Positions 1-64,000 of a DNA stretch of 64,000 nucleotides are shown here, in pieces. The DNA is taken from positions 248,001-312,000 of the forward strand of contig NZ_JAEHGC010000006.1 of NCBI RefSeq assembly GCF_016107705.1, given 5' to 3'. The DNA is from Neobacillus cucumis. Lineage in GTDB: Bacteria; Bacillota; Bacilli; Bacillales_B; DSM-18226. Positions within the stretch are counted from its first letter, which is position 1. The number at the start of each line of letters is the position of its first letter. A model generated the notes under the pieces. That model saw nothing but the letters and a program-made list of their open reading frames with translations, was not told where the DNA came from and ran no database searches. The position numbers were made by a program, and so were the translations under genes.

Positions 1-1
1 C

Positions 2-913
2 TATGCTAGTGGAAATATTGTTGAAGTTTTGTTTATCCTGTTTTCGCCAATATTTGTAAATAAAAAGTTTTTTTGGACTGTCACAATAGGTATAATTGGA
101 AAAGATTTATTGATAGGAGTTATATTGCAGGATATAACTGTTTTATTTCCAGTTATTATTTATATTATCTTATCATCAGTAGCTTCAATTCTATTAATTC
201 GATTCAATTCATATATAGACGCTTTAACATCTGTCCATGACGAACTTCGACAAAAAGAAAAACTAGCCGTTATTGGTCAAATGGCCGCTGCAATAGGGCA
301 TGAGATACGAAATCCTCTGTCTTCATTGAAAGGTTTTACACAATTACAAAAGGAACAGTACCCTAATACAAATGATTACTATCAAATTATGATTCAAGAA
401 ATTGACCGAATTAATTCAATTGTTAATGATTTAATGTATTTAGGCAAACCTAAGGTACTTGAATTCAAAAATTCAAGTATCGAAGAAATCATTGCCTATA
501 CATTATCGATCACTCAACACCAAGCCGAAAGACAATCAGTTGTAGTAGAAACCCTAATAGAAGGCCCCTTGCCGCCAATTGATTGCGATGCAAAGAAATT
601 AAAACAGGTATTTATTAACCTATTCAAAAATGCTATTGAAGCAATGACGGAGGGTGGAAAAATAAAAATTAATGCTAAGGTTCTAAAAGGAAAAAAAATG
701 TACGTTTCTATCCAAGATGAAGGCTGTGGCATTGCAGAAGAAGATATTCTTAATTTAGGTGACCCCTTCTTTACGACTAAAAAAGATGGAACAGGACTTG
801 GTTTAATGGTCTCAAACCAAATTATTAAAGACCATAAAGGAAGTTTTAATATTCAAAGTAATATTGGGAAAGGGACAAAGGTAGAAGTAATTCTGCCAAT
901 ATTTCAAAACTAA
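2..913 (+). CDS. Membrane sensor histidine kinase, 5' end cut by window
   Basis: The reading frame is open from base 2, so the start lies outside the window. The visible part has about three hydrophobic segments, a short linker, a HisKA-type phosphoacceptor box (motif GHEIRNPLSSLKG, as in sporulation-kinase-like enzymes) and an HATPase_c domain with N box (LFKNAIEA), G1 (DEGCGI) and G2 (GTGLGL). It should be an inner-membrane kinase feeding an unidentified response regulator. Its sensor part (SGNIVEVL, SPIFV, RFNSYI) aligns with the HD-GYP protein that follows, so the two probably sense the same kind of signal. No response regulator is adjacent. A kinase is certain; the signal is unknown. Confidence 0.9.
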   Translation, partial: YASGNIVEVLFILFSPIFVNKKFFWTVTIGIIGKDLLIGVILQDITVLFPVIIYIILSSVASILLIRFNSYIDALTSVHDELRQKEKLAVIGQMAAAIGHEIRNPLSSLKGFTQLQKEQYPNTNDYYQIMIQEIDRINSIVNDLMYLGKPKVLEFKNSSIEEIIAYTLSITQHQAERQSVVVETLIEGPLPPIDCDAKKLKQVFINLFKNAIEAMTEGGKIKINAKVLKGKKMYVSIQDEGCGIAEEDILNLGDPFFTTKKDGTGLGLMVSNQIIKDHKGSFNIQSNIGKGTKVEVILPIFQN

Positions 914-1118
914 AATGGTATGGAATAAGTAAGTAAAAGGTTTCTAGAAAATTTTTGTTAATTATACAAAATTCTTCACACTCCAATTATGTTAAATGAT
1001 TTATAATGTAGAAAAGTATTGAAATGTAGTATTTCTTAGAAGAAATTGCTGATTTTTGTTGAACGAAAACTATCATGAGGAAATAAGAATATTTACATTC
1101 TTTACGTGAGGTAATCAG

Positions 1119-2300
1119 ATGAAAAAAAAAATAATAGACCCAATCATAAGTCATGAGGAAGGTCGCACTTTAAAATGGTTTATTGTTTTATTTTATATCA
1201 TATCCATTTCATATGATTTATTTTACCATGTCATTTCAATTTATAATCCTAAATTAAAATATGAAACGCCGGACGTGTTAGGATTATGGATTTATTTATT
1301 CATGTTTGCCTTAATTCCAATTGCTATTTACTTATATAAAAAACAAAAACAACATCTAATAAAATATGTTTATTTTATTTCTTATACTTCAATTTCTTTA
1401 ATAAATGATGTGATTTCCTTTTTTGGTAAACCAGAACTTTATAAAAGTGGAAATGCTGTTGAAATTTTTTGGCTTTTACTATCACCAATATTTGTTAGCA
1501 CCTCTTTTTTTAAAGTAGTTACGGTAGGATTACTATTAAAATACATTATTTCAGGACTAATTATTAAAACACCATTTGTTTTATTAGGAATATTACTAAT
1601 TGCCATTTTTGCAGTTTTTTCTTACATTATCTTAAATAGGTTTCAATCCTATGTTACTGCAATCAAAACATCTTACGATCAACAATTAATAGGTATTGTT
1701 AAGGGGGTAATTGCTACCCTTGAACTCAAAGACCCTTATACAAGAGGGCATAGTGAGCGGGTCGCAAGTTATGCACTAGAACTTGCAAAAGTAAGTGGAA
1801 GGTTTTCAAAAGATGAGCTGAAAGCTTTTAACTATGCTTGTTTATTACATGATATTGGTAAAATTCATATCCCTGATCATATACTAACGAAATCTGAAAC
1901 TTTAACTAAAGAAGAATATGAAATTATTAAGTCACATACGGTTGTTGGTGCGGATGCGGTATCAAAGGTTGTAGGGTTTAAAGACAGTATCGAAGTGATA
2001 CGCTCGCATCATGAAAGATGGGATGGGAAGGGATATCCAGAACAATTAAAGGGTGAAGAAATTCCGTATCTTGCCCGGATAACCTCAATTGCCGATGCCT
2101 TTGATGCAATGACTTCTACGAGATCTTACAGGGCAGCATTATCTATTGAAGAAGCATATAAACGGATTTTAGAAGGGAAAGGTTCACAATTTGATCCTGA
2201 ATTGGTAGAGGAATTTAAAAAAATCTTACCTCTATGGAGAACCATCCATGATAAAGCAAATAACGAAGATGGCTTCACAAGTATTAACATAAATGAATAA
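1119..2300 (+). CDS. HD-GYP domain protein with multi-pass membrane sensor
   Basis: This 393-residue protein has five or six predicted membrane segments (about residues 18-185) followed by an HD-GYP phosphohydrolase domain. The HD pair is at H244-D245 (LLHDIGKIHIPD) and the HHxxxxGxGYP signature at about 297-307 (HHERWDGKGYPE), so the catalytic residues look intact. Members of this family hydrolyse cyclic di-GMP or related nucleotides. The sensor half (SGNAVEIF, SPIFV, RFQSYV) is paralogous to that of the kinase upstream. A GAGGT ribosome site precedes the ATG. The gene ends only 25 bp before the 19-residue peptide gene with no terminator between, so co-transcription is likely. Confidence 0.9.
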   Translation: MKKKIIDPIISHEEGRTLKWFIVLFYIISISYDLFYHVISIYNPKLKYETPDVLGLWIYLFMFALIPIAIYLYKKQKQHLIKYVYFISYTSISLINDVISFFGKPELYKSGNAVEIFWLLLSPIFVSTSFFKVVTVGLLLKYIISGLIIKTPFVLLGILLIAIFAVFSYIILNRFQSYVTAIKTSYDQQLIGIVKGVIATLELKDPYTRGHSERVASYALELAKVSGRFSKDELKAFNYACLLHDIGKIHIPDHILTKSETLTKEEYEIIKSHTVVGADAVSKVVGFKDSIEVIRSHHERWDGKGYPEQLKGEEIPYLARITSIADAFDAMTSTRSYRAALSIEEAYKRILEGKGSQFDPELVEEFKKILPLWRTIHDKANNEDGFTSININE

Positions 2301-2325
2301 GTGATTTTAAGGAAGGGGTGAATTT

Positions 2326-2385
2326 ATGAAAATTCGCAAACTAAAACAAATTAAGGTCACTTGCTGGTGGTGTTTTTGGATGTAA
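2326..2385 (+). CDS. 19-residue Trp/Cys-rich peptide, candidate precursor
   Basis: A very short ORF encodes MKIRKLKQIKVTCWWCFWM. It has an excellent ribosome site (AAGGAAGGGGTG, about six bases before the ATG). The first ten residues carry five Lys/Arg and the end is a hydrophobic CWWCFWM block with a CxxC pair. It lies 25 bp after the HD-GYP gene and 68 bp before a membrane metalloprotease with a PqqD-like N-terminus. A basic head and hydrophobic tail next to an M50 protease recall short hydrophobic pheromones processed by Eep-type proteases, and the PqqD-like domain recalls RiPP recognition. No radical SAM enzyme is adjacent. Translation is inferred from the ribosome site; function is unknown. 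Confidence 0.6.
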   Translation: MKIRKLKQIKVTCWWCFWM

Positions 2386-2453
2386 GAAAAACGGGGTGCT
2401 TGCTATTAAGCTATGCATCCTTTTTTAATAGATTAAAAATAAAGGGTGTTAAA

Positions 2454-3638
2454 ATGAGCATTTCCTATACTTCCTTTCTTAAATTGGCAGCAATTGAAAT
2501 TCACAAGGATAAAAAACATTATATTGTCGAAGATCAAGCTTCAGGTGAGTTTTATGAAATGACAGAGATTTGTATTGATGCGATTCATATAATTAGTCAG
2601 GGAATACCGTTAGGAGAAATCGAGAATCAACTTCGCGTGAAATATCCTAATGAAGACGTGGACCTGATTGAATTTGCTGACCAGTTAATTTCATTAAATC
2701 TAATAGCAGAAATTAACGGCGTAAAAATTGAGTGTAATCAAAGGGAAAAAGAAGATTTAGGATTTCTATGGATTCCCTCCATAATTGGGAGAATCTTTTT
2801 CAATCGGTATGCTTATATTGTTTATTCGTTTTTATTTTTTGTTAATATCATTCTTTTAATCATAAATCCTTCTTTGTTCCCGCATTATAAAGATTTATTC
2901 GTTCTTGACTCGATGTCTTTAATTTTACCGCTGTTATTTGTACTCAGGTCTCTTCTTGTTTTAATTCATGAATTTGGACATATTATGGCATTACGTTCTT
3001 ATAATCTGCCTGCAAAAATAAATGTGGGACATCGATTATTTCTTTTAGTTTTGGAAACAGATATGTCCACAGTATGGAAATTACCAGCAAATGATCGAAA
3101 TAAGTTATTTTTGGCAGGTATCTGTTTTGATACGGTTATCCTATTTTTTGCTTTAGCAGGTCAAATGTTTTTTGCTCCCATTTCAGGGTTTTTCCTAAGC
3201 CTAATGAAAATTGTTGTTTTAGATATCTTTTTTAGAATGGTGTATCAATGCTGTATTTACATGAAAACAGATTTTTATTACCTTATTGAGAATTGTTCGG
3301 GCTGCTATAATTTGATGGAAAATGCTCAAGGGCTGCTAAGGGGCCTTATACCGTTTGGAAAATCACTTACCACTGGTGAAATCCTTTTTGAAAGCGAAAA
3401 AAAGACTGTAATCGGCTATTCCATTTTATATTTTATAGGGGTCGGTTTAACTGTATTTTTATATATTTTTTATTTCTTTCCGGAATTGTTTTATTCGATA
3501 AAGGAAGTAATCCCAGGCTTTAAAACATTCCCTTCAAGTATTAGCTTTTGGGATTCGACTCTCTTCATCCTACAGATTGTATTGTTCTTTTACCTGCTCA
3601 TCAATTCCTGGAGGGGAAAATACCTTCAAAAATCATAA
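2454..3638 (+). CDS. PqqD-like domain / M50 membrane zinc metalloprotease
   Basis: The protein is 394 residues from the ATG at 2454, which follows AAAGGGTG; a longer reading from 2361 would overlap the peptide gene. Residues 1-90 resemble a PqqD-type RiPP recognition domain (short strands, then winged helix: FYEMTEICIDAIHII). The rest has about six hydrophobic segments with an HEFGH zinc motif at residues 172-176 inside the membrane. A later KTDFYYL may supply the third ligand, as in 'putative peptide zinc metalloprotease' proteins. It probably cleaves or exports a small peptide in the membrane. The peptide immediately upstream is the obvious substrate candidate. Family assignment is confident; substrate is inferred. 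Confidence 0.8.
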   Translation: MSISYTSFLKLAAIEIHKDKKHYIVEDQASGEFYEMTEICIDAIHIISQGIPLGEIENQLRVKYPNEDVDLIEFADQLISLNLIAEINGVKIECNQREKEDLGFLWIPSIIGRIFFNRYAYIVYSFLFFVNIILLIINPSLFPHYKDLFVLDSMSLILPLLFVLRSLLVLIHEFGHIMALRSYNLPAKINVGHRLFLLVLETDMSTVWKLPANDRNKLFLAGICFDTVILFFALAGQMFFAPISGFFLSLMKIVVLDIFFRMVYQCCIYMKTDFYYLIENCSGCYNLMENAQGLLRGLIPFGKSLTTGEILFESEKKTVIGYSILYFIGVGLTVFLYIFYFFPELFYSIKEVIPGFKTFPSSISFWDSTLFILQIVLFFYLLINSWRGKYLQKS

Positions 3639-3682
3639 TTGTGACAGACTTTTGTCAAAATCCATATTTCTAAGGGTTTTTT

Positions 3683-3706
3683 CCCCCGAGGATGGGGGAG
3701 TTCCCC
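3683..3706 (+). promoter_or_regulatory. Alternative hairpins in molybdoenzyme operon leader
   Basis: The run CCCCC (3683-3687) can pair with GGGGG (3694-3698), which can instead pair with CCCC (3703-3706). The two hairpins exclude each other and lie just before the terminator-like stem at 3716-3762. This is visible in sequence only; function as a switch is a guess. Confidence 0.3.
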
Positions 3707-3715
3707 TATATTTGT

Positions 3716-3773
3716 AACACTAACGTTTTTCTTACAATAAGGTAAGACAAAACGTTAGTGTTATTTTTTTTTT
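3716..3773 (+). terminator. Strong hairpin with T-tract just before a ribosome site
   Basis: A perfect 14-bp stem (AACACTAACGTTTT with AAAACGTTAGTGTT) encloses a smaller stem (CTTAC/GTAAG) and is followed by a run of ten T. The AGGAGGA ribosome site of the next gene begins at the very end of the T run. It can simply end the protease transcript. However, no room remains downstream for a promoter, so the molybdoenzyme operon must be transcribed through it, which suggests attenuation or antitermination. Confidence 0.75.
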
Positions 3774-3787
3774 AGGAGGAGCTTGAA

Positions 3788-4870
3788 ATGGAAGCGAAAC
3801 TAGTAGCAAGTAAAAAACAGGAACGCTCGGTCAATGATGCGTTTGCATCCCATTTTGCGAAATCAGTCTTTTTAACTGTCGTCGGACTAGCGATTTTAAC
3901 CTTTATCGGAACAAGAATGTTTACCCATATTGACTTAAATCTATACGGATACATGGTGGGAACCCTTGTCTTTGTCGGTGGCTTTTTCTATCGATTTATT
4001 GCCTGGGGCGAAAGACCGCCAACCAAAATTATCATTAAAAAAGGTTTAAAACTGCTTTTTAGAAAAAGCACAGCGAAAACTGCAGTCAGTCATTTAGCGA
4101 TTTACGATTTTATCCGGAATCGGGGAATTTACCGATGGGTGCAACATATCTTAATTGGCTGGGGCTGTGTGCTTGCGTGTCTTGTGACCTTCCCGCTCGT
4201 ATTTAGCTGGATGTACTTTACGATGGAAGACAACGGCTATTATAATATTGTGCTTTTCGGAATGAATGTCATGAAGGTTCCGGCTGAAGGGATTATCGCC
4301 TTTTTCTCTTATAACGCACTGAATATTGCGGCCATCATGGTCATTTCAGGTGTTTGCATGGCGCTTTACCGCCGTTTAAAAAACATGCAGGCAAGAGCCG
4401 AGCAAAAATTCATGTACGATTTCTTACCGCTTTACCTATTATTGTTTATTTCGATTACAGGTCTGTTATTAACCTTTCAGAACATCGTATTACATGGCTG
4501 GATGCAGCCGCAAATGTCCTTAATCCACCAATTTTCAGTGATTATCACATTAATCTATTTACCATTCGGAAAGCTTGCCCATATTCCTTTCCGTCCAATG
4601 AGCGTTTTTGCAAGAAATTACCGAGAACATTATGGAGAACAGCATATGAAAGAATGTAAAGTGTGCGGAGATCATTTTGTTTCAGTTGAACAATCAAACG
4701 ATGTCATTCAAGTTTTAGGTGTCAATGAAATCGAATTTAATATGGAAGACGGTTTTAATCTTGCTGAATTGTGCCTGCCATGCCGCAGAAAATACCGCAT
4801 TGCAAGATTCTCAGGATTCCCAACCCACCAAGTGAAGGTCAAGGAGGCAAACCAGAATGCAAAGGGATAA
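3788..4870 (+). CDS. NarI/DsrM-like cytochrome b membrane subunit
   Basis: This 360-residue protein has about six membrane segments between residues 26 and 275 with histidines in or at the edges of helices (WVQHILIGWG, LIHQFSVIITLIYLPFGKLAH), as in quinol-oxidising b-type cytochrome subunits of NarI/DsrM/HdrE type. The soluble tail has two CxxC pairs (CKVC and CLPC, about 45 residues apart), which could bind zinc or an iron-sulfur centre. It starts an operon and overlaps the molybdoenzyme gene by 14 bp. By position it should pass electrons from menaquinol to the ferredoxin and molybdoenzyme. Start: ATG after AGGAGGA. Heme binding is inferred. Confidence 0.7.
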   Translation: MEAKLVASKKQERSVNDAFASHFAKSVFLTVVGLAILTFIGTRMFTHIDLNLYGYMVGTLVFVGGFFYRFIAWGERPPTKIIIKKGLKLLFRKSTAKTAVSHLAIYDFIRNRGIYRWVQHILIGWGCVLACLVTFPLVFSWMYFTMEDNGYYNIVLFGMNVMKVPAEGIIAFFSYNALNIAAIMVISGVCMALYRRLKNMQARAEQKFMYDFLPLYLLLFISITGLLLTFQNIVLHGWMQPQMSLIHQFSVIITLIYLPFGKLAHIPFRPMSVFARNYREHYGEQHMKECKVCGDHFVSVEQSNDVIQVLGVNEIEFNMEDGFNLAELCLPCRRKYRIARFSGFPTHQVKVKEANQNAKG

Positions 4871-7025
4871 GTTTTTTAGAGAAATTGAAAATGTACGGCA
4901 TCCAAACGAAACGTTAATAAAAACACATTGTGCTTATTGTGGAATGCAATGTGGAATGAATTTACGTGTAAATACAAAGACCAACAAAATCATAGGGGTA
5001 GAACCTCGTTATGACTGGCCGGTAAATGTTGGTAAAATGTGTCCGAAGGGAGTAACTGCTTATCAACAAACGAATCACACGGATCGAATCTTAAAACCAT
5101 TAATTCGTGATGATGCTTCCTTAAAAGGAACACAAGAAGGCTTTCGCGAAGCGACTTGGGAAGAAGCATATGACCTGATTGTGAAGAAGTTTACCGAACT
5201 GCAAGGAAAGTATGGAAAAGATACATTATCCGTCTTTAGCGGTGTATCGATGACAAATGAAAAATGTTATTTAACAGGAAAGTTTGCAAGGGTTGCCCTT
5301 CAAACTAGATATATCGATTATAACGGACGTTTCTGTATGTCCAGTGCAGCCGGTGGATTCTTACGTTCCTTCGGAGTGGACCGTGGTTCAACATTACCAT
5401 GGACCGATCTCCATGAAACAGATTGCTTGTTCATTGCCGGAAGTAATACAGCTGAATGTCATCCAACCTCGATGTTCCGTGTCTGGCATGTACAGGAAAG
5501 AGGCGGCTACTTGATTGTGGCTGACCCTCGTGAAACACCAATTGCCAGAAGAGCAGATGTTCACTTAGATTTACGTCCAGGAACAGACTTAGCACTGGCG
5601 AATGGAATTTTAAATCTACTGATTCAAAATGGTTATGCCGATGAAGAATTTGTTAACAACCATACCAATGGTTTTGAAGAAACAAAAGAATTAGTTAAAG
5701 AGTTTACTCCTGAATATACAAGTCAAATTACTGGTGTTGCAAAAGAAAAGATTATCCGTGCCGCTGAAATTTACGGCAAAGCACCAAATGCTATCGTAAT
5801 GTTCGCGCGTGGAATCGAACAGCAGCATAAGGGAGTCGACAATGTTTCAGGTTACACCAACATGGCGCTTGTAACAGGAAAAATTGGCCGTCCAAAATCA
5901 GGTGTTGCAACGTTTACTGGTCAAGGAAATGGTCAGGGTGGCCGCGAACATGGTCAAAAATCAGACTTATTGCCGGGATATCGTAAGCTAACCAATCCGA
6001 AGCATGTGGAAGAAGTATGTCAGGTATGGGGCATTACCCCTGATGAAATGCCGAAGCCAGGGGTTTCAGCAGTGGAAATGTTTCAATTAATGGAGCAAAA
6101 AGAAATTCGTGCCCTATACTTGCTTTGTTCGAACCCTGCCGTTTCTGCTCCAAATCAAAACTTTATTCGAAAAGCGTTAATGAGCCTGGATTTCATGGTT
6201 TGTGCTGATTTCTACTTATCTGAATCAGCAGAATATGCGGACGTCGTCCTTCCTTCTGTCACATGGTCAGAAGATGAAGGAACGGTAACCAACCTTGAAG
6301 GACGGATTATTAAAATTAATAAAGCACAAGAGCCAATCGGTGAATCAAAGCCGGACTGGCAAATGCAAGTGGAGTTGGCTGAAAAATTAGGTAGAGGGAA
6401 GTATTTCTCTCATCTGAAAACCGCTAGAGATGTTGCAGATGAATTCCGTTTAGCTTCAAAAGGCGGCTATGCGGACTATTACGGAGCAACATGGGATAAA
6501 ATCGACAAACAAGATGGTGTTTTCTGGCCTTGCCGAGATGAAAAGGATCCTGGTACACCACATATGTTCTTAGATAAAAAGTTTTTCCACCCAGACGGAA
6601 AGGCAAAAATTTGTGCCCTGCCATACCGTCCACCTGCTGAAGAGCCAGATGAAAAATATCCGTTACGCTTAACAACAGGACGTGTTGTTTTCCATTACCT
6701 ATCAGGTAATCAAACGAGAAGAATTCAATTCTTACGCGATATGTGCCCAGAGCCATATGTGGAGGTCCATCCTGAAACAGCAGCAAAATATAATATTGAA
6801 CATGAAGAATATGTCCGCCTCTTTACCCGTAGAGGTAAGGCTGAATATAAAGTAAAAATCACAGAAGCCATTCGAAAAGATACGGTGTTTGTTCCTTATC
6901 ATTTTGGACACGATAAATCTATCAATCTATTAACAATTGATGCACTTGATCCAATCTCCCGCATGCCGGAGTTTAAAGCATGTGCAGCACAAATCGAAAA
7001 ACTAGAAATGAAGAAGGTGCAGTAA
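4857..7025 (+). CDS. Molybdopterin oxidoreductase, NapA/NasC-type catalytic subunit
   Basis: The 722-residue protein belongs to the bis-MGD (DMSO reductase) superfamily. An N-terminal [4Fe-4S] motif has C25, C28, C32 and C62 (HCAYCGMQC, MCPKG). The likely molybdenum ligand is C160 in GRFCMSSAAGG, the cysteine type found in Nap, Nas and Fdh enzymes. C-terminal MGD-binding segments (LTTGRVVFHYLSGNQTRR) are present. There is no Tat signal, so it acts in the cytoplasm. Gene order with a cytochrome b-like subunit, four-cluster ferredoxin and Rieske protein suggests a quinol-linked reductase, and the Nre cluster nearby favours nitrate or another oxyanion. Formate dehydrogenase-like activity cannot be excluded. 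Confidence 0.85.
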   Translation: MQRDKFFREIENVRHPNETLIKTHCAYCGMQCGMNLRVNTKTNKIIGVEPRYDWPVNVGKMCPKGVTAYQQTNHTDRILKPLIRDDASLKGTQEGFREATWEEAYDLIVKKFTELQGKYGKDTLSVFSGVSMTNEKCYLTGKFARVALQTRYIDYNGRFCMSSAAGGFLRSFGVDRGSTLPWTDLHETDCLFIAGSNTAECHPTSMFRVWHVQERGGYLIVADPRETPIARRADVHLDLRPGTDLALANGILNLLIQNGYADEEFVNNHTNGFEETKELVKEFTPEYTSQITGVAKEKIIRAAEIYGKAPNAIVMFARGIEQQHKGVDNVSGYTNMALVTGKIGRPKSGVATFTGQGNGQGGREHGQKSDLLPGYRKLTNPKHVEEVCQVWGITPDEMPKPGVSAVEMFQLMEQKEIRALYLLCSNPAVSAPNQNFIRKALMSLDFMVCADFYLSESAEYADVVLPSVTWSEDEGTVTNLEGRIIKINKAQEPIGESKPDWQMQVELAEKLGRGKYFSHLKTARDVADEFRLASKGGYADYYGATWDKIDKQDGVFWPCRDEKDPGTPHMFLDKKFFHPDGKAKICALPYRPPAEEPDEKYPLRLTTGRVVFHYLSGNQTRRIQFLRDMCPEPYVEVHPETAAKYNIEHEEYVRLFTRRGKAEYKVKITEAIRKDTVFVPYHFGHDKSINLLTIDALDPISRMPEFKACAAQIEKLEMKKVQ

Positions 7026-7586
7026 ATGAAAAAGAGGTTGTATTTAGAACTTGAAAACTGTATAGGATGCCGATCCTGTTTAGCGGCTTGTACACAGTGC
7101 GGCGGGCATGAACAACGCAATCGAAACTATGTTTACGATGTGAATCCGCTAGTCAATCGTCAAACGATGCCTCTTATGTGCCTTCACTGTGTAAATCCGG
7201 CATGTGCGAGAAGCTGTCCAGCACAGGCCATTCAAATTCATGAAACTGGTGCCGTGCTTTCGGCCCTTGTGGAAAAGTGTATCGGCTGCCAGAACTGTAC
7301 GATTGCTTGTCCGTATGGAATACCAAAGTTTGATACAGAGCAAAATTTAATGTATAAATGCGATCTTTGTATCGACCGGACGAAGGATGGGATTCCGCCA
7401 ATGTGTGCTAGTGTCTGCCCATCGAATACATTGCAATGGCTGACAGATGAAGAAATTGAAGCAAAACAAAAGCAATTTAATTTAGATAACGGTAAATGGG
7501 TAACAAGCATGCCTTATTTAGAAGGCGAAACAAATGTAAGAGTGAATCTCCCTGGTATCTTGCAGGGTGTCACGAAACTGTTTTAG
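7026..7586 (+). CDS. Four-cluster [4Fe-4S] electron-transfer subunit
   Basis: This 186-residue ferredoxin of the DmsB/NrfC/NarH-like family has four cysteine groups: CIGCRSCLAAC, CLHCVNPACARSC, CIGCQNCTIAC and CDLC...CASVC. These are enough for four [4Fe-4S] clusters. No export signal is present. It begins directly after the stop of the molybdoenzyme gene and should carry electrons between the cytochrome b-like subunit and the catalytic subunit in the cytoplasm. Translational coupling with its neighbours supports a single complex. Confidence 0.88.
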   Translation: MKKRLYLELENCIGCRSCLAACTQCGGHEQRNRNYVYDVNPLVNRQTMPLMCLHCVNPACARSCPAQAIQIHETGAVLSALVEKCIGCQNCTIACPYGIPKFDTEQNLMYKCDLCIDRTKDGIPPMCASVCPSNTLQWLTDEEIEAKQKQFNLDNGKWVTSMPYLEGETNVRVNLPGILQGVTKLF

Positions 7587-7597
7587 GAGGGATTAAC

Positions 7598-8122
7598 ATG
7601 AATAATAAAAATAATAAAATCCCGTTTAATGAAGATAATTACACTCATAATATAAATCGTAATAATGAGAGAAAGCTTGACCGCCGCGGCTTTATGAAGA
7701 TGCTTGCGGGGGCAGCAGGAGTATTTGCAGTTTCATCCCTCCCTTGGGGTGCTTTAGCTGCTAAAGAATTAACGGGTCTTAGTGATAAAAAATATCCAAA
7801 GCATAAAATCGCTGACCTACAGTCATTGCCGGTAGGGGATGCAGTAGACTTTGCCTTCCCGGGCGAGCACGATAGTGCGATTTTAATTAGGCTTTCAGAA
7901 AATAAATTTGTAGCTTACCAAAATGCTTGTACCCACTTACGCTGCCCTGTTTTTTGGAAAAAAGACGAGGGAGAAATGATCTGCCCATGCCACCACGGGA
8001 AATTTGATGTGAAAACAGGTGAACCGATTGCGGGACCACCGAGACGTCCGCTTCCTGAAATTCATGTGAAAGTTGAGAACGGCGCTGTCTATGCCGTGGG
8101 GGTGAAACGTTATGAAGCGTAG
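7598..8122 (+). CDS. Tat-exported Rieske [2Fe-2S] protein
   Basis: The ATG at 7598 follows GGAGGGATTAAC and gives 174 residues. A twin-arginine signal (DRRGFMKMLAGAAGVFA) lies near residues 28-45, followed by a Rieske fold with both ligand boxes (CTHLRCP and CPCHHGKFD, about residues 110-140). The protein should face the outside of the membrane, anchored by its uncleaved signal, while the molybdoenzyme stays inside. That topology implies it links to the quinol-oxidising side of the complex or to another exported redox partner. It overlaps the next gene by 11 bp. Confidence 0.88.
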   Translation: MNNKNNKIPFNEDNYTHNINRNNERKLDRRGFMKMLAGAAGVFAVSSLPWGALAAKELTGLSDKKYPKHKIADLQSLPVGDAVDFAFPGEHDSAILIRLSENKFVAYQNACTHLRCPVFWKKDEGEMICPCHHGKFDVKTGEPIAGPPRRPLPEIHVKVENGAVYAVGVKRYEA

Positions 8123-8303
8123 TTACGTACCAGTTGCACTCTTGCTTGCTGTCTTAATGTTAAATATTATCTTTACCCAATACATGGTCCATCAATATTT
8201 TTATGAAAAGTACACAAATACCATTATTGCTGCGGTCATCAATATTATTTTATTTCCAGTAGCACTTATCATCTACAAAAAAGGTGTGAAGGTCAATGAC
8301 TAG
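8112..8303 (+). CDS. Small two-helix membrane protein
   Basis: A 63-residue protein with two hydrophobic helices (residues 6-22 and 35-55) joined by a short loop. It overlaps the Rieske gene upstream and the next ORF by 8 bp, so it belongs to the same transcript. I do not recognise a family. It may be a small accessory subunit that stabilises the membrane part of the complex. Confidence 0.65.
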   Translation: MKRSYVPVALLLAVLMLNIIFTQYMVHQYFYEKYTNTIIAAVINIILFPVALIIYKKGVKVND

Positions 8304-8607
8304 TGAAACGTATATTGATTTTTGTTTTATTCGGTCAGAATCAGGCGGTTTCGCTAAGGAAATAGACCAGATTTTAAAAGAAACTTTTGCGAATAAACGA
8401 TTGAATTGGTTTCTTGAAGAAAAAACAATGGACGAGGCTGAAATGGTTGTTGCAGAGATAAAAGGAATGAGTGATTGGGGCTCTGAAGAAGAAACAATTA
8501 TGTTTCTCGAGGAGAATGCCGGGGAGAAATTTTGGGAGTATCTGCAAGGATACAAGATGTTCATCTATCCGGCAAAGAGAGGATGTAATAGCTGTGGAGT
8601 CCATTAA
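8296..8607 (+). CDS. Hypothetical operon protein with C-terminal CxxC
   Basis: A 103-residue acidic soluble protein of unknown family, with a CNSC pair close to the C-terminus (GCNSCGVH). It overlaps the genes on both sides, so it is translated with the molybdoenzyme operon. A dedicated maturation or redox-accessory role fits the position but nothing in the sequence proves it. It is not recognisably NarJ/TorD-like. Confidence 0.6.
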   Translation: MTSETYIDFCFIRSESGGFAKEIDQILKETFANKRLNWFLEEKTMDEAEMVVAEIKGMSDWGSEEETIMFLEENAGEKFWEYLQGYKMFIYPAKRGCNSCGVH

Positions 8608-8875
8608 TTTAGAGGATCTAAAACGATTTACCGGCGGGCCGGTTGAAATTACGATTCGTGATGCAGAGGGTGGGGATCAAGCACCAACTGTTAACAAAAC
8701 GATAAAAAAAGTGCAGGCATGCCCTGATGGCACACATATCCGCTTTTATTTTGATGATTATTATTTTTTGGCAGTACCACTAGCAAGCGATGTTATTGAA
8801 ACGGAAACCGAATGGTCCGCCTTTGATCCGGAAAGCGGTCTTCATTATATAGTAAAAAAAGTTCAGACTCTCTAA
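8594..8875 (+). CDS. Hypothetical last gene of the molybdoenzyme operon
   Basis: From the GTG at 8594 (after AGAGGA, overlapping the previous gene by 14 bp) this encodes 93 residues: VESINLEDLKRFTGGPVEI through KKVQTL. It is soluble, probably mostly beta-strand. A longer reading from 8471 would lie inside the preceding gene and looks spurious. No family recognised. The short spacing suggests it works with the complex encoded upstream. Confidence 0.6.
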   Translation: MESINLEDLKRFTGGPVEITIRDAEGGDQAPTVNKTIKKVQACPDGTHIRFYFDDYYFLAVPLASDVIETETEWSAFDPESGLHYIVKKVQTL

Positions 8876-8890
8876 AGTGTCTGGCTTTTT
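8864..8890 (+). terminator. Probable terminator of the molybdoenzyme operon
   Basis: A short stem (CAGAC/GTCTG) starting inside the last codons is followed by GCTTTTTT. The stem is weak, so confidence is moderate. Confidence 0.45.
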
Positions 8891-8917
8891 TACTAATAGA
8901 CAGTGCTAATTGTAATT

Positions 8918-9013
8918 GTTGTTGATTGGAGCGGAGGGCGCGAGACTACAGCGCCGAGGAGGCTCCCCGAACCGCCCGCGGAAAGCGAAGCGACTGGAGC
9001 GGAAATCAACAAC
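8918..9013. repeat. Interspersed GC-rich repeat, copy 1
   Basis: A 96-bp element much richer in GC than its surroundings is bounded by the inverted ends GTTGTTGATT and AATCAACAAC. It shares the core GAGGAGGCTCCCCGAACCGC and the edge TTGATTGGAGCGGA with the element at 38037-38173, which lies in the opposite orientation. This type of dispersed intergenic element is familiar from Bacillus genomes. Confidence 0.75.
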
Positions 9014-9050
9014 TAAGTTTAATCCAAAAGGGGTTTAGGAGGGTTGATGA

Positions 9051-9707
9051 ATGACAATTTTACCGTCAAAAGAGGGGATTAGCTCCTACATTATTCACTC
9101 CCAAGAGGAGGAAATTAAACGAATTGCTTTAGAGCTCCATGAGGGGGTTGGCCAAAATCTATATAGTATTTTAACAGGATTACAGTTTGTTGAATCTGGT
9201 ACAGAGCAACCGGCTATGAAGCATTATCTTCGTGAAATGTCTCAGCTTATCGAAAAAACCATCCAAGAAATTAGGCTGCTTTCAGTAGAATTGCATCCTC
9301 CTACCTTAACAACCCTTGGTTTACTTCCCGCCATTAAGAGTTATATTAAGCTGTATACTTCAACATTTGGTATTCTTGTTGACCTGGAATCAATAGGAGA
9401 AGAAAAACAAATTCCCGAGCGGCAAAATATCGCAGTTTTCCGGGTTTGCCAGGAAGCTCTGGCCAATATTGCGAAGTATGCCGATACCTCCAATGTGAAG
9501 ATGAATTTTATTTGGAAAGAGACGGAATTAACCATAACGATTCACGATTTTGGTAAGGGATTTCAACCGGAGGAACATGAAATAACAAGCCCATTATCCG
9601 GGCTTGCAGCGATGAAAGAAAGAATGCTTCTTACTGGCGGACAGTGTTCAATTTCCTCTAAAATAGGAGAAGGAACCTCGATAGAAATATCTCTTCCCTT
9701 GAAATAA
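9051..9707 (+). CDS. Soluble HisKA_3 sensor kinase of the Nre cluster
   Basis: The 218-residue protein has no membrane segment and no PAS or GAF domain. It starts almost directly with the HisKA_3 dimerisation and phosphoacceptor region (ALELHEGVGQNLYSILTGLQ, His near residue 30), then HATPase_c (CQEALANIAKYAD; G box HDFGKGF). It is like the transmitter part of NreB/DegS/NarX. A GGAGGG site precedes the ATG. The response regulator gene follows after 21 bp. With no sensor domain it may rely on the GAF protein, or form a pair with the PAS kinase encoded downstream. Confidence 0.85.
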   Translation: MTILPSKEGISSYIIHSQEEEIKRIALELHEGVGQNLYSILTGLQFVESGTEQPAMKHYLREMSQLIEKTIQEIRLLSVELHPPTLTTLGLLPAIKSYIKLYTSTFGILVDLESIGEEKQIPERQNIAVFRVCQEALANIAKYADTSNVKMNFIWKETELTITIHDFGKGFQPEEHEITSPLSGLAAMKERMLLTGGQCSISSKIGEGTSIEISLPLK

Positions 9708-9728
9708 AGGGACAAAGGGGAGTTAGTT

Positions 9729-10382
9729 TTGATAAAAATCCTATTGGTTGATGATCACGCGGTTGTAAGAATGGGTCTGAAGATGCTCCTTAATACCAAT
9801 CCGATGATGGAAGTAATTGGGGAGGCTTCGGAAGGAAACGAAGGAATAAAGAAGGCATTAAGGCTAAAGCCGGATGTAGTGGTCATGGACTTAAGTATGC
9901 CCCATGGTAAAGATGGGCTTACTGCCACCACCGAGCTCAAAAAGGAAATGCCAACGATCAATATTTTGATTTTAACTATGCATGATGATGAGGAGTATCT
10001 GTTCCGGGCGATTCAGGCAGGTGCATCCGGATGTATTTTAAAAAGTGCACCCCATGATGAATTAATGGCTGCGATTGAATCCGTTGCAGCTGGTGATGCC
10101 TATCTTCACCCGGCAGCTACAAAACGGTTAATGGAAGAATATTTGACAGGAATGAAGCATGACAGTTCAGATACTTATAATCTTTTATCGGAACGGGAAA
10201 AAGAAGTCCTCACCCTCATAGCGAAAGGGTACTCAAACAAGGAAATCGCCGAGCAGCTGGTGATTAGTGTTAAAACGGTTGAAACCCATAAAGGGAACCT
10301 GATGGAAAAGCTGCAAATGAAAACCCGGCCAGAGCTTGTTGAATATGCGGTTAAAAAGGGGTTATTAGGGTATGGTTTTTAA
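9729..10382 (+). CDS. nreC: NarL/NreC-family response regulator
   Basis: A 217-residue regulator with a receiver domain (residues 1-120; acidic pair DD near residue 8, phosphoacceptor D in VVMDLSMP, K in LKSAP) and a LuxR-type HTH (LSEREKEVLTLIAKGYSNKEIA). The start is a TTG preceded by AAAGGGGAG. It sits between two kinases and a GAF sensor, matching NreC, which in Staphylococcus controls nitrate and nitrite reductase genes. It probably regulates the molybdoenzyme operon upstream, but no target site is proved here. Confidence 0.85.
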   Translation: MIKILLVDDHAVVRMGLKMLLNTNPMMEVIGEASEGNEGIKKALRLKPDVVVMDLSMPHGKDGLTATTELKKEMPTINILILTMHDDEEYLFRAIQAGASGCILKSAPHDELMAAIESVAAGDAYLHPAATKRLMEEYLTGMKHDSSDTYNLLSEREKEVLTLIAKGYSNKEIAEQLVISVKTVETHKGNLMEKLQMKTRPELVEYAVKKGLLGYGF

Positions 10383-10397
10383 GGAGAAGCGCCACAG

Positions 10398-10850
10398 ATG
10401 ACGAAATTAAGAGAATTACAGGCAGTTATTGAAATATGTAATCAATTGAAAGCTGCAGTAAATTGTGAGTTTGTGGGGCTTGCCTTTCAAAATGAAATTG
10501 GCCCGGATGTTCGTTGGCATTATGTTTCAGGTAATTTGAATGATAAATATGAACGTATCACCGTTCGTTTTGGGAAGGGAATCGCCGGAAAAATTATTTC
10601 GAGCGGAAGTGCGATGATGCTTCGAAATTTTCCGAAGGATATCATTGGGAAGGTAACAGACTATCCGATTATGCTGGCTGAAAAACTTTTATCCGCATAT
10701 GCGGTTCCACTATTTTTTCATTCTGTCCCTAAAGGGGTATTGCTGATTGGCAATAGGGCAGCACATCTTTTTACCGAACAGGATCAAGAATTGGTAAAGG
10801 ATGCTGCTGAAGCTCTGGAGCAGATTTTAAAAGGGCATACATTACTTTAA
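10398..10850 (+). CDS. nreA: GAF-domain protein, NreA-like nitrate sensor
   Basis: A 150-residue single-domain protein with a GAF fold ([28 protein letters not shown] through [17 protein letters not shown]). NreA of Staphylococcus carnosus is a GAF protein of similar size that binds nitrate and inhibits NreB autophosphorylation when nitrate is absent. Gene order between the response regulator and the PAS kinase supports the same role. The bound ligand is inferred from family and context, not from visible residues. Confidence 0.7.
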
Positions 10851-10863
10851 GGAGGGACCAGAA

Positions 10864-11880
10864 ATGGAAAGAGAAATGCAGCAGATTAAGAATGAACTTT
10901 TAGACTATAAATTTGCTCTTGACGCGTCATCAATTGTAGCGATAACGGATTCCCACGGGATTATTACATATGTGAATGATCAATTTTGCTTGATATCAAA
11001 ATACTCAAGGGAAGAATTATTGGGGCAGGATCATCGGATTATTAACTCCGGATATCATTCAAGGGAGTTTTTTAAAAATATGTGGCGGACGATTGGTTCC
11101 GGTGAGGTCTGGAAGGGGGAAATTCGCAATCGCGCTAAGGATGGAACCCATTATTGGATGGATACAACGATTGTCCCATTTTTAAATGAGAAGGGTAAAC
11201 CTTATCAATATGTTGCAATCCGGTATGAAATCACGGAAAGAAAGCGCGTTGAGCAGGAATTGCAAAAAATGATGACGACCATCATTGATGTCCAGGAAGA
11301 AGAGCGGAAGCGGTTATCAAGAAATTTACATGACGGCATTGGTCAAAATCTTTATAGTCATTTGATTACGATTAATCGGTTGCTTAATGAGCAGGACCAC
11401 CCTCTGCTTCAACAGATGCAACAGGAGGCAACGCAGTTAATTGAGGAAATTCGTGAAATCTCCTGGGAGCTTCGACCATCTGTATTGGATGACCTTGGAT
11501 TGGTTCCGGCGATTCGTTCTTTTCTTTCTCGTTATTCAGAGAACTATAATATTGATGTCTTTTTTGAATGTGTGTTGAACAAAAGGTTGCCGATCAGTAT
11601 TGAATTAACGGTCTATCGGATTATTCAAGAGGCATTAACCAATATCCGCAAATATGCTGATGTTGCTCAAGCAACTGTCACGATAAGGGAAATTGATGAA
11701 CTTGTTAGGGTAATGATTGAAGATAAGGGAATAGGCTTTGATGAAGACACAGTCCAGCGGGGGGTTGGTCTTTTCAGCATGGACGAGCGTGCCCGGGCGG
11801 TTAGCGGGGGCCTATCTATTGTTTCTGAGCCAGGAAAGGGTACGAAAATTATTTTTGAGGTACCTGTTTCTAGAGTTTGA
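10864..11880 (+). CDS. nreB: PAS-HisKA_3 sensor kinase, NreB-like
   Basis: The 338-residue cytoplasmic kinase has a PAS domain with PAC motif (about residues 10-130, ending [12 protein letters not shown]), HisKA_3 with [17 protein letters not shown] near residue 155, and HATPase_c ([22 protein letters not shown]). In NreB of Staphylococcus the PAS domain carries four cysteines that bind an oxygen-labile [4Fe-4S] cluster. Here only one cysteine is visible in the PAS region, so this protein cannot sense oxygen that way and may bind another ligand. It starts 13 bp after the GAF gene. Confidence 0.8.
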
Positions 11881-12253
11881 TGGGAGCAGTTCGTTTTGAA
11901 AGGCCGTTGTCCTTCATGGATTTGATGAAGGACGTTTTTCGTGAGTAGCAGTAAGAAACGTCTTTCATAGCTTGGATGAAGGACGTTTTTCGTGAAAAGC
12001 AGCAAGAAACGTCTTTCATGGGTTGGATGAAGGACGTTTTTCGTGAGAAGCAGTAAGAAACGTCATTTCATAGCTTGGATGAAGGACGTTTTTCGTGAGA
12101 AGCAGTAAGAAACGTCTTTCATAGCTTGGATGAAGGAGGTTTTCCTGAAAAGCAACAAAAAACGACCTTCATAGCAGACCGCCCAAATCCCATTCAAAAG
12201 CAAACAAAAAACACACGATTTCAAATCTGAAATCGTGTGTTTTTTATCTATCC
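11881..12253. repeat. Intergenic array of five 51-bp tandem repeats
   Basis: This gap between convergent genes has no ORF worth calling. Units beginning ATGAAGGACG start at 11925, 11976, 12027, 12079 and 12130 and end near 12180; the spacing is 51 bp, once 52. Each unit contains an inverted repeat (ATGAAGGACGTTT with AAACGTCTTTCAT), so each could form its own hairpin. A terminator follows at 12211. Confidence 0.9.
12211..12246. terminator. Bidirectional terminator between nreB and glnS
   Basis: A perfect 13-bp stem (ACACACGATTTCA with TGAAATCGTGTGT) with A-run before and T-run after can end transcripts from both convergent genes. Confidence 0.85.
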
Positions 12254-13918
12254 CTACAGCTTAAACGAACTCTTCAAGGAAACGATCCGGTTAAAGACTA
12301 ATTTTTCCGCAATGGAATCCTTTGGATCTACATTGAAATATCCATGTCTAAAGAATTGGAATTTGTCATGCGGCATACTTTCTTTCATATTTGGCTCAAC
12401 AAACCCTTGGAATACCTCTAGAGAATTTGGGTTCACATTATCTAAAAATGTTTTTTCCTTGCCATCATTTTCTTCTTCGGTTTCATCCAAAATTAATGGC
12501 TCATATAAACGGAACTCTGCCGGAACAGCATGCGCCGCCTCTACCCAGTGAATCGTTCCCTTCACCTTACGGCCGGTAAAACCGGTACCGCTCTTTGTTT
12601 CAGGATCATACGTACAGTGCAGTTCCACGACCTTGCCATTCGCATCCTTAATCACTTCTTCACATTTGATGAAATAAGCATGCTTTAAGCGAACCTCATT
12701 CCCAGGGAACAAACGGAAGTATTTTTTCGGCGGATCTTCCATAAAGTCGTCCTGCTCAATATAGATTTCACGGGAGAATGGAATCTTCCGCATACCCATT
12801 TCAGGGTTTTCCGGATTGATCTCGGCATCCAACAACTCAATTTGTCCTTCCGGATAGTTCGTAATCACCACTTTTAACGGATTAATCACACCCATTGTCC
12901 GCGGCGCTTTTAATTTTAAATCTTCACGAACAAAGTGCTCGAGCATTTGGGAATCCACTACACCTGAACCTTTAGAAACCCCTGTTTCGCGAACAAAATT
13001 ACGAATTGATTCCGGGGTGAATCCTCTTCTTCTCATTCCAGAAATCGTCGGCATCCGCGGATCATCCCAGCCGTCAACATATTCTTCTTCAACAAGCTGC
13101 TTTAGCTTGCGTTTACTCATAACAGTATTAGAGATATTTAAACGGCCAAATTCAATTTGCTGCGGTGTGCTCTCCATTTCACATTGCTCCACAACCCAAT
13201 TGTATAGTGGTCGCTGATCCTCAAACTCGATTGTACAAATGGAGTGTGTAACGCCTTCAATCGCATCCTCAAGCGGATGGGCGAAAGCATACATCGGATA
13301 AATGCACCATTTATCACCCGTGTTATGGTGGGGCGCATGGGCAATACGATAAATGACAGGGTCACGGAGATTAATGTTAGGTGAAGACATATCGATTTTA
13401 GCCCGAAGAACCTTCTCGCCATTCCCGAACTCTCCTGCCCGCATCTTTTCAAATAATTCAAGGTTTTCTTCAATCGAACGATTACGGTAAGGACTTTCTT
13501 TCCCAGGCTCTGTAAGTGTACCGCGGTATTCACGGATTTCATCTGCGGAGAGATCATCTACATAAGCTAAACCTTTTTTTATTAAAAGAACAGCACGGCT
13601 GTACATTTCTTCAAAATAGTTGGAGGCGAAAAATAAGTCATCCCATTCAAATCCAAGCCATTTTACGTCTTCTTTAATAGAGTTAACGAATTCAACGTCC
13701 TCTTTTAACGGATTCGTATCATCAAATCGTAAATTCGTTTTTCCGTTAAAATCATCTGCTAAGCCAAAGTTGATAATAATTGATTTTGCATGACCAATAT
13801 GTAAATATCCGTTTGGCTCAGGTGGAAAGCGGGTTACGACCGTTTGATGTTTTCCGGATTCTAAATCCTTTATCATGACATCTTTTATAAAATTGGAATT
13901 ATGTTCCACTATTTTCAA
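12254..13918 (-). CDS. glnS: Glutaminyl-tRNA synthetase
   Basis: The 554-residue protein has the class I signature at the N-terminus ([16 protein letters not shown]), the KMSKS-like loop VMSKRKL near residue 270, and the C-terminal anticodon-binding beta-barrel region. Length equals the usual bacterial GlnRS. It charges tRNA-Gln with glutamine directly. Most Bacillus species lack GlnRS and use GluRS plus GatCAB transamidation, so its presence here is unusual and suggests horizontal acquisition or retention alongside GatCAB. It is a single gene with its own terminator. Identification is secure. Confidence 0.95.
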
Positions 13919-14084
13919 CCTCTTTCATTGTATCTACTACTATAAATACCATAAATACTGATATTTTTCCATTATTCCCATCAATCATAAGCATAACAGA
14001 ATGGAAATAAATTTTAAAATTGCAAAAGTAACTAAATTAAAGATAAAATCAATGGATATATGGGTAAATGAGAGGAGAAGGTTT

Positions 14085-15071
14085 ATGCTTAATCTGGGAA
14101 CAGTAGGAACAGGATGGATTACCGCAAGATTTATTGAGGCAGCAAAACATAGTGGAAAACTTAATTTAACAGCCGTTTATTCAAGAACGGAGCAAAAAGC
14201 AAAACAACTCGCAGAAACATATCATTCACCAAATTTTTATACAGATTTAAATGAAATGGCTAGCAGTACTTCGATCGATGCTGTTTATATTGCGTCACCC
14301 AATTCTGTTCATTTTGAACAGGCTCTTTTATTTTTAAAAAATAAAAAACACGTAATTTGTGAAAAGCCTATTTTTTCTACTACAGCTGAATTAGAAGAGG
14401 CTTACCGAACAGCTGAAGAGAATGGTGTGTTTTTATTCGAAGCAATCCGCAATATCCATACACCTAATTTTGCAATCTTAAAAGAAAATCTCCATTTAGC
14501 AGGAAAGCTTAGGAGTACTGTTTTGCCTTATATCCAGTATTCCTCTCGCTACGATTTATTTTTACAAGGAGAAGTGCCAAATATCTTCTCGGCAGAATAT
14601 TCCGGTGGGGCACTGGTTGATTTAGGAGTATATCCTCTTTATTTAGCGGTTGGATTATTCGGTAAGCCTGAAAAAGTAGTCTATCATCCAGTTTTACTAC
14701 ATAGCGGGGTGGACGGAAGCGGTACACTTGTATTAACGTATGATGGTTTTGTTTGTACCATTCTTTGTTCTAAAATATCTCATTCCGAAATCCCTTGTGA
14801 AATCCATGGGGAGAAAGGGACCTTCGTTCTTGAGGATGCGGCACCAATTTCAGAGATCAAGTTTTTAGACAGTCATACAAAGAAAAGCCAAATCCTGAGT
14901 GTGGAGCAATATGACAAGGATATGGTATACGAATGCATTAATTTGACTGAAATCATTGAAACCAATAATCATCAGAAATATGAAGAGTTGAAGAATTGGA
15001 GTCAAATTGTCCTTGAGGTAACGGAAGAAGCACGTAGACAAAATCAGATTATTTTTGATGTTGAAAAATAA
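14085..15071 (+). CDS. Gfo/Idh/MocA-family NAD(P)-dependent oxidoreductase
   Basis: The ATG at 14085 follows GAGGAGAAGG and gives 328 residues; an upstream in-frame ATG at 14001 has no such site. The N-terminal Rossmann fold (NLGTVGTGWITARFIEAA), the conserved EKP motif (VICEKPIFST) and the C-terminal Gfo/Idh domain (GGALVDLGVYPLYLA) are all present. These enzymes oxidise or reduce sugars and related polyols; the substrate cannot be read from sequence. It stands alone, divergent from glnS. Confidence 0.88.
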   Translation: MLNLGTVGTGWITARFIEAAKHSGKLNLTAVYSRTEQKAKQLAETYHSPNFYTDLNEMASSTSIDAVYIASPNSVHFEQALLFLKNKKHVICEKPIFSTTAELEEAYRTAEENGVFLFEAIRNIHTPNFAILKENLHLAGKLRSTVLPYIQYSSRYDLFLQGEVPNIFSAEYSGGALVDLGVYPLYLAVGLFGKPEKVVYHPVLLHSGVDGSGTLVLTYDGFVCTILCSKISHSEIPCEIHGEKGTFVLEDAAPISEIKFLDSHTKKSQILSVEQYDKDMVYECINLTEIIETNNHQKYEELKNWSQIVLEVTEEARRQNQIIFDVEK

Positions 15072-15073
15072 GA

Positions 15074-15101
15074 AAAGGTCGGGATTCCCCGGCCTTTATT
15101 T
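15074..15101 (+). terminator. Terminator after the Gfo/Idh/MocA gene
   Basis: A stem AAAGGTCGGG...CCCCGGCCTTT, followed by ATTTTG. Confidence 0.8.
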
Positions 15102-15152
15102 TGTCTACTTTGAGAAAGTTTTTGTGAACTCTTTATGAAATCAATGAGGCAA

Positions 15153-15166
15153 ATGATTTTTATCAC
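15153..15166 (+). promoter_or_regulatory. Fnr-like box upstream of the NapH-like gene
   Basis: ATGAT-TTTT-ATCAC matches eight of ten positions of the FNR palindrome TTGAT-N4-ATCAA. Its centre is about 42 bp before a start site expected from the -10-like TATAGT at 15190-15195, the usual place for an activating Fnr-family protein. Confidence 0.5.
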
Positions 15167-15226
15167 ACTCCCCTCATATATCCATTCCATATAGTTAGGA
15201 TATTGAAAGTTTGGGAGGGAACTGTG

Positions 15227-16246
15227 ATGAAATCAAAGGCCTGGTATATAAAACAGCTAAAACGAAAGCCCGTTCAAATAACAAGACATATTGTTCAAGC
15301 TCTGTTCCTATTATTCTTACTCTATGTCGGACTGAGATTTTATCAATTTTATCTGCACTTTGAGACGCTTGGAAAAGAGCCCTTTGTTGAACGGCCGTCT
15401 GCTGTTGAAGGCTTCTTGCCAATTAGTGCCCTCGTGGGATTGAAGGTATGGCTGACAAGTGGTGATTTTGACAAAATCCACCCGGCGGGGCTTGTGCTAT
15501 TTACCTTTTTTGTTGGATCGGGAATTCTTTTTCGTAAATCTTTTTGCAGTTGGTTTTGTCCGGTTGGAACGGTAAGTGAATGGACCGGGATGCTTGGAAA
15601 AAAACTGTTTAAAAGGAACTTTGACCTTCCACAGCCGCTCGTATGGTTATTAATGCCACTAAAATATTTATTACTCTTATTCTTTTTAAAAATGATTATC
15701 TTTGATATGCCGACATTTGTGGCGAAAGGCTTCCTGGAGGATCCCTATAACAAAGTTTCTGATGTGAAAATGCTGCTGTTTTTCTTAAATATCGGCGGCT
15801 TCACTTTAAAATTTATTTTGGTCATGTTCGTTCTTTCATTATTTTTTAAAAACTTTTGGTGCCGTTTCCTTTGTCCTTACGGTGCGATGATTGGGCTTGG
15901 TTCGATTCTTAGAATCACAAAAGTCCGAAGAAATGAGGATACCTGCACGAACTGTGAAATGTGTACAAAGGTTTGTCCGCAAAGAATAAAGGTACATACA
16001 AAAAAGGCAGTCGTGACTCCAAACTGTACGGCTTGCATGCAATGCGTGGAGGTATGTCCAATCAAAGATACATTAAATATGACGGTTGCCAATAAAAAGG
16101 TAAACAAATGGGTTGTTCCTGTAACTTTCCTTGCTTTCTTTTTATTGGTGGTTGGGATTGCAAAAATAACCGGTCACTGGAACACCATCATTTCCTATGA
16201 AGAATGGAAACAGTTGATTCCGGAGGTGAATAATATCGGGCATTAA
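15227..16246 (+). CDS. NapH/CcoG-like membrane ferredoxin
   Basis: From the ATG at 15227 (after GGGAGGGAACTGTG) the protein has 339 residues and five or so membrane helices. Two membrane-proximal CxxxCP motifs (CSWFCPVG, CRFLCPYG) lie near residues 107 and 212. A C-terminal pair of [4Fe-4S] motifs follows (CTNCEMCTKVCP, CTACMQCVEVCP, about residues 240-285). NapH/NosR-type proteins of this layout move electrons from quinol across the membrane to reductases. A partner enzyme is not adjacent; an Fnr-like box upstream suggests anaerobic expression. Confidence 0.82.
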   Translation: MKSKAWYIKQLKRKPVQITRHIVQALFLLFLLYVGLRFYQFYLHFETLGKEPFVERPSAVEGFLPISALVGLKVWLTSGDFDKIHPAGLVLFTFFVGSGILFRKSFCSWFCPVGTVSEWTGMLGKKLFKRNFDLPQPLVWLLMPLKYLLLLFFLKMIIFDMPTFVAKGFLEDPYNKVSDVKMLLFFLNIGGFTLKFILVMFVLSLFFKNFWCRFLCPYGAMIGLGSILRITKVRRNEDTCTNCEMCTKVCPQRIKVHTKKAVVTPNCTACMQCVEVCPIKDTLNMTVANKKVNKWVVPVTFLAFFLLVVGIAKITGHWNTIISYEEWKQLIPEVNNIGH

Positions 16247-16340
16247 GTCTAAAAGCACCTTTATGAGGGGGAAATTAAAAATTAAAGGCGATATTGGCAA
16301 AGCCTTAAAGCTGGAAAATATTTTAAAGCAATATAACTAA
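16230..16340 (+). pseudogene. Relic of an SCP-2 sterol-transfer domain C-terminus
   Basis: Reading from 16263 gives MRGKLKIKGDIGKALKLENI and a few more residues before a stop. The segment is typical of the last strand and helix of SCP-2 sterol-carrier domains. The in-frame extension upstream stops at 16227 and has no good start codon, so only the tail of the gene remains. A GGAGGTG at 16222 may be the old ribosome site. Confidence 0.4.
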
Positions 16341-16493
16341 AAGACCATTTATAGAAGAATCAAAAAGGTGGGGAATTCGTTGTCAAGCGAACGATGAAGC
16401 TCATTTCACCGAAACCCCTTAGAGTTTTGGTCTCATCGGCACATCGGGACATTTCCCCCATATATTATAGATAAAAAAATAAACTGGGGGATT

Positions 16494-18863
16494 ATGATGT
16501 CTGGAGGCCAACAATGGATGCTGCCATTTCTCCCATATGGCGCAGAACTATTATACGCAGAGACTCAGCCCAAAAAAGCATATCTGCAATTTGTGAATTT
16601 GGATCAGGATGAGTTTATGGAAGTCATTGGTATCTATCGATTAAATCAAGAACTTTACCTTTTTGTTTTAAATAACTTTCATAGTCACTGGCATATAATC
16701 TCTTTAATCAAGGGGAAAGGTTATCAGGTAAGTTACCTTGGTACGGCAAATATTACGAGTCGGAATGCAAAAAATCTGGTGGTCGGCTGGCAAGTTGGGG
16801 CGGTTTTGTCCAAATTGTCCATTTACGAATGGCAGCATAACAGCTTAAAAGAACTGGATCTCAAAGGGAACTACACCTTTAGTAAGATAGAAATAGAAGA
16901 CATGCCGGGGCAAAACGGAAAGGACGGACTGGGAGAAATTGCTCTGTGGTCCCATGACACCGGTGAAGCCTACCGTGTAGAGGTTTACCGCTGGGAAAGT
17001 GATCGACTTGTTCCCGCAAAAGATGTTGAACCCTATTACTTTCAAAAAGTAGTGAAATACTATCAACAGAAAATTAAGGAACATCCTGATTATTTATTTT
17101 ATTATCCGTATCTAGAAGAAGCTGAAAAGAAGACCGCTCAACGCTCCTTCGATTTCAAGGAATCAAGAGCTATTGCCCTTTTTCCTGCCTCGATAAAAGA
17201 AATAGGCGGAAGCAAATGGGGGTATATCAATTCAAAAGGAAAATCCCTCCTCCCACCGATCTATGACCAAGCAGAAGATTTTCAGGAAAATGGTCTGGCC
17301 ATTGTCCGATTGACAGATCAGGCAGGTATCATTGATACCAATGGCCATTTTATTGTCCAGCCAAAATATGATTATATTACTTCCTTTTCAGAAGGCCGGG
17401 CGATTGCCAATGATCTTCAGGGCTTCAAAATAATCGATGAAAGGGGAAAAGAAATTACCCCTATGGCTCACTACACAATTAGCGAGTTTAAGGAAGGACG
17501 CGCGCGATTTGCTGATTCTAATCAGCAGGGGGAATATTTATATGGTTATCTCAATCGAAAAGGAAAAGAGACCATTCCTGCATCCTATGAGGATGCAAGT
17601 GATTTTTCAGAGGGAAAAGCGATTGTAAAAATAAAAAACGGCAGCTATGCGTTGATCGATCTTACTGGGAAAGTGCTTCACTCCTATATGTATGCGTTCG
17701 TCGGAAACTATGGGGAAGGTCTGCTTGCGTTTAAAAAGAGCGAGGATGGGAAATTTGGTTATATGGATGAGCTAGGAAATGTAGTGATCAAACCACAATT
17801 TTCCGGGGTAGAAGCATTTAGTCAAGGTCGGGCGATTGTGAATGTTTCAAATGATTACTCCAACCATTATGGTGTCATAAATCAAAAAGGACAGTTTCTT
17901 ATGAAACCTGACCATTATCAAATATTCTATCTAGGGGAAGAAAGATATCAGATCGGAAAGGCGATTGATCCGGAACAGCCCTATCTTGGTGCAAAATACG
18001 CAATTGCAGATTTAGAGGGCCATCTTATTACTGGATTTATTTATTCTGATATCACGAAGTACAAAGATGGGATTGCTTCCGTATCGAATGATCAATCCAC
18101 TTTTTTTATTGATCGAAATGGAAATCGCGCTTATTATCTTCCAATGGTTTCGGGCAGCGGTACTTTGGAAAAGGATAAAACCTTAATCAAAGGAGAAATT
18201 GATTATCGGCTTCTATATTTTAATAAAAAAGGAGAGCTGGTTTGGAAGCAGAATACCGTCATTCCTTTAAACAAGCAGTATGCAGTGACGGAACATAAAT
18301 ACAAGCCAAACAAGGACTATTTAGTTTATTTCCCGCAAATTCAAGGCGGGGCATTTGAGCATGTAAATCAAACTCTGAAAGACCTCTCGGGTATAAAGGA
18401 AGTTCCCGCAAATACGCAGCTCAATTCTAGTTATATTGGAGATTTTGAAGTGAGTTTTTTCAAGAAAAATCTCTTAGTTATTGAAATAAACGGTTATGAT
18501 TATCCTTTTGGAGCGGCACATGGGATGTCGATTAAAAAGTATGCTCATGTCAATTTGAAAACGGGCCTATTTTATCAGCTGAAAGACTTATTTAAGCCGA
18601 ATGCAGCCTATGTAAAAATCATCAGTGACCGCATCAGGAACCAGATTAAGAATAATGAAAACTATTCCTACCTAAATATCAATGAATATAAAGATATTCA
18701 ACCAAATCAGTCGTTTTTTATCAGCGAGGGTGGATTGAATATTTATTATGCCCAGTATGAAATTGCCTCATATGCTGCCGGGATGCCTACCTTTACGATT
18801 CTATTTGAAGAATTAAGCAGAATCATTAATCGTAACGGGGATTTTTGGAAATCATTTCATTAA
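16494..18863 (+). CDS. Large WG-repeat protein with C-terminal DUF3298-like domain
   Basis: The 789-residue protein has an N-terminal beta-rich part (about 1-190), then six or seven WG repeats (about 235-520; e.g. KWGYINSKGKSLLPPIYDQA, KFGYMDELGNVVIKPQFSG). A C-terminal region (about 610-785) looks like the DUF4163/DUF3298 pair seen in RsiV and PdaC (FPQIQGG, GAAHGMS, LKDLFKPNAAY). No signal peptide is evident from the chosen start. WG repeats and DUF3298 domains bind proteins or envelope ligands in other families; the role here is unknown. A terminator follows and the gene seems monocistronic. Confidence 0.8.
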   Translation: MMSGGQQWMLPFLPYGAELLYAETQPKKAYLQFVNLDQDEFMEVIGIYRLNQELYLFVLNNFHSHWHIISLIKGKGYQVSYLGTANITSRNAKNLVVGWQVGAVLSKLSIYEWQHNSLKELDLKGNYTFSKIEIEDMPGQNGKDGLGEIALWSHDTGEAYRVEVYRWESDRLVPAKDVEPYYFQKVVKYYQQKIKEHPDYLFYYPYLEEAEKKTAQRSFDFKESRAIALFPASIKEIGGSKWGYINSKGKSLLPPIYDQAEDFQENGLAIVRLTDQAGIIDTNGHFIVQPKYDYITSFSEGRAIANDLQGFKIIDERGKEITPMAHYTISEFKEGRARFADSNQQGEYLYGYLNRKGKETIPASYEDASDFSEGKAIVKIKNGSYALIDLTGKVLHSYMYAFVGNYGEGLLAFKKSEDGKFGYMDELGNVVIKPQFSGVEAFSQGRAIVNVSNDYSNHYGVINQKGQFLMKPDHYQIFYLGEERYQIGKAIDPEQPYLGAKYAIADLEGHLITGFIYSDITKYKDGIASVSNDQSTFFIDRNGNRAYYLPMVSGSGTLEKDKTLIKGEIDYRLLYFNKKGELVWKQNTVIPLNKQYAVTEHKYKPNKDYLVYFPQIQGGAFEHVNQTLKDLSGIKEVPANTQLNSSYIGDFEVSFFKKNLLVIEINGYDYPFGAAHGMSIKKYAHVNLKTGLFYQLKDLFKPNAAYVKIISDRIRNQIKNNENYSYLNINEYKDIQPNQSFFISEGGLNIYYAQYEIASYAAGMPTFTILFEELSRIINRNGDFWKSFH

Positions 18864-18865
18864 TG

Positions 18866-18902
18866 AAAAGCAGCGTAAATTCAATGATTCACGCTGCTTT
18901 TT
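18866..18902. terminator. Bidirectional terminator between convergent genes
   Basis: Stem AAAAGCAGCGT with ACGCTGCTTTT, symmetrical enough to serve both strands. Confidence 0.85.
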
Positions 18903-18907
18903 CAATG

Positions 18908-19147
18908 TTAGGCATGTCTTCTACGGTAAATTAACCAATAGCTTGCAATACCCAGGACAATGACGACACCGACTGTACCTGGAATAATATATGATTTTAA
19001 TTCGGGTTCTACTTTTTTTGAGAAGGATGCCTGTTCGGTTTTTTCGGCTGTTTTGTGTGTAGCGGCTTCTATATGAGATTGTGAAAATACGTTGAATCCT
19101 AGTAGGAAAAATAACAGCAAAGCAATTTTGGAGATTTTTATTAACAT
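18908..19147 (-). CDS. Small secreted protein with C-terminal membrane anchor
   Basis: A 79-residue protein from the ATG at 19147 (CGGAG eight bases before). It has a signal peptide (residues 1-25, hydrophobic core IALLLFFLLGF), a polar Lys/Glu/Thr-rich middle, one transmembrane helix (about 50-70, GTVGVVIVLGIASYWLIY) and an RRRHA tail. The layout is that of a small surface-exposed, membrane-anchored protein. No family recognised. Confidence 0.65.
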   Translation of the reverse strand: MLIKISKIALLLFFLLGFNVFSQSHIEAATHKTAEKTEQASFSKKVEPELKSYIIPGTVGVVIVLGIASYWLIYRRRHA

Positions 19148-19272
19148 TATATTCAACTCCGAAATATTGTTATCTTGCTGTTTTCATTCTACCATCATTA
19201 ATGGCTCTTATATCGCTTGGACAGCATTGTTCACAAAGGTTTCAAAAAGAACGTTCTTTTAATCAGTTCAAC

Positions 19273-19286
19273 TTGATATAAATCAA
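19273..19286 (+). promoter_or_regulatory. Perfect Fnr box upstream of the DUF2249 gene
   Basis: TTGAT-ATAA-ATCAA is an exact match to the FNR consensus palindrome. The centre is about 41 bp before a start site predicted from a -10-like sequence at 19307-19314, and about 70 bp before the ATG at 19349. Confidence 0.75.
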
Positions 19287-19348
19287 TTTGTTTCGGACAC
19301 TTTGCTGATAAACTTTGGATATAAAAATCCAAAGGGGTCCTCTAAATC

Positions 19349-19600
19349 ATGCCATTTCAAATCGAAGATAAAAGAGCTGTCATGGATGTTCGTGAAAGAA
19401 TTTTAAAGGGAGAGCATCCACGCCGTGAAATATTAAATTTTGTGAAAGAAGCGCCGGTAGGAACAATTTTTGAAATACATTTACCGCACCGTGCCGAACC
19501 GCTGATTGCTAATTTACAGGGATTAGGCATGAACGTCATCGTAAACGAATTAGAACCAATGCATTTTAGGCTTATGGCCGTAAAATTGAATGAATTTTAA
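19349..19600 (+). CDS. DUF2249-family protein
   Basis: An 83-residue protein matching the DUF2249 pattern: PRREILNFVKEAPVGTIFEIHLPHRAEPL followed by LGMNVIVNELEP (each shown motif is part of the fold). Members are small alpha/beta proteins often found beside denitrification or NO-response genes. The perfect Fnr box and the convergent Crp/Fnr regulator gene, which overlaps its end by 4 bp, place it in an anaerobic or NO-response regulon. Confidence 0.75.
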   Translation: MPFQIEDKRAVMDVRERILKGEHPRREILNFVKEAPVGTIFEIHLPHRAEPLIANLQGLGMNVIVNELEPMHFRLMAVKLNEF

Positions 19601-20298
19601 TCCAGGCCGGCAATTTCTTTTAATTGGTCCAACTCTAGAATCTGAATCTTTCTCCTGCCATCCATTTTAATCAGCTTTTGAGAGATAAAGGTTAACATCT
19701 TTCTGCTAACCGATTCTGGAGTTGTTCCAATATAGCTTGCTAAATCCTTCTTTGAGATGGGTAAGGTGAAAATTCCATCTTGCGGGTTCATTTTTTGATA
19801 AAAAAGCACGAGTACCCGTGCCAGTCTTTGCTCTACCTCTAATAAACCGAGAAGACCTACAGATTCATCTGCTTCATAAAGGCGGTCATTGACAGCGATT
19901 AAAAAGCGGTAGGACAGGCCGGCATTTCCCTCCATTGTTTTTATAAAATCCTTTTTATCAATATAACAAATAACTGTTTCTTGGACGGCTTCCGCATGTA
20001 CATAGTGTTTTTCATTCCTAAGCAACGAATATAATCCAAAAAAGTCCTTTGGAAACAATAGGCGGACAATTTGTTCTTTTCCTTCCGCCGACATTTTGCT
20101 CAGTTTAATTAACCCTTCATTTACAACAAACAGTGTCTCTGAACGCTCACCTTCCTGAAAGATGAATTCCCCCTTTTGAAATTTGCGGCTCCGCGTTACC
20201 TTCTGCAAAATCTGGAGATCGTCTTCTTTCATTCCTTGAAAGACAGGAACAGACATTAAGCATGAACCTTCATGAGAGCAGCAATGATCACAGCACAT
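19597..20298 (-). CDS. Crp/Fnr-family regulator with N-terminal cysteine cluster
   Basis: The 233-residue protein has an N-terminal cysteine-rich segment (MCCDHCCSHEGSC), a cyclic-nucleotide-like beta roll (about 20-120) and a C-terminal winged HTH with recognition helix TTPESVSRKM. Five cysteines in the first 13 residues recall the E. coli FNR cluster (C-x2-C-x5-C) rather than the C-terminal cysteines of B. subtilis Fnr, so an iron-sulfur oxygen or NO sensor is likely. It is divergent from the flavodoxin operon, and Fnr-like boxes lie upstream of three local transcription units. Confidence 0.85.
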   Translation of the reverse strand: MCCDHCCSHEGSCLMSVPVFQGMKEDDLQILQKVTRSRKFQKGEFIFQEGERSETLFVVNEGLIKLSKMSAEGKEQIVRLLFPKDFFGLYSLLRNEKHYVHAEAVQETVICYIDKKDFIKTMEGNAGLSYRFLIAVNDRLYEADESVGLLGLLEVEQRLARVLVLFYQKMNPQDGIFTLPISKKDLASYIGTTPESVSRKMLTFISQKLIKMDGRRKIQILELDQLKEIAGLD

Positions 20299-20360
20299 GC
20301 AAACACCACTCCTAAATAGATGTAATACCTTTTATTCTACTGCGATTTACCAACCAATGT

Positions 20361-20376
20361 TGTGATTTAAATCAAA
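20361..20376 (+). promoter_or_regulatory. Fnr box between the regulator and flavodoxin genes
   Basis: TGTGA-TTTAAA-TCAAA matches the Bacillus Fnr consensus TGTGA-N6-TCACA with one mismatch, and also GTGAT-TTAA-ATCAA. The centre is about 41 bp before a start site expected from TATTAA at 20397-20402 for the flavodoxin gene. Confidence 0.7.
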
Positions 20377-20379
20377 TTC

Positions 20380-20393
20380 TTGACGCAGGTCAA
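20380..20393 (+). promoter_or_regulatory. Second palindrome TTGAC-N4-GTCAA
   Basis: TTGAC-GCAG-GTCAA is a perfect 5-4-5 palindrome 18 bp from the Fnr box. It has the FNR/Dnr layout with GTCAA half-sites and may be a second operator for the same or a related regulator. Confidence 0.45.
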
Positions 20394-20447
20394 GGTTATT
20401 AACCTTCAGTCGAAGTAAAATGAAAGAAAAACAAGAGGTGATTTCTT

Positions 20448-20912
20448 ATGAATGCTGCTTGTTTAATTGTTTATGCAAGTATGACAGGAAACACAGAGGA
20501 GTTAGCCCGGTATATTGGAAAGGGAATTCTTCAGGCGGGTGGAACCGTTGAGATAAAAGATATAATAGAAGCCGATGTTACAGACCTGGAAAACTATAAT
20601 GGAATTCTTTTAGGCTCCTATACATGGGGAGACGGGGATCTTGCGGATGAGTTCCTCGACTTTTACGAAGAAATCGATGGATTGGATTTAACTGGTAAGT
20701 GTGCTGCGGCATTTGGGTCCTGTGATTCTTGTTACGAGCACAGGGGCAGAGCGGTCGATATTTTATCCGATAAATTAGTGGAATTAGGGGCTGAAGTAGT
20801 TCTCGATGGTTTGAAAATTGATTTGGCACCGACGGATTCAGAAATAGAGCAATGTATTCAGTTTGGCGAGGATTTTGTGAAAAATCATTTTGATCTAAGG
20901 GGTGTTTTATGA
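20448..20912 (+). CDS. Flavodoxin
   Basis: A 154-residue flavodoxin. The FMN phosphate loop YASMTGNTEELA is at residues 10-21, with LLGSYTWGDGDL near 55 and AAFGSCDSCYEH near 88, all expected FMN-contact regions. It is a soluble one-electron carrier that can replace ferredoxin when iron is short or under anaerobiosis. It starts after AGAGGTGATTTCTT, behind an Fnr-like box, and overlaps the following HMA-like gene by 4 bp. Confidence 0.9.
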   Translation: MNAACLIVYASMTGNTEELARYIGKGILQAGGTVEIKDIIEADVTDLENYNGILLGSYTWGDGDLADEFLDFYEEIDGLDLTGKCAAAFGSCDSCYEHRGRAVDILSDKLVELGAEVVLDGLKIDLAPTDSEIEQCIQFGEDFVKNHFDLRGVL

Positions 20913-21124
20913 ACATGAGTACCATCCAATTGGCATTAAATGATGTGGCTTGCACAGGTTGTATTGGAAAGATCAAAAAAAAGATAAAAAAATACGATGG
21001 CATTGAAAAAGTGACAATTATCCCCGGCAGCGGAACGATTAAAGTCATGTACAATGAAGCCATTATTCATCAAGATGAAATCCAAAGCAGTATTCATAAA
21101 TTGGCATTAAGAATATTCGACTGA
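20909..21124 (+). CDS. HMA-like small metal-binding protein
   Basis: A 71-residue heavy-metal-associated-type domain (beta-alpha-beta-beta-alpha-beta) with a CxxC motif VACTGCIGKI near residue 13, as in CopZ-like chaperones. The start codon overlaps the flavodoxin stop (ATGA-type overlap), so the two are translationally coupled. It could carry a metal or take part in thiol redox with the flavodoxin; the metal is not known. Confidence 0.75.
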   Translation: MNMSTIQLALNDVACTGCIGKIKKKIKKYDGIEKVTIIPGSGTIKVMYNEAIIHQDEIQSSIHKLALRIFD

Positions 21125-21184
21125 AAGCACTGTAATAATATTTCCTCCCCGTTAAATACTATGAAAAAAAAGGGAGGAATTTGT

Positions 21185-22024
21185 TTGGAGCATAATCAGG
21201 ATAGTAAATTTGAGGATACTTTTTTACCAATGACATCAATGGGAAGCGGCGTTGGCATTGCTGTTTTACCTGATGTCTATTGTTATACGAATAAAATTGT
21301 CAATCTCGGATTAGTAGGAACCGCGGACGAATTTGTACTGATTGATGCGGGAATGCCAAAATCAGCTGATGAAATTAAAGCGATGATAGGAGAACATTTT
21401 GGCGAAAATGCCCGCCCGAGAGCCATCATTTTAACTCATGGCCATTTTGATCATGTCGGTTCATTGGTAGAGTTGCTGGAGGATTGGAAAGTGCCTGTTT
21501 ATGCACATGAGCTAGAGATTCCTTATTTAATAGGAGAGAAGGACTATCCTCGAGGAGACCCCAGCGTCGACAGCGGTCTTGTAGCAAAAATGTCTCCGAT
21601 GTTTCCGAACCATGGGATTAATATAAGCGGCCAGGTACAAGCACTCCCAGAAGATCAATCGATTCCCAATATGCCTGGCTGGAAGTGGATTCATACACCT
21701 GGACACACACCGGGCCATATTTCGCTTTTTCGCGAAGACGACCGTGCTCTCATTGCAGGAGATGCATTTGTTACTGTGAAGCAAGAATCGCTCTATAAGG
21801 TCATGACCCAAACACAGGAAATCAGCGGCCCGCCGAGATACTATACAACGGACTGGAATGCTGCCTTTGAGTCAGTGAAAAAGTTAGAAGCATTTAACCC
21901 CAGGACAGCTGTAACCGGTCATGGACTGCCAATGACCGGAAATGAATTAACGAAAAGTCTTCGTCATCTGGTTGAAAACTTTAGAAAAATCGCTATGCCA
22001 AACCATAGCCGTTACGTAAATTAG
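21185..22024 (+). CDS. Metallo-beta-lactamase-fold hydrolase
   Basis: I chose the TTG at 21185 because GGGAGGA lies six bases before it; an in-frame ATG at 21161 has no ribosome site. The protein has 279 residues, with the zinc motif LTHGHFDHVGS near residue 85, a third His in HTPGHTPGHISLF and the Asp of LIAGDAF. It belongs to the large glyoxalase II-like group, so the substrate is not readable. Position after flavodoxin and an HMA protein, downstream of an Fnr box, suggests a role in an anaerobic or NO-stress regulon. Confidence 0.82.
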   Translation: MEHNQDSKFEDTFLPMTSMGSGVGIAVLPDVYCYTNKIVNLGLVGTADEFVLIDAGMPKSADEIKAMIGEHFGENARPRAIILTHGHFDHVGSLVELLEDWKVPVYAHELEIPYLIGEKDYPRGDPSVDSGLVAKMSPMFPNHGINISGQVQALPEDQSIPNMPGWKWIHTPGHTPGHISLFREDDRALIAGDAFVTVKQESLYKVMTQTQEISGPPRYYTTDWNAAFESVKKLEAFNPRTAVTGHGLPMTGNELTKSLRHLVENFRKIAMPNHSRYVN

Positions 22025-22059
22025 AATCTATTTTTTATTGTAAAAAATCTTGTTTTTTT

Positions 22060-22085
22060 GGACTGCTGTTTCAGCAGCCCTTTTA
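22060..22085 (+). terminator. Terminator after the metallo-beta-lactamase-fold gene
   Basis: Stem CTGCTG/CAGCAG with a short loop, followed by CCCTTTTA. Confidence 0.6.
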
Positions 22086-22217
22086 TTATCTTTTAACGTT
22101 CTTCAACATCGACAATAATAGCGCTTTTTCTCTGCAGGAATTATCTCTAGATAGAAAGAATTGAACTATTAATACATTCTTTATTGAGAACAATTTATTT
22201 CTGTTGAGGAGGAAAGG

Positions 22218-22517
22218 ATGAAGATTTGTGTATTCTTGCTTTTTGCTGGCTTATTAGATGCGGTCTTGACGAACCTTGGAATTGAGTATGGAATTATCAA
22301 AGAGGGAAATCCGATTATGAAACAGGTGATCGAATTGGGCTGGGTATATTTTTATATGATTAAAATTATTCTGCCTCTTGTCTTAATCGGTTTGTTTTAC
22401 CTCCGCCCGCTTAAAGGAAGAATCAGAACACTGCTTACAGCTGCCGGCGTCCTCTATTTTTCCGTCCTTGCTTATCATCTAGTGTGGATTCTCCTTTATT
22501 TAAATACCACCGGCTAA
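22218..22517 (+). CDS. DUF5658-like small membrane protein
   Basis: A 99-residue protein with three or four hydrophobic helices and the pattern LLDAVLTNLGIEYGIIKEGNPIM near the N-terminus, typical of the DUF5658 group (a TxxG..xxEgNP motif between helices). It has a GAGGAGG ribosome site. Function is unknown. Confidence 0.7.
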   Translation: MKICVFLLFAGLLDAVLTNLGIEYGIIKEGNPIMKQVIELGWVYFYMIKIILPLVLIGLFYLRPLKGRIRTLLTAAGVLYFSVLAYHLVWILLYLNTTG

Positions 22518-22598
22518 TTAGCTAGACACTGCCCATTGAATAAGTTAGTATCAAAGACGAATATAATAAGAAGAACGTAAAGAAAAAAGGAGTACCCT

Positions 22599-23735
22599 AT
22601 GCTAAACACACTAAAGCCTTTCTTACAGGAAGCATGGCAGAAATCAGGTTTCTTAGTACCGACTGCCATCCAAACTGAAGCCATCCCGCTCGTCTTAGAA
22701 GGAAAAGATCTCATCGCCGAGTCACCGACAGGTACAGGCAAGACGCTTGCTTACTTGCTGCCGCTTTTAAATAAAGTTGACTCTAGCTCGTCTTCGTTGC
22801 AGGCTGTAGTGCTTGCCTCCTCGCAGGAGCTCGTAATGCAGGTTTACCAAGAGTTTCAAAAATGGTCAGAAGGCAGCGGAATTCGCGGTGCCTCTATTAT
22901 TGGCGGGGCAAACGTAAAAAGACAGCTGGAAAAATTAAAAAAGCGTCCGCATATCATTTTTGCCACACCTGGCCGATTATACGAATTAATTAAACAGAAA
23001 AAAGTAAAAATGCATGAAGTCAAATTGGTCGTTTTGGATGAAGGAGATCAATTGCTGATACCTGAGCATCTTGGGACCGTTCAAAACATAGTCAAATCCA
23101 CGCTGGCAGACCGACAAGTGGTTTTATTTTCGGCGACCATGAAAGCCGAGACAGAAAAGCTTGCCGCTGATTTAACCAAAGAGCCAGAGGTTTTGCGAAT
23201 TAAGAAGGATGAAGCAGCATCCTCGGGAGAAGTTGAACATATTTACTTCCTTGCTGAACCGCGCGACAAAATCAAACTTCTTGAAAAAATTGCTCGCTTA
23301 GAAGGAATCAAAGCCTTGTCATTCATCAATGACATTGGCGAAATTCAAGTGTTTAAAGAAAAATTACATTTTAAAGAGCTATCAGTCGGTATTTTACATA
23401 GTGATATGAAGAAATTAGAACGCCAAGCGACATTAAAGGCTTTCCGCGATGGAAAAATGGCGATGCTGATTGCGACAGATGTAGCGGCAAGAGGTCTCGA
23501 CATCCAGGGCGTTACTCATGTTGTCCATATCGATTTTCCAAGGAACATTGAACAATATGTACATCGATCCGGAAGAACCGGTCGCATGGGAGCAAACGGC
23601 ACTGTCATCTCGCTCGTTACGGAAAGAGAAGAACGGGAACTGAAAGGATTTTGCCGTGAGTTAAAAGTATCAGTCCATAAACGTATTTTTTATAAAGGAC
23701 AAATTGCTGAACCGGAAGAAAAAGTGCGACGCTAA
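22599..23735 (+). CDS. DEAD-box RNA helicase, YfmL-like
   Basis: The 378-residue protein has the Q motif (GFLVPTAIQTEAIP), motif I SPTGTGKT, motif II DEGD (instead of DEAD), motif III SAT, and C-terminal motifs V and VI (DVAARGLDIQG, HRSGRTGRMG). It has no long C-terminal tail, as in the short Bacillus helicase YfmL. It should unwind short RNA duplexes in ribosome assembly or RNA turnover. The gene has its own terminator overlapping the stop codon. Confidence 0.9.
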   Translation: MLNTLKPFLQEAWQKSGFLVPTAIQTEAIPLVLEGKDLIAESPTGTGKTLAYLLPLLNKVDSSSSSLQAVVLASSQELVMQVYQEFQKWSEGSGIRGASIIGGANVKRQLEKLKKRPHIIFATPGRLYELIKQKKVKMHEVKLVVLDEGDQLLIPEHLGTVQNIVKSTLADRQVVLFSATMKAETEKLAADLTKEPEVLRIKKDEAASSGEVEHIYFLAEPRDKIKLLEKIARLEGIKALSFINDIGEIQVFKEKLHFKELSVGILHSDMKKLERQATLKAFRDGKMAMLIATDVAARGLDIQGVTHVVHIDFPRNIEQYVHRSGRTGRMGANGTVISLVTEREERELKGFCRELKVSVHKRIFYKGQIAEPEEKVRR

Positions 23736-23762
23736 ACAGTGGGGAAATCCCCACTGTTTTTT
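23734..23762 (+). terminator. Terminator overlapping the helicase stop codon
   Basis: Perfect 11-bp stem AAACAGTGGGG/CCCCACTGTTT with T-run. Confidence 0.9.
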
Positions 23763-23820
23763 AATGGAAGGATTTTTATTATTTTTTCAAGAATAGTTAA
23801 GGGAAAGAGGGGGAATCCAT

Positions 23821-25284
23821 ATGGAAAATCCGAAGTTGAAAAAATTACATGATGAATGGATTGAAGAAGCAACGATAAAGGAAATGCAGGAAAAATTAAC
23901 AAGCGGAGAACTGACTTCCAAAGAACTGGTTTTGATGTATTTACATAGAATTGCAACAATTAATCCTGTCATTAATTCGGTCCTGGAAGTGAACCCGGAT
24001 GCGCTGCAGATTGCAGCCGCACTTGATGTTGAACGGAAAGAAGCCGGTCCGCGCAGCTCATTGCACGGAATTCCCATTTTAATCAAGGATAATATTGATA
24101 CGAAGGACAAAATGCACACAAGTGCCGGGTCCTTAGCCTTAAAGGATTCGATTGCCTTAAGGGATTCCTATGTTGCGGAGCAGCTGCGCAACGCTGGAGC
24201 GGTGATTCTCGGTAAAACAAATATGACAGAATGGGCCAATTTCATGGCGCTCGGAATGAAAAATGGTTACAGTTCGCGTGGAGGTCAGGTATTAAATCCA
24301 TATGGTCCTGGCAAATTTGATGTGGGCGGTTCAAGTTCCGGTTCGGGTGCTGCGATTGCAGCCAATCTTGCCGCGGCAGCAGTCGGCACCGAAACATCCG
24401 GTTCAATCCTTAATCCGTCTTGTCATAATTCAATCGTTGGAATCAAACCAACGGTAGGGCTTATTAGCCGCAGGGGAATTATCCCGATTGCCCACACGCA
24501 GGATACCGCGGGACCAATGGCTCGTACAGTTGAAGATGCCGCCATTCTGCTAAATGCATTAACCGGAAGAGATGAAGAAGATCCAATTACTAGGACAAAT
24601 CCTTTTGAAAATTACGACTTTACGAAGCACCTTGTGAGGGATGGCCTTAAAGGAAAAAGAATTGGCATAGCGTGGGAAGGCTTTATTGACCCGATTCGTG
24701 ATGACCAGAGGGACGTGATTCTTGCTGCCCTTGATATTTTAAAATCCTCTGGTGCCGAGGTGATCGAGTCTATTGAGATCCCATCTGCAAAATCCAAGTG
24801 GAAGTACGATGTCCTGACCTATGAATTTAAACTGGATTTAAATGCTTATTTGAATGGACTTCACCCATCAGTACCTATCTGCAATTTGGCGGATTTGATT
24901 GAGTTTAATCAGAACAATGAGGATACGATGCTTAAATACGGTCAAGCTGTCTTGCTTGAGTCAGAAGAAACGAGTGGTTCGTTGACGGAGGAGGCATACT
25001 TCAAAGCATTAGAATTTGATCACTATCATGCAACCGTAAAAGGAATAGATTTTGCTTTGGAAACCTATCAATTAGATGCGATTGTTTTTCCTGGGGAAGA
25101 GGGGTCACATATTAGTGCCAAAGCCGGCTATCCGACCATTGCTGTCCCGGCAGGCTACACGGTTGATGGGGAACCGGTAGGAATTACCTTTGCGGGAACA
25201 GCTTATCATGAGCCGCTTCTTATTGAAGCAGCCTATGGTTTTGAACAATTACTGCCCGTCCGCAAGCCGCCCGTGTTAGAATAA
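23821..25284 (+). CDS. Amidase signature-family hydrolase
   Basis: A 487-residue amidase with the Ser-cisSer-Lys triad region: Lys in PILIKDNIDT (about residue 88), cis-Ser and nucleophile Ser in the Gly/Ser-rich stretch GGSSSGSGAAIAAN to GTETSGSI (about 175-205). Length and layout fit stand-alone amidases related to GatA but without GatB/GatC neighbours, so a carbon-nitrogen hydrolase acting on small amides is more likely than tRNA amidation. Start: ATG after AGAGGGGG. Confidence 0.9.
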   Translation: MENPKLKKLHDEWIEEATIKEMQEKLTSGELTSKELVLMYLHRIATINPVINSVLEVNPDALQIAAALDVERKEAGPRSSLHGIPILIKDNIDTKDKMHTSAGSLALKDSIALRDSYVAEQLRNAGAVILGKTNMTEWANFMALGMKNGYSSRGGQVLNPYGPGKFDVGGSSSGSGAAIAANLAAAAVGTETSGSILNPSCHNSIVGIKPTVGLISRRGIIPIAHTQDTAGPMARTVEDAAILLNALTGRDEEDPITRTNPFENYDFTKHLVRDGLKGKRIGIAWEGFIDPIRDDQRDVILAALDILKSSGAEVIESIEIPSAKSKWKYDVLTYEFKLDLNAYLNGLHPSVPICNLADLIEFNQNNEDTMLKYGQAVLLESEETSGSLTEEAYFKALEFDHYHATVKGIDFALETYQLDAIVFPGEEGSHISAKAGYPTIAVPAGYTVDGEPVGITFAGTAYHEPLLIEAAYGFEQLLPVRKPPVLE

Positions 25285-25341
25285 GTTTGCCTCATTTCAC
25301 TCATACTATCATTGACTTTCTTGAAAAAGGAGATGGTATGT

Positions 25342-25476
25342 GTGGGAAGAACGAAGCTTGGTAATGCGAATGCCCAACGAAATAATAATCGTAAAAAACC
25401 GATGAAGACCAGTTCGGAACTTGTTGAATTTACAACAGGTGAAGATTTAAAACGGAACCGTCCGAATAGTAAATAA
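25342..25476 (+). CDS. Small basic protein, possibly spore-related
   Basis: A 44-residue ORF from a GTG with AAAAAGGAG nine bases before it: MGRTKLGNANAQRNNNRKKP, then MKTSSELVEFTTGEDLKRNR and PNSK. It is very hydrophilic, rich in Asn, Lys and Arg, and free of Cys and Trp, like small acid-soluble or other minor spore proteins of Bacillus, but I cannot match it to a named family. It is followed at once by a strong terminator, which supports a real transcript. Confidence 0.55.
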   Translation: MGRTKLGNANAQRNNNRKKPMKTSSELVEFTTGEDLKRNRPNSK

Positions 25477-25481
25477 TCAAG

Positions 25482-25513
25482 AACGCCTCCTTTTTTTCAA
25501 AGGAGGCGTTTTA
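25482..25513 (+). terminator. Terminator after the 44-residue gene
   Basis: Perfect 12-bp stem AACGCCTCCTTT/AAAGGAGGCGTT with T-rich tail. Confidence 0.85.
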
Positions 25514-25534
25514 AGTTGATGATTTTTTAAAATT

Positions 25535-25632
25535 GTTGATATCGGGTGAAAAAGTGTCGATATCCTGCCAAATAGTGTTGATATCCATTGAAAAAGTGTC
25601 GATATCCACCTAAAAAGTGTTGATAACCATTC
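25535..25632. repeat. 21-bp tandem repeats centred on GATATC
   Basis: Units start at 25535, 25556, 25577 and 25598, with a partial fifth at 25619. Each begins GTtGATATC or GTcGATATC and ends in an A-rich stretch. The exact 21-bp period is two helical turns, with the palindrome GATATC on the same face each time. Confidence 0.85.
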
Positions 25633-25651
25633 TCGGGAGCATATCTACCCA

Positions 25652-27193
25652 TTAGGAATAATACTTATCCCCGACATTTTTCAACGGTTTTAACGCCGGA
25701 CCTTCAATCACATCACCCGAATAAGAGAACCGCGAGCCGTGGCATGGGCAATCCCAGCTTTTTTCCGCGTGATTCCACTCCGTTTCACAGCCAATATGGG
25801 TGCAAGTGGTATTCACAATATAGAGTTTGCCATTTTCATCTTTATAAGCACCTGCTCTTTTCCCCTTATGCATCACTACAGACCCTTCGCCTGGACGTAA
25901 ATCTCCCGGGTCCTTTGGCACAAACTCCAATTTGCCTTTTAAGAGATGCTTTGCCACATCAGCATTGGTCGATACCACCTGCTTTAAATCTGGATCGGCT
26001 TGGAACCGTGATGGGGAATAAAGTTCTTTATATGGGTTGTCCCGTTCAAGAACATAATCCGTCAGCAAATGACCGGCAAAAATCCCAGTGGTCATCCCCC
26101 ATTTTTTATAACCCGTTGCCACTAATACATTTTCCTTATTTTCAGTTATTTGACCGATATAAGGGACTCGGTCCAGAGTGATTAAATCCTGCGCGGACCA
26201 GCGATAGGTATATTCAGAGAGACCAAATACTTCCTTGGCAAAATCCTCAAGGGCACGATAATGTGCAAGTGTGTCAATTCCTTGGCCTGTTTTATGATTT
26301 TCTCCGCCTATGATCAACAAATTTTCCCCATTAAAAGGCGTATAGCGAATTGAACGGGGCGGGCTATCGGCACTGATATACATGCCTCCCGGATAGTCCT
26401 CCGTCAATTTAACCCCAATCGCATATGATCGTGAAGCATACATCCTCGCAAAATAAAGGCCAGGTTTATCGTAAAAAGGAAAATGGGAAGCAATCACTAC
26501 TTTTTTACATGTAACGATATGCCCTTCCTTGGTCACAACCTTTGGATGAGAAGTTTCCTCCTCTTCCAAATCAATGGCTGTTGTATTCTCAAACACTTGA
26601 CAACCCGCACTAACAGCCTCATCCAATAGTGACTTTAAAAATTTAAGCGGATGAAATTGCGCTTGATTTCGCATCATGAGAGCACCGGTTGTTTGAATCT
26701 TAAAGGGAATCGTATCCTTTAAGGCACCATCGATTCCTAATCGCTCGTAGGCAGACATTTCCGTTTCAAGCTGTTTTTTATATTGCTCAGTTGTGGCATA
26801 TATGTATGCATCCTGCTTGCTAAAATCGCAGTCAATTCCTTTTTCGTTTACCATTTTTTCAACAAACTGAATCGCATTTGAATGGGATTCAAAGTAGAGT
26901 TTGGCATTTTCCTCGCCAAAATGATTGATTAATTCATCATATAATATGCCATGCTGGGCGGTAACCTTTGCCGTCGTATGCCCGGTAGTTCCATTCAACA
27001 CCCCGCCTGCCTCAAGCAGTGCCACCTTTGCTCCTTCTTTAGACAGCAAATAGGCTGCGGTAATCCCGGTAATCCCGGCACCAATAATCGCTACATCAAC
27101 TGATAGATCTTCCTTTAATGCTTCAAAAGTCGGTAATTCTATTTCACGCCAATATGTTTTCGGAAACTTATTGGTTGTTTCAGATGAGCTCAT
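25652..27193 (-). CDS. FAD oxidoreductase fused to Rieske domain (YhfW-like)
   Basis: A 513-residue fusion. An N-terminal DAO/GlpO-type FAD domain (VAIIGAGITGITAAYLL near residue 32) covers about 1-400. A C-terminal Rieske domain carries both boxes, CTHIGCE and CPCHGS, near residues 465-490. The same layout is found in B. subtilis YhfW. It should be a cytoplasmic flavoprotein passing electrons through its own [2Fe-2S] centre; the substrate is unknown. Single gene, divergent from the PLP enzyme gene. Confidence 0.88.
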   Translation of the reverse strand: MSSSETTNKFPKTYWREIELPTFEALKEDLSVDVAIIGAGITGITAAYLLSKEGAKVALLEAGGVLNGTTGHTTAKVTAQHGILYDELINHFGEENAKLYFESHSNAIQFVEKMVNEKGIDCDFSKQDAYIYATTEQYKKQLETEMSAYERLGIDGALKDTIPFKIQTTGALMMRNQAQFHPLKFLKSLLDEAVSAGCQVFENTTAIDLEEEETSHPKVVTKEGHIVTCKKVVIASHFPFYDKPGLYFARMYASRSYAIGVKLTEDYPGGMYISADSPPRSIRYTPFNGENLLIIGGENHKTGQGIDTLAHYRALEDFAKEVFGLSEYTYRWSAQDLITLDRVPYIGQITENKENVLVATGYKKWGMTTGIFAGHLLTDYVLERDNPYKELYSPSRFQADPDLKQVVSTNADVAKHLLKGKLEFVPKDPGDLRPGEGSVVMHKGKRAGAYKDENGKLYIVNTTCTHIGCETEWNHAEKSWDCPCHGSRFSYSGDVIEGPALKPLKNVGDKYYS

Positions 27194-27431
27194 ATTCCAT
27201 CCTCCAGTTACAAAAATTTGCTTATGTTAATTTTTCCTAAAATGATAAAAATAATCTATTGTCATCGGATAATTTTTTGATCATTTAGATTGACGAGGGT
27301 TATTTGGATTGATATTTTTATATAAGAATATTCAATAAATTCTGGAGCCTTAACCGCAAAAAGTGAGAGCTTGAGCAGTTTTCGCCCTAAAAATGAATAA
27401 GGAAAATACATAATAAAAGAGGGTGAAAGGT

Positions 27432-28571
27432 ATGGGAAAACATTTTGAAACAGTAATTTTACACGAGGAAAAGAAACGGGAAAGAAAGATTTCGAGTAAA
27501 GCAACCCCTATTTATCAAACATCTGCTTTTACGTTTAAGGACCTTGACGACCTTGAAGGATTTTATCAAGGCAATGGCAGCTACCTTTATTCGCGTACAG
27601 GCAATCCAAACACAGATGAATTAGGGGAAGCCGTTGCAAGGCTTGAAGGAGCACCAGCTGGTGTTGCAGCATCTTCCGGTTTAGCAGCCATTCTTGCAGG
27701 AATTCTGGCAGTTGTGAAAAATGGCGATCATATTGTCGCGTCCGATGATCTTTATGGCGGGAGCTATCATATGCTTGAGAAAGAGCTAAATGATTTTGGT
27801 ATTGAGACAAGCTTTGTTTCATTTACTGACCAAACTCAAGTGGAAAACGCTATTAAAGAAAACACAAAACTTTTATATACGGAATCGATTTCGAATCCAT
27901 TATTGCGCGTAGAGGATATAGAAGGGGTTGTACAAATTGCTAAAAAGCATGGGCTGATTACGTTGGTGGACAATACGTTCGCAACCCCTTATCATTGCCG
28001 TCCATATTTAATGGGCGTTGATTTAGTTGTCCATAGCGCGACTAAATATATTGGCGGACACAGTGATGTCATCTCTGGCGTTTTGACCGGCCGAGAGGAT
28101 TTAGTTGCACAGGCGAAAACAAAGGTGGTCAATCTCGGGACAAATGTCAGCCCATTTGAAGCATGGTTGACTGTCCGCGGTTTAAAAACACTTGCATTAC
28201 GGATGAGAGCACAATCTTCCAATGCAAGAAAATTAGCGGAAGCTCTTTCTCAGAATAAGTTTATTGAAAGAGTTTATTACCCATTTGATAAGGATGCTGA
28301 AGGCTACGGTGCGATGGTTACCATTCAGCTTTCAAAGAAGGTAGATATTCAGCAATTTTTCCGTTCATTATCTTGGATCAAAATTGCTCCAACACTTGCC
28401 GGGGTTGAAACGACCGTTTCCCACCCATTAATGACATCGCACCGGGAATTACCGCAGGAGGTTGCGGAAGCCTTAGGAATTACAAAAGAGGTCGTCCGAA
28501 TTTCAGTCGGAATTGAACACGCCGAGGATATTATTGCTCAATTTGAGCAGGCAGTTGAGAAATCACTATAA
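27432..28571 (+). CDS. Cys/Met-metabolism PLP enzyme (gamma/beta-lyase type)
   Basis: From the ATG at 27432 (after AGAGGGTGAAAGG) the protein has 379 residues. It shows the family pattern SRTGNPNTDELGEAVARLEG, the PLP-binding Asp region LITLVDNTFATPY and the Schiff-base Lys in SATKYIGGHSD near residue 200. It belongs to the cystathionine gamma-synthase/beta-lyase/gamma-lyase group. Which of these, or methionine gamma-lyase, cannot be fixed from motifs alone. No S-box or T-box is visible upstream, so methionine-specific control is not evident. Confidence 0.88.
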   Translation: MGKHFETVILHEEKKRERKISSKATPIYQTSAFTFKDLDDLEGFYQGNGSYLYSRTGNPNTDELGEAVARLEGAPAGVAASSGLAAILAGILAVVKNGDHIVASDDLYGGSYHMLEKELNDFGIETSFVSFTDQTQVENAIKENTKLLYTESISNPLLRVEDIEGVVQIAKKHGLITLVDNTFATPYHCRPYLMGVDLVVHSATKYIGGHSDVISGVLTGREDLVAQAKTKVVNLGTNVSPFEAWLTVRGLKTLALRMRAQSSNARKLAEALSQNKFIERVYYPFDKDAEGYGAMVTIQLSKKVDIQQFFRSLSWIKIAPTLAGVETTVSHPLMTSHRELPQEVAEALGITKEVVRISVGIEHAEDIIAQFEQAVEKSL

Positions 28572-28578
28572 TAGTGAG

Positions 28579-28613
28579 AATCACCCTGAAATCGTGTCCA
28601 GGGTGATTTTTTT
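28579..28613 (+). terminator. Terminator after the PLP enzyme gene
   Basis: Perfect 10-bp stem AATCACCCTG/CAGGGTGATT followed by TTTTTTA. Confidence 0.88.
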
Positions 28614-28622
28614 ATTCATTCA

Positions 28623-28784
28623 TTAAGATGGAGTCTGATGCGTATCTTCTGGTTTTGTTGGAATGGGGTCAATCCGACTTGAGTCTTCAGTGTCCAGTGC
28701 TCTTCGCATAGCAAGGATAAATGATCCAAAAATAAATCCAAGACAAATGATAAAGCCAATTGCTGTAGCCCACCATAAAGCCAT
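28623..28784 (-). CDS. 53-residue single-pass membrane protein
   Basis: Reading the minus strand from the ATG at 28784, just after AAAGGGGGG, gives MALWWATAIGFIICLGFIFG, then SFILAMRRALDTEDSSRIDP and a short Pro/Thr-rich tail. One N-terminal transmembrane helix is followed by a polar acidic tail. The strong ribosome site and the sensible protein make it a real small gene. No family recognised. Confidence 0.6.
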   Translation of the reverse strand: MALWWATAIGFIICLGFIFGSFILAMRRALDTEDSSRIDPIPTKPEDTHQTPS

Positions 28785-28857
28785 GAAAAATCCCCCCTTT
28801 TTACACTATATGCCTTGGGGGGAACATTTTTTCCATTGTATTTATAGTGATAATGTC

Positions 28858-29232
28858 TTATTCTTTCTTCTCATGTCCTCCATAATAATCAACCTTTTTA
28901 ATATTCACTCCTACAAACGTTTCAATAATCGACTGGCCGCCTGCAATTGAAAAAATGAAAATAAACACAAAGGTTATTTTTGGAAAAAGTAAATAGGCAC
29001 CTCCAAGCAGGATGGCACTCCAAACTCCGGCACACCAGTAACATTTCAATAGATACCCAAACATCGATGCAGGTACTTCCTTAATTTTTGTTCCTTCTTC
29101 TGTTTCTACTTCAACTTTTTTCATAAAGGGTTTGCGGATAAACTCGGTTATTTTATCAAAAACAATTAAATGGGTTAAACGATAGCTTGCCAAAATTAAC
29201 ATGATGTAGGTAATCCATGAAATGTCTCTCAC
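28858..29232 (-). CDS. DUF1360 membrane protein (YjcA-like)
   Basis: A 124-residue protein with two or three membrane helices and the DUF1360 hallmarks ASYRLTHLIVFDKI at the N-terminus and LLKCYWCAGVWSA in the middle (conserved CxWC). B. subtilis YjcA of this family is a sporulation-associated protein. The adjacent small gene on the same strand may be co-transcribed. Role unknown in detail. Confidence 0.75.
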   Translation of the reverse strand: MRDISWITYIMLILASYRLTHLIVFDKITEFIRKPFMKKVEVETEEGTKIKEVPASMFGYLLKCYWCAGVWSAILLGGAYLLFPKITFVFIFIFSIAGGQSIIETFVGVNIKKVDYYGGHEKKE

Positions 29233-29324
29233 ATTTTTAGCCTCCAGAGCAAAGCGAATTATTTATGAGTCCCTGTATATTTTGAGCCTTAAATTAAAAA
29301 TATATATTCGGAGGAGGCGAAAAA

Positions 29325-29939
29325 GTGAAAAAATCATTTTGGTTTAGTATTCTGTTTTTCCTATCAATATTCTGCATCCCAAGCGTTTCATTTGCCCAGC
29401 AAATTTATACGGTACAGCCGGGTGACTCGCTTTGGAAAATTGCCGTCCGGTTTCAGGTTGGTTTATCGGAGATTATTTCAGCGAACCCGCAGTTTAAGAA
29501 CCCAGCCTTGATTTACCCAGGACAAAAGGTGACGATTCCTGATTTGGGCGCAACCAAAAGTATTGAAAATCAGGTGATTCAATTAACGAACCAAGAGAGG
29601 GCGAAAAACGGATTAAAACCATTCACACCTGATTGGGAGCTGTCAAGGGTAGCCCGCTATAAGGCAATGGATATGAGGGATAAGAATTATTTCTCCCATA
29701 CAAGTCCAACCTACGGGGATCCATTTACGATGATCAAGAACTTTGGGATTTCCTATCGCGCAGCGGCAGAGAATATTGCCGCCGGACAAACGACTCCACA
29801 AGAAGTGGTTAATGCTTGGATGAATAGTCCAGGGCATCGGGCCAATATACTAAGTACCAGTACCACCAGGATTGGGGTAGGCTACGCAAAAGGCGGGTCC
29901 ATGCGGTATTATTGGGTACAGCAATTTATATCTAAGTGA
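29325..29939 (+). CDS. Secreted LysM-CAP domain protein
   Basis: The 204-residue precursor has a signal peptide (residues 1-24, cleavage after SFA), one LysM domain (about 27-72, YTVQPGDSLWKIAVRFQV) and a CAP/SCP domain (about 85-204, with NQERAKNGLKP, HTSPTYGDPF, AAENIAAGQTT and NSPGHRANIL). It is exported and held to peptidoglycan by LysM, like B. subtilis YkwD and spore-coat-associated relatives. The CAP domain activity in bacteria is uncertain. GGAGGAGG precedes the start. Confidence 0.9.
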   Translation: MKKSFWFSILFFLSIFCIPSVSFAQQIYTVQPGDSLWKIAVRFQVGLSEIISANPQFKNPALIYPGQKVTIPDLGATKSIENQVIQLTNQERAKNGLKPFTPDWELSRVARYKAMDMRDKNYFSHTSPTYGDPFTMIKNFGISYRAAAENIAAGQTTPQEVVNAWMNSPGHRANILSTSTTRIGVGYAKGGSMRYYWVQQFISK

Positions 29940-29941
29940 CT

Positions 29942-29978
29942 AGAAAGGGTCAGTCCTTCAATGGGGCTGACCCTTTCT
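29942..29978 (+). terminator. Terminator after the LysM-CAP gene
   Basis: Perfect 12-bp stem AGAAAGGGTCAG/CTGACCCTTTCT. Confidence 0.8.
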
Positions 29979-30077
29979 ACGTCTTAGGACCGAGATGAAA
30001 ATCAAGCTCTAGCGCAATTATGGAAACAAAAGAAAAAAGGTAAGATGATATCAAGATAACGAAAGGAGGAAAACGAA

Positions 30078-30428
30078 ATGAAAAAATTCGGTTTACTAGT
30101 TGCAGGAGGGATTGCAGCTATCATCTTGCTCTCAACGATCGGTCCGATGATTGGTTTACTTCTCAGTCTGGTGATTCTATATTTCATCTTCAAACAGTTT
30201 TTAAAGAGCGAGTCAACAGGTGCCAAAATTGGCCTCGGGATCTTAGGATTCATCGTCCTAGTGGCATCCATTCATAATGCACCGGCGATTATCGGTGTCG
30301 GTGCTGCCTATGTGCTCTATCTTGTTTATAAAAAATGGAACGAGAACAAACAGACAAAAATGAAAAAGGACTCCAATGATCCGTTTGCCAATTTCGAAAA
30401 ACAATGGAACGACTTAAAACATTATTAA
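30078..30428 (+). CDS. liaI: LiaI-like membrane protein
   Basis: A 116-residue protein with three or so hydrophobic helices (about 5-30, 45-62, 68-88) and a charged tail. It lies directly before the PspA-type gene, as LiaI precedes LiaH in Bacillus, and should be the membrane anchor that recruits LiaH on envelope stress. Sequence identity to LiaI is not proved, so the name rests mainly on context. A GAAAGGAGG site precedes the ATG. Confidence 0.7.
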   Translation: MKKFGLLVAGGIAAIILLSTIGPMIGLLLSLVILYFIFKQFLKSESTGAKIGLGILGFIVLVASIHNAPAIIGVGAAYVLYLVYKKWNENKQTKMKKDSNDPFANFEKQWNDLKHY

Positions 30429-30449
30429 ACCTATGAGGAGAGATGCAAG

Positions 30450-31097
30450 ATGACAAACTTATTTACAAGAATTAAAAACACGATTACTGCTGATTTACAT
30501 GAGGCATTAGATCAGAAAGAGAAGAAAAACCCAATTGCCCTGCTTAATGAATATCTTCGCCAATGCGAGCAGGAAACAGAAAAAGTACGTAAGCTTTTGG
30601 AACGCCAGTACACCCTTAAAGAGGAATTTACCAAGGAGCATGTTCAAGCAGTGGAGCTTGCTGAAAAGAGAAAGCGCCAGTCTGAAATTGCTTCCCAAGC
30701 AGGTGAAATGGAACTTTATCAATTTGCTGCAGCTGAACATCAACAATATGCGGAACGTGCTAGGCGGTTAAGTCAGTCTCTTGAGCAAATCAAAGGGCAG
30801 CTGGAAGAATTAGAGAGAAAATATCAGGAAATGAACCATAAGTTAAAAGATATGAAAATCCGCCGGATGGAATTAATGGGGCGGGAAAATATGACACGGG
30901 CAAACCACCGGATGAACCTGGTCTTAGATTCTAATCCAAACTCTGAAAAAGCCTTTTCCCGATTTAAAGAAATTGAAAACTATTTAGATCGTTTAGAACA
31001 ACAGGTGAACCATTCATTTTACCGCAGTACCATCGATGCAAGAATTGCCCAATTGGAAAGCGAAATGAAAGTTGAAGAAAGCAAGTCCACATTATAA
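30450..31097 (+). CDS. liaH: LiaH, PspA/IM30-family envelope stress protein
   Basis: The 215-residue protein is almost entirely coiled coil, beginning FTRIKNTITADLHEALDQKE as in phage-shock protein A relatives. It is charged, has no membrane segment, and should form oligomers on the inner face of the membrane under cell-wall antibiotic stress. It sits 21 bp after liaI; a terminator then separates liaIH from liaFSR. Confidence 0.88.
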   Translation: MTNLFTRIKNTITADLHEALDQKEKKNPIALLNEYLRQCEQETEKVRKLLERQYTLKEEFTKEHVQAVELAEKRKRQSEIASQAGEMELYQFAAAEHQQYAERARRLSQSLEQIKGQLEELERKYQEMNHKLKDMKIRRMELMGRENMTRANHRMNLVLDSNPNSEKAFSRFKEIENYLDRLEQQVNHSFYRSTIDARIAQLESEMKVEESKSTL

Positions 31098-31114
31098 CCA
31101 AATCATGGTATTCT

Positions 31115-31143
31115 AAAAGGGCGTAGAATCTCTACGCCTTTTG
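31115..31143 (+). terminator. Terminator between liaH and liaF
   Basis: Stem GCGTAGA/TCTACGC extended by AAAAG/CTTTT, with T-tail. Confidence 0.75.
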
Positions 31144-31200
31144 ACCATATTGTTTAATTTCGTATTACGCCATGATTATTAAAAAGGGGAGGGTGAGCCA

Positions 31201-31935
31201 ATGTTTAAAAATACGAAAAATGATTATATTGGCTGGCTGGCAATGTTTGGTGCCCTCGTCCTCGGGCTTGAGGTTTTATTTTTTAATAGAGGGCTTATTT
31301 TCTCTCTTATTTTCTCCTGTGGATTGATGTATTTAGGCCGCAAAAAGGCAGGGAAAAAGCGCGGAAGAGTGCTTTTCATTGCCGGCGTTTTTTTCTTTAT
31401 TATTAGCATTATCAATATGATGACCTTTAAATTTTTATTATTAGCGTTTTTACTGCACTTTTTTATTCAATTTATTACCTCGAAAAAAAATCCAAAGAAA
31501 ATCCAATTAGAAGTCGCAGAACACAAGCAGGACCCGTTTGAAGAAACAATGTACAAGAGTAAGCCGCTCTTTGAAAATATCTTTTTGGGGCAGCAAAAAA
31601 CCCCTCAAGGTGTGTATGAGTGGGAGGATATTAATATCCAGACGGGTATAGGGGATACCGTGATTGATCTTAGTTATACCATGCTTCCAAAAGGGGAAAC
31701 CGTTATTTTTATCCGGAATATAATCGGAAACATGCAAATCCTTGTTCCTTATGAAATCGAAGTAAGCATCCACCATTCTTGTATGGCGGGTTCCACCAAT
31801 ATTTTTGATCACCACGAGCCAAAAGTATTTAACCAGGTGATTCATTTAAAAACACCAGGCTATGAAACGGCAGAGCAAAAGGTAAAAATCTTTACTTCGC
31901 TTGTGGTTGGGAATTTAGAGGTGAGCCGGATATGA
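31201..31935 (+). CDS. liaF: LiaF-like membrane regulator
   Basis: A 244-residue protein with four helices in the first 95 residues and a C-terminal beta-rich cell-wall-active antibiotics response domain (GIGDTVIDLSYTMLPKGE, IIGNMQILVPYEIEVSI), as in LiaF/VraT. LiaF keeps the LiaS kinase quiet when the envelope is intact. The next gene starts at an ATGA overlap. No liaG gene lies between liaH and liaF. Confidence 0.85.
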   Translation: MFKNTKNDYIGWLAMFGALVLGLEVLFFNRGLIFSLIFSCGLMYLGRKKAGKKRGRVLFIAGVFFFIISIINMMTFKFLLLAFLLHFFIQFITSKKNPKKIQLEVAEHKQDPFEETMYKSKPLFENIFLGQQKTPQGVYEWEDINIQTGIGDTVIDLSYTMLPKGETVIFIRNIIGNMQILVPYEIEVSIHHSCMAGSTNIFDHHEPKVFNQVIHLKTPGYETAEQKVKIFTSLVVGNLEVSRI

Positions 31936-32984
31936 GTACAGCACAACGTCAAATTGTCTGGAGTGTCTGCTTTTTCTTTTTGACTGCCATTATTGTTTCG
32001 GCTGTGTTCATTAATGTTTTCCCGCTGTCTAATTGGTCAGAACTGTGGGACCGGCATTTCATGGACATTCCAATTGTGATTTTTATACCGGTATTTAGTA
32101 TTGCTTTGGGGGTTTTGATTGGTGCCGTATCCGGATTTTTTTGGAGGAGGCAGCTTCTATCCGTTGATCATTCGCTTCATCAATTGGAAGAAGGACGGCA
32201 GGCAGAGGTTAAAATAAAACCTTCGATTACGGAAGTACAAACGATAGCAAGCAGAATTGAGAAAATCGGCAAACAAATGTCAGAGCAGGCGAAGCTGTCG
32301 CAGCGTTTGGCAACTGAAAAGGTGGAGGACCAGGAATCAAGGATACAGGAGATTATCGAGCAGGAACGAAATCGTCTAGCAAGGGAATTGCATGATTCTG
32401 TCAGTCAGCAGTTATTTGCCGCTTCGATGATGATGTCTGCGATAAATGAAACGAAACAGTTTTCTGAAGATGACCGGGAAGCAAAGCAGCTGAAGATGGT
32501 CGAAGAAATGATTCATCAGTCCCAATTAGAAATGAGGGCTCTTCTGCTTCATTTACGACCTGTTGCCTTAAAGAACAAATCCTTGCAAGAAGGGATTGAA
32601 GAACTATTACTTGAATTATCCATGAAAGTAACGATGGATATTAAATGGAAGGTTGAAGCCTTTCCGCTTGATAAAGGAGTGGAGGACCATCTATTTCGGA
32701 TTTTACAAGAGTCGGTATCCAACACACTTCGCCACGCAAAAGCCGGGAAACTTGATGTACTGCTCATCAAGCGGGATGACCTTGTTATTATGAGGGTGGT
32801 CGATGATGGGATTGGTTTTGAGGTAGATGACGAAACAAAAGCAGGATCTTATGGGATGCAGAATATGCATGAACGCGCCGTTGAAGTGGGCGGAACACTA
32901 AAGGTAATAAGTATGAAAAATAAAGGGACACGCCTGGAAGTGAAGGTTCCAGTGATGAAGAATGGGGATGGTACAAGTGATTAG
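31932..32984 (+). CDS. liaS: LiaS sensor histidine kinase
   Basis: The 350-residue kinase has two transmembrane helices (about 10-30 and 50-75) with a short extracellular loop, a HAMP-like linker, the HisKA_3 box ([20 protein letters not shown]) near residue 150, and HATPase_c ([22 protein letters not shown]). This is the intramembrane-sensing layout of LiaS/VraS. It overlaps liaF by 4 bp and liaR by a few bases. Confidence 0.92.
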
Positions 32985-33609
32985 AGTATTATTTGTAGAT
33001 GACCATGAAATGGTAAGAATCGGTGTTTCTGCCTACTTATCTGCACAGCCTGACATAGATGTGGTTGGGGAAGCGGACAATGGCAAAAGAGGAGTAGAGC
33101 TTGCACTGGAACTTCGGCCCGATATCATTTTAATGGACCTTGTTATGAAGGAAATGGACGGAATTGAGGCAACCAAACAGATTATCGAGCAATGGCCGGA
33201 AGCAAAGGTTATTATTGTGACAAGCTTTTTAGATGATGAAAAGGTGTATCCTGCGCTGGAGGCAGGGGCGACCAGCTATATGCTGAAGACCTCTAAGGCC
33301 AGCGAAATTGCGGATGCTGTTCGAGCTACATATCATGGTCAATCGGTCCTTGAGCCTGAAGTAACTGGAAAAATGATGGTCAAAATGCGCCAGAAAAATC
33401 AGCATTTACCTCATGAAGAACTGACAAGCCGCGAGCTCGAGATTCTGCTGTTAATGGCCGAAGGGAAAACTAATCAGGATATTGCGGATGAATTATTTAT
33501 TGCCTTAAAAACGGTGAAAACGCATGTTAGTAATATTCTAAGCAAGTTACGTGTTCAGGACCGCACCCAAGCGGTTATTTATGCGTTTAAGCATTCGTTA
33601 ACGAAATGA
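32977..33609 (+). CDS. liaR: LiaR response regulator
   Basis: I place the start at the GTG at 32977 so that the protein begins [11 protein letters not shown] like other LiaR proteins (210 residues); an ATG five codons upstream is also possible. The receiver domain has DD near residue 9, the phosphoacceptor in [13 protein letters not shown] and a conserved K in LKTSKAS. A LuxR-type HTH follows ([22 protein letters not shown]). It should activate liaIH when LiaS senses cell-wall damage. Confidence 0.92.
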
Positions 33610-33623
33610 TTGATATCAAAAAG

Positions 33624-33657
33624 ACCTTCCAGGGTGTCCTTGGAAGGTATTTTTTTG
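33624..33657 (+). terminator. Terminator after liaR
   Basis: Stem ACCTTCCA/TGGAAGGT followed by a run of seven T. Confidence 0.85.
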
Positions 33658-33659
33658 TT

Positions 33660-33892
33660 AGTTTTTAAAGGATTTGTGGCTTTCATTGCCCGAAGGATGA
33701 GTTTTTAAATGAAAAAGGTAAAAGCAAAGGGGTTCCATTGCCCGAAGGATGAGTTTTTAAATGAAAAAGGTAAAAGCAAAGGGGTTCCATTGCCCGAAGG
33801 ATGAGTTTTTAAATGAAAAAGGTAAAAGCAAAGGGGTTCCATTGCCCGAAGGATGAGTTCTTAATTGAATAAGGTAAAAGAAAGAGCGTTTC
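33660..33892. repeat. Intergenic array of four 52-bp tandem repeats
   Basis: Units beginning ATTGCCCGAAGGATGAG start at 33685, 33737, 33789 and 33841; the first three are nearly identical and the last is diverged. Period is exactly 52 bp. The gap from 33610 to 34065 has no ORF; besides this array it holds a terminator and the Fur-regulated efe promoter. Confidence 0.9.
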
Positions 33893-33979
33893 ATTATCCG
33901 CTGTATGAAGTAGGCCATGCACAAAAAAGCTAAAGAAAAAGTAAAACAATATTTTTTCATTGTTTATATTAAAAAACTA

Positions 33980-34009
33980 TTGATAATTATTCTCAATAAC
34001 TGTTAAAAT
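33980..34009 (+). promoter_or_regulatory. efe promoter overlapping a Fur box
   Basis: TTGATA (33980-33985) and TAAAAT (34004-34009), 18 bp apart, form a plausible sigma-A promoter. TGATAAT-T-ATTCTCA (33981-33995) matches the 7-1-7 Fur box with one mismatch and overlaps the -35 region. Confidence 0.7.
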
Positions 34010-34018
34010 AATAATAAA

Positions 34019-34033
34019 TGAAAATGATTATCA
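34019..34033 (+). promoter_or_regulatory. Second Fur box upstream of efeO
   Basis: TGAAAAT-G-ATTATCA matches the 7-1-7 Fur consensus with one mismatch, just downstream of the presumed -10. Confidence 0.75.
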
Positions 34034-34065
34034 TTATTAAAAAGAAATTCGGAGGATTTTACAGA

Positions 34066-34911
34066 ATGAATTTATATAAAGTATCAGGCGTTATTTTATT
34101 ATCTAGCAGTCTATTATTCGGATGTTCCAATACAGAAAAAAGCTCTGCACCTGAAAAGGTAAAAGAACCAAAAAGCAGTGCGGCTAATCTTGATGGTGTC
34201 ACGAATACATATCGTGAGTATGCTGTTGGTGAAATCGAGGAATTCGTTAAGGCAACAGATGCATTCACGACCGCAGTAAAAAACGGAGATATTGAAAAAG
34301 CGAAAGAGCTTTACGGTCCAGCCCGCATGTACTACGAAAGAGCGGAACCAATCGCTGAAGTGTTTGGCGATCTTGATCCAAAAATCGATGCTCGTGAAGG
34401 TGATGTTCCTGAAGCAGAGTGGGGCGGATATCACCGAATCGAAAAAGGACTTTGGGTTGATAAGACCACCAAAGGCTATGAAAAATATGCCGATCAATTA
34501 ATGAAGGACGTTAATTTGCTCCGTGCTAAGGTGGAAACAGTAGAGGTTACTCCTGACCTATTAATTACCGGAGCGGTAGACCTATTGAATGAGGTTTCAA
34601 CCTCTAAAGTAACAGGAGAAGAAGACCGCTATTCGCATACCGATTTGTATGACTTTGTGGCGAACGTACAGGGCGCAGAAAAGATTTATCAACTTTTAAA
34701 GCCAGCTTTAAAAGATAAAGATGCCGATGTGGCAAAAGAAATTCAAACCCGTTTCGATGAAATGTACAGCCTTTTAAACCAATACAAAAAAGGTGACGGC
34801 TACCAGCTATATACTGAACTTTCTAAAGAACAAGTAAAAGAATTAAGTCAGGCGATTGATGCATTAGCAGAACCACTATCTCAAATAGGAATGGTAACGG
34901 AGGCGTCTTAA
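34066..34911 (+). CDS. efeO: EfeO/EfeM iron-uptake lipoprotein (M75 imelysin-like)
   Basis: From the ATG at 34066 (after GGAGGATTTTACAGA) it is a 281-residue lipoprotein precursor: signal peptide with lipobox LLFGCS near residue 21, then an imelysin/M75 domain with the HxxE-type motif GYHRIEKGLW near residue 130. It lacks the N-terminal cupredoxin domain of classical EfeO and so is the short EfeM form. It should bind iron outside the membrane and work with EfeB and EfeU. Two Fur boxes precede it. Confidence 0.88.
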   Translation: MNLYKVSGVILLSSSLLFGCSNTEKSSAPEKVKEPKSSAANLDGVTNTYREYAVGEIEEFVKATDAFTTAVKNGDIEKAKELYGPARMYYERAEPIAEVFGDLDPKIDAREGDVPEAEWGGYHRIEKGLWVDKTTKGYEKYADQLMKDVNLLRAKVETVEVTPDLLITGAVDLLNEVSTSKVTGEEDRYSHTDLYDFVANVQGAEKIYQLLKPALKDKDADVAKEIQTRFDEMYSLLNQYKKGDGYQLYTELSKEQVKELSQAIDALAEPLSQIGMVTEAS

Positions 34912-36204
34912 TTGTCAACAAACCCAAATATCAACGATGAATCTACTAAAATAGCAAAAAAATTCTCACGAAGAGATATCCTTAAAACTGCAGGAATAGG
35001 CGGTGTGGGGGTATTAGTCGGAGCATCCGGGTTAGGCGGATTGCTCTCGATAACGGAGAGCAAGGCTAAACAAATAGACTCTGGTGAGAGCATCCCGTTT
35101 TATGGGAAACATCAACAAGGAATTACAACAAAAACACAGAATCATGTCTATTTTGCTGCTTTAGATGTAACCACAACGAATAAACAGGATTTAATTAGAC
35201 TTTTTAAGGATTGGACAAAAGCAGCTGCTTTAATAACGGAAGGAAAGTCAGTCGGGGAGCTAACCAGTAATGAATTTCTCCCGCCAAAAGACACTGGGGA
35301 GGCAGCAGGATTATCGCCATCCAAATTAACGATTACCTTTGGGGTTGGGCCGACGCTATTTAAAAAGGAAAATCAAGACCGTTTTGGGCTACAACATAAG
35401 CAGCCAAAGGAATTAGTGGATCTTCCCAAATTTCCACTTGATGCGTTAGAAGAGGAGTGGACCGGCGGAGATCTTTGTATCCAGGCCTGTGCTGATGATT
35501 TGCAGGTCGCCTTTCATGCCGTCCGAAACCTCGTTCGCATTGCCAGGGGGAAAGCGATTTTGCGCTGGGCCCAATCAGGATTTCAACGTACGGCACAGGC
35601 TGATCCGAAGGAAGGAACTCCAAGAAACTTGTTTGGATTTAAAGATGGAACTGCAAATCCGGATGTAAATGATGAAAAGCTGATGAATGAGCAGGTTTGG
35701 GTGCAATCGGGAGATGGTCCTAATTGGCTTGCTAACGGAAGTTACCTTGTCGTCCGTAAAATCCAAATGTTCATTGAAGTATGGGACCGCACGACATTAA
35801 AGGAACAAGAAAATACATTTGGACGTTATAGAATTAGCGGAGCACCGCTTGGACAAAAAAATGAATTCGACAAGCTTGATTTCAATCATAAAGATGAATA
35901 CGGTAAAGACTATATTCCTGTTGATTCACATACCAGGCTTTCACATGGGGATGGGACGCAAAAAATCCTGCGCCGCGCTTACTCTTATTCAAACGGAATG
36001 GATGTAAAAACGGGTAGCTTTGATGCAGGATTATTGTTTTTATGTTTTCAGCGAAAACCGAGCAAACAATTTATCCCGATTCAGAAGCGGCTGGCGAAAA
36101 TGGATAAGTTAAATGAATATACTTCCCACCGAGGAAGTGCGATTTTTGCTTGTTTACCAGGATGCAAGCAAGGTGGTTTCATAGGGGAAACATTATTTAG
36201 CTAA
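34912..36204 (+). CDS. efeB: EfeB, Tat-exported DyP-type heme peroxidase
   Basis: A 430-residue protein from a TTG start (ACGGAGG upstream) that abuts the efeO stop codon. The N-terminus has a twin-arginine signal (SRRDILKTAGIGG). The catalytic domain is a dye-decolorizing peroxidase with the family motif GFKDGTANP near residue 245 and a likely proximal His further on (SHRGSAIFACLPG region at the end is also typical). In the Efe system EfeB oxidises ferrous iron or acts on heme outside the cell. Confidence 0.92.
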   Translation: MSTNPNINDESTKIAKKFSRRDILKTAGIGGVGVLVGASGLGGLLSITESKAKQIDSGESIPFYGKHQQGITTKTQNHVYFAALDVTTTNKQDLIRLFKDWTKAAALITEGKSVGELTSNEFLPPKDTGEAAGLSPSKLTITFGVGPTLFKKENQDRFGLQHKQPKELVDLPKFPLDALEEEWTGGDLCIQACADDLQVAFHAVRNLVRIARGKAILRWAQSGFQRTAQADPKEGTPRNLFGFKDGTANPDVNDEKLMNEQVWVQSGDGPNWLANGSYLVVRKIQMFIEVWDRTTLKEQENTFGRYRISGAPLGQKNEFDKLDFNHKDEYGKDYIPVDSHTRLSHGDGTQKILRRAYSYSNGMDVKTGSFDAGLLFLCFQRKPSKQFIPIQKRLAKMDKLNEYTSHRGSAIFACLPGCKQGGFIGETLFS

Positions 36205-36234
36205 TGTTTCTCCTCTTTAAAGGAGAGAGAATTA

Positions 36235-37992
36235 ATGAAGACGAAAATAAAATTATCACTGGCCCTATTCATCAGCCTGTTCATGCTCATCCTAATGATT
36301 CAGCCTGCAGCAGCAGCTGAAAATCATGATGAGCTTTTTGTTCTAATTGGCGATAGCTTAATGAAAGCAAAACAAGGGGATCAAGCCACTGTTTCGAAAA
36401 ACATGGAACAATTTTCAAAAGAGTGGAATGCTCTTAAAAAAGAAGATAGTAAACTTGCAAAAACAGTTAACACAAAACTAAATGATGTCAATCGTCTCCT
36501 AAAAGAGAAGGCGGATAATGAAGCCATTACAAAAGGTCTCTCTGCTCTTTCAAGTGCAGTTGTGCAATATGACCAAGAACAAAACCCGGTGGATAAAGAA
36601 AAGGGAAAAGAACAGGTTAAAAAGCTTCTTCCAATCATTAACGCCATGAAGGAAAGCAGCGAACAAGGGAATATCTCAAAGGTGAAATTGCAATATCAAA
36701 CATTAATGAACCAATGGACTGCCAATGAAACCTTCGTTCACGATGAAAGTATTGCTTCCTATGGAAATATTGAAAAATACACGGCTCTCGTCCGAATTGC
36801 GATCACCCAGGACCCGCCTGATTTGAAAAAGGCACAGCTTCATTTAAATGAATTAACGAAAGAAATTGAAAACTTCCTCGCTGGAAAAAACACAGGAAAG
36901 TCTCAAGAAACATATAGTTTACAGGATTTATCTAACCTTTTAACGAAGGCTGAAGACCAAATTTCCCAAAAAGATTATGAAAGTGCGAGTAGGACGCTTA
37001 ACGAGGTCTTAACGATTTGGCCAATGGTCGAAGGGGATGTCCAGACACGGGATAGCAAGCTATATAATGATATAGAAACAAAGGTTCCAACAGCGATCAG
37101 CATTCTTAACTCAAAAAATGTTCATGCTAAAAAGGCTTCTGAAATCATCGAGGATTTACATACCAGACTTGCTCCATTATTGAGTAAAACTGATTACTCT
37201 TTATGGGATGCAGCATTAATCTTACTGCGTGAAGGTTTGGAGGCATTATTAATTGTTGCCACATTGCTTGCATTTCTTAAAAAGATGGGGCAGTCTTCGA
37301 AGCAAAAATGGATATGGACAGGGGTTGGCGCAGGGATTTTTCTAAGTGCAATTCTTGCTATTTTCATCAACATTCTATTTTCAAAACTAACTGCTGCTTC
37401 AAGTAGGGAATATATCGAAGGCATTACCGGCATTGTGGCCGTGTTAATGATGTTAACCATCGGAGCTTGGCTGCATAATAAATCAAGCATCGGAAACTGG
37501 AATAAATTTATTAATCAACAGATGGAACAGGCAATCGCAAAAGGCAGCCTTCTTTCTTTCTCGATGATAAGTTTTCTGTCTGTTTTTCGTGAAGGCGCAG
37601 AAACGATTATTTTTTATGCGGGGATTACCCCTTATATCAGCTTACAGCAACTCGTTATCGGAGTATTACTGGCAGTGGTAATCTTAGCTGTGGTTGGGTT
37701 CCTTATCATCAATTACAGTGCGAAAATTCCAATCCGGTTATTCTTTAAAGCGGCAACCATCCTTATTTATGTATTGGCATTTAAAATTCTTGGTATCAGC
37801 GTTCATGCCCTGCAAATATCAAATATGATTCCGACCACAACAGTTAATAAGCTTCCATACGTTGACTGGATTGGACTTTACCCAACGTGGGAAACGACAT
37901 TAACACAAATTGGATTGCTTGTGATTATTTTCTTCATGACTTACGCGGTAAAGAAAAAATTCTTTAAAAAGTCAATACCTGCAAATGTTTAA
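36235..37992 (+). CDS. efeU: EfeU/FTR1-family iron permease with extracellular domain
   Basis: The 585-residue protein has a signal peptide (1-27), a long soluble helical region (about 28-320) and a seven-helix FTR1-type permease with both iron-transfer motifs REGLEALL (about 333) and REGAETIIF (about 445). The large N-terminal domain is common in Gram-positive EfeU and lies outside the membrane. It completes the efeOBU operon, which imports iron after oxidation by EfeB. Regulation by Fur is implied by the boxes upstream of efeO. Confidence 0.92.
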   Translation: MKTKIKLSLALFISLFMLILMIQPAAAAENHDELFVLIGDSLMKAKQGDQATVSKNMEQFSKEWNALKKEDSKLAKTVNTKLNDVNRLLKEKADNEAITKGLSALSSAVVQYDQEQNPVDKEKGKEQVKKLLPIINAMKESSEQGNISKVKLQYQTLMNQWTANETFVHDESIASYGNIEKYTALVRIAITQDPPDLKKAQLHLNELTKEIENFLAGKNTGKSQETYSLQDLSNLLTKAEDQISQKDYESASRTLNEVLTIWPMVEGDVQTRDSKLYNDIETKVPTAISILNSKNVHAKKASEIIEDLHTRLAPLLSKTDYSLWDAALILLREGLEALLIVATLLAFLKKMGQSSKQKWIWTGVGAGIFLSAILAIFINILFSKLTAASSREYIEGITGIVAVLMMLTIGAWLHNKSSIGNWNKFINQQMEQAIAKGSLLSFSMISFLSVFREGAETIIFYAGITPYISLQQLVIGVLLAVVILAVVGFLIINYSAKIPIRLFFKAATILIYVLAFKILGISVHALQISNMIPTTTVNKLPYVDWIGLYPTWETTLTQIGLLVIIFFMTYAVKKKFFKKSIPANV

Positions 37993-38016
37993 AAGGGCCA
38001 TTTCGGCCCTTTTTTA
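37992..38016 (+). terminator. Terminator after efeU
   Basis: Stem AAAGGGCC/GGCCCTTT with T-run, touching the stop codon. Confidence 0.88.
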
Positions 38017-38036
38017 TTTAGACTCTGATAAACATA

Positions 38037-38173
38037 GTTGTTGATTTCCTCTCCAGGCACAAGCGGTTCGTGGGCGGTTCGGGGAGCCTCCTCGTCGCTT
38101 CGCTCCTGCGGGGTCTCCCCCTGTCCCGTACTCCCACAGGAGTCTTCGTGCCTTCCGCTCCAATCAACGTTGT
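38037..38173. repeat. Interspersed GC-rich repeat, copy 2
   Basis: A 137-bp GC-rich element in opposite orientation to the one at 8918-9013. Shared blocks read on the minus strand are TTGATTGGAGCGGAA at one edge, GAGGAGGCTCCCCGAACCGC in the core and GGAAATCAACAAC at the other edge. The extra length is a central insertion relative to copy 1. Confidence 0.75.
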
Positions 38174-38236
38174 CCAAAAATCAACATTCCCTTTAACACA
38201 GTCTTTGTTTAAAGTACTTTTTTATATTGAACCGTA

Positions 38237-39157
38237 TCAGCCCCTAACCTTTGCTTCCATAAGGATAGAATGAAGGAATTTTTTGATATCAATTCGGGTA
38301 GTTGAAGTGGTGTTTTTCTTTCCTTCGAGTTCGAGCATTTTCATTCGTACTTGGGTATAGTCGAATAATTTGGATGAGAAGTACTCAAAGGTTGGGTTGG
38401 CATAATCGGTTAAACCTAGTGAGGCAAGATGCTCGAGCACCTGTTGAATGGTACGGCGGATCCGTTGCTCCACGGCCTTACCTTCCTTAGTTATTTCCTG
38501 CGGTGAAGCGGCTGAACCGAGCCGAGTCTTGGCCGCCTGTTCATATAACTCTTTTAAAGGCGGGAGGTCGCGATTTCCCTCCATGTCAAATTGATGTAAA
38601 ATCGCTAAAAGATCCAAAAGATCCTTTTCACCGCTCTTGCCAACAATCCCAAGTTCAAGAAGGATGCTTTTGGCAGAGGAGATAAAGGAAGGTTGTTTAC
38701 TTGGACGTGTGTTCTCCAGAATGCGGTTGTTTGTATTATGCTTTGTTAAAAAGCTTAATGATTTTTGAATATTATGAAGTGATTTTTCCAGCATCAGATA
38801 GTCACTTACTTTTTTAAGGACACTGACCACCTCAAGCCGATTAATTGGCTTTGTGATATAATGTTCCACTCCAAGAGAATACGCTTCGCTAATCATATCC
38901 TTTGTTTCGACTTGAGAGATCATAATGATTTTCCCTTGAAAGGAGGGAGCAATTTCTCTGACCGTTTCAATTCCGTCCCTGATGGGCATGAGCAGGTCAA
39001 TCATTAGGATATCGACATCAAGTAAAGATAGAGTCTCTGCATCCACTTCAGCCCCGTCCGTTGCTTCCCCTACAATCGACCCCAAACCTTCCTCTTCAAT
39101 GATATTTGATAGCATCCCTCTGATGGTGGCGGTATCATCGACAATAAAAAAATTCAT
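38237..39157 (-). CDS. glnL: GlnL (YcbB) response regulator
   Basis: The ATG at 39157 follows AAAGGGGTGATTACC and gives 306 residues. A receiver domain (MNFFIVDDTATIRGML; phosphoacceptor in ILMIDLLMPIRDG; conserved K in ITKPINRLE) is followed by a long helical YcbB-type DNA-binding region instead of a standard winged helix (residues about 125-306). In B. subtilis GlnL activates a glutamine uptake and glutaminase operon with GlnK. Here the partner kinase gene precedes it and a glutamate symporter gene is divergent. Confidence 0.9.
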   Translation of the reverse strand: MNFFIVDDTATIRGMLSNIIEEEGLGSIVGEATDGAEVDAETLSLLDVDILMIDLLMPIRDGIETVREIAPSFQGKIIMISQVETKDMISEAYSLGVEHYITKPINRLEVVSVLKKVSDYLMLEKSLHNIQKSLSFLTKHNTNNRILENTRPSKQPSFISSAKSILLELGIVGKSGEKDLLDLLAILHQFDMEGNRDLPPLKELYEQAAKTRLGSAASPQEITKEGKAVEQRIRRTIQQVLEHLASLGLTDYANPTFEYFSSKLFDYTQVRMKMLELEGKKNTTSTTRIDIKKFLHSILMEAKVRG

Positions 39158-39162
39158 GGTAA

Positions 39163-40398
39163 TCACCCCTTTTTCGTTAAATTATTGACCGGAAGCAGAA
39201 TTTCAAAGGTTGTACCTTTTCCTTTCTCTGATTCAACTAGGTTTATTGTGCCATTCAGATTTTCAATGACATTTTTTGTGTAGGATAAACCGATTCCATT
39301 TGAAGCAATCCCGGCTTGATCAAATTTTGTTGTAAAACCTGGTTCAAAAATATACATTTTGTTTTTCTCAGAAATCCCGTTTCCACTATCCTTTATACTT
39401 ATTTTGACTTGTTCTCGAACCCTTTCAACCGTTAATACAATCTGGCCCTCCTGATGGATGGCTTCCACCGCATTGGCAACAAGATTATTGATAAGGGAAA
39501 GAAGGATAAAGGTATGGTACTCCGAATGTTCCCCCGAAATGTTTACCTGAAAATCAACCGATTTCCCGAGCAGTTCACTATAATTTTTATTTGAAATCGT
39601 TACAACTGAAATGATTTCGCGAATGTTCATAAAGTCGTCTAATTTTTCTTTAGCCATTAATTTAGACAAGCCAGCATAAATACGTTGATTATCTTTTTTT
39701 ATTTCGTGTAATTCCCCGGCGATTTTCAACATGGCTTGGGCTTCCTTCTGATTGTTTAGCGTTTTTAAATCTCGATAAATCGTGTAGCAGGCGCTGGTTA
39801 GCTGCTCTGCGTTCTTTGCTGATTTTTCCAATTGGAACATTTCTACATATAAATTTGAGACTAACAGTAAAACCTCTTCAGTCCGCTTCCGTTGCTGCTC
39901 TTCAGCAAGCCTTGTCTCACGCACCAGGATCGTATTGAAAAAGCCAAGTACAAAGAAGCTGCGGATGATTGCTACCCCTACAATAATCAGGCAGCCAGAG
40001 GCTGTCATTTTCATATCGGTTGTGTAATGGCGAATGATCATTTCTGAAAAATTCCCCATTATTTCGAGCACCATTCCAAGCAGACCAATGAGCAGGGGCC
40101 GATGATATAATTTTTTTACTTTAAAAATATGAAAGAAAGCAGCAAAGATCATGTAATAGAAAAACACAGGAAAATGGTTAGGGAAATCAAAGGAGCCAAC
40201 TTGAAACTTGTCCAGAATGATCCGGAAACAAACGACGGCACTTCCCGTTAATAAGCCGGCTAGAACGGGATGGATTTTACGTGACCATAGCAATATAAAG
40301 AAAAATACAGGTGTACTTAAGCTGATTCTTAGATCGGCACCGGCTAAGGGATAAAACTTTACTTCTCCGGCAATAGGAACGGCAATGATCATAAACAA
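39163..40398 (-). CDS. glnK: GlnK (YcbA) sensor histidine kinase
   Basis: The protein has about six membrane helices (residues 1-170), then a coiled linker and an HATPase_c domain (LINNLVANAVEAIHQEG, KDSGNGISE, ASNGIGLSYTKN) of the sensor-kinase SpoOB-type/GlnK group. The assigned TTG at 40398 and the ATG two codons on have no ribosome site. The frame stays open upstream to an ATT at 40422 preceded by AGGGGGGGATCGT, so the true start may be ATT (419 residues). It should respond to glutamate or glutamine status and drive GlnL. Confidence 0.88.
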   Translation of the reverse strand: MFMIIAVPIAGEVKFYPLAGADLRISLSTPVFFFILLWSRKIHPVLAGLLTGSAVVCFRIILDKFQVGSFDFPNHFPVFFYYMIFAAFFHIFKVKKLYHRPLLIGLLGMVLEIMGNFSEMIIRHYTTDMKMTASGCLIIVGVAIIRSFFVLGFFNTILVRETRLAEEQQRKRTEEVLLLVSNLYVEMFQLEKSAKNAEQLTSACYTIYRDLKTLNNQKEAQAMLKIAGELHEIKKDNQRIYAGLSKLMAKEKLDDFMNIREIISVVTISNKNYSELLGKSVDFQVNISGEHSEYHTFILLSLINNLVANAVEAIHQEGQIVLTVERVREQVKISIKDSGNGISEKNKMYIFEPGFTTKFDQAGIASNGIGLSYTKNVIENLNGTINLVESEKGKGTTFEILLPVNNLTKKG

Positions 40399-40607
40399 AT
40401 AGGCTAAAATTTTATCGCGAATACGATCCCCCCCTATCTATAGTAAAAAAATTATTTTCAATTGTAAAAATTTTTTTAACCCACTTTGTAGTTTTTTGTA
40501 GGTTATCGTAGGTCGGCCGTTATGATATAAACTGTAATCGTTTACAAACTATATTCCTACTATAATATTATCAAAAATCAAAAAACTTATCGATGGGAGA
40601 GAAGCGA

Positions 40608-41855
40608 GTGAAAAAAATTAGTTTAGCATGGCAAATTTTTATTGGGTTAATTCTTGGGATTATTTTAGGAGCCATTTTTTACGGGAATCCACATATCGAG
40701 CAATTTTTACAGCCAATTGGAAACATCTTTTTACGATTAATTAAAATGATTGTTGTGCCGATTGTCATCTCATGTCTCGTAGTTGGTGTTGCCGGTGCCG
40801 GCGATATGAAATCGCTAGGGAAACTCGGAGGCAAAACGCTTCTATATTTTGAAATCATTACAACGATTGCGATTGTTGTCGGCCTGTTAGTTGCTAATAT
40901 TTTTCATCCAGGTACAGGCGTGGATCGTTCGCAACTGGTTAAATCAGATATCAGTTCCTATGTTACGACTGAAAAAGCAACGGAGTCACACTCTCATATT
41001 GATACACTTGTAAATATTGTACCGACCAATGTGGTTCAGGCGTTTGCAAATGGAGATATGCTGGCGATTATTTTCTTCTCCGTTATGTTTGGTCTTGGTG
41101 TTGCAGCGATTGGTGAAAAAGGCAAACCGATTATTGAATTTTTTAGAGGTACAGCCGATGCGATGTTCTATGTAACCAATCAGATTATGAAGATTGCTCC
41201 ATTAGGGGTATTTGCTTTAATTGGGGTTACGGTTTCAAAATTTGGTTTGGAGTCATTAATACCGCTTGGAAAATTGGTTATTACCGTATATGGTGCGATG
41301 GCGTTCTTTATTGTTGTCGTGCTCGGCATTGTTGCGAAAATTTGCGGTTATAACATTTTCAAATTATTAGCCTATTTAAAGGACGAACTAATTCTTGGCT
41401 ATTCTACTGCAAGTTCGGAAACCGTTCTTCCAAAAATCATGGAAAAAATGGAACGAATCGGCTGTCCAAAAGGGATTACTTCATTTGTTATCCCGACTGG
41501 TTATTCGTTTAATTTGGATGGCTCGACTTTGTATCAGGCTATTGCCGCTTTGTTCATCGCGCAAATGTATGGTATTCATATGAGCATTGGACAACAGATT
41601 ACATTAGTTTTAATTTTAATGGTTACTTCGAAAGGGATTGCAGGTGTCCCTGGAGTTTCAATTGTAGTTCTGCTTTCAACCTTAGGTAGTGTCGGTGTTC
41701 CAGTCGAAGGCCTAGCGTTTATTTTAGGTGTAGACAGGCTGCTGGACATGGCCCGTACATGTGTAAACATTGTCGGTAACTCACTTGCTGCAATTGTTAT
41801 TTCCAAATGGGAAGGCCACAAAGTAAGAGATCATCAAGAAGAACAAGCCGCATAG
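40608..41855 (+). CDS. gltP: Dicarboxylate/glutamate:cation symporter (GltP/GltT family)
   Basis: From the GTG at 40608 (GGGAGAGAAGCGA before it) the protein has 415 residues and about eight membrane spans. It has family motifs SSETVLPKIMEKME (hairpin HP1 serine-rich loop), the TM7 region YSFNLDGSTLYQ and the HP2 GIAGVPG. It takes up glutamate, aspartate or C4-dicarboxylates with protons or sodium. The divergent glnKL pair is the likely regulator. An upstream ATG at 40593 has no ribosome site. Confidence 0.9.
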   Translation: MKKISLAWQIFIGLILGIILGAIFYGNPHIEQFLQPIGNIFLRLIKMIVVPIVISCLVVGVAGAGDMKSLGKLGGKTLLYFEIITTIAIVVGLLVANIFHPGTGVDRSQLVKSDISSYVTTEKATESHSHIDTLVNIVPTNVVQAFANGDMLAIIFFSVMFGLGVAAIGEKGKPIIEFFRGTADAMFYVTNQIMKIAPLGVFALIGVTVSKFGLESLIPLGKLVITVYGAMAFFIVVVLGIVAKICGYNIFKLLAYLKDELILGYSTASSETVLPKIMEKMERIGCPKGITSFVIPTGYSFNLDGSTLYQAIAALFIAQMYGIHMSIGQQITLVLILMVTSKGIAGVPGVSIVVLLSTLGSVGVPVEGLAFILGVDRLLDMARTCVNIVGNSLAAIVISKWEGHKVRDHQEEQAA

Positions 41856-41867
41856 GCGGTTATATTA

Positions 41868-41909
41868 AAAAAGGCACAACTGGCGGATAGCTGGATGTGC
41901 CTTTTTTTT
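41868..41909 (+). terminator. Terminator after gltP
   Basis: Stem AAAAAAGGCACA/TGTGCCTTTTTT. Confidence 0.88.
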
Positions 41910-42029
41910 GAAGGATTTGGCAGGATGAAAAAGTGCCATCCAGAAAAAGTAAAAAAGTTTCCCTACTATTCAAAGGACTTGTCTCATAGGTTTATAGAAG
42001 TGAGATCTATTGAAGGGGAATCGAAAAAA

Positions 42030-43352
42030 ATGGCTATTTACTACAAAGGTATCTTCTTTTTAGCGGCATCCGCATTTCTAGGCGAAGGCATCGAATTTTT
42101 TGTTAATATGATTTTGGCTCGTGAACTTGGGAAACATGGACTGGGGCTATATATGTCCATTTTGCCAACGATATTTTTAATTGTGTTGCTCGCAAGCTTT
42201 GAACTGCAGGTGTCCATTTCTAAATTTATTGCCGAAAAAGAGGACAGGTACCACCGAAATATCCTTTATCACGCCCTTACTATTACGATTATTTTTACAA
42301 GTGTTTTGCTGCTCTTAGCCACAAGTATTATGCAGTTTATCCCAGTCTTTAATGGGTACCATCCCTATGTCAGATGGCTGGTTCTTATTCTAATCCCGGT
42401 GATTTCCTTTACCTCTGTGGCAAGAGGATATTTCATGGGGAAGCATCATATGGGGAAAATTGCCGTCGCCAACTTTCTGAGAAAGGTTTTTCAGCTTGCT
42501 GCCCTTTTTGTCTTATTTCGGTTGTTTCAATTTAAAACAGAAAGTGCATTGTTGATTGCTATTGCGGCATTGATTGGCAGTGAGGTGGTGGTCTTTCTTT
42601 ATTTATTCTATATGTTTATCGTTCAGTTCCAGCAGGTCAAACGGATTCCTTTTTCTAATCTAAATCGAAAGGTAGTCCGGAAAAATTTAATGGCCGTTTC
42701 CATTCCGACTACTGGGATGAGATTGTTTTCTGCCGTAACAGGGGCTGTTCAACCTTTTCTGATTAAGGCAGCGCTGGTTCGATCCGGTTTGTCCGCAACA
42801 ATGGCTACAGAGCAGTTTGGGATGCTGATGGGGGTAGCGATGTCGATTGGCTTTTTCCCTGCTTTTATTGCCCATTCCTTGATGATCGTACTGATTCCAG
42901 GTGTTTCAAAAACCCATGCTGCTGGAGATTATTCAAGCCTGCAAAAAATGCTCCAACAAGTCATGTTCATGACCTTTATTTACGGAGTTGCAGCAGTCGG
43001 GGTCTTTTACTTTTTCGCACCGGAACTAACTTCCCTATTCTTTAAATCATCTACTCCCGCGGTATTCTTGCAAATGCTGTGGCCATATTTCTTATTCCAC
43101 TTTTTCATCATGCCATTCCAAGCCTTTTTGATTGGGCTTGATATGATTAAAGATTCTTTTATCCATATTATCTGGTCGGTTGTTGTTTCGTTTACCATAA
43201 TGGTTTGGCTCGGTTCCTATCCAGAATGGAGAATGGAAGGGGTCATCATCGGCATGAATACAGGGGCTGTTCTCCTGGCGCTTATGCATTATCTAACCAT
43301 CTGCAAAAAAATCGGAATATCCGTTTTCTTAAAAGGAGCAGTTCAACGATAA
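42030..43352 (+). CDS. MOP-superfamily flippase, SpoVB/MurJ-like
   Basis: The ATG at 42030 after GAAGGGG gives 440 residues; the frame is open further upstream but that part runs back into the gltP terminator. The protein has 12 or more hydrophobic helices and the polysaccharide-biosynthesis/MATE-like pattern of Bacillus SpoVB (FLGEGIEFFVNMILARELG, SISKFIAEKEDR, SVARGYFMGKHHM). It should flip a lipid-linked envelope precursor across the membrane. Which substrate, and whether it acts in sporulation, cannot be told from sequence. Confidence 0.82.
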   Translation: MAIYYKGIFFLAASAFLGEGIEFFVNMILARELGKHGLGLYMSILPTIFLIVLLASFELQVSISKFIAEKEDRYHRNILYHALTITIIFTSVLLLLATSIMQFIPVFNGYHPYVRWLVLILIPVISFTSVARGYFMGKHHMGKIAVANFLRKVFQLAALFVLFRLFQFKTESALLIAIAALIGSEVVVFLYLFYMFIVQFQQVKRIPFSNLNRKVVRKNLMAVSIPTTGMRLFSAVTGAVQPFLIKAALVRSGLSATMATEQFGMLMGVAMSIGFFPAFIAHSLMIVLIPGVSKTHAAGDYSSLQKMLQQVMFMTFIYGVAAVGVFYFFAPELTSLFFKSSTPAVFLQMLWPYFLFHFFIMPFQAFLIGLDMIKDSFIHIIWSVVVSFTIMVWLGSYPEWRMEGVIIGMNTGAVLLALMHYLTICKKIGISVFLKGAVQR

Positions 43353-43427
43353 TTGCTTATTTTGGCAAGGTCCTTGGGTCTAAATTTACTGGAATCAAAT
43401 AAATATGATACCAAGGAGGTCGGTCAG

Positions 43428-45167
43428 ATGAATAGAAAAACGACAATGAACATCCCTGCCCATTTAAAACCCTATATATCAAAGCAACATTACGAAAGCT
43501 ATACCCCGATCGATCATGCGGTATGGCGTTTCGTCATGAAGCAAAACCATTTTTTCTTAAAAAAAATCGCCCACCCTGCCTATGTAAATGGGCTGGCGCA
43601 ATCGGGAATTAAAACTGAATCGATTCCAAAGGTAGAGGAAATGGATAAGAGCCTTGCAAGAGTTGGATGGAGGGCTGTTTCGATTGACGGTCTAATTCCA
43701 GGTTCAGCTTTCTACAGTTTTTTAGCGAATGGCATTTTACCAATAGCAACCGAGGTTCGGAAACTGCAGAATATCGCCTATACTCCTGCCCCCGATATGC
43801 TTCATGAAGCGGCAGGACACGCCCCGATTCTGTTAGATCAGACCTATCGTGAATATGTAAAAAAGATAGGCATAATGGGATCCAAAGCCCTTTCAAGTAA
43901 GGAGAAGCTGGACGTATTTCGAGCTGTTCGACATTTAACCATTGTCGCAGAGGACCCAGTGTCAACCCCTGAACAGGTCAAACTAGCAGAGGTAAAGGTT
44001 GCTGAGGCGAGGAAAAAGGTAAAAAGCTTGGCAGAGGCAGACTATATCTCGCGCTTGTTTTGGTGGACGGTAGAATATGGTTTAATTGGCGAATTGAATA
44101 ATCCCAAAATATATGGTGCAGGTTTGCTATCTTCTGTTGGAGAAAGTCAAAGCTGTTTAGCGGATAACATAAGGAAAATCCCTTTCTCCGTTGCAGAATG
44201 TATCAAAACCTCTTATGACGTTACAAAGCCACAGCCGCAATTATTTGTCTGCAGGAATTTTGAAGAGTTAGTAGACGAAATTGAAACGTTTGCTGCCACA
44301 ATGGCTTTTCAAAAAGGTGGAACAGAAAGTCTTGAAAAAGCGCTTCAATCTGATAATACTGCAACGATTGTTTATTCATCCGGTCTGCAGGTCACAGGGA
44401 CTTTATCGACCATCATAAAGAATAAAAAGGGAGAAGCCGTGTATATCCGAACCAAAGGACCAACTGCCTTATCTATAAATGATCAGCAATTACCAGGGCA
44501 CGGCAAACAAACTCATCATAATGGTTTTGGTGCGCCAATCGGAGTGTTAGAAGGAAACCGATTACTTGAAAATTGCACGAGTCAGCAGTTAGAAGAACTC
44601 GAAATCGTAGAAAGGGGGAAAGCTTGTTTAAACTTCGAAAGCGGGGTAAAAGTAGAGGGGACAGTTAAAGAAATCTTGTGGTCTAGCGGTCACCCGATAG
44701 TAATATCTTTCAAGGATTGTATGGTTACCTATCAGGATCAAGTTCTATTTGCCAAGGATTGGGGCATTTTTGATATGCCGGTAGGGGCAAAAATTACATC
44801 GGTATTTGCCGGTGCTGCCGACCCAAATGCCTATTTTGATTTGCAGAAAGAAGAAGAAGTAGAGGGATTGGTTGAAATGAGAAGCCTAACAGAATTAGAG
44901 CATTTATACGCGGAAGTCCGGAAGATTCGAGAGCAGGATGAATGGAATCAGGAGAGTCTTTTACAAATAAATAAAATTTTAACAATTGTAGATCATCAAT
45001 ATCCAAATGATTGGCTGCTCCGGTTAGAAATACTGGAATTATTTAAAAAATACAAGATAGCCGAACCTTCCATCACGCATGTTGAAGAATCCCTAAAGAA
45101 TACCGACTGGGAAAAATCCATCAGCCAAATGATTGAACGAGGGCAAATGCTGATCAATGAATCATAA
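43428..45167 (+). CDS. phhA: Aromatic amino acid hydroxylase with C-terminal extension
   Basis: The ATG at 43428 follows CAAGGAGGTCGGTC and gives 579 residues. The N-terminal half (about 1-285) is a pterin-dependent phenylalanine-4-monooxygenase-type domain with iron ligands H126 and H131 in MLHEAAGHAPIL and a Glu in WWTVEYGLIGE. Residues from about 290 to the end form an extension, partly beta-rich (SSGLQVTGTLSTI, ESGVKVEGTVKEI), not found in ordinary bacterial PhhA (about 270-300 residues). It probably makes tyrosine from phenylalanine; no pterin carbinolamine dehydratase gene is adjacent. Confidence 0.88.
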   Translation: MNRKTTMNIPAHLKPYISKQHYESYTPIDHAVWRFVMKQNHFFLKKIAHPAYVNGLAQSGIKTESIPKVEEMDKSLARVGWRAVSIDGLIPGSAFYSFLANGILPIATEVRKLQNIAYTPAPDMLHEAAGHAPILLDQTYREYVKKIGIMGSKALSSKEKLDVFRAVRHLTIVAEDPVSTPEQVKLAEVKVAEARKKVKSLAEADYISRLFWWTVEYGLIGELNNPKIYGAGLLSSVGESQSCLADNIRKIPFSVAECIKTSYDVTKPQPQLFVCRNFEELVDEIETFAATMAFQKGGTESLEKALQSDNTATIVYSSGLQVTGTLSTIIKNKKGEAVYIRTKGPTALSINDQQLPGHGKQTHHNGFGAPIGVLEGNRLLENCTSQQLEELEIVERGKACLNFESGVKVEGTVKEILWSSGHPIVISFKDCMVTYQDQVLFAKDWGIFDMPVGAKITSVFAGAADPNAYFDLQKEEEVEGLVEMRSLTELEHLYAEVRKIREQDEWNQESLLQINKILTIVDHQYPNDWLLRLEILELFKKYKIAEPSITHVEESLKNTDWEKSISQMIERGQMLINES

Positions 45168-45169
45168 GA

Positions 45170-45206
45170 AAAAGGAGCTTTGGATCATGATCCAAGCTCC
45201 TTTTAG
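45170..45206. terminator. Bidirectional terminator between hydroxylase and BI-1 genes
   Basis: Long, nearly perfect stem (AAAAGGAGCTT, TGGATCATGATCCA, AAGCTCCTTTT) serving convergent genes. Confidence 0.88.
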
Positions 45207-45207
45207 G

Positions 45208-45843
45208 TTAGTCTTTACTTTGAAGAATCCCGAAGATCCTTAGAATGCTAATGAATAGGTTAATGAAATCTAAGTATAGGCTTAATGCCATCAATGGAAC
45301 ATCTTCCGCACTTACCCCATAATGCTTCATCCGGCTAAAATCAAAGAGAACATAACCGCTGAAAACCATGACTCCGATAAAGGAGTAAGCAAGCATTCCT
45401 GTTGTGCTAAGTGGCCAGAAGATATTAAAGATTGAAATCGCCACAAGAGCAAGCAAAGCAGCTAACAGAAATCCTCCTAAAAAGGAGAAATTTCGTTTTG
45501 ATTTTGATGCATAAATCGCAATCCCCGTGAATACTACCGTTGTGGTGGCAAAGGCCATAATGACTGTATTTGCCCCGGTTGTTGCTAAATAATGAGCCAC
45601 AATTGGATAAAGGGTAATACCGGAAATAAATGTAAAAATGTAAAGGAACGAATAGGAAATCGCTTTTTTTCTTCTAAAGAAGAAAGCGGCGAAAAGCATG
45701 ACCAATTCAAGGATTGACAAGGGTAAAAATAAAGCAGTTGGTACAAATACACCTGCCATTGTGCCAATAAAGGCGAAAGCAAGCGAAAGTGCAAACGTCC
45801 TTAAAACAGATGGCATAAATTCAGTAGATGTTTGTGTGTACAA
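45208..45843 (-). CDS. Bax inhibitor-1 family membrane protein (YetJ-like)
   Basis: A 211-residue protein with seven hydrophobic helices, close in length and motifs to the B. subtilis calcium-leak protein YetJ (PLSILELVMLFAAFF, FTFISGITLYPIV, MALSLYLDFINLFISILR). The two aspartates expected in the pH-sensing pair appear in VLFDFSRMKH and SLYLDFIN. It should be a pH-dependent cation (Ca2+) leak channel in the cell membrane. Single gene with its own terminator. Confidence 0.9.
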   Translation of the reverse strand: MYTQTSTEFMPSVLRTFALSLAFAFIGTMAGVFVPTALFLPLSILELVMLFAAFFFRRKKAISYSFLYIFTFISGITLYPIVAHYLATTGANTVIMAFATTTVVFTGIAIYASKSKRNFSFLGGFLLAALLALVAISIFNIFWPLSTTGMLAYSFIGVMVFSGYVLFDFSRMKHYGVSAEDVPLMALSLYLDFINLFISILRIFGILQSKD

Positions 45844-45891
45844 GTTTCTTCACCTCAAAATAGTTTCTTATTAATTAATACGAGGAAGTGG

Positions 45892-46287
45892 TCAAGATGT
45901 TTCATTTTTTCTGAAAAAATCTTTATCTTCTTTTAAAATGTCACGGATTTCCGCTAAAAGTTCTTCGGAGCGGTCCACTTTTACTACTTCCTTCACCACT
46001 TCCTCTTTCTTTTTAAAGCGAGTGATGAATTTGACAAAAAGGAAAATGCAAAAAGCGATAATAAAGAAGTCGAGCACGGATTGAAGAAATAGTCCGTATT
46101 TAAGTGTACCAACTTGGAGTTTTGTAAAATCAAACCCAACCCCTCCAATCAGCAAACTGATTAAGGGCATAATAACATCATTAACGAGGGAAGTAACAAT
46201 TTTTCCAAAGGCACCGCCAATAATTACACCGACTGCGAGGTCAATGACGTTTCCTTTCATTGCAAATTGTTTAAATTCATTCCACAT
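45892..46287 (-). CDS. mscL: Large-conductance mechanosensitive channel MscL
   Basis: The 131-residue protein has the MscL N-terminal helix and TM1 ([31 protein letters not shown]), TM2 ([21 protein letters not shown]) and a charged C-terminal bundle ([13 protein letters not shown]). These short motifs and the length are diagnostic. It opens on membrane tension to release solutes in hypo-osmotic shock. A GGAGG site precedes the start. Confidence 0.96.
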
Positions 46288-46356
46288 AAATAAACCTCCA
46301 TAATGTATTAGTTCTCATTTTACAATTTTCATTGGTACCTTATCAACCAATAAAGA

Positions 46357-46381
46357 AGAGCAGCCCCTCTATTGCTGCTCT
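46357..46381 (-). terminator. Probable terminator of the GAF-LuxR gene
   Basis: Stem AGAGCAGC/GCTGCTCT; on the minus strand it is followed by TTCTTTATT. Confidence 0.55.
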
Positions 46382-46385
46382 ATAT

Positions 46386-47888
46386 TTATGAAATTAGCTT
46401 CATTTTAATTGCCTTCACAGCGGCATCTGTTCGATTTTTCGCGGCAAGCTTTTGAATGATTATTGAAACATAATCACGAACCGTATAGCTGCTGAGATGG
46501 AGCTCCTGTGCCGCTTCATTAATGGAAGCACCCTCTGCAATCAGCTTCAAGACTTCTTTTTCACGTGTTGTTAACACGCTGTTGCTGCTGCCATACTGCT
46601 GCAGTGCTTCATCCCATATTGAATGGAGTGATTCGCCGGCATATTGTCCAAACTTTATTAAAGTGGTTAAGGTTGGTGTTGAAACCTCAAATTGTGAATC
46701 CTCTCCCTGGTCTAAAATGGCAATGCCAAGTAAATTTCCTTCTGTTGCTGCAAGGATGGGCAATACCACAAAGGACTTTAAACGGAACTCGCGGACATAT
46801 CTCTTTGGCAGAACTTCCAACGCATTCGAAAAATAAAGAGGCTGTGAATAATTTAATGAATTTAGGTGTTTTTTTATTAATGGCAGCTTAAAAATGGTCT
46901 CTCTAATTTGCTGGAGGGAGGAATTGTTTACATTATAGCCGCAAACCCCAATCCCTTTTTCTTCATGGTGATTATACAAAAATAGGGCGCAGCGCTTAAA
47001 GGGCATAAAATCAGTTAATCCTTTTGTAATCGCCTGAACAGCACGATTGACACTCCTCGACTTAAGCAAACTCTGTAAAAACAGCAGGGAAGCATCCTTC
47101 CATTCTAGCTTACTTTCAAGATGGTGAAGCTTTAATTGACGGAGATACATCCCTTTAATAAACTCCGTTTGATGATGGGTCACCGGAAAATCTTTTTCTT
47201 GAAGACAAAGGAGTAAGGTTTCATTAAAACAGCTAATTTGCAGGATAGAAGCCTCTGGTGAATTTGAATCAATTAATCTAGAAAGGGCATTCGACAGGTG
47301 ATTGATTTCCTTCGATTTTAGATTTGAGCATATTTCAAGCAAATGAGTCTCGACAGAAAATTTGGATGAACAAACTACTTTGGAAATCTGAAAATCTTGG
47401 TCTACTTTTCTAACAAGGGCAATCCACTTAATCGGAATGACCTTTGTGGCTAGAATCATTTTTAACCATTTTTCAGTCCGGTCCTGCAAGTCATGGGTTA
47501 ACAAAGCATGATCAAGTATTCTAGAAAAAAAAGCTTGAATTGCCTGGTGATCGATCTCAGCAGCCATTGGATTTTTTACTAACAGTTTATGAAACAAATT
47601 TTCTATAGAAGTAAGCAGAAAGATAGATTCATATTCATCATGGATGGTAGAAAAACGATTCTGCCATTCATCTAGAAGTGAAAGAATAATAGTGTCAACA
47701 CTTGGAGTTTCTTGTTTGGATACTTGATGAATGGCAAGTTGAATCATGGAGTCAAATTCTGATGCAAGTGTGGTATGCTGGATGTTCGCTGATGAAACAA
47801 GCTTTTTCCATTCTTTTAAAAATGGTTCTTTATATTCAAATAGGATGCTAAGCCCTTTAAGTAGCAACTGCTCCACTTTATGCTCCAT
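46386..47888 (-). CDS. GAF-LuxR type transcription regulator
   Basis: The ATG at 47888 has GGGGGTG upstream and gives 500 residues. The first 260 residues are helical and unassigned. A GAF domain follows (about 275-420, e.g. FMPFKRCALFLYNHHEE, LKSFVVLPILAATEGNLLG), then a C-terminal LuxR HTH (LTTREKEVLKLIAEGASINEAAQELHLS). There is no receiver domain, so it probably senses a small molecule directly. It is divergent from the three-gene secreted-protein operon, with a palindrome in between, and is the natural candidate to control it. Confidence 0.82.
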   Translation of the reverse strand: MEHKVEQLLLKGLSILFEYKEPFLKEWKKLVSSANIQHTTLASEFDSMIQLAIHQVSKQETPSVDTIILSLLDEWQNRFSTIHDEYESIFLLTSIENLFHKLLVKNPMAAEIDHQAIQAFFSRILDHALLTHDLQDRTEKWLKMILATKVIPIKWIALVRKVDQDFQISKVVCSSKFSVETHLLEICSNLKSKEINHLSNALSRLIDSNSPEASILQISCFNETLLLCLQEKDFPVTHHQTEFIKGMYLRQLKLHHLESKLEWKDASLLFLQSLLKSRSVNRAVQAITKGLTDFMPFKRCALFLYNHHEEKGIGVCGYNVNNSSLQQIRETIFKLPLIKKHLNSLNYSQPLYFSNALEVLPKRYVREFRLKSFVVLPILAATEGNLLGIAILDQGEDSQFEVSTPTLTTLIKFGQYAGESLHSIWDEALQQYGSSNSVLTTREKEVLKLIAEGASINEAAQELHLSSYTVRDYVSIIIQKLAAKNRTDAAVKAIKMKLIS

Positions 47889-47995
47889 TATTTTACACCC
47901 CCGCACGGTCTCTCTTATTATAACAGTTCGTTTTTTCAGTTTCCCATATGTCCGTAGTACTAACCTTCACCCGACATTTGACGGGGTTGTCAGAT

Positions 47996-48017
47996 AATCA
48001 CGATATTTTCCGTGATT
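47996..48017. promoter_or_regulatory. Palindrome in the divergent intergenic region
   Basis: AATCACG and CGTGATT (7-bp arms, 8-bp spacer) lie between the GAF-LuxR gene and the DUF6230-like operon. LuxR-family sites are often short inverted repeats, so this may be an operator. Confidence 0.35.
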
Positions 48018-48094
48018 GTAGTTGCAGGGTTTTCAAAGTAATGTTAAAGAAATCATATATTTTCTAAAAATTTAAAAAACAGGGAGGCGAGTGA

Positions 48095-48667
48095 ATGGAA
48101 AGTTCGATTCAACTTGTAGAAGGGACAACGAGTAAAAAGGTTTTTTGGTCAGCGTTAGCTTCAGGGATTTTGGTTTTGGGACTGCTGCTAGTTTCTTTTG
48201 GTTTATCGGGGGTGGCCTATGCCGTACCCATTGCGGGAGTTGGAGACTTTTATGTTGAGTTTGATAAACTTGTAGGAAATGGCTATACATTTTATCCAAA
48301 ATTGGGAGAAACGAGCAGTGAAGATTCTGCTCCCCAAGGAACCAATATTATGGATAATCTTGTTATTGATAATCTTCAGTTGTACAAGGATTTTAAGGTA
48401 GGCGGGCAATGGATCCGCGTGAAAATAACGGCATCAAAACCGGTTCAAATTACCGGGCTGCAGCATGATGCAAGTCTGATTCAAGCAGACGCGAAATTCA
48501 CTAATCTAGTTCTTAAGGAACACCATAGTGATGACTGGCAAAACCAATTTAGACAAACCTCTTCAACTATTACTCTTGAACATGCAAAGCTGAAAACCCA
48601 TTATCTATTTCAAAAAACAATTAATATGAACGGAATGAGATTAACAGTGGAAAGAATCAAAAAGTAG
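48095..48667 (+). CDS. DUF6230-like secreted/membrane-anchored protein
   Basis: The 190-residue protein has an N-terminal hydrophobic segment (about 19-45, ASGILVLGLLLVSFGLSGVA) and an extracellular beta-rich domain. Its pattern (VGDFYVEFDKLVGNGYTFYP, MDNLVIDNLQLYK, PVQITGLQHDASLI) resembles the DUF6230 family, best known from actinobacteria and sometimes mislabelled cholesterol esterase. It is the first gene of a three-gene operon and has a domain related to that of the third gene. No function is established. Confidence 0.7.
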   Translation: MESSIQLVEGTTSKKVFWSALASGILVLGLLLVSFGLSGVAYAVPIAGVGDFYVEFDKLVGNGYTFYPKLGETSSEDSAPQGTNIMDNLVIDNLQLYKDFKVGGQWIRVKITASKPVQITGLQHDASLIQADAKFTNLVLKEHHSDDWQNQFRQTSSTITLEHAKLKTHYLFQKTINMNGMRLTVERIKK

Positions 48668-48673
48668 GAAAGG

Positions 48674-49069
48674 ATGAACAGAGTGGGAGTTAAACAGTGG
48701 CGGAAGAAAAGACCCTTAGGGGGAGCCATCATTACCATTATTAGCGGATTATTAATCTTATGGATCCCGTTAAATCTTTATTTAAGCACCTTCCTGCCTG
48801 GCTCCATTGCAACCATTGGGCTGCTGTTTGGCGGGGCGATTACATTGATAGGGATCTGTGCTTTATTTTTTCCAAATGCCTCCAAGGTTCTAGGAATCTT
48901 TACAATCTTCTTATCGATTTTATCTGTGATAGGTGCCTTGGGCGGTTTTCTCTTCGGGACACTTCTTGGCATTATCGGCGGGGCCTTACTAATGGCCTGG
49001 AGGCTCGGTCCTGCAAAGGTAAAGGTTACACCGCCAAGCAATACAGAAAAAGCGGCACAAACATTCTAA
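48674..49069 (+). CDS. DUF6114-like four-helix membrane protein
   Basis: A 131-residue protein beginning RKKRPLGGAIITIISGLLILW, with four hydrophobic helices and a short polar tail, matching the DUF6114 layout. It sits 6 bp after the DUF6230-like gene and 14 bp before the third gene, so all three are co-translated. DUF6230 and DUF6114 genes travel together in actinobacteria, which suggests a membrane complex of unknown role. Confidence 0.72.
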   Translation: MNRVGVKQWRKKRPLGGAIITIISGLLILWIPLNLYLSTFLPGSIATIGLLFGGAITLIGICALFFPNASKVLGIFTIFLSILSVIGALGGFLFGTLLGIIGGALLMAWRLGPAKVKVTPPSNTEKAAQTF

Positions 49070-49083
49070 AGGAGAATCGAAAT

Positions 49084-50310
49084 ATGTGGTGGAAAAGCAG
49101 GATTTTTTTGTGCAGTATATGTCTCCATATCATGTTTTTAACCATATTCTCCATTAGTGGAAAAGTTAAAGCCGAAACGAATGAGGCGGATGGTTTTATC
49201 ATTAAAGCCGACCGGGTGATTGGAACAGGCATGACTGCTTCCATTGTAAAACAAGAAACCTCCACGAATGATGGAAAACCAATGCTCAGGTTTTACTATG
49301 ATTCAGCCACTATTTATGGAATGAGTTTAGTAAAACAAGTGAATAGTCCCAAAGGTCCCGTCAGCATCACGTTAAAGGCGAATGGGCCGGTAACGGTAAA
49401 AGGAATGACTGTAGATACGACAGCGATTTCCTTTCAGGGTGCATGTATAAAAGCATCGGAAACGGTTCCGGAATTAGGGATGGAAAATGTAGTAATGGTC
49501 GCACACTATATGGATAATGCGGATAGCAGTATAAAGCAGCTTGTTCTGAATACGATTTCGGGGCAGGCAGGTGGCTCTGAGCCAGGTAAATTAGGTATCC
49601 TTCAAGAATTAGGGAAGCTTTCTGGACAGAAACTGAATCAAGAAATTGAAAAGATTTCAAAGAGGCATTTGCCGCTCACATGTGAGGAAGGAGCGGATGA
49701 GCAGGGGAAGAACGGTAAAATAACGAAACCGGTAAACGATGTGGTCGGTGTGGTGACGAAACCGCTGGATCCGGTGACGAAGGTGGTAGATTCGGTAACG
49801 GAGCCAGTGGAGCCAGTAACGAAGGTGGTGGATTCGGTGACGAAGCCGTTGGATCCGGTATTAAAGCCGTTAGATTCGGTGACAAGGCCACTGGAGCCAG
49901 TAACGAAGGTGGTGAATTCGGTGACAAAGCCGTTGGAGCCAGTAGTAAAAACAGTGGAACCTGTTGTGAAGACAGTTGAACCAGTGGTTACGGAAACAAA
50001 GAAGAAGGTTGAAGAGACTGTTCAATCGGTATGTGATCGGCTTGATGATGCTAAAGGGGTTATATCGAAAGAACTTGCATTGGATTTAATTGATGAAGCA
50101 CTCAAAAAGCAGTTAGCTTTAGGGGCTGTTTGTTCCGAGAATGCTACCGAGACGAAATGGCTTGAAAAATGGAATGATGGGTTGCTAAAATCGTTGGGGT
50201 TACTGGATTTGTTAGGAAGATTAAAGCTTGATGACCCTGTTGAGCAGCTGGAGAAGATGCGTGATAATGTGTCAAAGGAGAAGGACGGGGTGATTTTATT
50301 TAGAGCGTAG
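49084..50310 (+). CDS. Secreted protein with repeat stalk, related to first operon gene
   Basis: From the ATG at 49084 (after AAAGGAGAATCG) it has 408 residues: a signal peptide (1-31, ending GKVKA), a domain (about 33-150) paralogous to the DUF6230-like protein (ADGFIIKADRVIGTGMTAS, IYGMSLVKQVN, PVTVKGMTVDTT), and a stalk (about 215-320) of 14-residue repeats of the type VVDSVTKPLDPVTK. A helical C-terminal part (about 325-408) has one Cys pair candidate. A longer frame from 48760 overlaps the previous gene and is spurious. It should be an exported, extended surface protein. Confidence 0.75.
   Translation: MWWKSRIFLCSICLHIMFLTIFSISGKVKAETNEADGFIIKADRVIGTGMTASIVKQETSTNDGKPMLRFYYDSATIYGMSLVKQVNSPKGPVSITLKANGPVTVKGMTVDTTAISFQGACIKASETVPELGMENVVMVAHYMDNADSSIKQLVLNTISGQAGGSEPGKLGILQELGKLSGQKLNQEIEKISKRHLPLTCEEGADEQGKNGKITKPVNDVVGVVTKPLDPVTKVVDSVTEPVEPVTKVVDSVTKPLDPVLKPLDSVTRPLEPVTKVVNSVTKPLEPVVKTVEPVVKTVEPVVTETKKKVEETVQSVCDRLDDAKGVISKELALDLIDEALKKQLALGAVCSENATETKWLEKWNDGLLKSLGLLDLLGRLKLDDPVEQLEKMRDNVSKEKDGVILFRA
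49741..49990 (+). repeat. 42-bp in-frame minisatellite inside the stalk gene
   Basis: DNA encoding the stalk repeats every 42 bp (14 codons, each of two related 7-codon halves), with four clear copies followed by shorter 21-bp ones (VEPVVKT). Confidence 0.8.
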
Positions 50311-50389
50311 AAAAAGAGCAGGGATCCTCTTTTTTAAAAGAAGGTATAAAAAGTACTGACTTTGAGAATTGTCCAGCACAAGTATCCTG

Positions 50390-50470
50390 CCCCTCGAGGT
50401 TACGTCACGCCTGTCGAGGGAAGTCAAAGAACGACTTCACCGCCGCCAGGGCCTCCAGTACTAGTCTTAG
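50390..50470. other. Structured intergenic segment, probable dispersed repeat
   Basis: Two inverted repeats lie close together: CCCTCGA...TCGAGGG (about 50392-50420) and GAAGTC...GACTTC (about 50420-50440). Sequences of this CCCCTCGAGG type are common after Bacillus genes. No ORF is seen here. Confidence 0.4.
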
Positions 50471-50515
50471 ACTGACCAGGGAAGTGCGCTCTTCTTAATT
50501 GTAAAGGTTTGGCCT

Positions 50516-51256
50516 TGGAACTATGGACCCCGGATAGTGCCCGTCTCGCTGATATTTTAAAAAACATGGGAACTATGAGCCTCGGATAGTGCCCGTCTCG
50601 CTGATATTTTAAAAAACATGGGAACTATGAGCCTCGGATAGTGTCCGTCTCGCTGATATTTTAAAAAACATGGGAACTATGAGCCTCGGATAGTGCCCAT
50701 GCCGCTGATATTTTAGAAGACACGGGAACTATGAACCCTGGATAGTGCCCGCAATGCTGATATTTTGAAAGTAACGGGAACTATGGGCTCCGGATAGTGC
50801 CCGCGGCGCTGATTTTTTAGAAGACATGGGAACTATGAACCCCGGATAGTGCCCGCAATGCTGATATTTTGAAAGTAACGGGAACTATGGACTCCGGATA
50901 GTGCCCGCGGCGCTGATATTTTAGAAGACACGGGAACTATGAACCCTGGATAGTGCCCGCAATGCTGATATTTTGAAAGTAACGGGAACTATGGGCTCCG
51001 GATAGTGCCCACGCCGCTGATATTTTAGAAGACACGGGAACTAAGAACCCCGGATAGTGCCCGCAATGCTGATATTTTGAAAGTAAACGGGAACTATGGA
51101 CTCCGGATAGTGCCCGCGGCGCTGATATTTTAGAAGACACGGGAACTAAGAACCCCGGATAGTGCCCGCGGAGCTGATATTTTAGAAGACATGGGAACTA
51201 TTCACACTGAATAGTTCCGGCCCCGCTGATTTTTTGAAAATCACGGGAACGATGGA
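50516..51256. repeat. Fifteen-copy array of 52-bp tandem repeats
   Basis: Units beginning GGGAACTATG start at 50516, 50568, 50620, 50672, 50724, 50776, 50828, 50880, 50932, 50984, 51036, 51089, 51141, 51193 and 51245; the period is 52 bp with one 53. Each has an inverted repeat (GGGAACTAT with ATAGTGCCC) and the block CTGATATTTT. After four similar copies, two unit types alternate, giving a 104-bp higher-order repeat. No ORF is convincing from 50311 to 51337. Confidence 0.95.
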
Positions 51257-51280
51257 CAGTAACCGCATTATTAAAAAGAA

Positions 51281-51317
51281 AAAATGTCCTTCAACACTAA
51301 AAATCGAAGGACATTTT
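51281..51317 (-). terminator. Terminator of ampS
   Basis: Perfect 12-bp stem AAAATGTCCTTC/GAAGGACATTTT; the minus-strand side ends in T-rich sequence. Confidence 0.85.
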
Positions 51318-51337
51318 CTCATCATTCATATCATCAA

Positions 51338-52570
51338 TTAGAACGCCCAGTTTCCGCCGCGGAATACGGGCTCTGATTTGCCATCAGCAGTAATGCCGTC
51401 AATATCCATTTCCGCCGAACCAATCATGAAATCAACGTGGGTAATACTTTGGTTTAGTCCATTTTCTTTTAATTCATCAGCAGACATCTTCTTGCCTCCC
51501 TCAATACAGAACGCATACGCACTTCCAATCGCTAAATGATTAGACGCATTCTCATCAAACAAGGTATTAAAGAACAAAATATTGGACTGTGAAATCGGTG
51601 AGTTAAACGGAACAAGGGCTACTTCGCCAAGATAATGCGAGCCTTCATCCGTCTCAACCAAACGCTTCAGAATTTCTTCTCCTTCTTCCGCTGTTACCCC
51701 AACAATTTTTCCATTTTCAAACGTAATCGAAAAACGGTCAATAATATTACCGCCGTAGCTAAGAGGTTTCGTGCTGGCAACTGTACCATTCACACCAGTT
51801 TTAAGCGGAACCGTAAAAACTTCCTCCGTCGGCATGTTTGCCATAAACTCATGGCCGTTTTCATTTATACTTCCTGCCCCAACCCAAAGATGGTTTTTCG
51901 GAAGCTCAATCGTTAAATCGGTACCAGGAGCTTTATAATGTAGCTTCAAATATTTCTTTTCATTTAAATAATGAACTTTTTCATGTAAATTTTCATCATG
52001 CTTTTTCCAGGCATCCACAGGATTATCAACATCTGCGCGGGTTGCTTTAAAAATTGCTTCCCATAATTTTTCAACTTGCTGTTCGCTTCGAACATCTGGG
52101 AATACTTTTGCAGCCCATGCAGGAGATGCTGCGGCTACAACAGTCCAGCTAACTTTATCGGATTGAATCGCCTGGCGGTATTTGGCTAATGCGGTACCAG
52201 CCGCTTTTTGGAAATTGGAGATTCGTTCAGGATTGACTCCTTTTAAAAGGTCTGGGCTAGAAGAAATAACAGACATAAAAGCTGCGCCTTTTTCGGCAAG
52301 TTCCTCTGTCTCTTTTGCACGCCAGGCAGGATATTCTTGAAAGGCTTCATCAGGTGCTAAATCGTATTTTGTACGGGAAACGAAGTCATCAGCCCAATTG
52401 ACCACAACATTGAATGCCCCAACTTCATATGCTTTCTTTACTACAAGACGAACAAATTCAGCTGCATCTAAGGAAGCATTCACGACTAATGTTTGTCCCT
52501 TTTGAACATTTACGCCCACTTTCACCGCAAGCTCAGCATATTTTTCAAGGTTCTTCTGAAATTCACTCAT
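51338..52570 (-). CDS. ampS: M29-family aminopeptidase AmpS
   Basis: A 410-residue metallopeptidase, the same length as B. subtilis AmpS. Family motifs include DDFVSRTKYDLAPDEAFQEYP, EGSHYLGEVALVPFNSPIS and NHLAIGSAYAFCIEGG, with the metal-binding Glu, His and Asp residues of M29 (HVDFMIGSAEMDIDG at the C-terminus). It removes N-terminal residues from peptides in the cytoplasm. Single gene. Confidence 0.93.
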   Translation of the reverse strand: MSEFQKNLEKYAELAVKVGVNVQKGQTLVVNASLDAAEFVRLVVKKAYEVGAFNVVVNWADDFVSRTKYDLAPDEAFQEYPAWRAKETEELAEKGAAFMSVISSSPDLLKGVNPERISNFQKAAGTALAKYRQAIQSDKVSWTVVAAASPAWAAKVFPDVRSEQQVEKLWEAIFKATRADVDNPVDAWKKHDENLHEKVHYLNEKKYLKLHYKAPGTDLTIELPKNHLWVGAGSINENGHEFMANMPTEEVFTVPLKTGVNGTVASTKPLSYGGNIIDRFSITFENGKIVGVTAEEGEEILKRLVETDEGSHYLGEVALVPFNSPISQSNILFFNTLFDENASNHLAIGSAYAFCIEGGKKMSADELKENGLNQSITHVDFMIGSAEMDIDGITADGKSEPVFRGGNWAF

Positions 52571-52660
52571 TTTATGTATTCTCCTTTACCAGAATCTTCA
52601 TATATATTGTAGCTTGTTTAATTGGAAAAAGAAACTAGCAGCCATTTTGACCAAAAGGCA

Positions 52661-52693
52661 TAAAAAAACAGTAAAGACTTTTCATCTTTACTG
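52661..52693 (-). terminator. Terminator of the small membrane protein gene
   Basis: Stem CAGTAAAGA/TCTTTACTG; minus-strand T-run follows. Confidence 0.75.
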
Positions 52694-52804
52694 CAGTTTA
52701 GAACCGTATACTTTTATATTAAAATAAACCCCTGCGGAAAATAGAACTAGAAAAGTAATAATGCCTGAAATTGATGTTGGAGACAAAAACTGTGACCCAT
52801 CCAT
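52688..52804 (-). CDS. 38-residue small membrane protein
   Basis: Minus-strand ORF starting at 52804 after AAGGGCGGTGG: MDGSQFLSPTSISGIITFLV then LFSAGVYFNIKVYGSKLQ. One transmembrane helix is followed by a short basic tail. Its stop codon lies inside the stem of a terminator, so the transcript ends right after it. A competing frame from 52808 encodes a less sensible peptide. No family recognised. The rest of the 318-bp gap is empty. Confidence 0.45.
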   Translation of the reverse strand: MDGSQFLSPTSISGIITFLVLFSAGVYFNIKVYGSKLQ

Positions 52805-52888
52805 ACATTCCACCGCCCTTAATAATAGAAAACCTTTACAAGTTAATTATAATAGTAAAAGAGGGAAATGTGAACATTTTAGTACAAT

Positions 52889-54157
52889 TTATAGAAAGTT
52901 TTTTGAACTTTTTGGGGGTATTTGTTTTTCAAAAAAATAAAACATGAGCCAATAGAAACCAGCGCTGATTAAAGCCACAATCGATAGGAAGAAAAATGTC
53001 CAGTGATACCCAATCCACACCGTCATCGGGATAAAGATTGGGGCAATGGTGCGGCTAATTGTAAACCGTAAACTGGCAGCAGCGAAATATTGTCCCCTCA
53101 TATGTTCGGGTGCAAGCTTGGAAACAAAGCTTTGCTGAAGTCCTGCGCCCATTAATTCACCAAATGTGAAGATCGCCATGGCAAAAATAAATCCCCAGAT
53201 CCATTCCGTTACGCTAAAGAGCAAAATCGAAATGGCATACATAATAGAAGAAAGAATAAATACATTTCGTTCCTTGTACCGGCTCATCCATTTTGTAACG
53301 GAAACGGTCAATAATGCGACAAGAAGCCCGTTTTCCGCCAGTACGATCCCAAATGCCTGCTCACCTTTAATTGAAAAGGAGAACAGACTTTGAGTTTTCA
53401 GCACATCTTTCATATAAACGGGAATTAATAAATCCAACTGCATAAAGGTTTGCCCAGCCAGTACGCCAGCAAGAATAAACAGTAGAAACGTTTTGTCTTT
53501 TATAATGAGTGAATAGTCGCGAAGCTGATTTTGTAAAAAGTAATACCATTTCCCTTCCACATCAATGGAGGTTGATTTTTTCAATGGAGCGGTTTCCCGG
53601 GTCCATTTTGCCAGGATTAACCCTAGCATAATGCAGACAATACCAGCCACGAGTAAAAGCTGAAAGCGGTAATTTACATAAAAAATTGCACCTAAGATCG
53701 GTCCAATAACGACGGCGATATTAATCGAAGTATAAAAAATCGCAAAGACATTCCCTCGGTCTTTCTCCTCCACGACATCTGCCACCATTGCCTGGCTTGC
53801 GGGCCAATAGAAAGCACCGAAAACTCCGGCAATCGCAAAGGAAATAAAGCCTATCCATGGCGAGTCAAGCCACGGTGAGCTGGAAGCTCCAAATATGATA
53901 AAAGAAAGACCTTGACCAATTGCAGAAAGCACCATCATTCGCTTGCGGCCAAAGCGGTCGGCACAGTAGCCACCCATCAGATTGGCCAGCACCGAGAAAA
54001 CTTGCGAAAATACCAATAAAATCCCGGCTTTATTTTTACCAAATTCATCTGCAAAGTAAATTGTCAAAAAAGGAAAGAACATCCAAAAAGTAATATTCAT
54101 CATCGCTTCTGCAAATAAACGGACCTTTAAATTACGGTCCCAATCTCTAATTCTCAT
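52889..54157 (-). CDS. MFS transporter, multidrug-efflux-like
   Basis: The ATG at 54157 has GGAG eight bases upstream and gives 422 residues; an ATG six codons earlier has none. Twelve hydrophobic helices are evident, with the MFS loop 2-3 motif GGYCADRFGRKRMM near residue 67 and a long central loop. The DHA1-type pattern suggests drug or metabolite efflux. The substrate is unknown. Single gene, divergent from topB. Confidence 0.85.
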   Translation of the reverse strand: MRIRDWDRNLKVRLFAEAMMNITFWMFFPFLTIYFADEFGKNKAGILLVFSQVFSVLANLMGGYCADRFGRKRMMVLSAIGQGLSFIIFGASSSPWLDSPWIGFISFAIAGVFGAFYWPASQAMVADVVEEKDRGNVFAIFYTSINIAVVIGPILGAIFYVNYRFQLLLVAGIVCIMLGLILAKWTRETAPLKKSTSIDVEGKWYYFLQNQLRDYSLIIKDKTFLLFILAGVLAGQTFMQLDLLIPVYMKDVLKTQSLFSFSIKGEQAFGIVLAENGLLVALLTVSVTKWMSRYKERNVFILSSIMYAISILLFSVTEWIWGFIFAMAIFTFGELMGAGLQQSFVSKLAPEHMRGQYFAAASLRFTISRTIAPIFIPMTVWIGYHWTFFFLSIVALISAGFYWLMFYFFEKQIPPKSSKNFL

Positions 54158-54314
54158 AAAAAATCTCCATTTCATTCATGTAAGCATTTACATCATACTA
54201 TCCTACTGGAACTAGTTTCAATACCTTTATGTATTGGAATCTTCGGAATACCTGAATCCATTTGAAACGTATGCTATAGTTAACTTACCTGAAATTCGAA
54301 AGGATGTTTAAAAA

Positions 54315-56504
54315 ATGGCAAAAAGTGTTGTTATTGCTGAAAAACCTTCTGTCGCACGTGATATTGCTCGTGTGCTGAATTGTAATAAAAAAGGAAATGG
54401 ATATCTTGAAGGAGATAAATACATTGTTACGTGGGCACTCGGACATTTAGTCACACTTGCTGATCCCGAAAGCTACGATGTGAAATATAAAACTTGGAAT
54501 TTAGAAGATCTGCCAATGCTGCCGGATCGTTTGAAACTGACCGTCATTAAGCAAACCGGCAAACAGTTTAATGCAGTTAAAAGCCAACTAACAAGAAATG
54601 ATGTCAAAGAAATTATCGTGGCTACAGATGCAGGTAGAGAAGGAGAATTAGTCGCACGCTGGATTATTGATAAAGTAAAAGTTAATAAGCCGATTAAACG
54701 TCTATGGATCTCTTCTGTTACCGATAAAGCGATTAAAGACGGTTTCGCTAATTTGAAGCCTGGCAAGTCATATGACAATTTATATGCTTCAGCGGTCGCG
54801 CGCTCAGAAGCGGATTGGTATATCGGACTTAATGCAACCCGTGCTCTAACCACTAGGTTCAATGCCCAACTAAACTGCGGCCGTGTTCAAACACCTACTG
54901 TTGCTATGATTGCAGCACGTGAAGACGAAATCAAAAACTTCAAAGCGCAAACCTATTACGGCATCGAAGCCCAAACAGCAGATCATTTAAAGCTGACATG
55001 GCAAGATGCAAAAGGGAATAGCCGCAGCTTTGATAAAGAGAAAATCGATGCGATTGTGAGAAAACTAGGCAAACAAAATGCGATTGTAAAAGAAATCGAG
55101 AAAAAGCCAAAGAAGTCATTTTCTCCAGGTCTTTATGATTTAACAGAATTACAGCGTGATGCGAATAAAATCTTTGGTTACTCTGCAAAGGAAACGTTAA
55201 ACATCATGCAAAAATTGTATGAGCAACATAAAGTCTTAACGTATCCTCGTACAGACTCGCGCTATCTTTCTTCGGATATTGTAGGAACGCTTCCAGAACG
55301 TTTGCGAGCATGTGGTGTTGGGGAATATCGTCCATTAATTAATAAAATCTTAAGCAAGCCAATAAAAGCTACGAAAGCATTCGTAGATGATAGCAAAGTA
55401 TCCGATCACCATGCCATTATTCCAACAGAAGGCTATGTAAACTTCTCTGCCTTCACGGATAAAGAGCGGAAAATTTATGACTTAGTGGTGAAACGATTCT
55501 TGGCCGTTTTATTCCCGGCATTCGAGTATGAGCAATTAACACTTCGTGCGAAAATCGGGGATGAGAACTTCGTTGCAAGGGGAAAAACGATTTTAGCGGC
55601 TGGCTGGAAAGAAGTATACGAAAATCGCTTTGAAGATGAGGATGCGGCTGATGACCTAAAGGAACAGATATTACCCCGCATCGAAAAAGGCGACACATTA
55701 AACGTGAAACTAATCGCCCAAACATCTGGTCAAACTAATCCGCCTGCACGGTTTAATGAGGCAACATTACTTTCGGCAATGGAAAACCCTACGAAGTATA
55801 TGGAAACAAAAAATAAACAGCTGGCAGAAACATTAAAATCGACGGGTGGACTAGGTACTGTTGCGACACGTGCGGATATTATTGATAAGCTATTTAATTC
55901 ATTCCTAATCGAAAAGCGCGGAAAAGACATTCACATTACTTCTAAAGGCCGTCAATTGCTGGATTTAGTGCCTGAAGAGCTAAAATCTCCTACTTTGACA
56001 GCGGAATGGGAACAAAAGCTGGATCAAATTGCCCATGGTAAGTTGAAAAAAGACGTGTTTATCAGCGAAATGAAAAACTACACAAAAGAAATCGTTGCAG
56101 AAATTAAGGCAAGTAATAAAAAATATAAGCACGACAATATTTCTACAAAAAATTGTCCGGACTGTGGGAAACCAATGCTAGAGGTTAACGGTAAAAAAGG
56201 CAAAATGCTCGTATGCCAAGACCGCGAATGTGGACACCGGAAAAATGTTTCGCGTGTCACCAATGCACGATGTCCGCAGTGCCATAAAAAACTAGAGCTA
56301 CGCGGTGAAGGCGAGGGCCAAATCTTTGCATGTAAATGTGGATACCGTGAAAAACTATCTGCTTTCGAAGCACGCCGTAAAAAGGAATCTGGTGGAAAAG
56401 TGGATAAACGCACGGTACAAAAGTATTTGAAAAACCAAAACAAAGAGGAAGAACCTTTGAATAATGCGTTGGCAGAAGCATTAAAAGGGTTGAAGTTTGA
56501 TTGA
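54315..56504 (+). CDS. topB: DNA topoisomerase III
   Basis: The 729-residue type IA topoisomerase has an N-terminal Toprim domain (SVVIAEKPSVARDIARVL; acidic triad region ATDAGREGELVARWI), the active-site Tyr in LTYPRTDSRYLS near residue 310, and C-terminal zinc-ribbon-like CxxC modules (CPDCGKPM, CPQCHKKL). Length and motifs match Bacillus TopB. It relaxes and decatenates DNA during replication. Its start follows GAAAGGATG, and a very long terminator follows. Confidence 0.96.
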   Translation: MAKSVVIAEKPSVARDIARVLNCNKKGNGYLEGDKYIVTWALGHLVTLADPESYDVKYKTWNLEDLPMLPDRLKLTVIKQTGKQFNAVKSQLTRNDVKEIIVATDAGREGELVARWIIDKVKVNKPIKRLWISSVTDKAIKDGFANLKPGKSYDNLYASAVARSEADWYIGLNATRALTTRFNAQLNCGRVQTPTVAMIAAREDEIKNFKAQTYYGIEAQTADHLKLTWQDAKGNSRSFDKEKIDAIVRKLGKQNAIVKEIEKKPKKSFSPGLYDLTELQRDANKIFGYSAKETLNIMQKLYEQHKVLTYPRTDSRYLSSDIVGTLPERLRACGVGEYRPLINKILSKPIKATKAFVDDSKVSDHHAIIPTEGYVNFSAFTDKERKIYDLVVKRFLAVLFPAFEYEQLTLRAKIGDENFVARGKTILAAGWKEVYENRFEDEDAADDLKEQILPRIEKGDTLNVKLIAQTSGQTNPPARFNEATLLSAMENPTKYMETKNKQLAETLKSTGGLGTVATRADIIDKLFNSFLIEKRGKDIHITSKGRQLLDLVPEELKSPTLTAEWEQKLDQIAHGKLKKDVFISEMKNYTKEIVAEIKASNKKYKHDNISTKNCPDCGKPMLEVNGKKGKMLVCQDRECGHRKNVSRVTNARCPQCHKKLELRGEGEGQIFACKCGYREKLSAFEARRKKESGGKVDKRTVQKYLKNQNKEEEPLNNALAEALKGLKFD

Positions 56505-56511
56505 CCTATTT

Positions 56512-56560
56512 AAGGGGCGATTCAAAAAGAGTGAACATCTTTTTGAATCGCCCCTTTATC
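56512..56560. terminator. Long terminator between topB and putP
   Basis: Perfect 19-bp stem (AAGGGGCGATTCAAAAAGA and its complement) with an 8-base loop between convergent genes. Confidence 0.92.
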
Positions 56561-56583
56561 AATTTTAGGTGGTAACTTTTATA

Positions 56584-58068
56584 TTACGCTGATTCTTGCT
56601 TCAATAAGCGGATACTTTCATCAAATTCTTTTTCGATCTCATCGTTTTTCTTATGTGTAGCTAAGCTGACAACAACAGAAACGATAAAGTTAAGGACGAA
56701 GCCTGGAACGATTTCATAGAGGGTGTCCCCAAGGCCAACATTTTTCCAAATGATTACGGTAACCGCACCAACGATCATTCCGAATAGGGCGCCCCAGTTG
56801 TTCATTTTTTTCCAGAATAAGCTTAAAAGAATGATAGGACCGAAAGAAGCGCCAAATCCTGCCCATGCATAAGCAACAAGGCTTAAAATTGTGCTGTTTT
56901 GCTTGAAGGCAAGAGCGGAAGCAACAACAGCGACGATTAGCACAGCCATTCTTCCTAAGAATACAAGTTCTTTATCCTTAGCATCCTTACGGACTACAAC
57001 CTTATATAAGTCTTCAATTAACGCACTGGAGGTAACGATTAATTGCGAAGAAATTGTACTCATAACAGCTGCAAGAATGGCAGCTAATGCAAATCCTGCA
57101 AATAATGGATGGAAAAAGATCTGGCTTAACTGAATGAATACAGCTTCTGGATTGTCAAGTTTATGAGCTGCATTATGATAGAAATATGCTTTACCAATTA
57201 AACCGGTAAAGATTGTTCCAATTAATGTGATAATCATCCAGCTCATGCCAATACGGCGGGCGCTTTTTGTTTCTTTAACAGTACTAATTGCCATAAAGCG
57301 CACAATAATATGCGGCTGGCCAAAGTATCCGAGGCCCCAAGCCATTGCTGAAATGATTCCTACGAAAGTTGTACCTTTGAACCAATCGAGTAATGTTGGG
57401 TCAATGTGGCGGATGGTTTCAAATGTTTCCGCAGGGCCGCCTGTTTTAAAAATACCAAGAAGCGGAACGAATAACAACGCAAGCAGCATCATTAATCCTT
57501 GAATAAAATCGGTATAACTTACGGCAAGGAAGCCGCCGAATAAAGTGTAGGCGACAACAACGCCGGCAACGATATAAAGACCGGTATGGTAGCTAGTCCC
57601 AAAAGAGCTTTGGAAAAAGACAGCACCGGAAACCATCCCAGATGATACATAAAAAGTAAAGAAAATAAGAATAACAATACCTGAAACAATCCGGAGTAAT
57701 TTTGTGTTGTCTTTAAAACGGTTTTCTAAGAAGCTTGGAATGGTGATCGAATCATTTGCGACCTGTGTATAAGAACGCAGTCGTGGTGCAACGAGTTTCC
57801 AGTTCAGGTAGGCACCAATTGTTAGCCCGATGGCAATCCATGCGCTTGCAAGACCAGTAACATAAATACCGCCAGGCAGACCCATTAGTAACCAGCCGCT
57901 CATATCTGCAGCGCCGGCACTTAAAGCGGTTACAGCTGGACCTAAAGAACGGCCGCCAAGCATGTAATCCGTTAGGTTGCTTGTTTTTCGATAGGCATAC
58001 CAACCGATTAACAGCATCCCGGCTAAGTAAATCCCTATTGAGATCAATTGTAACGTTTCATTGTTCAT
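56584..58068 (-). CDS. putP: Sodium/proline symporter PutP
   Basis: A 494-residue SSF-family symporter with 13 membrane helices and motifs YMLGGRSLGPAVTALSAGAADMSGWLL and SSGMVSGAVFFQSSFG, including the sodium-site serines of PutP. The start has CAGGAGGAAAATTT upstream. The gene lies 25 bp after an amino acid permease gene on the same strand and is divergent from the proline catabolic genes, so it supplies proline for them. OpuE-like osmotic uptake is possible, but the neighbours favour a catabolic role. Confidence 0.93.
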   Translation of the reverse strand: MNNETLQLISIGIYLAGMLLIGWYAYRKTSNLTDYMLGGRSLGPAVTALSAGAADMSGWLLMGLPGGIYVTGLASAWIAIGLTIGAYLNWKLVAPRLRSYTQVANDSITIPSFLENRFKDNTKLLRIVSGIVILIFFTFYVSSGMVSGAVFFQSSFGTSYHTGLYIVAGVVVAYTLFGGFLAVSYTDFIQGLMMLLALLFVPLLGIFKTGGPAETFETIRHIDPTLLDWFKGTTFVGIISAMAWGLGYFGQPHIIVRFMAISTVKETKSARRIGMSWMIITLIGTIFTGLIGKAYFYHNAAHKLDNPEAVFIQLSQIFFHPLFAGFALAAILAAVMSTISSQLIVTSSALIEDLYKVVVRKDAKDKELVFLGRMAVLIVAVVASALAFKQNSTILSLVAYAWAGFGASFGPIILLSLFWKKMNNWGALFGMIVGAVTVIIWKNVGLGDTLYEIVPGFVLNFIVSVVVSLATHKKNDEIEKEFDESIRLLKQESA

Positions 58069-58093
58069 AAATTTTCCTCCTGTTTTTTAAAAT

Positions 58094-59503
58094 CTACTCC
58101 GCTTTTGAATGGAGAGACATTTGTTTTTGTTTCTCTGGTAATACATCTATTGATTTTTTGTTTTTGCTGACATAGAAAGAACCAATTACAAATAGAGCGA
58201 TGAGGGTGGTTAAAAAGAATTGTGAACGTAGTGAACCAATAAATGCCATCGCAATAAAAAGAACAATGATTGCAAAAATAGTAGCGTATGTCAAATAAGG
58301 AAATAACCACATTTTTATTTTCAATGCTTCAGGGTTCTCTTTTTCATATTTTCTTCTCATACGCAGTTGCGAGAAGGCGATTACTAGGTAAACAAGAAGC
58401 GCAACTCCTCCGGAAGCATTGACTAAGAAGAGAAATATTTTATCAGGAGATAGGTAATTAAATCCTACGCTAATATAGGAGATAACGGTACAGCCCAAGA
58501 TGGCTTGAAGCGGTACACCCTTTTTGTTGATCTTTAAAAACATTCGGGGAGCGTCTCCGTTTTGTGCCATCGTAAGCAACATACGCGAGCTCGTGTAAAG
58601 ACCAGAATTCAAACAGGAAAGTACAGCAGTCAACACAATAAAATTCATGATTTGAGCTGCGGCAGGTATTTTTAAAATCTCAAGTACGGAAACAAAAGGA
58701 TTTTTCAGCAGGGTATGAGAATCCCATGGTAGAATCGTGACCAGCACTAAAATTGAACCAAGATAAAAAATGAGAATCCGGTAAATAACACTGTTTGTTG
58801 CAACAGTAATAGCTTTTTCAGGATTTTTTGTTTCTCCTGCGGCGGTTGCGACAATTTCACTTCCCATAAAAGAAAACATAACAAGAGTAATTCCCAAAAA
58901 TATAGAACTAATTCCATTCGGTAAGAATCCGCCTCGATGTAGAAGATTTGAAGTTCCGGGGGATTCGACCCCTGGTATAAGTCCGAATATAATAGCCCCG
59001 CCAAGAATCAAAAATAAGGCAATACTGACTACTTTGATAAGAGAAAACCAGTACTCAAACTCACCAAACGATTTAACAGAGTACATGTTTGTCAAAGTTA
59101 ATAAAAAGGTAAGCAAAAGGCTAAGCGACCAAGAAGGCAAAGAAGGAAACCAGTATTGAATAATATTTGCACCTGCAATCGATTCAACTGCAATGACGAT
59201 TACCCAGAAGAACCAGTATAGCCACCCAATTGTGTAGCCAGCCCATTGGCCCAGCGCTTCCCTGGCATATGTTGCAAAAGAACCACTTGATGGATTGACT
59301 ATGGACATTTCTCCCAGCATCCGCATCACTAAAACCACAAGCAACCCTGCGAATGCATAGGAGAAGATGGAGGCTGGTCCAGCCATATTAATTAAGGATC
59401 CGCTCCCAATAAACAATCCAGCCCCAATAATTCCCCCCAGAGAAATCATTGTAATATGCCGAATTTTCAACCCTTTCTGTAACTCTGTTTGTTGATGATG
59501 CAT
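58094..59503 (-). CDS. APC-family amino acid permease
   Basis: A 469-residue amino acid permease with twelve helices. The N-terminus RHITMISLGGIIGAGLFIGSG carries the substrate-binding GxGxG-type loop of the AAT group (GabP, ProY, RocE-like). It is transcribed before putP, with a GAGGAGG ribosome site. By neighbourhood it may import proline or a related compound, but specificity cannot be read from sequence. Confidence 0.88.
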   Translation of the reverse strand: MHHQQTELQKGLKIRHITMISLGGIIGAGLFIGSGSLINMAGPASIFSYAFAGLLVVLVMRMLGEMSIVNPSSGSFATYAREALGQWAGYTIGWLYWFFWVIVIAVESIAGANIIQYWFPSLPSWSLSLLLTFLLTLTNMYSVKSFGEFEYWFSLIKVVSIALFLILGGAIIFGLIPGVESPGTSNLLHRGGFLPNGISSIFLGITLVMFSFMGSEIVATAAGETKNPEKAITVATNSVIYRILIFYLGSILVLVTILPWDSHTLLKNPFVSVLEILKIPAAAQIMNFIVLTAVLSCLNSGLYTSSRMLLTMAQNGDAPRMFLKINKKGVPLQAILGCTVISYISVGFNYLSPDKIFLFLVNASGGVALLVYLVIAFSQLRMRRKYEKENPEALKIKMWLFPYLTYATIFAIIVLFIAMAFIGSLRSQFFLTTLIALFVIGSFYVSKNKKSIDVLPEKQKQMSLHSKAE

Positions 59504-59807
59504 TAACCATCCTCCTCTATTAACCTATTATCCAAAATTAAAAGAAAGGCGTTCAATTTCTTTATCGTAGAAAAAAGACAAATGAAAACCCTTCCAAATT
59601 CTAATTAAAATACCCAATAAATCAATTGGATATTTCAGAGAATTATAAATTTATAGTCTTTTCCATGAACACATTTTATACATTATTGTCTAAGGTTGTC
59701 AATCTGCAAATTACCTAATACATTTTTGTTGACGTTTGATTATAAAATCTAATACCTATTTAATTTAATGGTTATTTTACTGTATAAATAAAGATGAAGA
59801 GTTTTTA

Positions 59808-59829
59808 TTTTAAACATAAATGTTTAAAA
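59808..59829. promoter_or_regulatory. 22-bp palindrome upstream of putC, box 1
   Basis: Arms TTTTAAACAT and ATGTTTAAAA are perfectly complementary with a 2-bp spacer. It lies about 160 bp before the putC start, a suitable place for an enhancer-type operator. Confidence 0.55.
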
Positions 59830-59839
59830 AAACTTTCGT

Positions 59840-59861
59840 AATTAAACATATTTGTTCAAAA
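59840..59861. promoter_or_regulatory. Related palindrome upstream of putC, box 2
   Basis: AATTAAACAT and TTTGTTCAAAA-type arms repeat the pattern of box 1, shifted by 32 bp; a weaker third TTTAAACAA core follows 29 bp later. Spacing near three helical turns suggests cooperative binding. Confidence 0.45.
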
Positions 59862-59986
59862 ATAATAAATTTAAACAATTTTTATAAAAATTAATATACA
59901 AATGTGTCAAAAGGTGTTTATAATATATTTGTGTTGAATTTGAATATTAAATATATTAAAAATCTTGTAATAAGGGAGAGAATCAA

Positions 59987-61555
59987 ATGATTACAGATTA
60001 TCAAAATACGATTGCACCCTATAAACATGAACCGTTTACTGATTTCACAACAAAAGAAAACAAGCAAGCGTTTGAAGACGCATTGATGTTCGTCCAGTCA
60101 CAATTAGGCGGGGAGTATCCGCTTGTGATCGGAGGGGAACGTATTCGAACTGATAAACAGACAATATCGATAAACCCAAGTAATAAGGAAGAAATCATTG
60201 GAACAGTTTCAAAAGCGAATCAAGAGTTAGCTGAAAAAGCAATGCAAGCCGCCCTTTATACGTTTGAAACATGGAAAAAACATGATCCGGAAGAACGGGC
60301 AAACATCTTATTCCGTGCAGCAGGAATCCTTCGCAGTCGCAAACATGAATTTTCAGCCTACCTTGTTAAGGAAGCCGGAAAGCCTTGGAGAGAAGCGGAT
60401 GCGGATACAGCAGAAGCAATCGATTTTCTTGAATTCTATGCACGTCAGATGGTGCAATTAAAAGATGGGGTACCGGTTAACAGCCGAGACGGAGAAATTA
60501 ACAAGTTTCAGTACATACCACTTGGTGTAGGTATTATTATTTCACCGTTTAACTTCCCATTAGCGATTATGGCAGGAACAGTGACGGCAGCGATTGTAGC
60601 AGGAAACACCGTACTTCTAAAACCATCTGCTAATACACCTGTTGTCGCAGCAAAATTTGTAGAGGTCATGGAAGATGCAGGTTTGCCTCAAGGGGTGCTT
60701 AACTTTGTTCCTGGAGATAGTTCTGAAATGGGGGATTACCTTATTGATCACCCGAAAACCCGCTTCATCTCATTTACAGGTTCTCGTGAAGTTGGCTGCC
60801 GGATCTATGAGCGTGCAGCAAAAGTACATCCAGGCCAAGTTTGGTTGAAGCGTGTGATTGCGGAGATGGGAGGAAAAGATACAGTAGTTGTGGATAAAGA
60901 TGCTGATCTGGATCTTGCAGCTTCTTCGATTGTTTATTCGGCTTTTGGATTCTCGGGACAAAAGTGTTCAGCAGGCTCCCGTGCGGTTGTACATCAGGAT
61001 GTTTATGATGAAGTTCTTGAAAAGGCAGTGGCATTGACCAAAACGTTATCCGTCGGAACCCCGGAAGATGCAAATTCTTATATGGGCCCTGTGATCAGCC
61101 AGTCTTCTTATAACAAAATCATGAAATATATCGGAATTGGTAAGGAAGAAGGCAGATTAATGACGGGTGGAGAAGGGGACGACTCCAAAGGGTACTTTAT
61201 TCAACCAACTATCATTGCGGATGTGGATGAAAAGGCGCGTCTGATGCAGGAAGAAATCTTTGGACCGGTTCTTGCTTTTTGTAAGGCGAGAGATTTCGAC
61301 CATATGATGGAAATTGCGAATAATACTGATTACGGCTTAACCGGTGCGTTAATCACGAACAATCGTGAACATATTGAGCGGGCAAAACGAGAATTCCATG
61401 TGGGTAATCTTTATTTCAATCGCGGCTGTACAGGAGCGATTGTCGGTTACCAGCCATTTGGCGGATTTAATATGTCAGGAACGGACTCGAAGGCAGGAGG
61501 CCCTGATTATCTGATCCTTCATATGCAGGCAAAAACAACGAGCGAAACACTTTAA
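59987..61555 (+). CDS. putC: Delta-1-pyrroline-5-carboxylate dehydrogenase
   Basis: A 522-residue aldehyde dehydrogenase of the PutC/RocA group. NAD-binding and catalytic parts include [20 protein letters not shown], catalytic Glu in VIAEMGGKD and nucleophilic Cys in [11 protein letters not shown] near residue 325, and the C-terminal [18 protein letters not shown]. It oxidises glutamate semialdehyde (from proline) to glutamate. Two genes on, proline dehydrogenase supplies its substrate. It starts after AAGGGAGAGAATCAA. Confidence 0.95.
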
Positions 61556-61601
61556 GAAGGGTGCAGCCCTTAAAGTCATTTTTACCTGGAGGGAATTTTC
61601 C

Positions 61602-61742
61602 GTGTGGATCATTACTGCTTATTCAAAGAACAATATTCAAATGTTTGAGTTTGACACTGAAAAAGAAGCAAATGAGGCTTTTGGGAGAATTCAAGGTTAT
61701 AAAATCCTTTCCAATGTTGTTTATTTTAATGATTCTTATTAA
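61602..61742 (+). CDS. 46-residue protein between putC and proline dehydrogenase
   Basis: From a GTG after CTGGAGGGAATTTTCC the ORF encodes MWIITAYSKNNIQMFEFDTE, then KEANEAFGRIQGYKILSNVV and YFNDSY. It reads as a compact beta-alpha-beta mini-domain with good codon use, and it has a strong ribosome site within the put operon. No family recognised. Other frames here give poor proteins. Confidence 0.6.
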   Translation: MWIITAYSKNNIQMFEFDTEKEANEAFGRIQGYKILSNVVYFNDSY

Positions 61743-61830
61743 GTTGAATCCTACTAAAATAACAAATGATGAAAGTATAATTTGTTGAAAGTGATACCCT
61801 AATATATAACAACAAGAAGGAGTAATGGTA

Positions 61831-62811
61831 ATGTTAAAAGATATTTTTATGGGATTATCCCAAAACCAATTTCTTAATAGCGCAGCTAAAAAGTATGGAT
61901 TGAAGCTAGGGGCACAAAGTGTTGTTGCAGGTACGAATATTGAAGAAACGATTAAAAGCATTAAAGAGCTTAACGCAAATGGTATCTCATGCACGGTCGA
62001 TAACTTGGGAGAGTTTGTCTTTAAAAAGGAAGAGGCGATCGCCGCGAGAGACCAAATTTTAAGGGTAATCGAAGCGATTCATAAGAATAACGTAGATGCA
62101 CATATCTCTTTAAAACCAACACAATTAGGATTAGATATTGATTACAACTTCTGTTTGGAAAATCTTAAAGAAATCGTTCATCAAGCTAGCAATTATGGCA
62201 TTTTTGTTAATTTTGATATGGAGGATTATGGACATCTACAGCCTTCTTTTGATATTTTAGAAGAATTATCGTTGGAATATGACAATGTTGGTACAGTCAT
62301 TCAGGCATATTTCTTTAATGCACAAGAAAATCTTGAAAAATATAAAAACTATCGATTGCGTTTAGTAAAAGGTGCCTATAAAGAACCGGAACAATATGCT
62401 TATCAAGATAAGAAAGAGATCGATAAAAACTTTATTAAGCTAATTGAATGGCATTTATTAAATGGAAAATTCACATCCATTGCAACACATGACCATAAAA
62501 TCATTAACCATGTGAAACAATTTGTTAAAAAGAATGATATTCCGAATGATAAATTTGAATTCCAAATGCTATATGGGTTCAGAAAAGACCTTCAGCTAAA
62601 ATTAGCAAATGAAGGCTACAATTTCTGTACCTATGTGCCTTTCGGTAAAGACTGGTACGGTTATTTCATGCGCCGTCTTGCTGAAAGACCGCAAAACTTA
62701 AATCTTGTTGCTAAACAAGTATTTAACAAAAAAACCAACACACTGGTTGGCTTGGCCGCAGGAGCATTTTTTATGGGTAGACTGACTGTGGGGAATAAAA
62801 AAAAGAAATAA
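61831..62811 (+). CDS. putB: Proline dehydrogenase
   Basis: The ATG at 61831 lies eight bases after AGAAGGAG and gives 326 residues. The protein is a FAD-dependent TIM-barrel proline dehydrogenase with motifs DAHISLKPTQLGLDID, FVNFDMEDYG, RLRLVKGAYKEP and YVPFGKDWYGYFMRRLAERP. It oxidises proline to pyrroline-5-carboxylate, passing electrons to quinone. A hydrophobic tail (TLVGLAAGAFFMGRLTVG) followed by four Lys closes the protein and may tie it to the membrane. Confidence 0.94.
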   Translation: MLKDIFMGLSQNQFLNSAAKKYGLKLGAQSVVAGTNIEETIKSIKELNANGISCTVDNLGEFVFKKEEAIAARDQILRVIEAIHKNNVDAHISLKPTQLGLDIDYNFCLENLKEIVHQASNYGIFVNFDMEDYGHLQPSFDILEELSLEYDNVGTVIQAYFFNAQENLEKYKNYRLRLVKGAYKEPEQYAYQDKKEIDKNFIKLIEWHLLNGKFTSIATHDHKIINHVKQFVKKNDIPNDKFEFQMLYGFRKDLQLKLANEGYNFCTYVPFGKDWYGYFMRRLAERPQNLNLVAKQVFNKKTNTLVGLAAGAFFMGRLTVGNKKKK

Positions 62812-62829
62812 AGACTTTGTTCCGTTTTT

Positions 62830-62864
62830 GGCGCTTTTCTGAATACAGAAAGCGTCTTTTTTTT
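62830..62864 (+). terminator. Terminator of the put operon
   Basis: Stem GCGCTTTTCTG/CAGAAAGCGTC followed by a T-run. Confidence 0.85.
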
Positions 62865-62900
62865 CCTGGATCTCTCCGTTTATAAGACCAATCTAGAACA

Positions 62901-62928
62901 AATAATGGCCGATGCGGAAGCATCGGCC
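62901..62928 (-). terminator. Probable terminator of the regulator gene
   Basis: Perfect 9-bp stem GGCCGATGC/GCATCGGCC; on the minus strand followed by ATTATTT. Confidence 0.55.
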
Positions 62929-62972
62929 ACGGAATTATAGAATTATAAATATCTCTTGTTTTTAACCTTACC

Positions 62973-64000
62973 TTAGTTAAGCTCATACTCTTTAATCTTA
63001 TTATAAAGTGTTCCCCTGGATATACCGAGTAATTTGGCAGCCGCACTCTTGTTTCCATAAGTTTTCCGTAAAGCTTCCTCAATGATCAATGCCTCTTCTT
63101 TTATAGGTGCACCTTCCTTTAGTGATGTTTCGTTTTGGCTTGGAACATTGCTGTTATCTCCAGAATAAGTGTCAATTATATTTTTGGGAAGATGATGAAG
63201 TGTAATTAAATTTTCATCATTAAGAATGATAAAGCGTTCAATGACATTGCGGAGCTCGCGGATATTTCCTGGCCAATCATAGTTCATCAAAAGGGTCATT
63301 ACCTTAGGAGTAATTTCCGGAATGGGTTTCTTATATTTAGAACTAAATTCAAGTATAAATTGTTGAACAAGTTTAATAATATCCTCTGTTCTTTTACGCA
63401 AAGGAGGGATATCAATGTTAATCACAGTTAAACGATAATAAAGGGTTTCGTTAAATTCCCCATCCTTTGCCATAGATTCTAATGGTTGAGAAGTAGAGGC
63501 AATTATCCGTGTGTTTGTTGTAATTAATTCAGATCCACCCACTCGATAAAAGGATTGATGTTCCAAGTAATTTAGGAATTTCTCTTGAATATCCAGGGGC
63601 ATTTTGTCAACTTCTTCAAGAAACAAAGTTCCATTACCTGCTTGTTCGATTTTTCCGGCTTGTCCGACCTTTCGATCGGATGTAAAAACTCCTTCATGGT
63701 ATCCGAATAATTCGGCCTCTAAAAGGCCAGAAGGAATCGTTGAACAATTGACAGTTACAAATGGTCCAGTGTTTTTTGAACCGCCATAATGGATCGCATT
63801 GGCCAGCATCTCTTTTCCCGTACCAGGTTCCCCGGTTAACAGAACAGGAATATCAGCAGAGGCAACTTTTTGTGCAACTTGTAATGCTTGTTGAATTTCT
63901 GAACTAACTCCTATGATTGAATCAAAAGGCTTTTCTTGATCAATTAGCGAAGGAAGCGATGAGTCAAGTTCCTCGTTTAAGCGAACGAATCCGGTAATAT
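62973..64000 (-). CDS. putR: Enhancer-binding-type regulator (PutR-like), 5' end outside window
   Basis: The frame is open to the window edge, so the N-terminus is missing; the visible start (TGFVRLNEEL) looks like the end of a PAS domain. An AAA+ domain follows with Walker A GEPGTGKE and Walker B GTLFLEEVD. The surface loop that should read GAFTGA is GVFTSD. A Fis-type HTH closes the protein (NKSAAAKLLGISRGTLYNKI). It is convergent with the put operon and probably controls it. The changed loop suggests it may not activate sigma-54. Confidence 0.88.
   Translation of the reverse strand, partial: ITGFVRLNEELDSSLPSLIDQEKPFDSIIGVSSEIQQALQVAQKVASADIPVLLTGEPGTGKEMLANAIHYGGSKNTGPFVTVNCSTIPSGLLEAELFGYHEGVFTSDRKVGQAGKIEQAGNGTLFLEEVDKMPLDIQEKFLNYLEHQSFYRVGGSELITTNTRIIASTSQPLESMAKDGEFNETLYYRLTVINIDIPPLRKRTEDIIKLVQQFILEFSSKYKKPIPEITPKVMTLLMNYDWPGNIRELRNVIERFIILNDENLITLHHLPKNIIDTYSGDNSNVPSQNETSLKEGAPIKEEALIIEEALRKTYGNKSAAAKLLGISRGTLYNKIKEYELN

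Follow-up and report, generated by a model that had tools for sequence, protein, structure and literature searches.

A CWWC micro-peptide encoded between a MASE12-HD-GYP protein and an RRE-M50 protease in Neobacillus and related genera: a candidate new type of peptide signalling system

The SHP, ComS/XIP and cCF10 pheromones derive from precursors of ∼20 residues with a basic N-terminus and a hydrophobic end (including a WW pair in XIP), which are processed by the M50 protease Eep. Eep is a general protease without an RRE (RiPP-recognition-element) domain, and the pheromones that it trims act through the cytosolic receptors Rgg and PrgX. The epipeptide and pearlin pathways, unlike the module described here, involve modifying enzymes and larger precursors. 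In both the epipeptide (YydF/EpeX-EpeP) and pearlin (TglG/TmoG) systems a membrane M50 protease acts on a ribosomal peptide, and EpeP has been proposed to act as both protease and exporter of its peptide, a statement that is then qualified (PMC10885120); the word PqqD is absent from this M50/RiPP review. Very short precursors are also found among the ThiF-like (TLAT) RiPPs enterofaecin (EnfA/EnfB), microcin C (MccA/MccB), pantocin A and IndA/IndF. The EnfA precursor, for example, has 21 residues, a Trp-rich WWIVI end and the leader motif (V/I)RKA (PMC12250964). A word search of that paper finds no metalloprotease or intramembrane protease, and a similar search of PMC12150305 finds no M50 protease, the protease there being an M16 enzyme. 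Tiny ThiF-type RiPPs (enterofaecin, IndA) and M50 RiPP proteases are already known, separately.

Here we describe a locus in a 64,000-nucleotide stretch of Neobacillus cucumis DNA (the window) in which a 19-residue peptide precursor is encoded 25 bp after a gene for a MASE12-HD-GYP protein, its stop codon lying 68 bp before the ATG (2454) of a gene for an RRE-M50 protease (Table 1). The short ORF, its ribosome-binding site, the 68-bp gap and the HEFGH protein had been noted in a first-pass annotation and are confirmed. The precursor resembles those of the Eep-processed pheromones in size, basic N-terminus, hydrophobic end and pairing with an M50 protein, whereas its candidate receptor, encoded next to it, is an HD-GYP enzyme of the membrane. 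Like the EnfA leader, the CWWC leader carries I-R-K near its start, a likeness that is only a lead, as EnfA was compared by motif. In contrast to the TLAT systems, no ThiF gene lies beside the CWWC locus, and the RRE domain sits on the protease instead.

Table 1. Features of the CWWC locus (window coordinates)
Feature	Position	Strand	Basis or detail
MASE12 sensor histidine kinase, 5' end lost at window start	1..913	+	Pfam HATPase_c, HisKA, MASE12
MASE12-HD-GYP protein: N-terminal membrane sensor domain and putative HD-GYP phosphodiesterase domain	1119..2300	+	Pfam, motifs, fold
Ribosome-binding site of peptide, ggaaggggtg	2311..2320	+	5 bases to ATG
CWWC micro-peptide precursor MKIRKLKQIKVTCWWCFWM and stop, 19 aa	2326..2385	+	sequence, codon statistics, relatives
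Leader stretch of CWWC peptide, MKIRKLKQIKVT			
Intrinsic-terminator-like hairpin and T run, peptide/protease gap	2393..2426	+	-12.3 kcal/mol
RRE-M50, predicted intramembrane site-2-type protease with N-terminal RRE domain, 394 aa	2454..3638	+	
RRE domain (predicted leader-binding) of protease, residues 1-90	2454..2723	+	fold match
HEFGH zinc/catalytic motif (H172-H176, within IHEFGH)	2967..2981	+	alignment of 55

The CWWC peptides are a real and widespread family. A peptide ORF is present upstream of the protease in 145/145 distinct orthologous (branch-A) loci of Neobacillus and related genera, comprising 144 loci found by pattern and one read by eye (L219, MNIRKLKKVKVTCWWCILFPKG); the loci were collected rather than sampled at random, and are counted as distinct when a 300-base stretch of the protease gene differs. 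Each peptide consists of a fixed basic leader (M-K-I-R-K-L-K-K-V/I-K-x-T), a near-invariant CWWC and a hypervariable tail. CWWC is exact in 135/144 peptides, the remainder having CWIC (6), CWVC (2) or CWLC (1), while 125 different tails occur among the 144; tail position one is unconstrained, position two holds an aromatic residue (F, W or Y) in 120/144, and position three is mostly hydrophobic. The CWWCFWM end, initially taken as one unit, is therefore conserved in its CWWC part only. In codon statistics over 140/144 sequences, pN/pS is 0.11 across the leader (codons 2-10), falls to 0.02 in CWxC and reaches 0.79 in the tail (its first three codons). A Shine-Dalgarno-like site precedes the ORF in 142/144 relatives, and the picked start is GTG or TTG in 16, one of which (L189) is internal to an ORF whose true start lies upstream. 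The conserved upstream ORF and the constrained codons, the two properties on which the first-pass pairing of peptide and protease had been staked, strongly support a partnership between them.

A degenerate K-x-T-CWWC DNA pattern matches in 80/193 genomes of the family (GTDB-style), and the reversed pattern in 0/193. Two of the pattern matches, L169 (the second in genome G115) and L153 (G193), are attributed to chance, having neither a matching leader nor a Shine-Dalgarno site. At L168 (G115) the peptide is 1.9 kb from the protease and was scored as present, and L147 (G154) is a contig end. The protease gene of L122 (G104) contains internal stop codons and its peptide is atypical (CWLC with a FLFTNGG tail), so this module may be decaying. 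No Pfam or NCBIfam family model matches the peptides given, and among the matches listed in open-access literature there is nothing on the CWWC peptide, on bacterial CWWC peptides or on RRE-M50 proteins with HD-GYP, although other papers may exist. This agrees with the earlier impression that no described family has this end, and the gene set as a whole, carried by soil relatives of Bacillus, is apparently undescribed.

In its AlphaFold2 model the protease joins an RRE domain to a protease core of the site-2 (M50) fold. Residues 1-90, previously described as PqqD-like from the sequence, are modelled as a winged helix that matches RREs solved with bound leader peptides, and the HExxH zinc motif is placed inside a transmembrane helix of the S2P fold. 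H172, E173, G175 and H176 are invariant in 55 aligned protease sequences, in which M1 of the 2454 start is also nearly invariant; a 425-aa ORF from TTG 2361 was accordingly set aside as an upstream extension. The PF02163 score of the window protease (12.7 bits) is below the gathering threshold of 27.2, while PF02163 is present in some close homologues in a precomputed table. A PDB sequence search gives no match for the protease. There is weak core similarity to the daptide intramembrane metalloprotease model NF041824 (E 5e-4 and 19 bits for the window protein, 9.5e-7 and 28 bits for a distant homologue, against a cut-off of 300 bits).

The protease is 97% identical to a protein of Neobacillus sp. 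M.A.Huq-85, and G001 is the nearest of the genomes compared (protein identity 91%). At a cut-off of E 1e-5 the protease query matches in 108/193 family, 59/397 order and 35/398 class genomes, counts that include distant homologues; carriers by name include Neobacillus, Fredinandcohnia, Gracilibacillus and Ornithinibacillus. The matches fall into two identity bands, orthologues at ∼35-91% (branch A) and homologues at 22-31% (branch B), the sole match outside this division being a 55-residue fragment (38%, G067). Branch A forms one clade with support 0.81 in a FastTree phylogeny of 46 A and 44 B proteins (45 A chosen at random plus the window protein; 4/48 B of 300 residues or fewer left out). 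A mobile element reading was rejected: there are no phage matches, and the plasmid matches (27 records) are all distant, none at or above 60% identity and the best full-length ones at about 26%. PADLOC gives nothing for the protease and only weak Cas3/Cas10-type HD matches for the HD-GYP protein; the latter were taken as generic HD similarity and a defence reading was dropped.

The pairing first proposed had two members, and its peptide and protease stand, but it missed a third and most tightly linked partner, the MASE12-HD-GYP protein, whose gene lies directly upstream of the peptide in 144/144 loci (median stop-to-start distance -1 bp, all within 91 bp). The three genes, for protease, candidate ligand and candidate receptor, are constant in the loci examined. 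Neighbour clustering of 164 loci (142 near and 22 far) shows the MASE12-HD-GYP proteins as the only constant near-set cluster (142/142), the next commonest occurring in 65, and yields no transporter or modifying enzyme among commonly shared neighbours. The window protein matches Pfam MASE12 (5.9e-30) and HD_5 (3.4e-37), and its fold resembles the HD-GYP domain of PA4781 (E 1.2e-11). Among 142 full-length relatives the catalytic motifs HD.GK and HHE..DG.GYP are each present in 141. Motifs and fold together indicate that this upstream membrane sensor is probably a c-di-GMP phosphodiesterase, one that would degrade the second messenger by the hydrolysis its motifs predict. Upstream of the far locus L206 there is likewise an HD-GYP gene, but one of a different make.

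In 72/89 loci with enough flank, the module has a MASE12 kinase gene next to it (65 upstream, 7 downstream). In the window kinase the MASE12 match spans profile positions 110-164 only, and its NCBIfam matches, all below cut-off, are to AtoS (245 bits), ZraS (212) and the sporulation kinase KinD (180). In genome G514 two more tandem MASE12 histidine kinases (L275, contig C56) are on a separate contig from the CWWC module.

Directly downstream of the module (3788-8122) is a formate-dehydrogenase-like block of molybdopterin oxidoreductase, 4Fe-4S protein and Rieske protein genes, headed by the next commonest neighbour mentioned above (65). The block also accompanies about 60/142 near loci in the neighbour clustering, which probably reflects synteny and not function. 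It is followed at 9051-11880 by genes for a GAF protein, a LuxR-type response regulator and a pair of HisKA_3 histidine kinases, which may together sense oxygen or nitrate. Pfam finds no radical SAM match in nine ORFs between 3788 and 11877 or in the protease, HD-GYP and kinase proteins, in agreement with the first reading of the sequence, and Rfam has no match in the window.

Genomes lacking the protease show how the module is lost. MASE12 scores above cut-off with no branch-A protease found in 44 genomes of the family and order samples. In 38/44, the 4-7.5 kb examined always show MASE12 as part of a kinase and contain neither an adjacent HD-GYP match nor a CWWC ORF. Of the other six, G110 and G069 keep HD-GYP and peptide, G154 breaks off after the peptide at the contig end, and G017, G044 and G100 are unread. 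In G067, one of these 38 (L283, about 3139-3797), the kinase gene is joined directly to what is left of the C-terminal part of the RRE-M50 gene, which indicates that HD-GYP, peptide and most of the protease were lost as one block. Conversely, no locus among 144 has peptide and protease without HD-GYP.

The two protease-free genomes G110 and G069 belong to different genera (g1 and g14) and have kinase and HD-GYP genes with no protease match. Their peptides, MNILKLKKLITACWWCAWLGV (G110) and MKLIRFLMLIVSCWWCLWWQP (G069), are encoded directly after HD-GYP and followed by a T-rich hairpin-like stretch (by eye) and formate-dehydrogenase-like genes as in the window. Both keep the CWWC-tail core and have lost the leader motif M-x-[IV]-[RKT]-[KRP]-L, which is present in 145/145 loci with the protease (144 by pattern, and L189 after correction of its start) and 0/2 without (p 9e-5 assuming independent loci, which these are not strictly). 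It thus seems that the leader is retained on account of the protease and the core on account of HD-GYP, a split that the natural loss of protease and leader motif makes testable. The same distribution, 145/145 with the protease and loss in 2/2 without, points indirectly to binding of the leader by the RRE domain.

The tail also seems to co-vary with the receptor side (141/144 loci tested). Mean tail distance between nearest neighbours is 0.43 when these are chosen by MASE12, 0.48 by HD and 0.56 by protease, and the MASE12-chosen neighbour gives a better tail match than the protease-chosen one in 59 and a worse match in 18 of 141. Linear partial Mantel r is 0.22 for MASE12 (reached in 0/500 permutations) and 0.09 for HD (1/500); rank-based values are 0.086 and 0.115, respectively. 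These comparisons are suggestive of tail-receptor co-evolution. Together with the genetic linkage and the hypervariable tail, they are also suggestive of dedicated pheromone signalling, in which the peptide would be secreted and sensed.

We therefore favour, with a probability of about 60%, a self-contained RiPP-like micro-pheromone module in which the CWWC-tail, once freed by RRE-M50, would be read by MASE12 sensors and converted into a c-di-GMP output. The ∼20-residue precursor would be produced from the HD-GYP operon, and its basic leader (MKIRKLKKxKxT) would be held in the cytosol by the RRE domain, thereby placing the hydrophobic CWWC-tail end at the intramembrane zinc site. The S2P core would then cut the membrane-inserted peptide and free its CWWC-tail part. 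RRE-M50 itself might both cleave and export the peptide, as has been proposed for EpeP, which would account for the missing transporter gene. The MASE12 domain of the adjoining HD-GYP protein would sense the product outside or within the membrane and change c-di-GMP hydrolysis; in many genomes the MASE12 histidine kinase next door may sense it too, with a kinase output. The variable tail would set peptide/receptor specificity species by species.

The main rival, in our view unlikely, is that the peptide is a membrane-resident microprotein, a subunit or regulator of MASE12-HD-GYP (e.g. a CWWC redox or metal switch), with RRE-M50 as its turnover protease. The near-invariance of CWWC (135/144, the rest CWI/V/LC) would suit such a role, as would the persistence of the peptide with HD-GYP in the two genomes without protease, the hydrophobic, membrane-like N-terminus of MKLIRFLMLIVSCWWCLWWQP, the lack of any locus with peptide and protease but no HD-GYP, and the absence of a commonly shared transporter gene. 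However, a tail with pN/pS of 0.79 and 125 variants in 144 is unexpected for a subunit, and a turnover protease would need neither a dedicated RRE nor a strongly selected leader. In addition, distant relatives have tandem precursors and ThiF enzymes, as is the case for secreted RiPP products.

It is less probable still that the peptide is a small RiPP with antimicrobial or toxin-like action, which RRE-M50 would process and export as proposed for EpeP and the epipeptide, with HD-GYP as linked regulator or immunity partner. M50 proteases do act in epipeptide and pearlin pathways (PMC10885120), microcin C, pantocin and products of the enterofaecin type come from ThiF relatives (PMC12250964), and the core is hypervariable. 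Against this, the loci have no commonly shared modifying enzyme or transporter, there is no plasmid match of at least 60% identity (27 records) and none in phages, and the constant pairing with HD-GYP, often with a sensor kinase, fits signalling better.

A regulatory leader peptide, i.e. a Trp/Cys attenuator governing the protease through the gap terminator, is suggested by the tandem Trp codons and by the hairpins between ORF and protease, which reach -6 kcal/mol or better in 113/138 loci (mean -12.8, compared with -1.6 for mononucleotide shuffles; 138/144 loci, those with gaps of 40-160 bp). This explanation is largely refuted and very improbable as the main function. The hairpin is real, but the terminator 5' arm pairs its own ORF no more strongly than the ORFs of other loci (-7.60 versus -7.76 kcal/mol, p 0.18, 111 loci), giving no sign of an ORF-specific antiterminator. 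The leader is conserved at the amino-acid level with synonymous change free, the ORF persists where the protease is gone and at L168 lies 1.9 kb away from it, and distant relatives encode leader-like tandem peptides free of Trp. A chance ORF ahead of an ordinary M50 protease gene, a notion helped only by the lack of a family model covering the peptide, is refuted by the ORF's conservation in 145/145 loci, its codon statistics and the Shine-Dalgarno-like sites in 142/144.

As to class, the CWWC precursor has the leader and distinct core of a RiPP, the former conserved and both supported by codon statistics. An enzyme for modification beyond cleavage is lacking among commonly shared neighbours and, as regards RRE-ThiF, in the 18 CWWC genomes checked, although unlinked enzymes are possible; all matches to the RRE-ThiF query P0121 in these genomes start at query residue 91 or later and so lack the RRE part. 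The RRE-ThiF adenylyltransferase that marks a TLAT pathway is likewise absent from CWWC-branch loci. Of the original proposal of a small RiPP or pheromone as protease partner, the partnership stands and a pheromone-like role is the best reading, but the peptide would be a strict RiPP only if its cysteines or tryptophans carry a modification (disulfide, metal or crosslink). The fusion of RRE and protease suggests leader recognition for proteolysis without a modifying enzyme. The combination of an RRE-M50 fusion, a ThiF-free CWWC precursor and an HD-GYP sensor is new, and perhaps represents a new signalling class.

Branch B provides the wider setting. A ThiF match lies within 5 kb in 44/48 distinct branch-B loci, and among solved structures MccB is the best match to the one RRE-ThiF protein tested (P0121), PaaA ranking below it. 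In 41/48 loci there are leader-like ORFs, 18-34 codons long and preceded by strong ribosome sites, which often form tandem series of up to nine (e.g. MKIEVKKTEKLKPTFIPYGG, MKIQAKKVESVRTTAVAA and MKKIVVRKLATVTVPQLRPGT). The pattern was shaped after examples had been seen; on the forward strand it finds 41 loci in its loose and 39 in its strict form, compared with 2/48 and 0/48 on the reverse strand of the same stretches. A start of the form MKI..KK..K.K.T is shared, which points to a single type of leader. An HTH+TPR regulator of peptide-receptor type occurs in 7/48 branch-B loci (by phmmer, two checked with Pfam).

A broader version of the pheromone reading, which we hold tentatively and at somewhat less than even odds, is that a CWWC micro-pheromone specific to each species is set free by an intramembrane protease under RRE guidance and read directly by a membrane HD-GYP phosphodiesterase, as well as by a MASE12 kinase possibly feeding the sporulation phosphorelay, in what would be a new signalling architecture. 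The module would then be one branch of a much larger and nearly unannotated world of ∼20-residue precursors, often in tandem, centred on RRE-M50 proteases in the class. If true, a ribosomal peptide of ∼20 codons would set c-di-GMP in Neobacillus and its relatives, giving Gram-positive bacteria a peptide-to-c-di-GMP route whose protease, ligand and receptor are all encoded by a single three-gene cassette; species-specific control would become possible through the hypervariable tail. Because genes of ∼20 codons are easily overlooked in annotation, 'hypothetical' M50 proteins may conceal a class of peptide systems.

Individual branch-B loci vary in their gene content. In L255, nine leader-like ORFs of ∼20 residues (MKIQAKKVEMVRTTAAAGGTSV and variants) occupy a stretch between about 3.9 and 1.4 kb ahead of the M50 gene, in an array that adjoins two ThiF matches and one RRE-M50. 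The ThiF-less loci L257, L259, L260 and L261 have peptides of the MKKxxVxKTExVKLT... type, some with Cys in the tail, adjoining RRE-M50 and then an ORF of about 730-790 residues. L202, L203 and L204 contain three MKKIVVRKLxTVxVPQLRPGT copies followed by genes for ThiF, a substrate-binding-protein-like protein and RRE-M50, along with an HTH-TPR regulator and, as judged by eye, a transporter-like gene; the 198-kb contig carrying L204 corresponds in length and position to a plasmid of Priestia koreensis. In L190, L191 and L193, four to five tandem MKIEVKKTEKLKPT...-type ORFs begin about 0.7 kb after an HTH+TPR regulator that resembles peptide-pheromone receptors.
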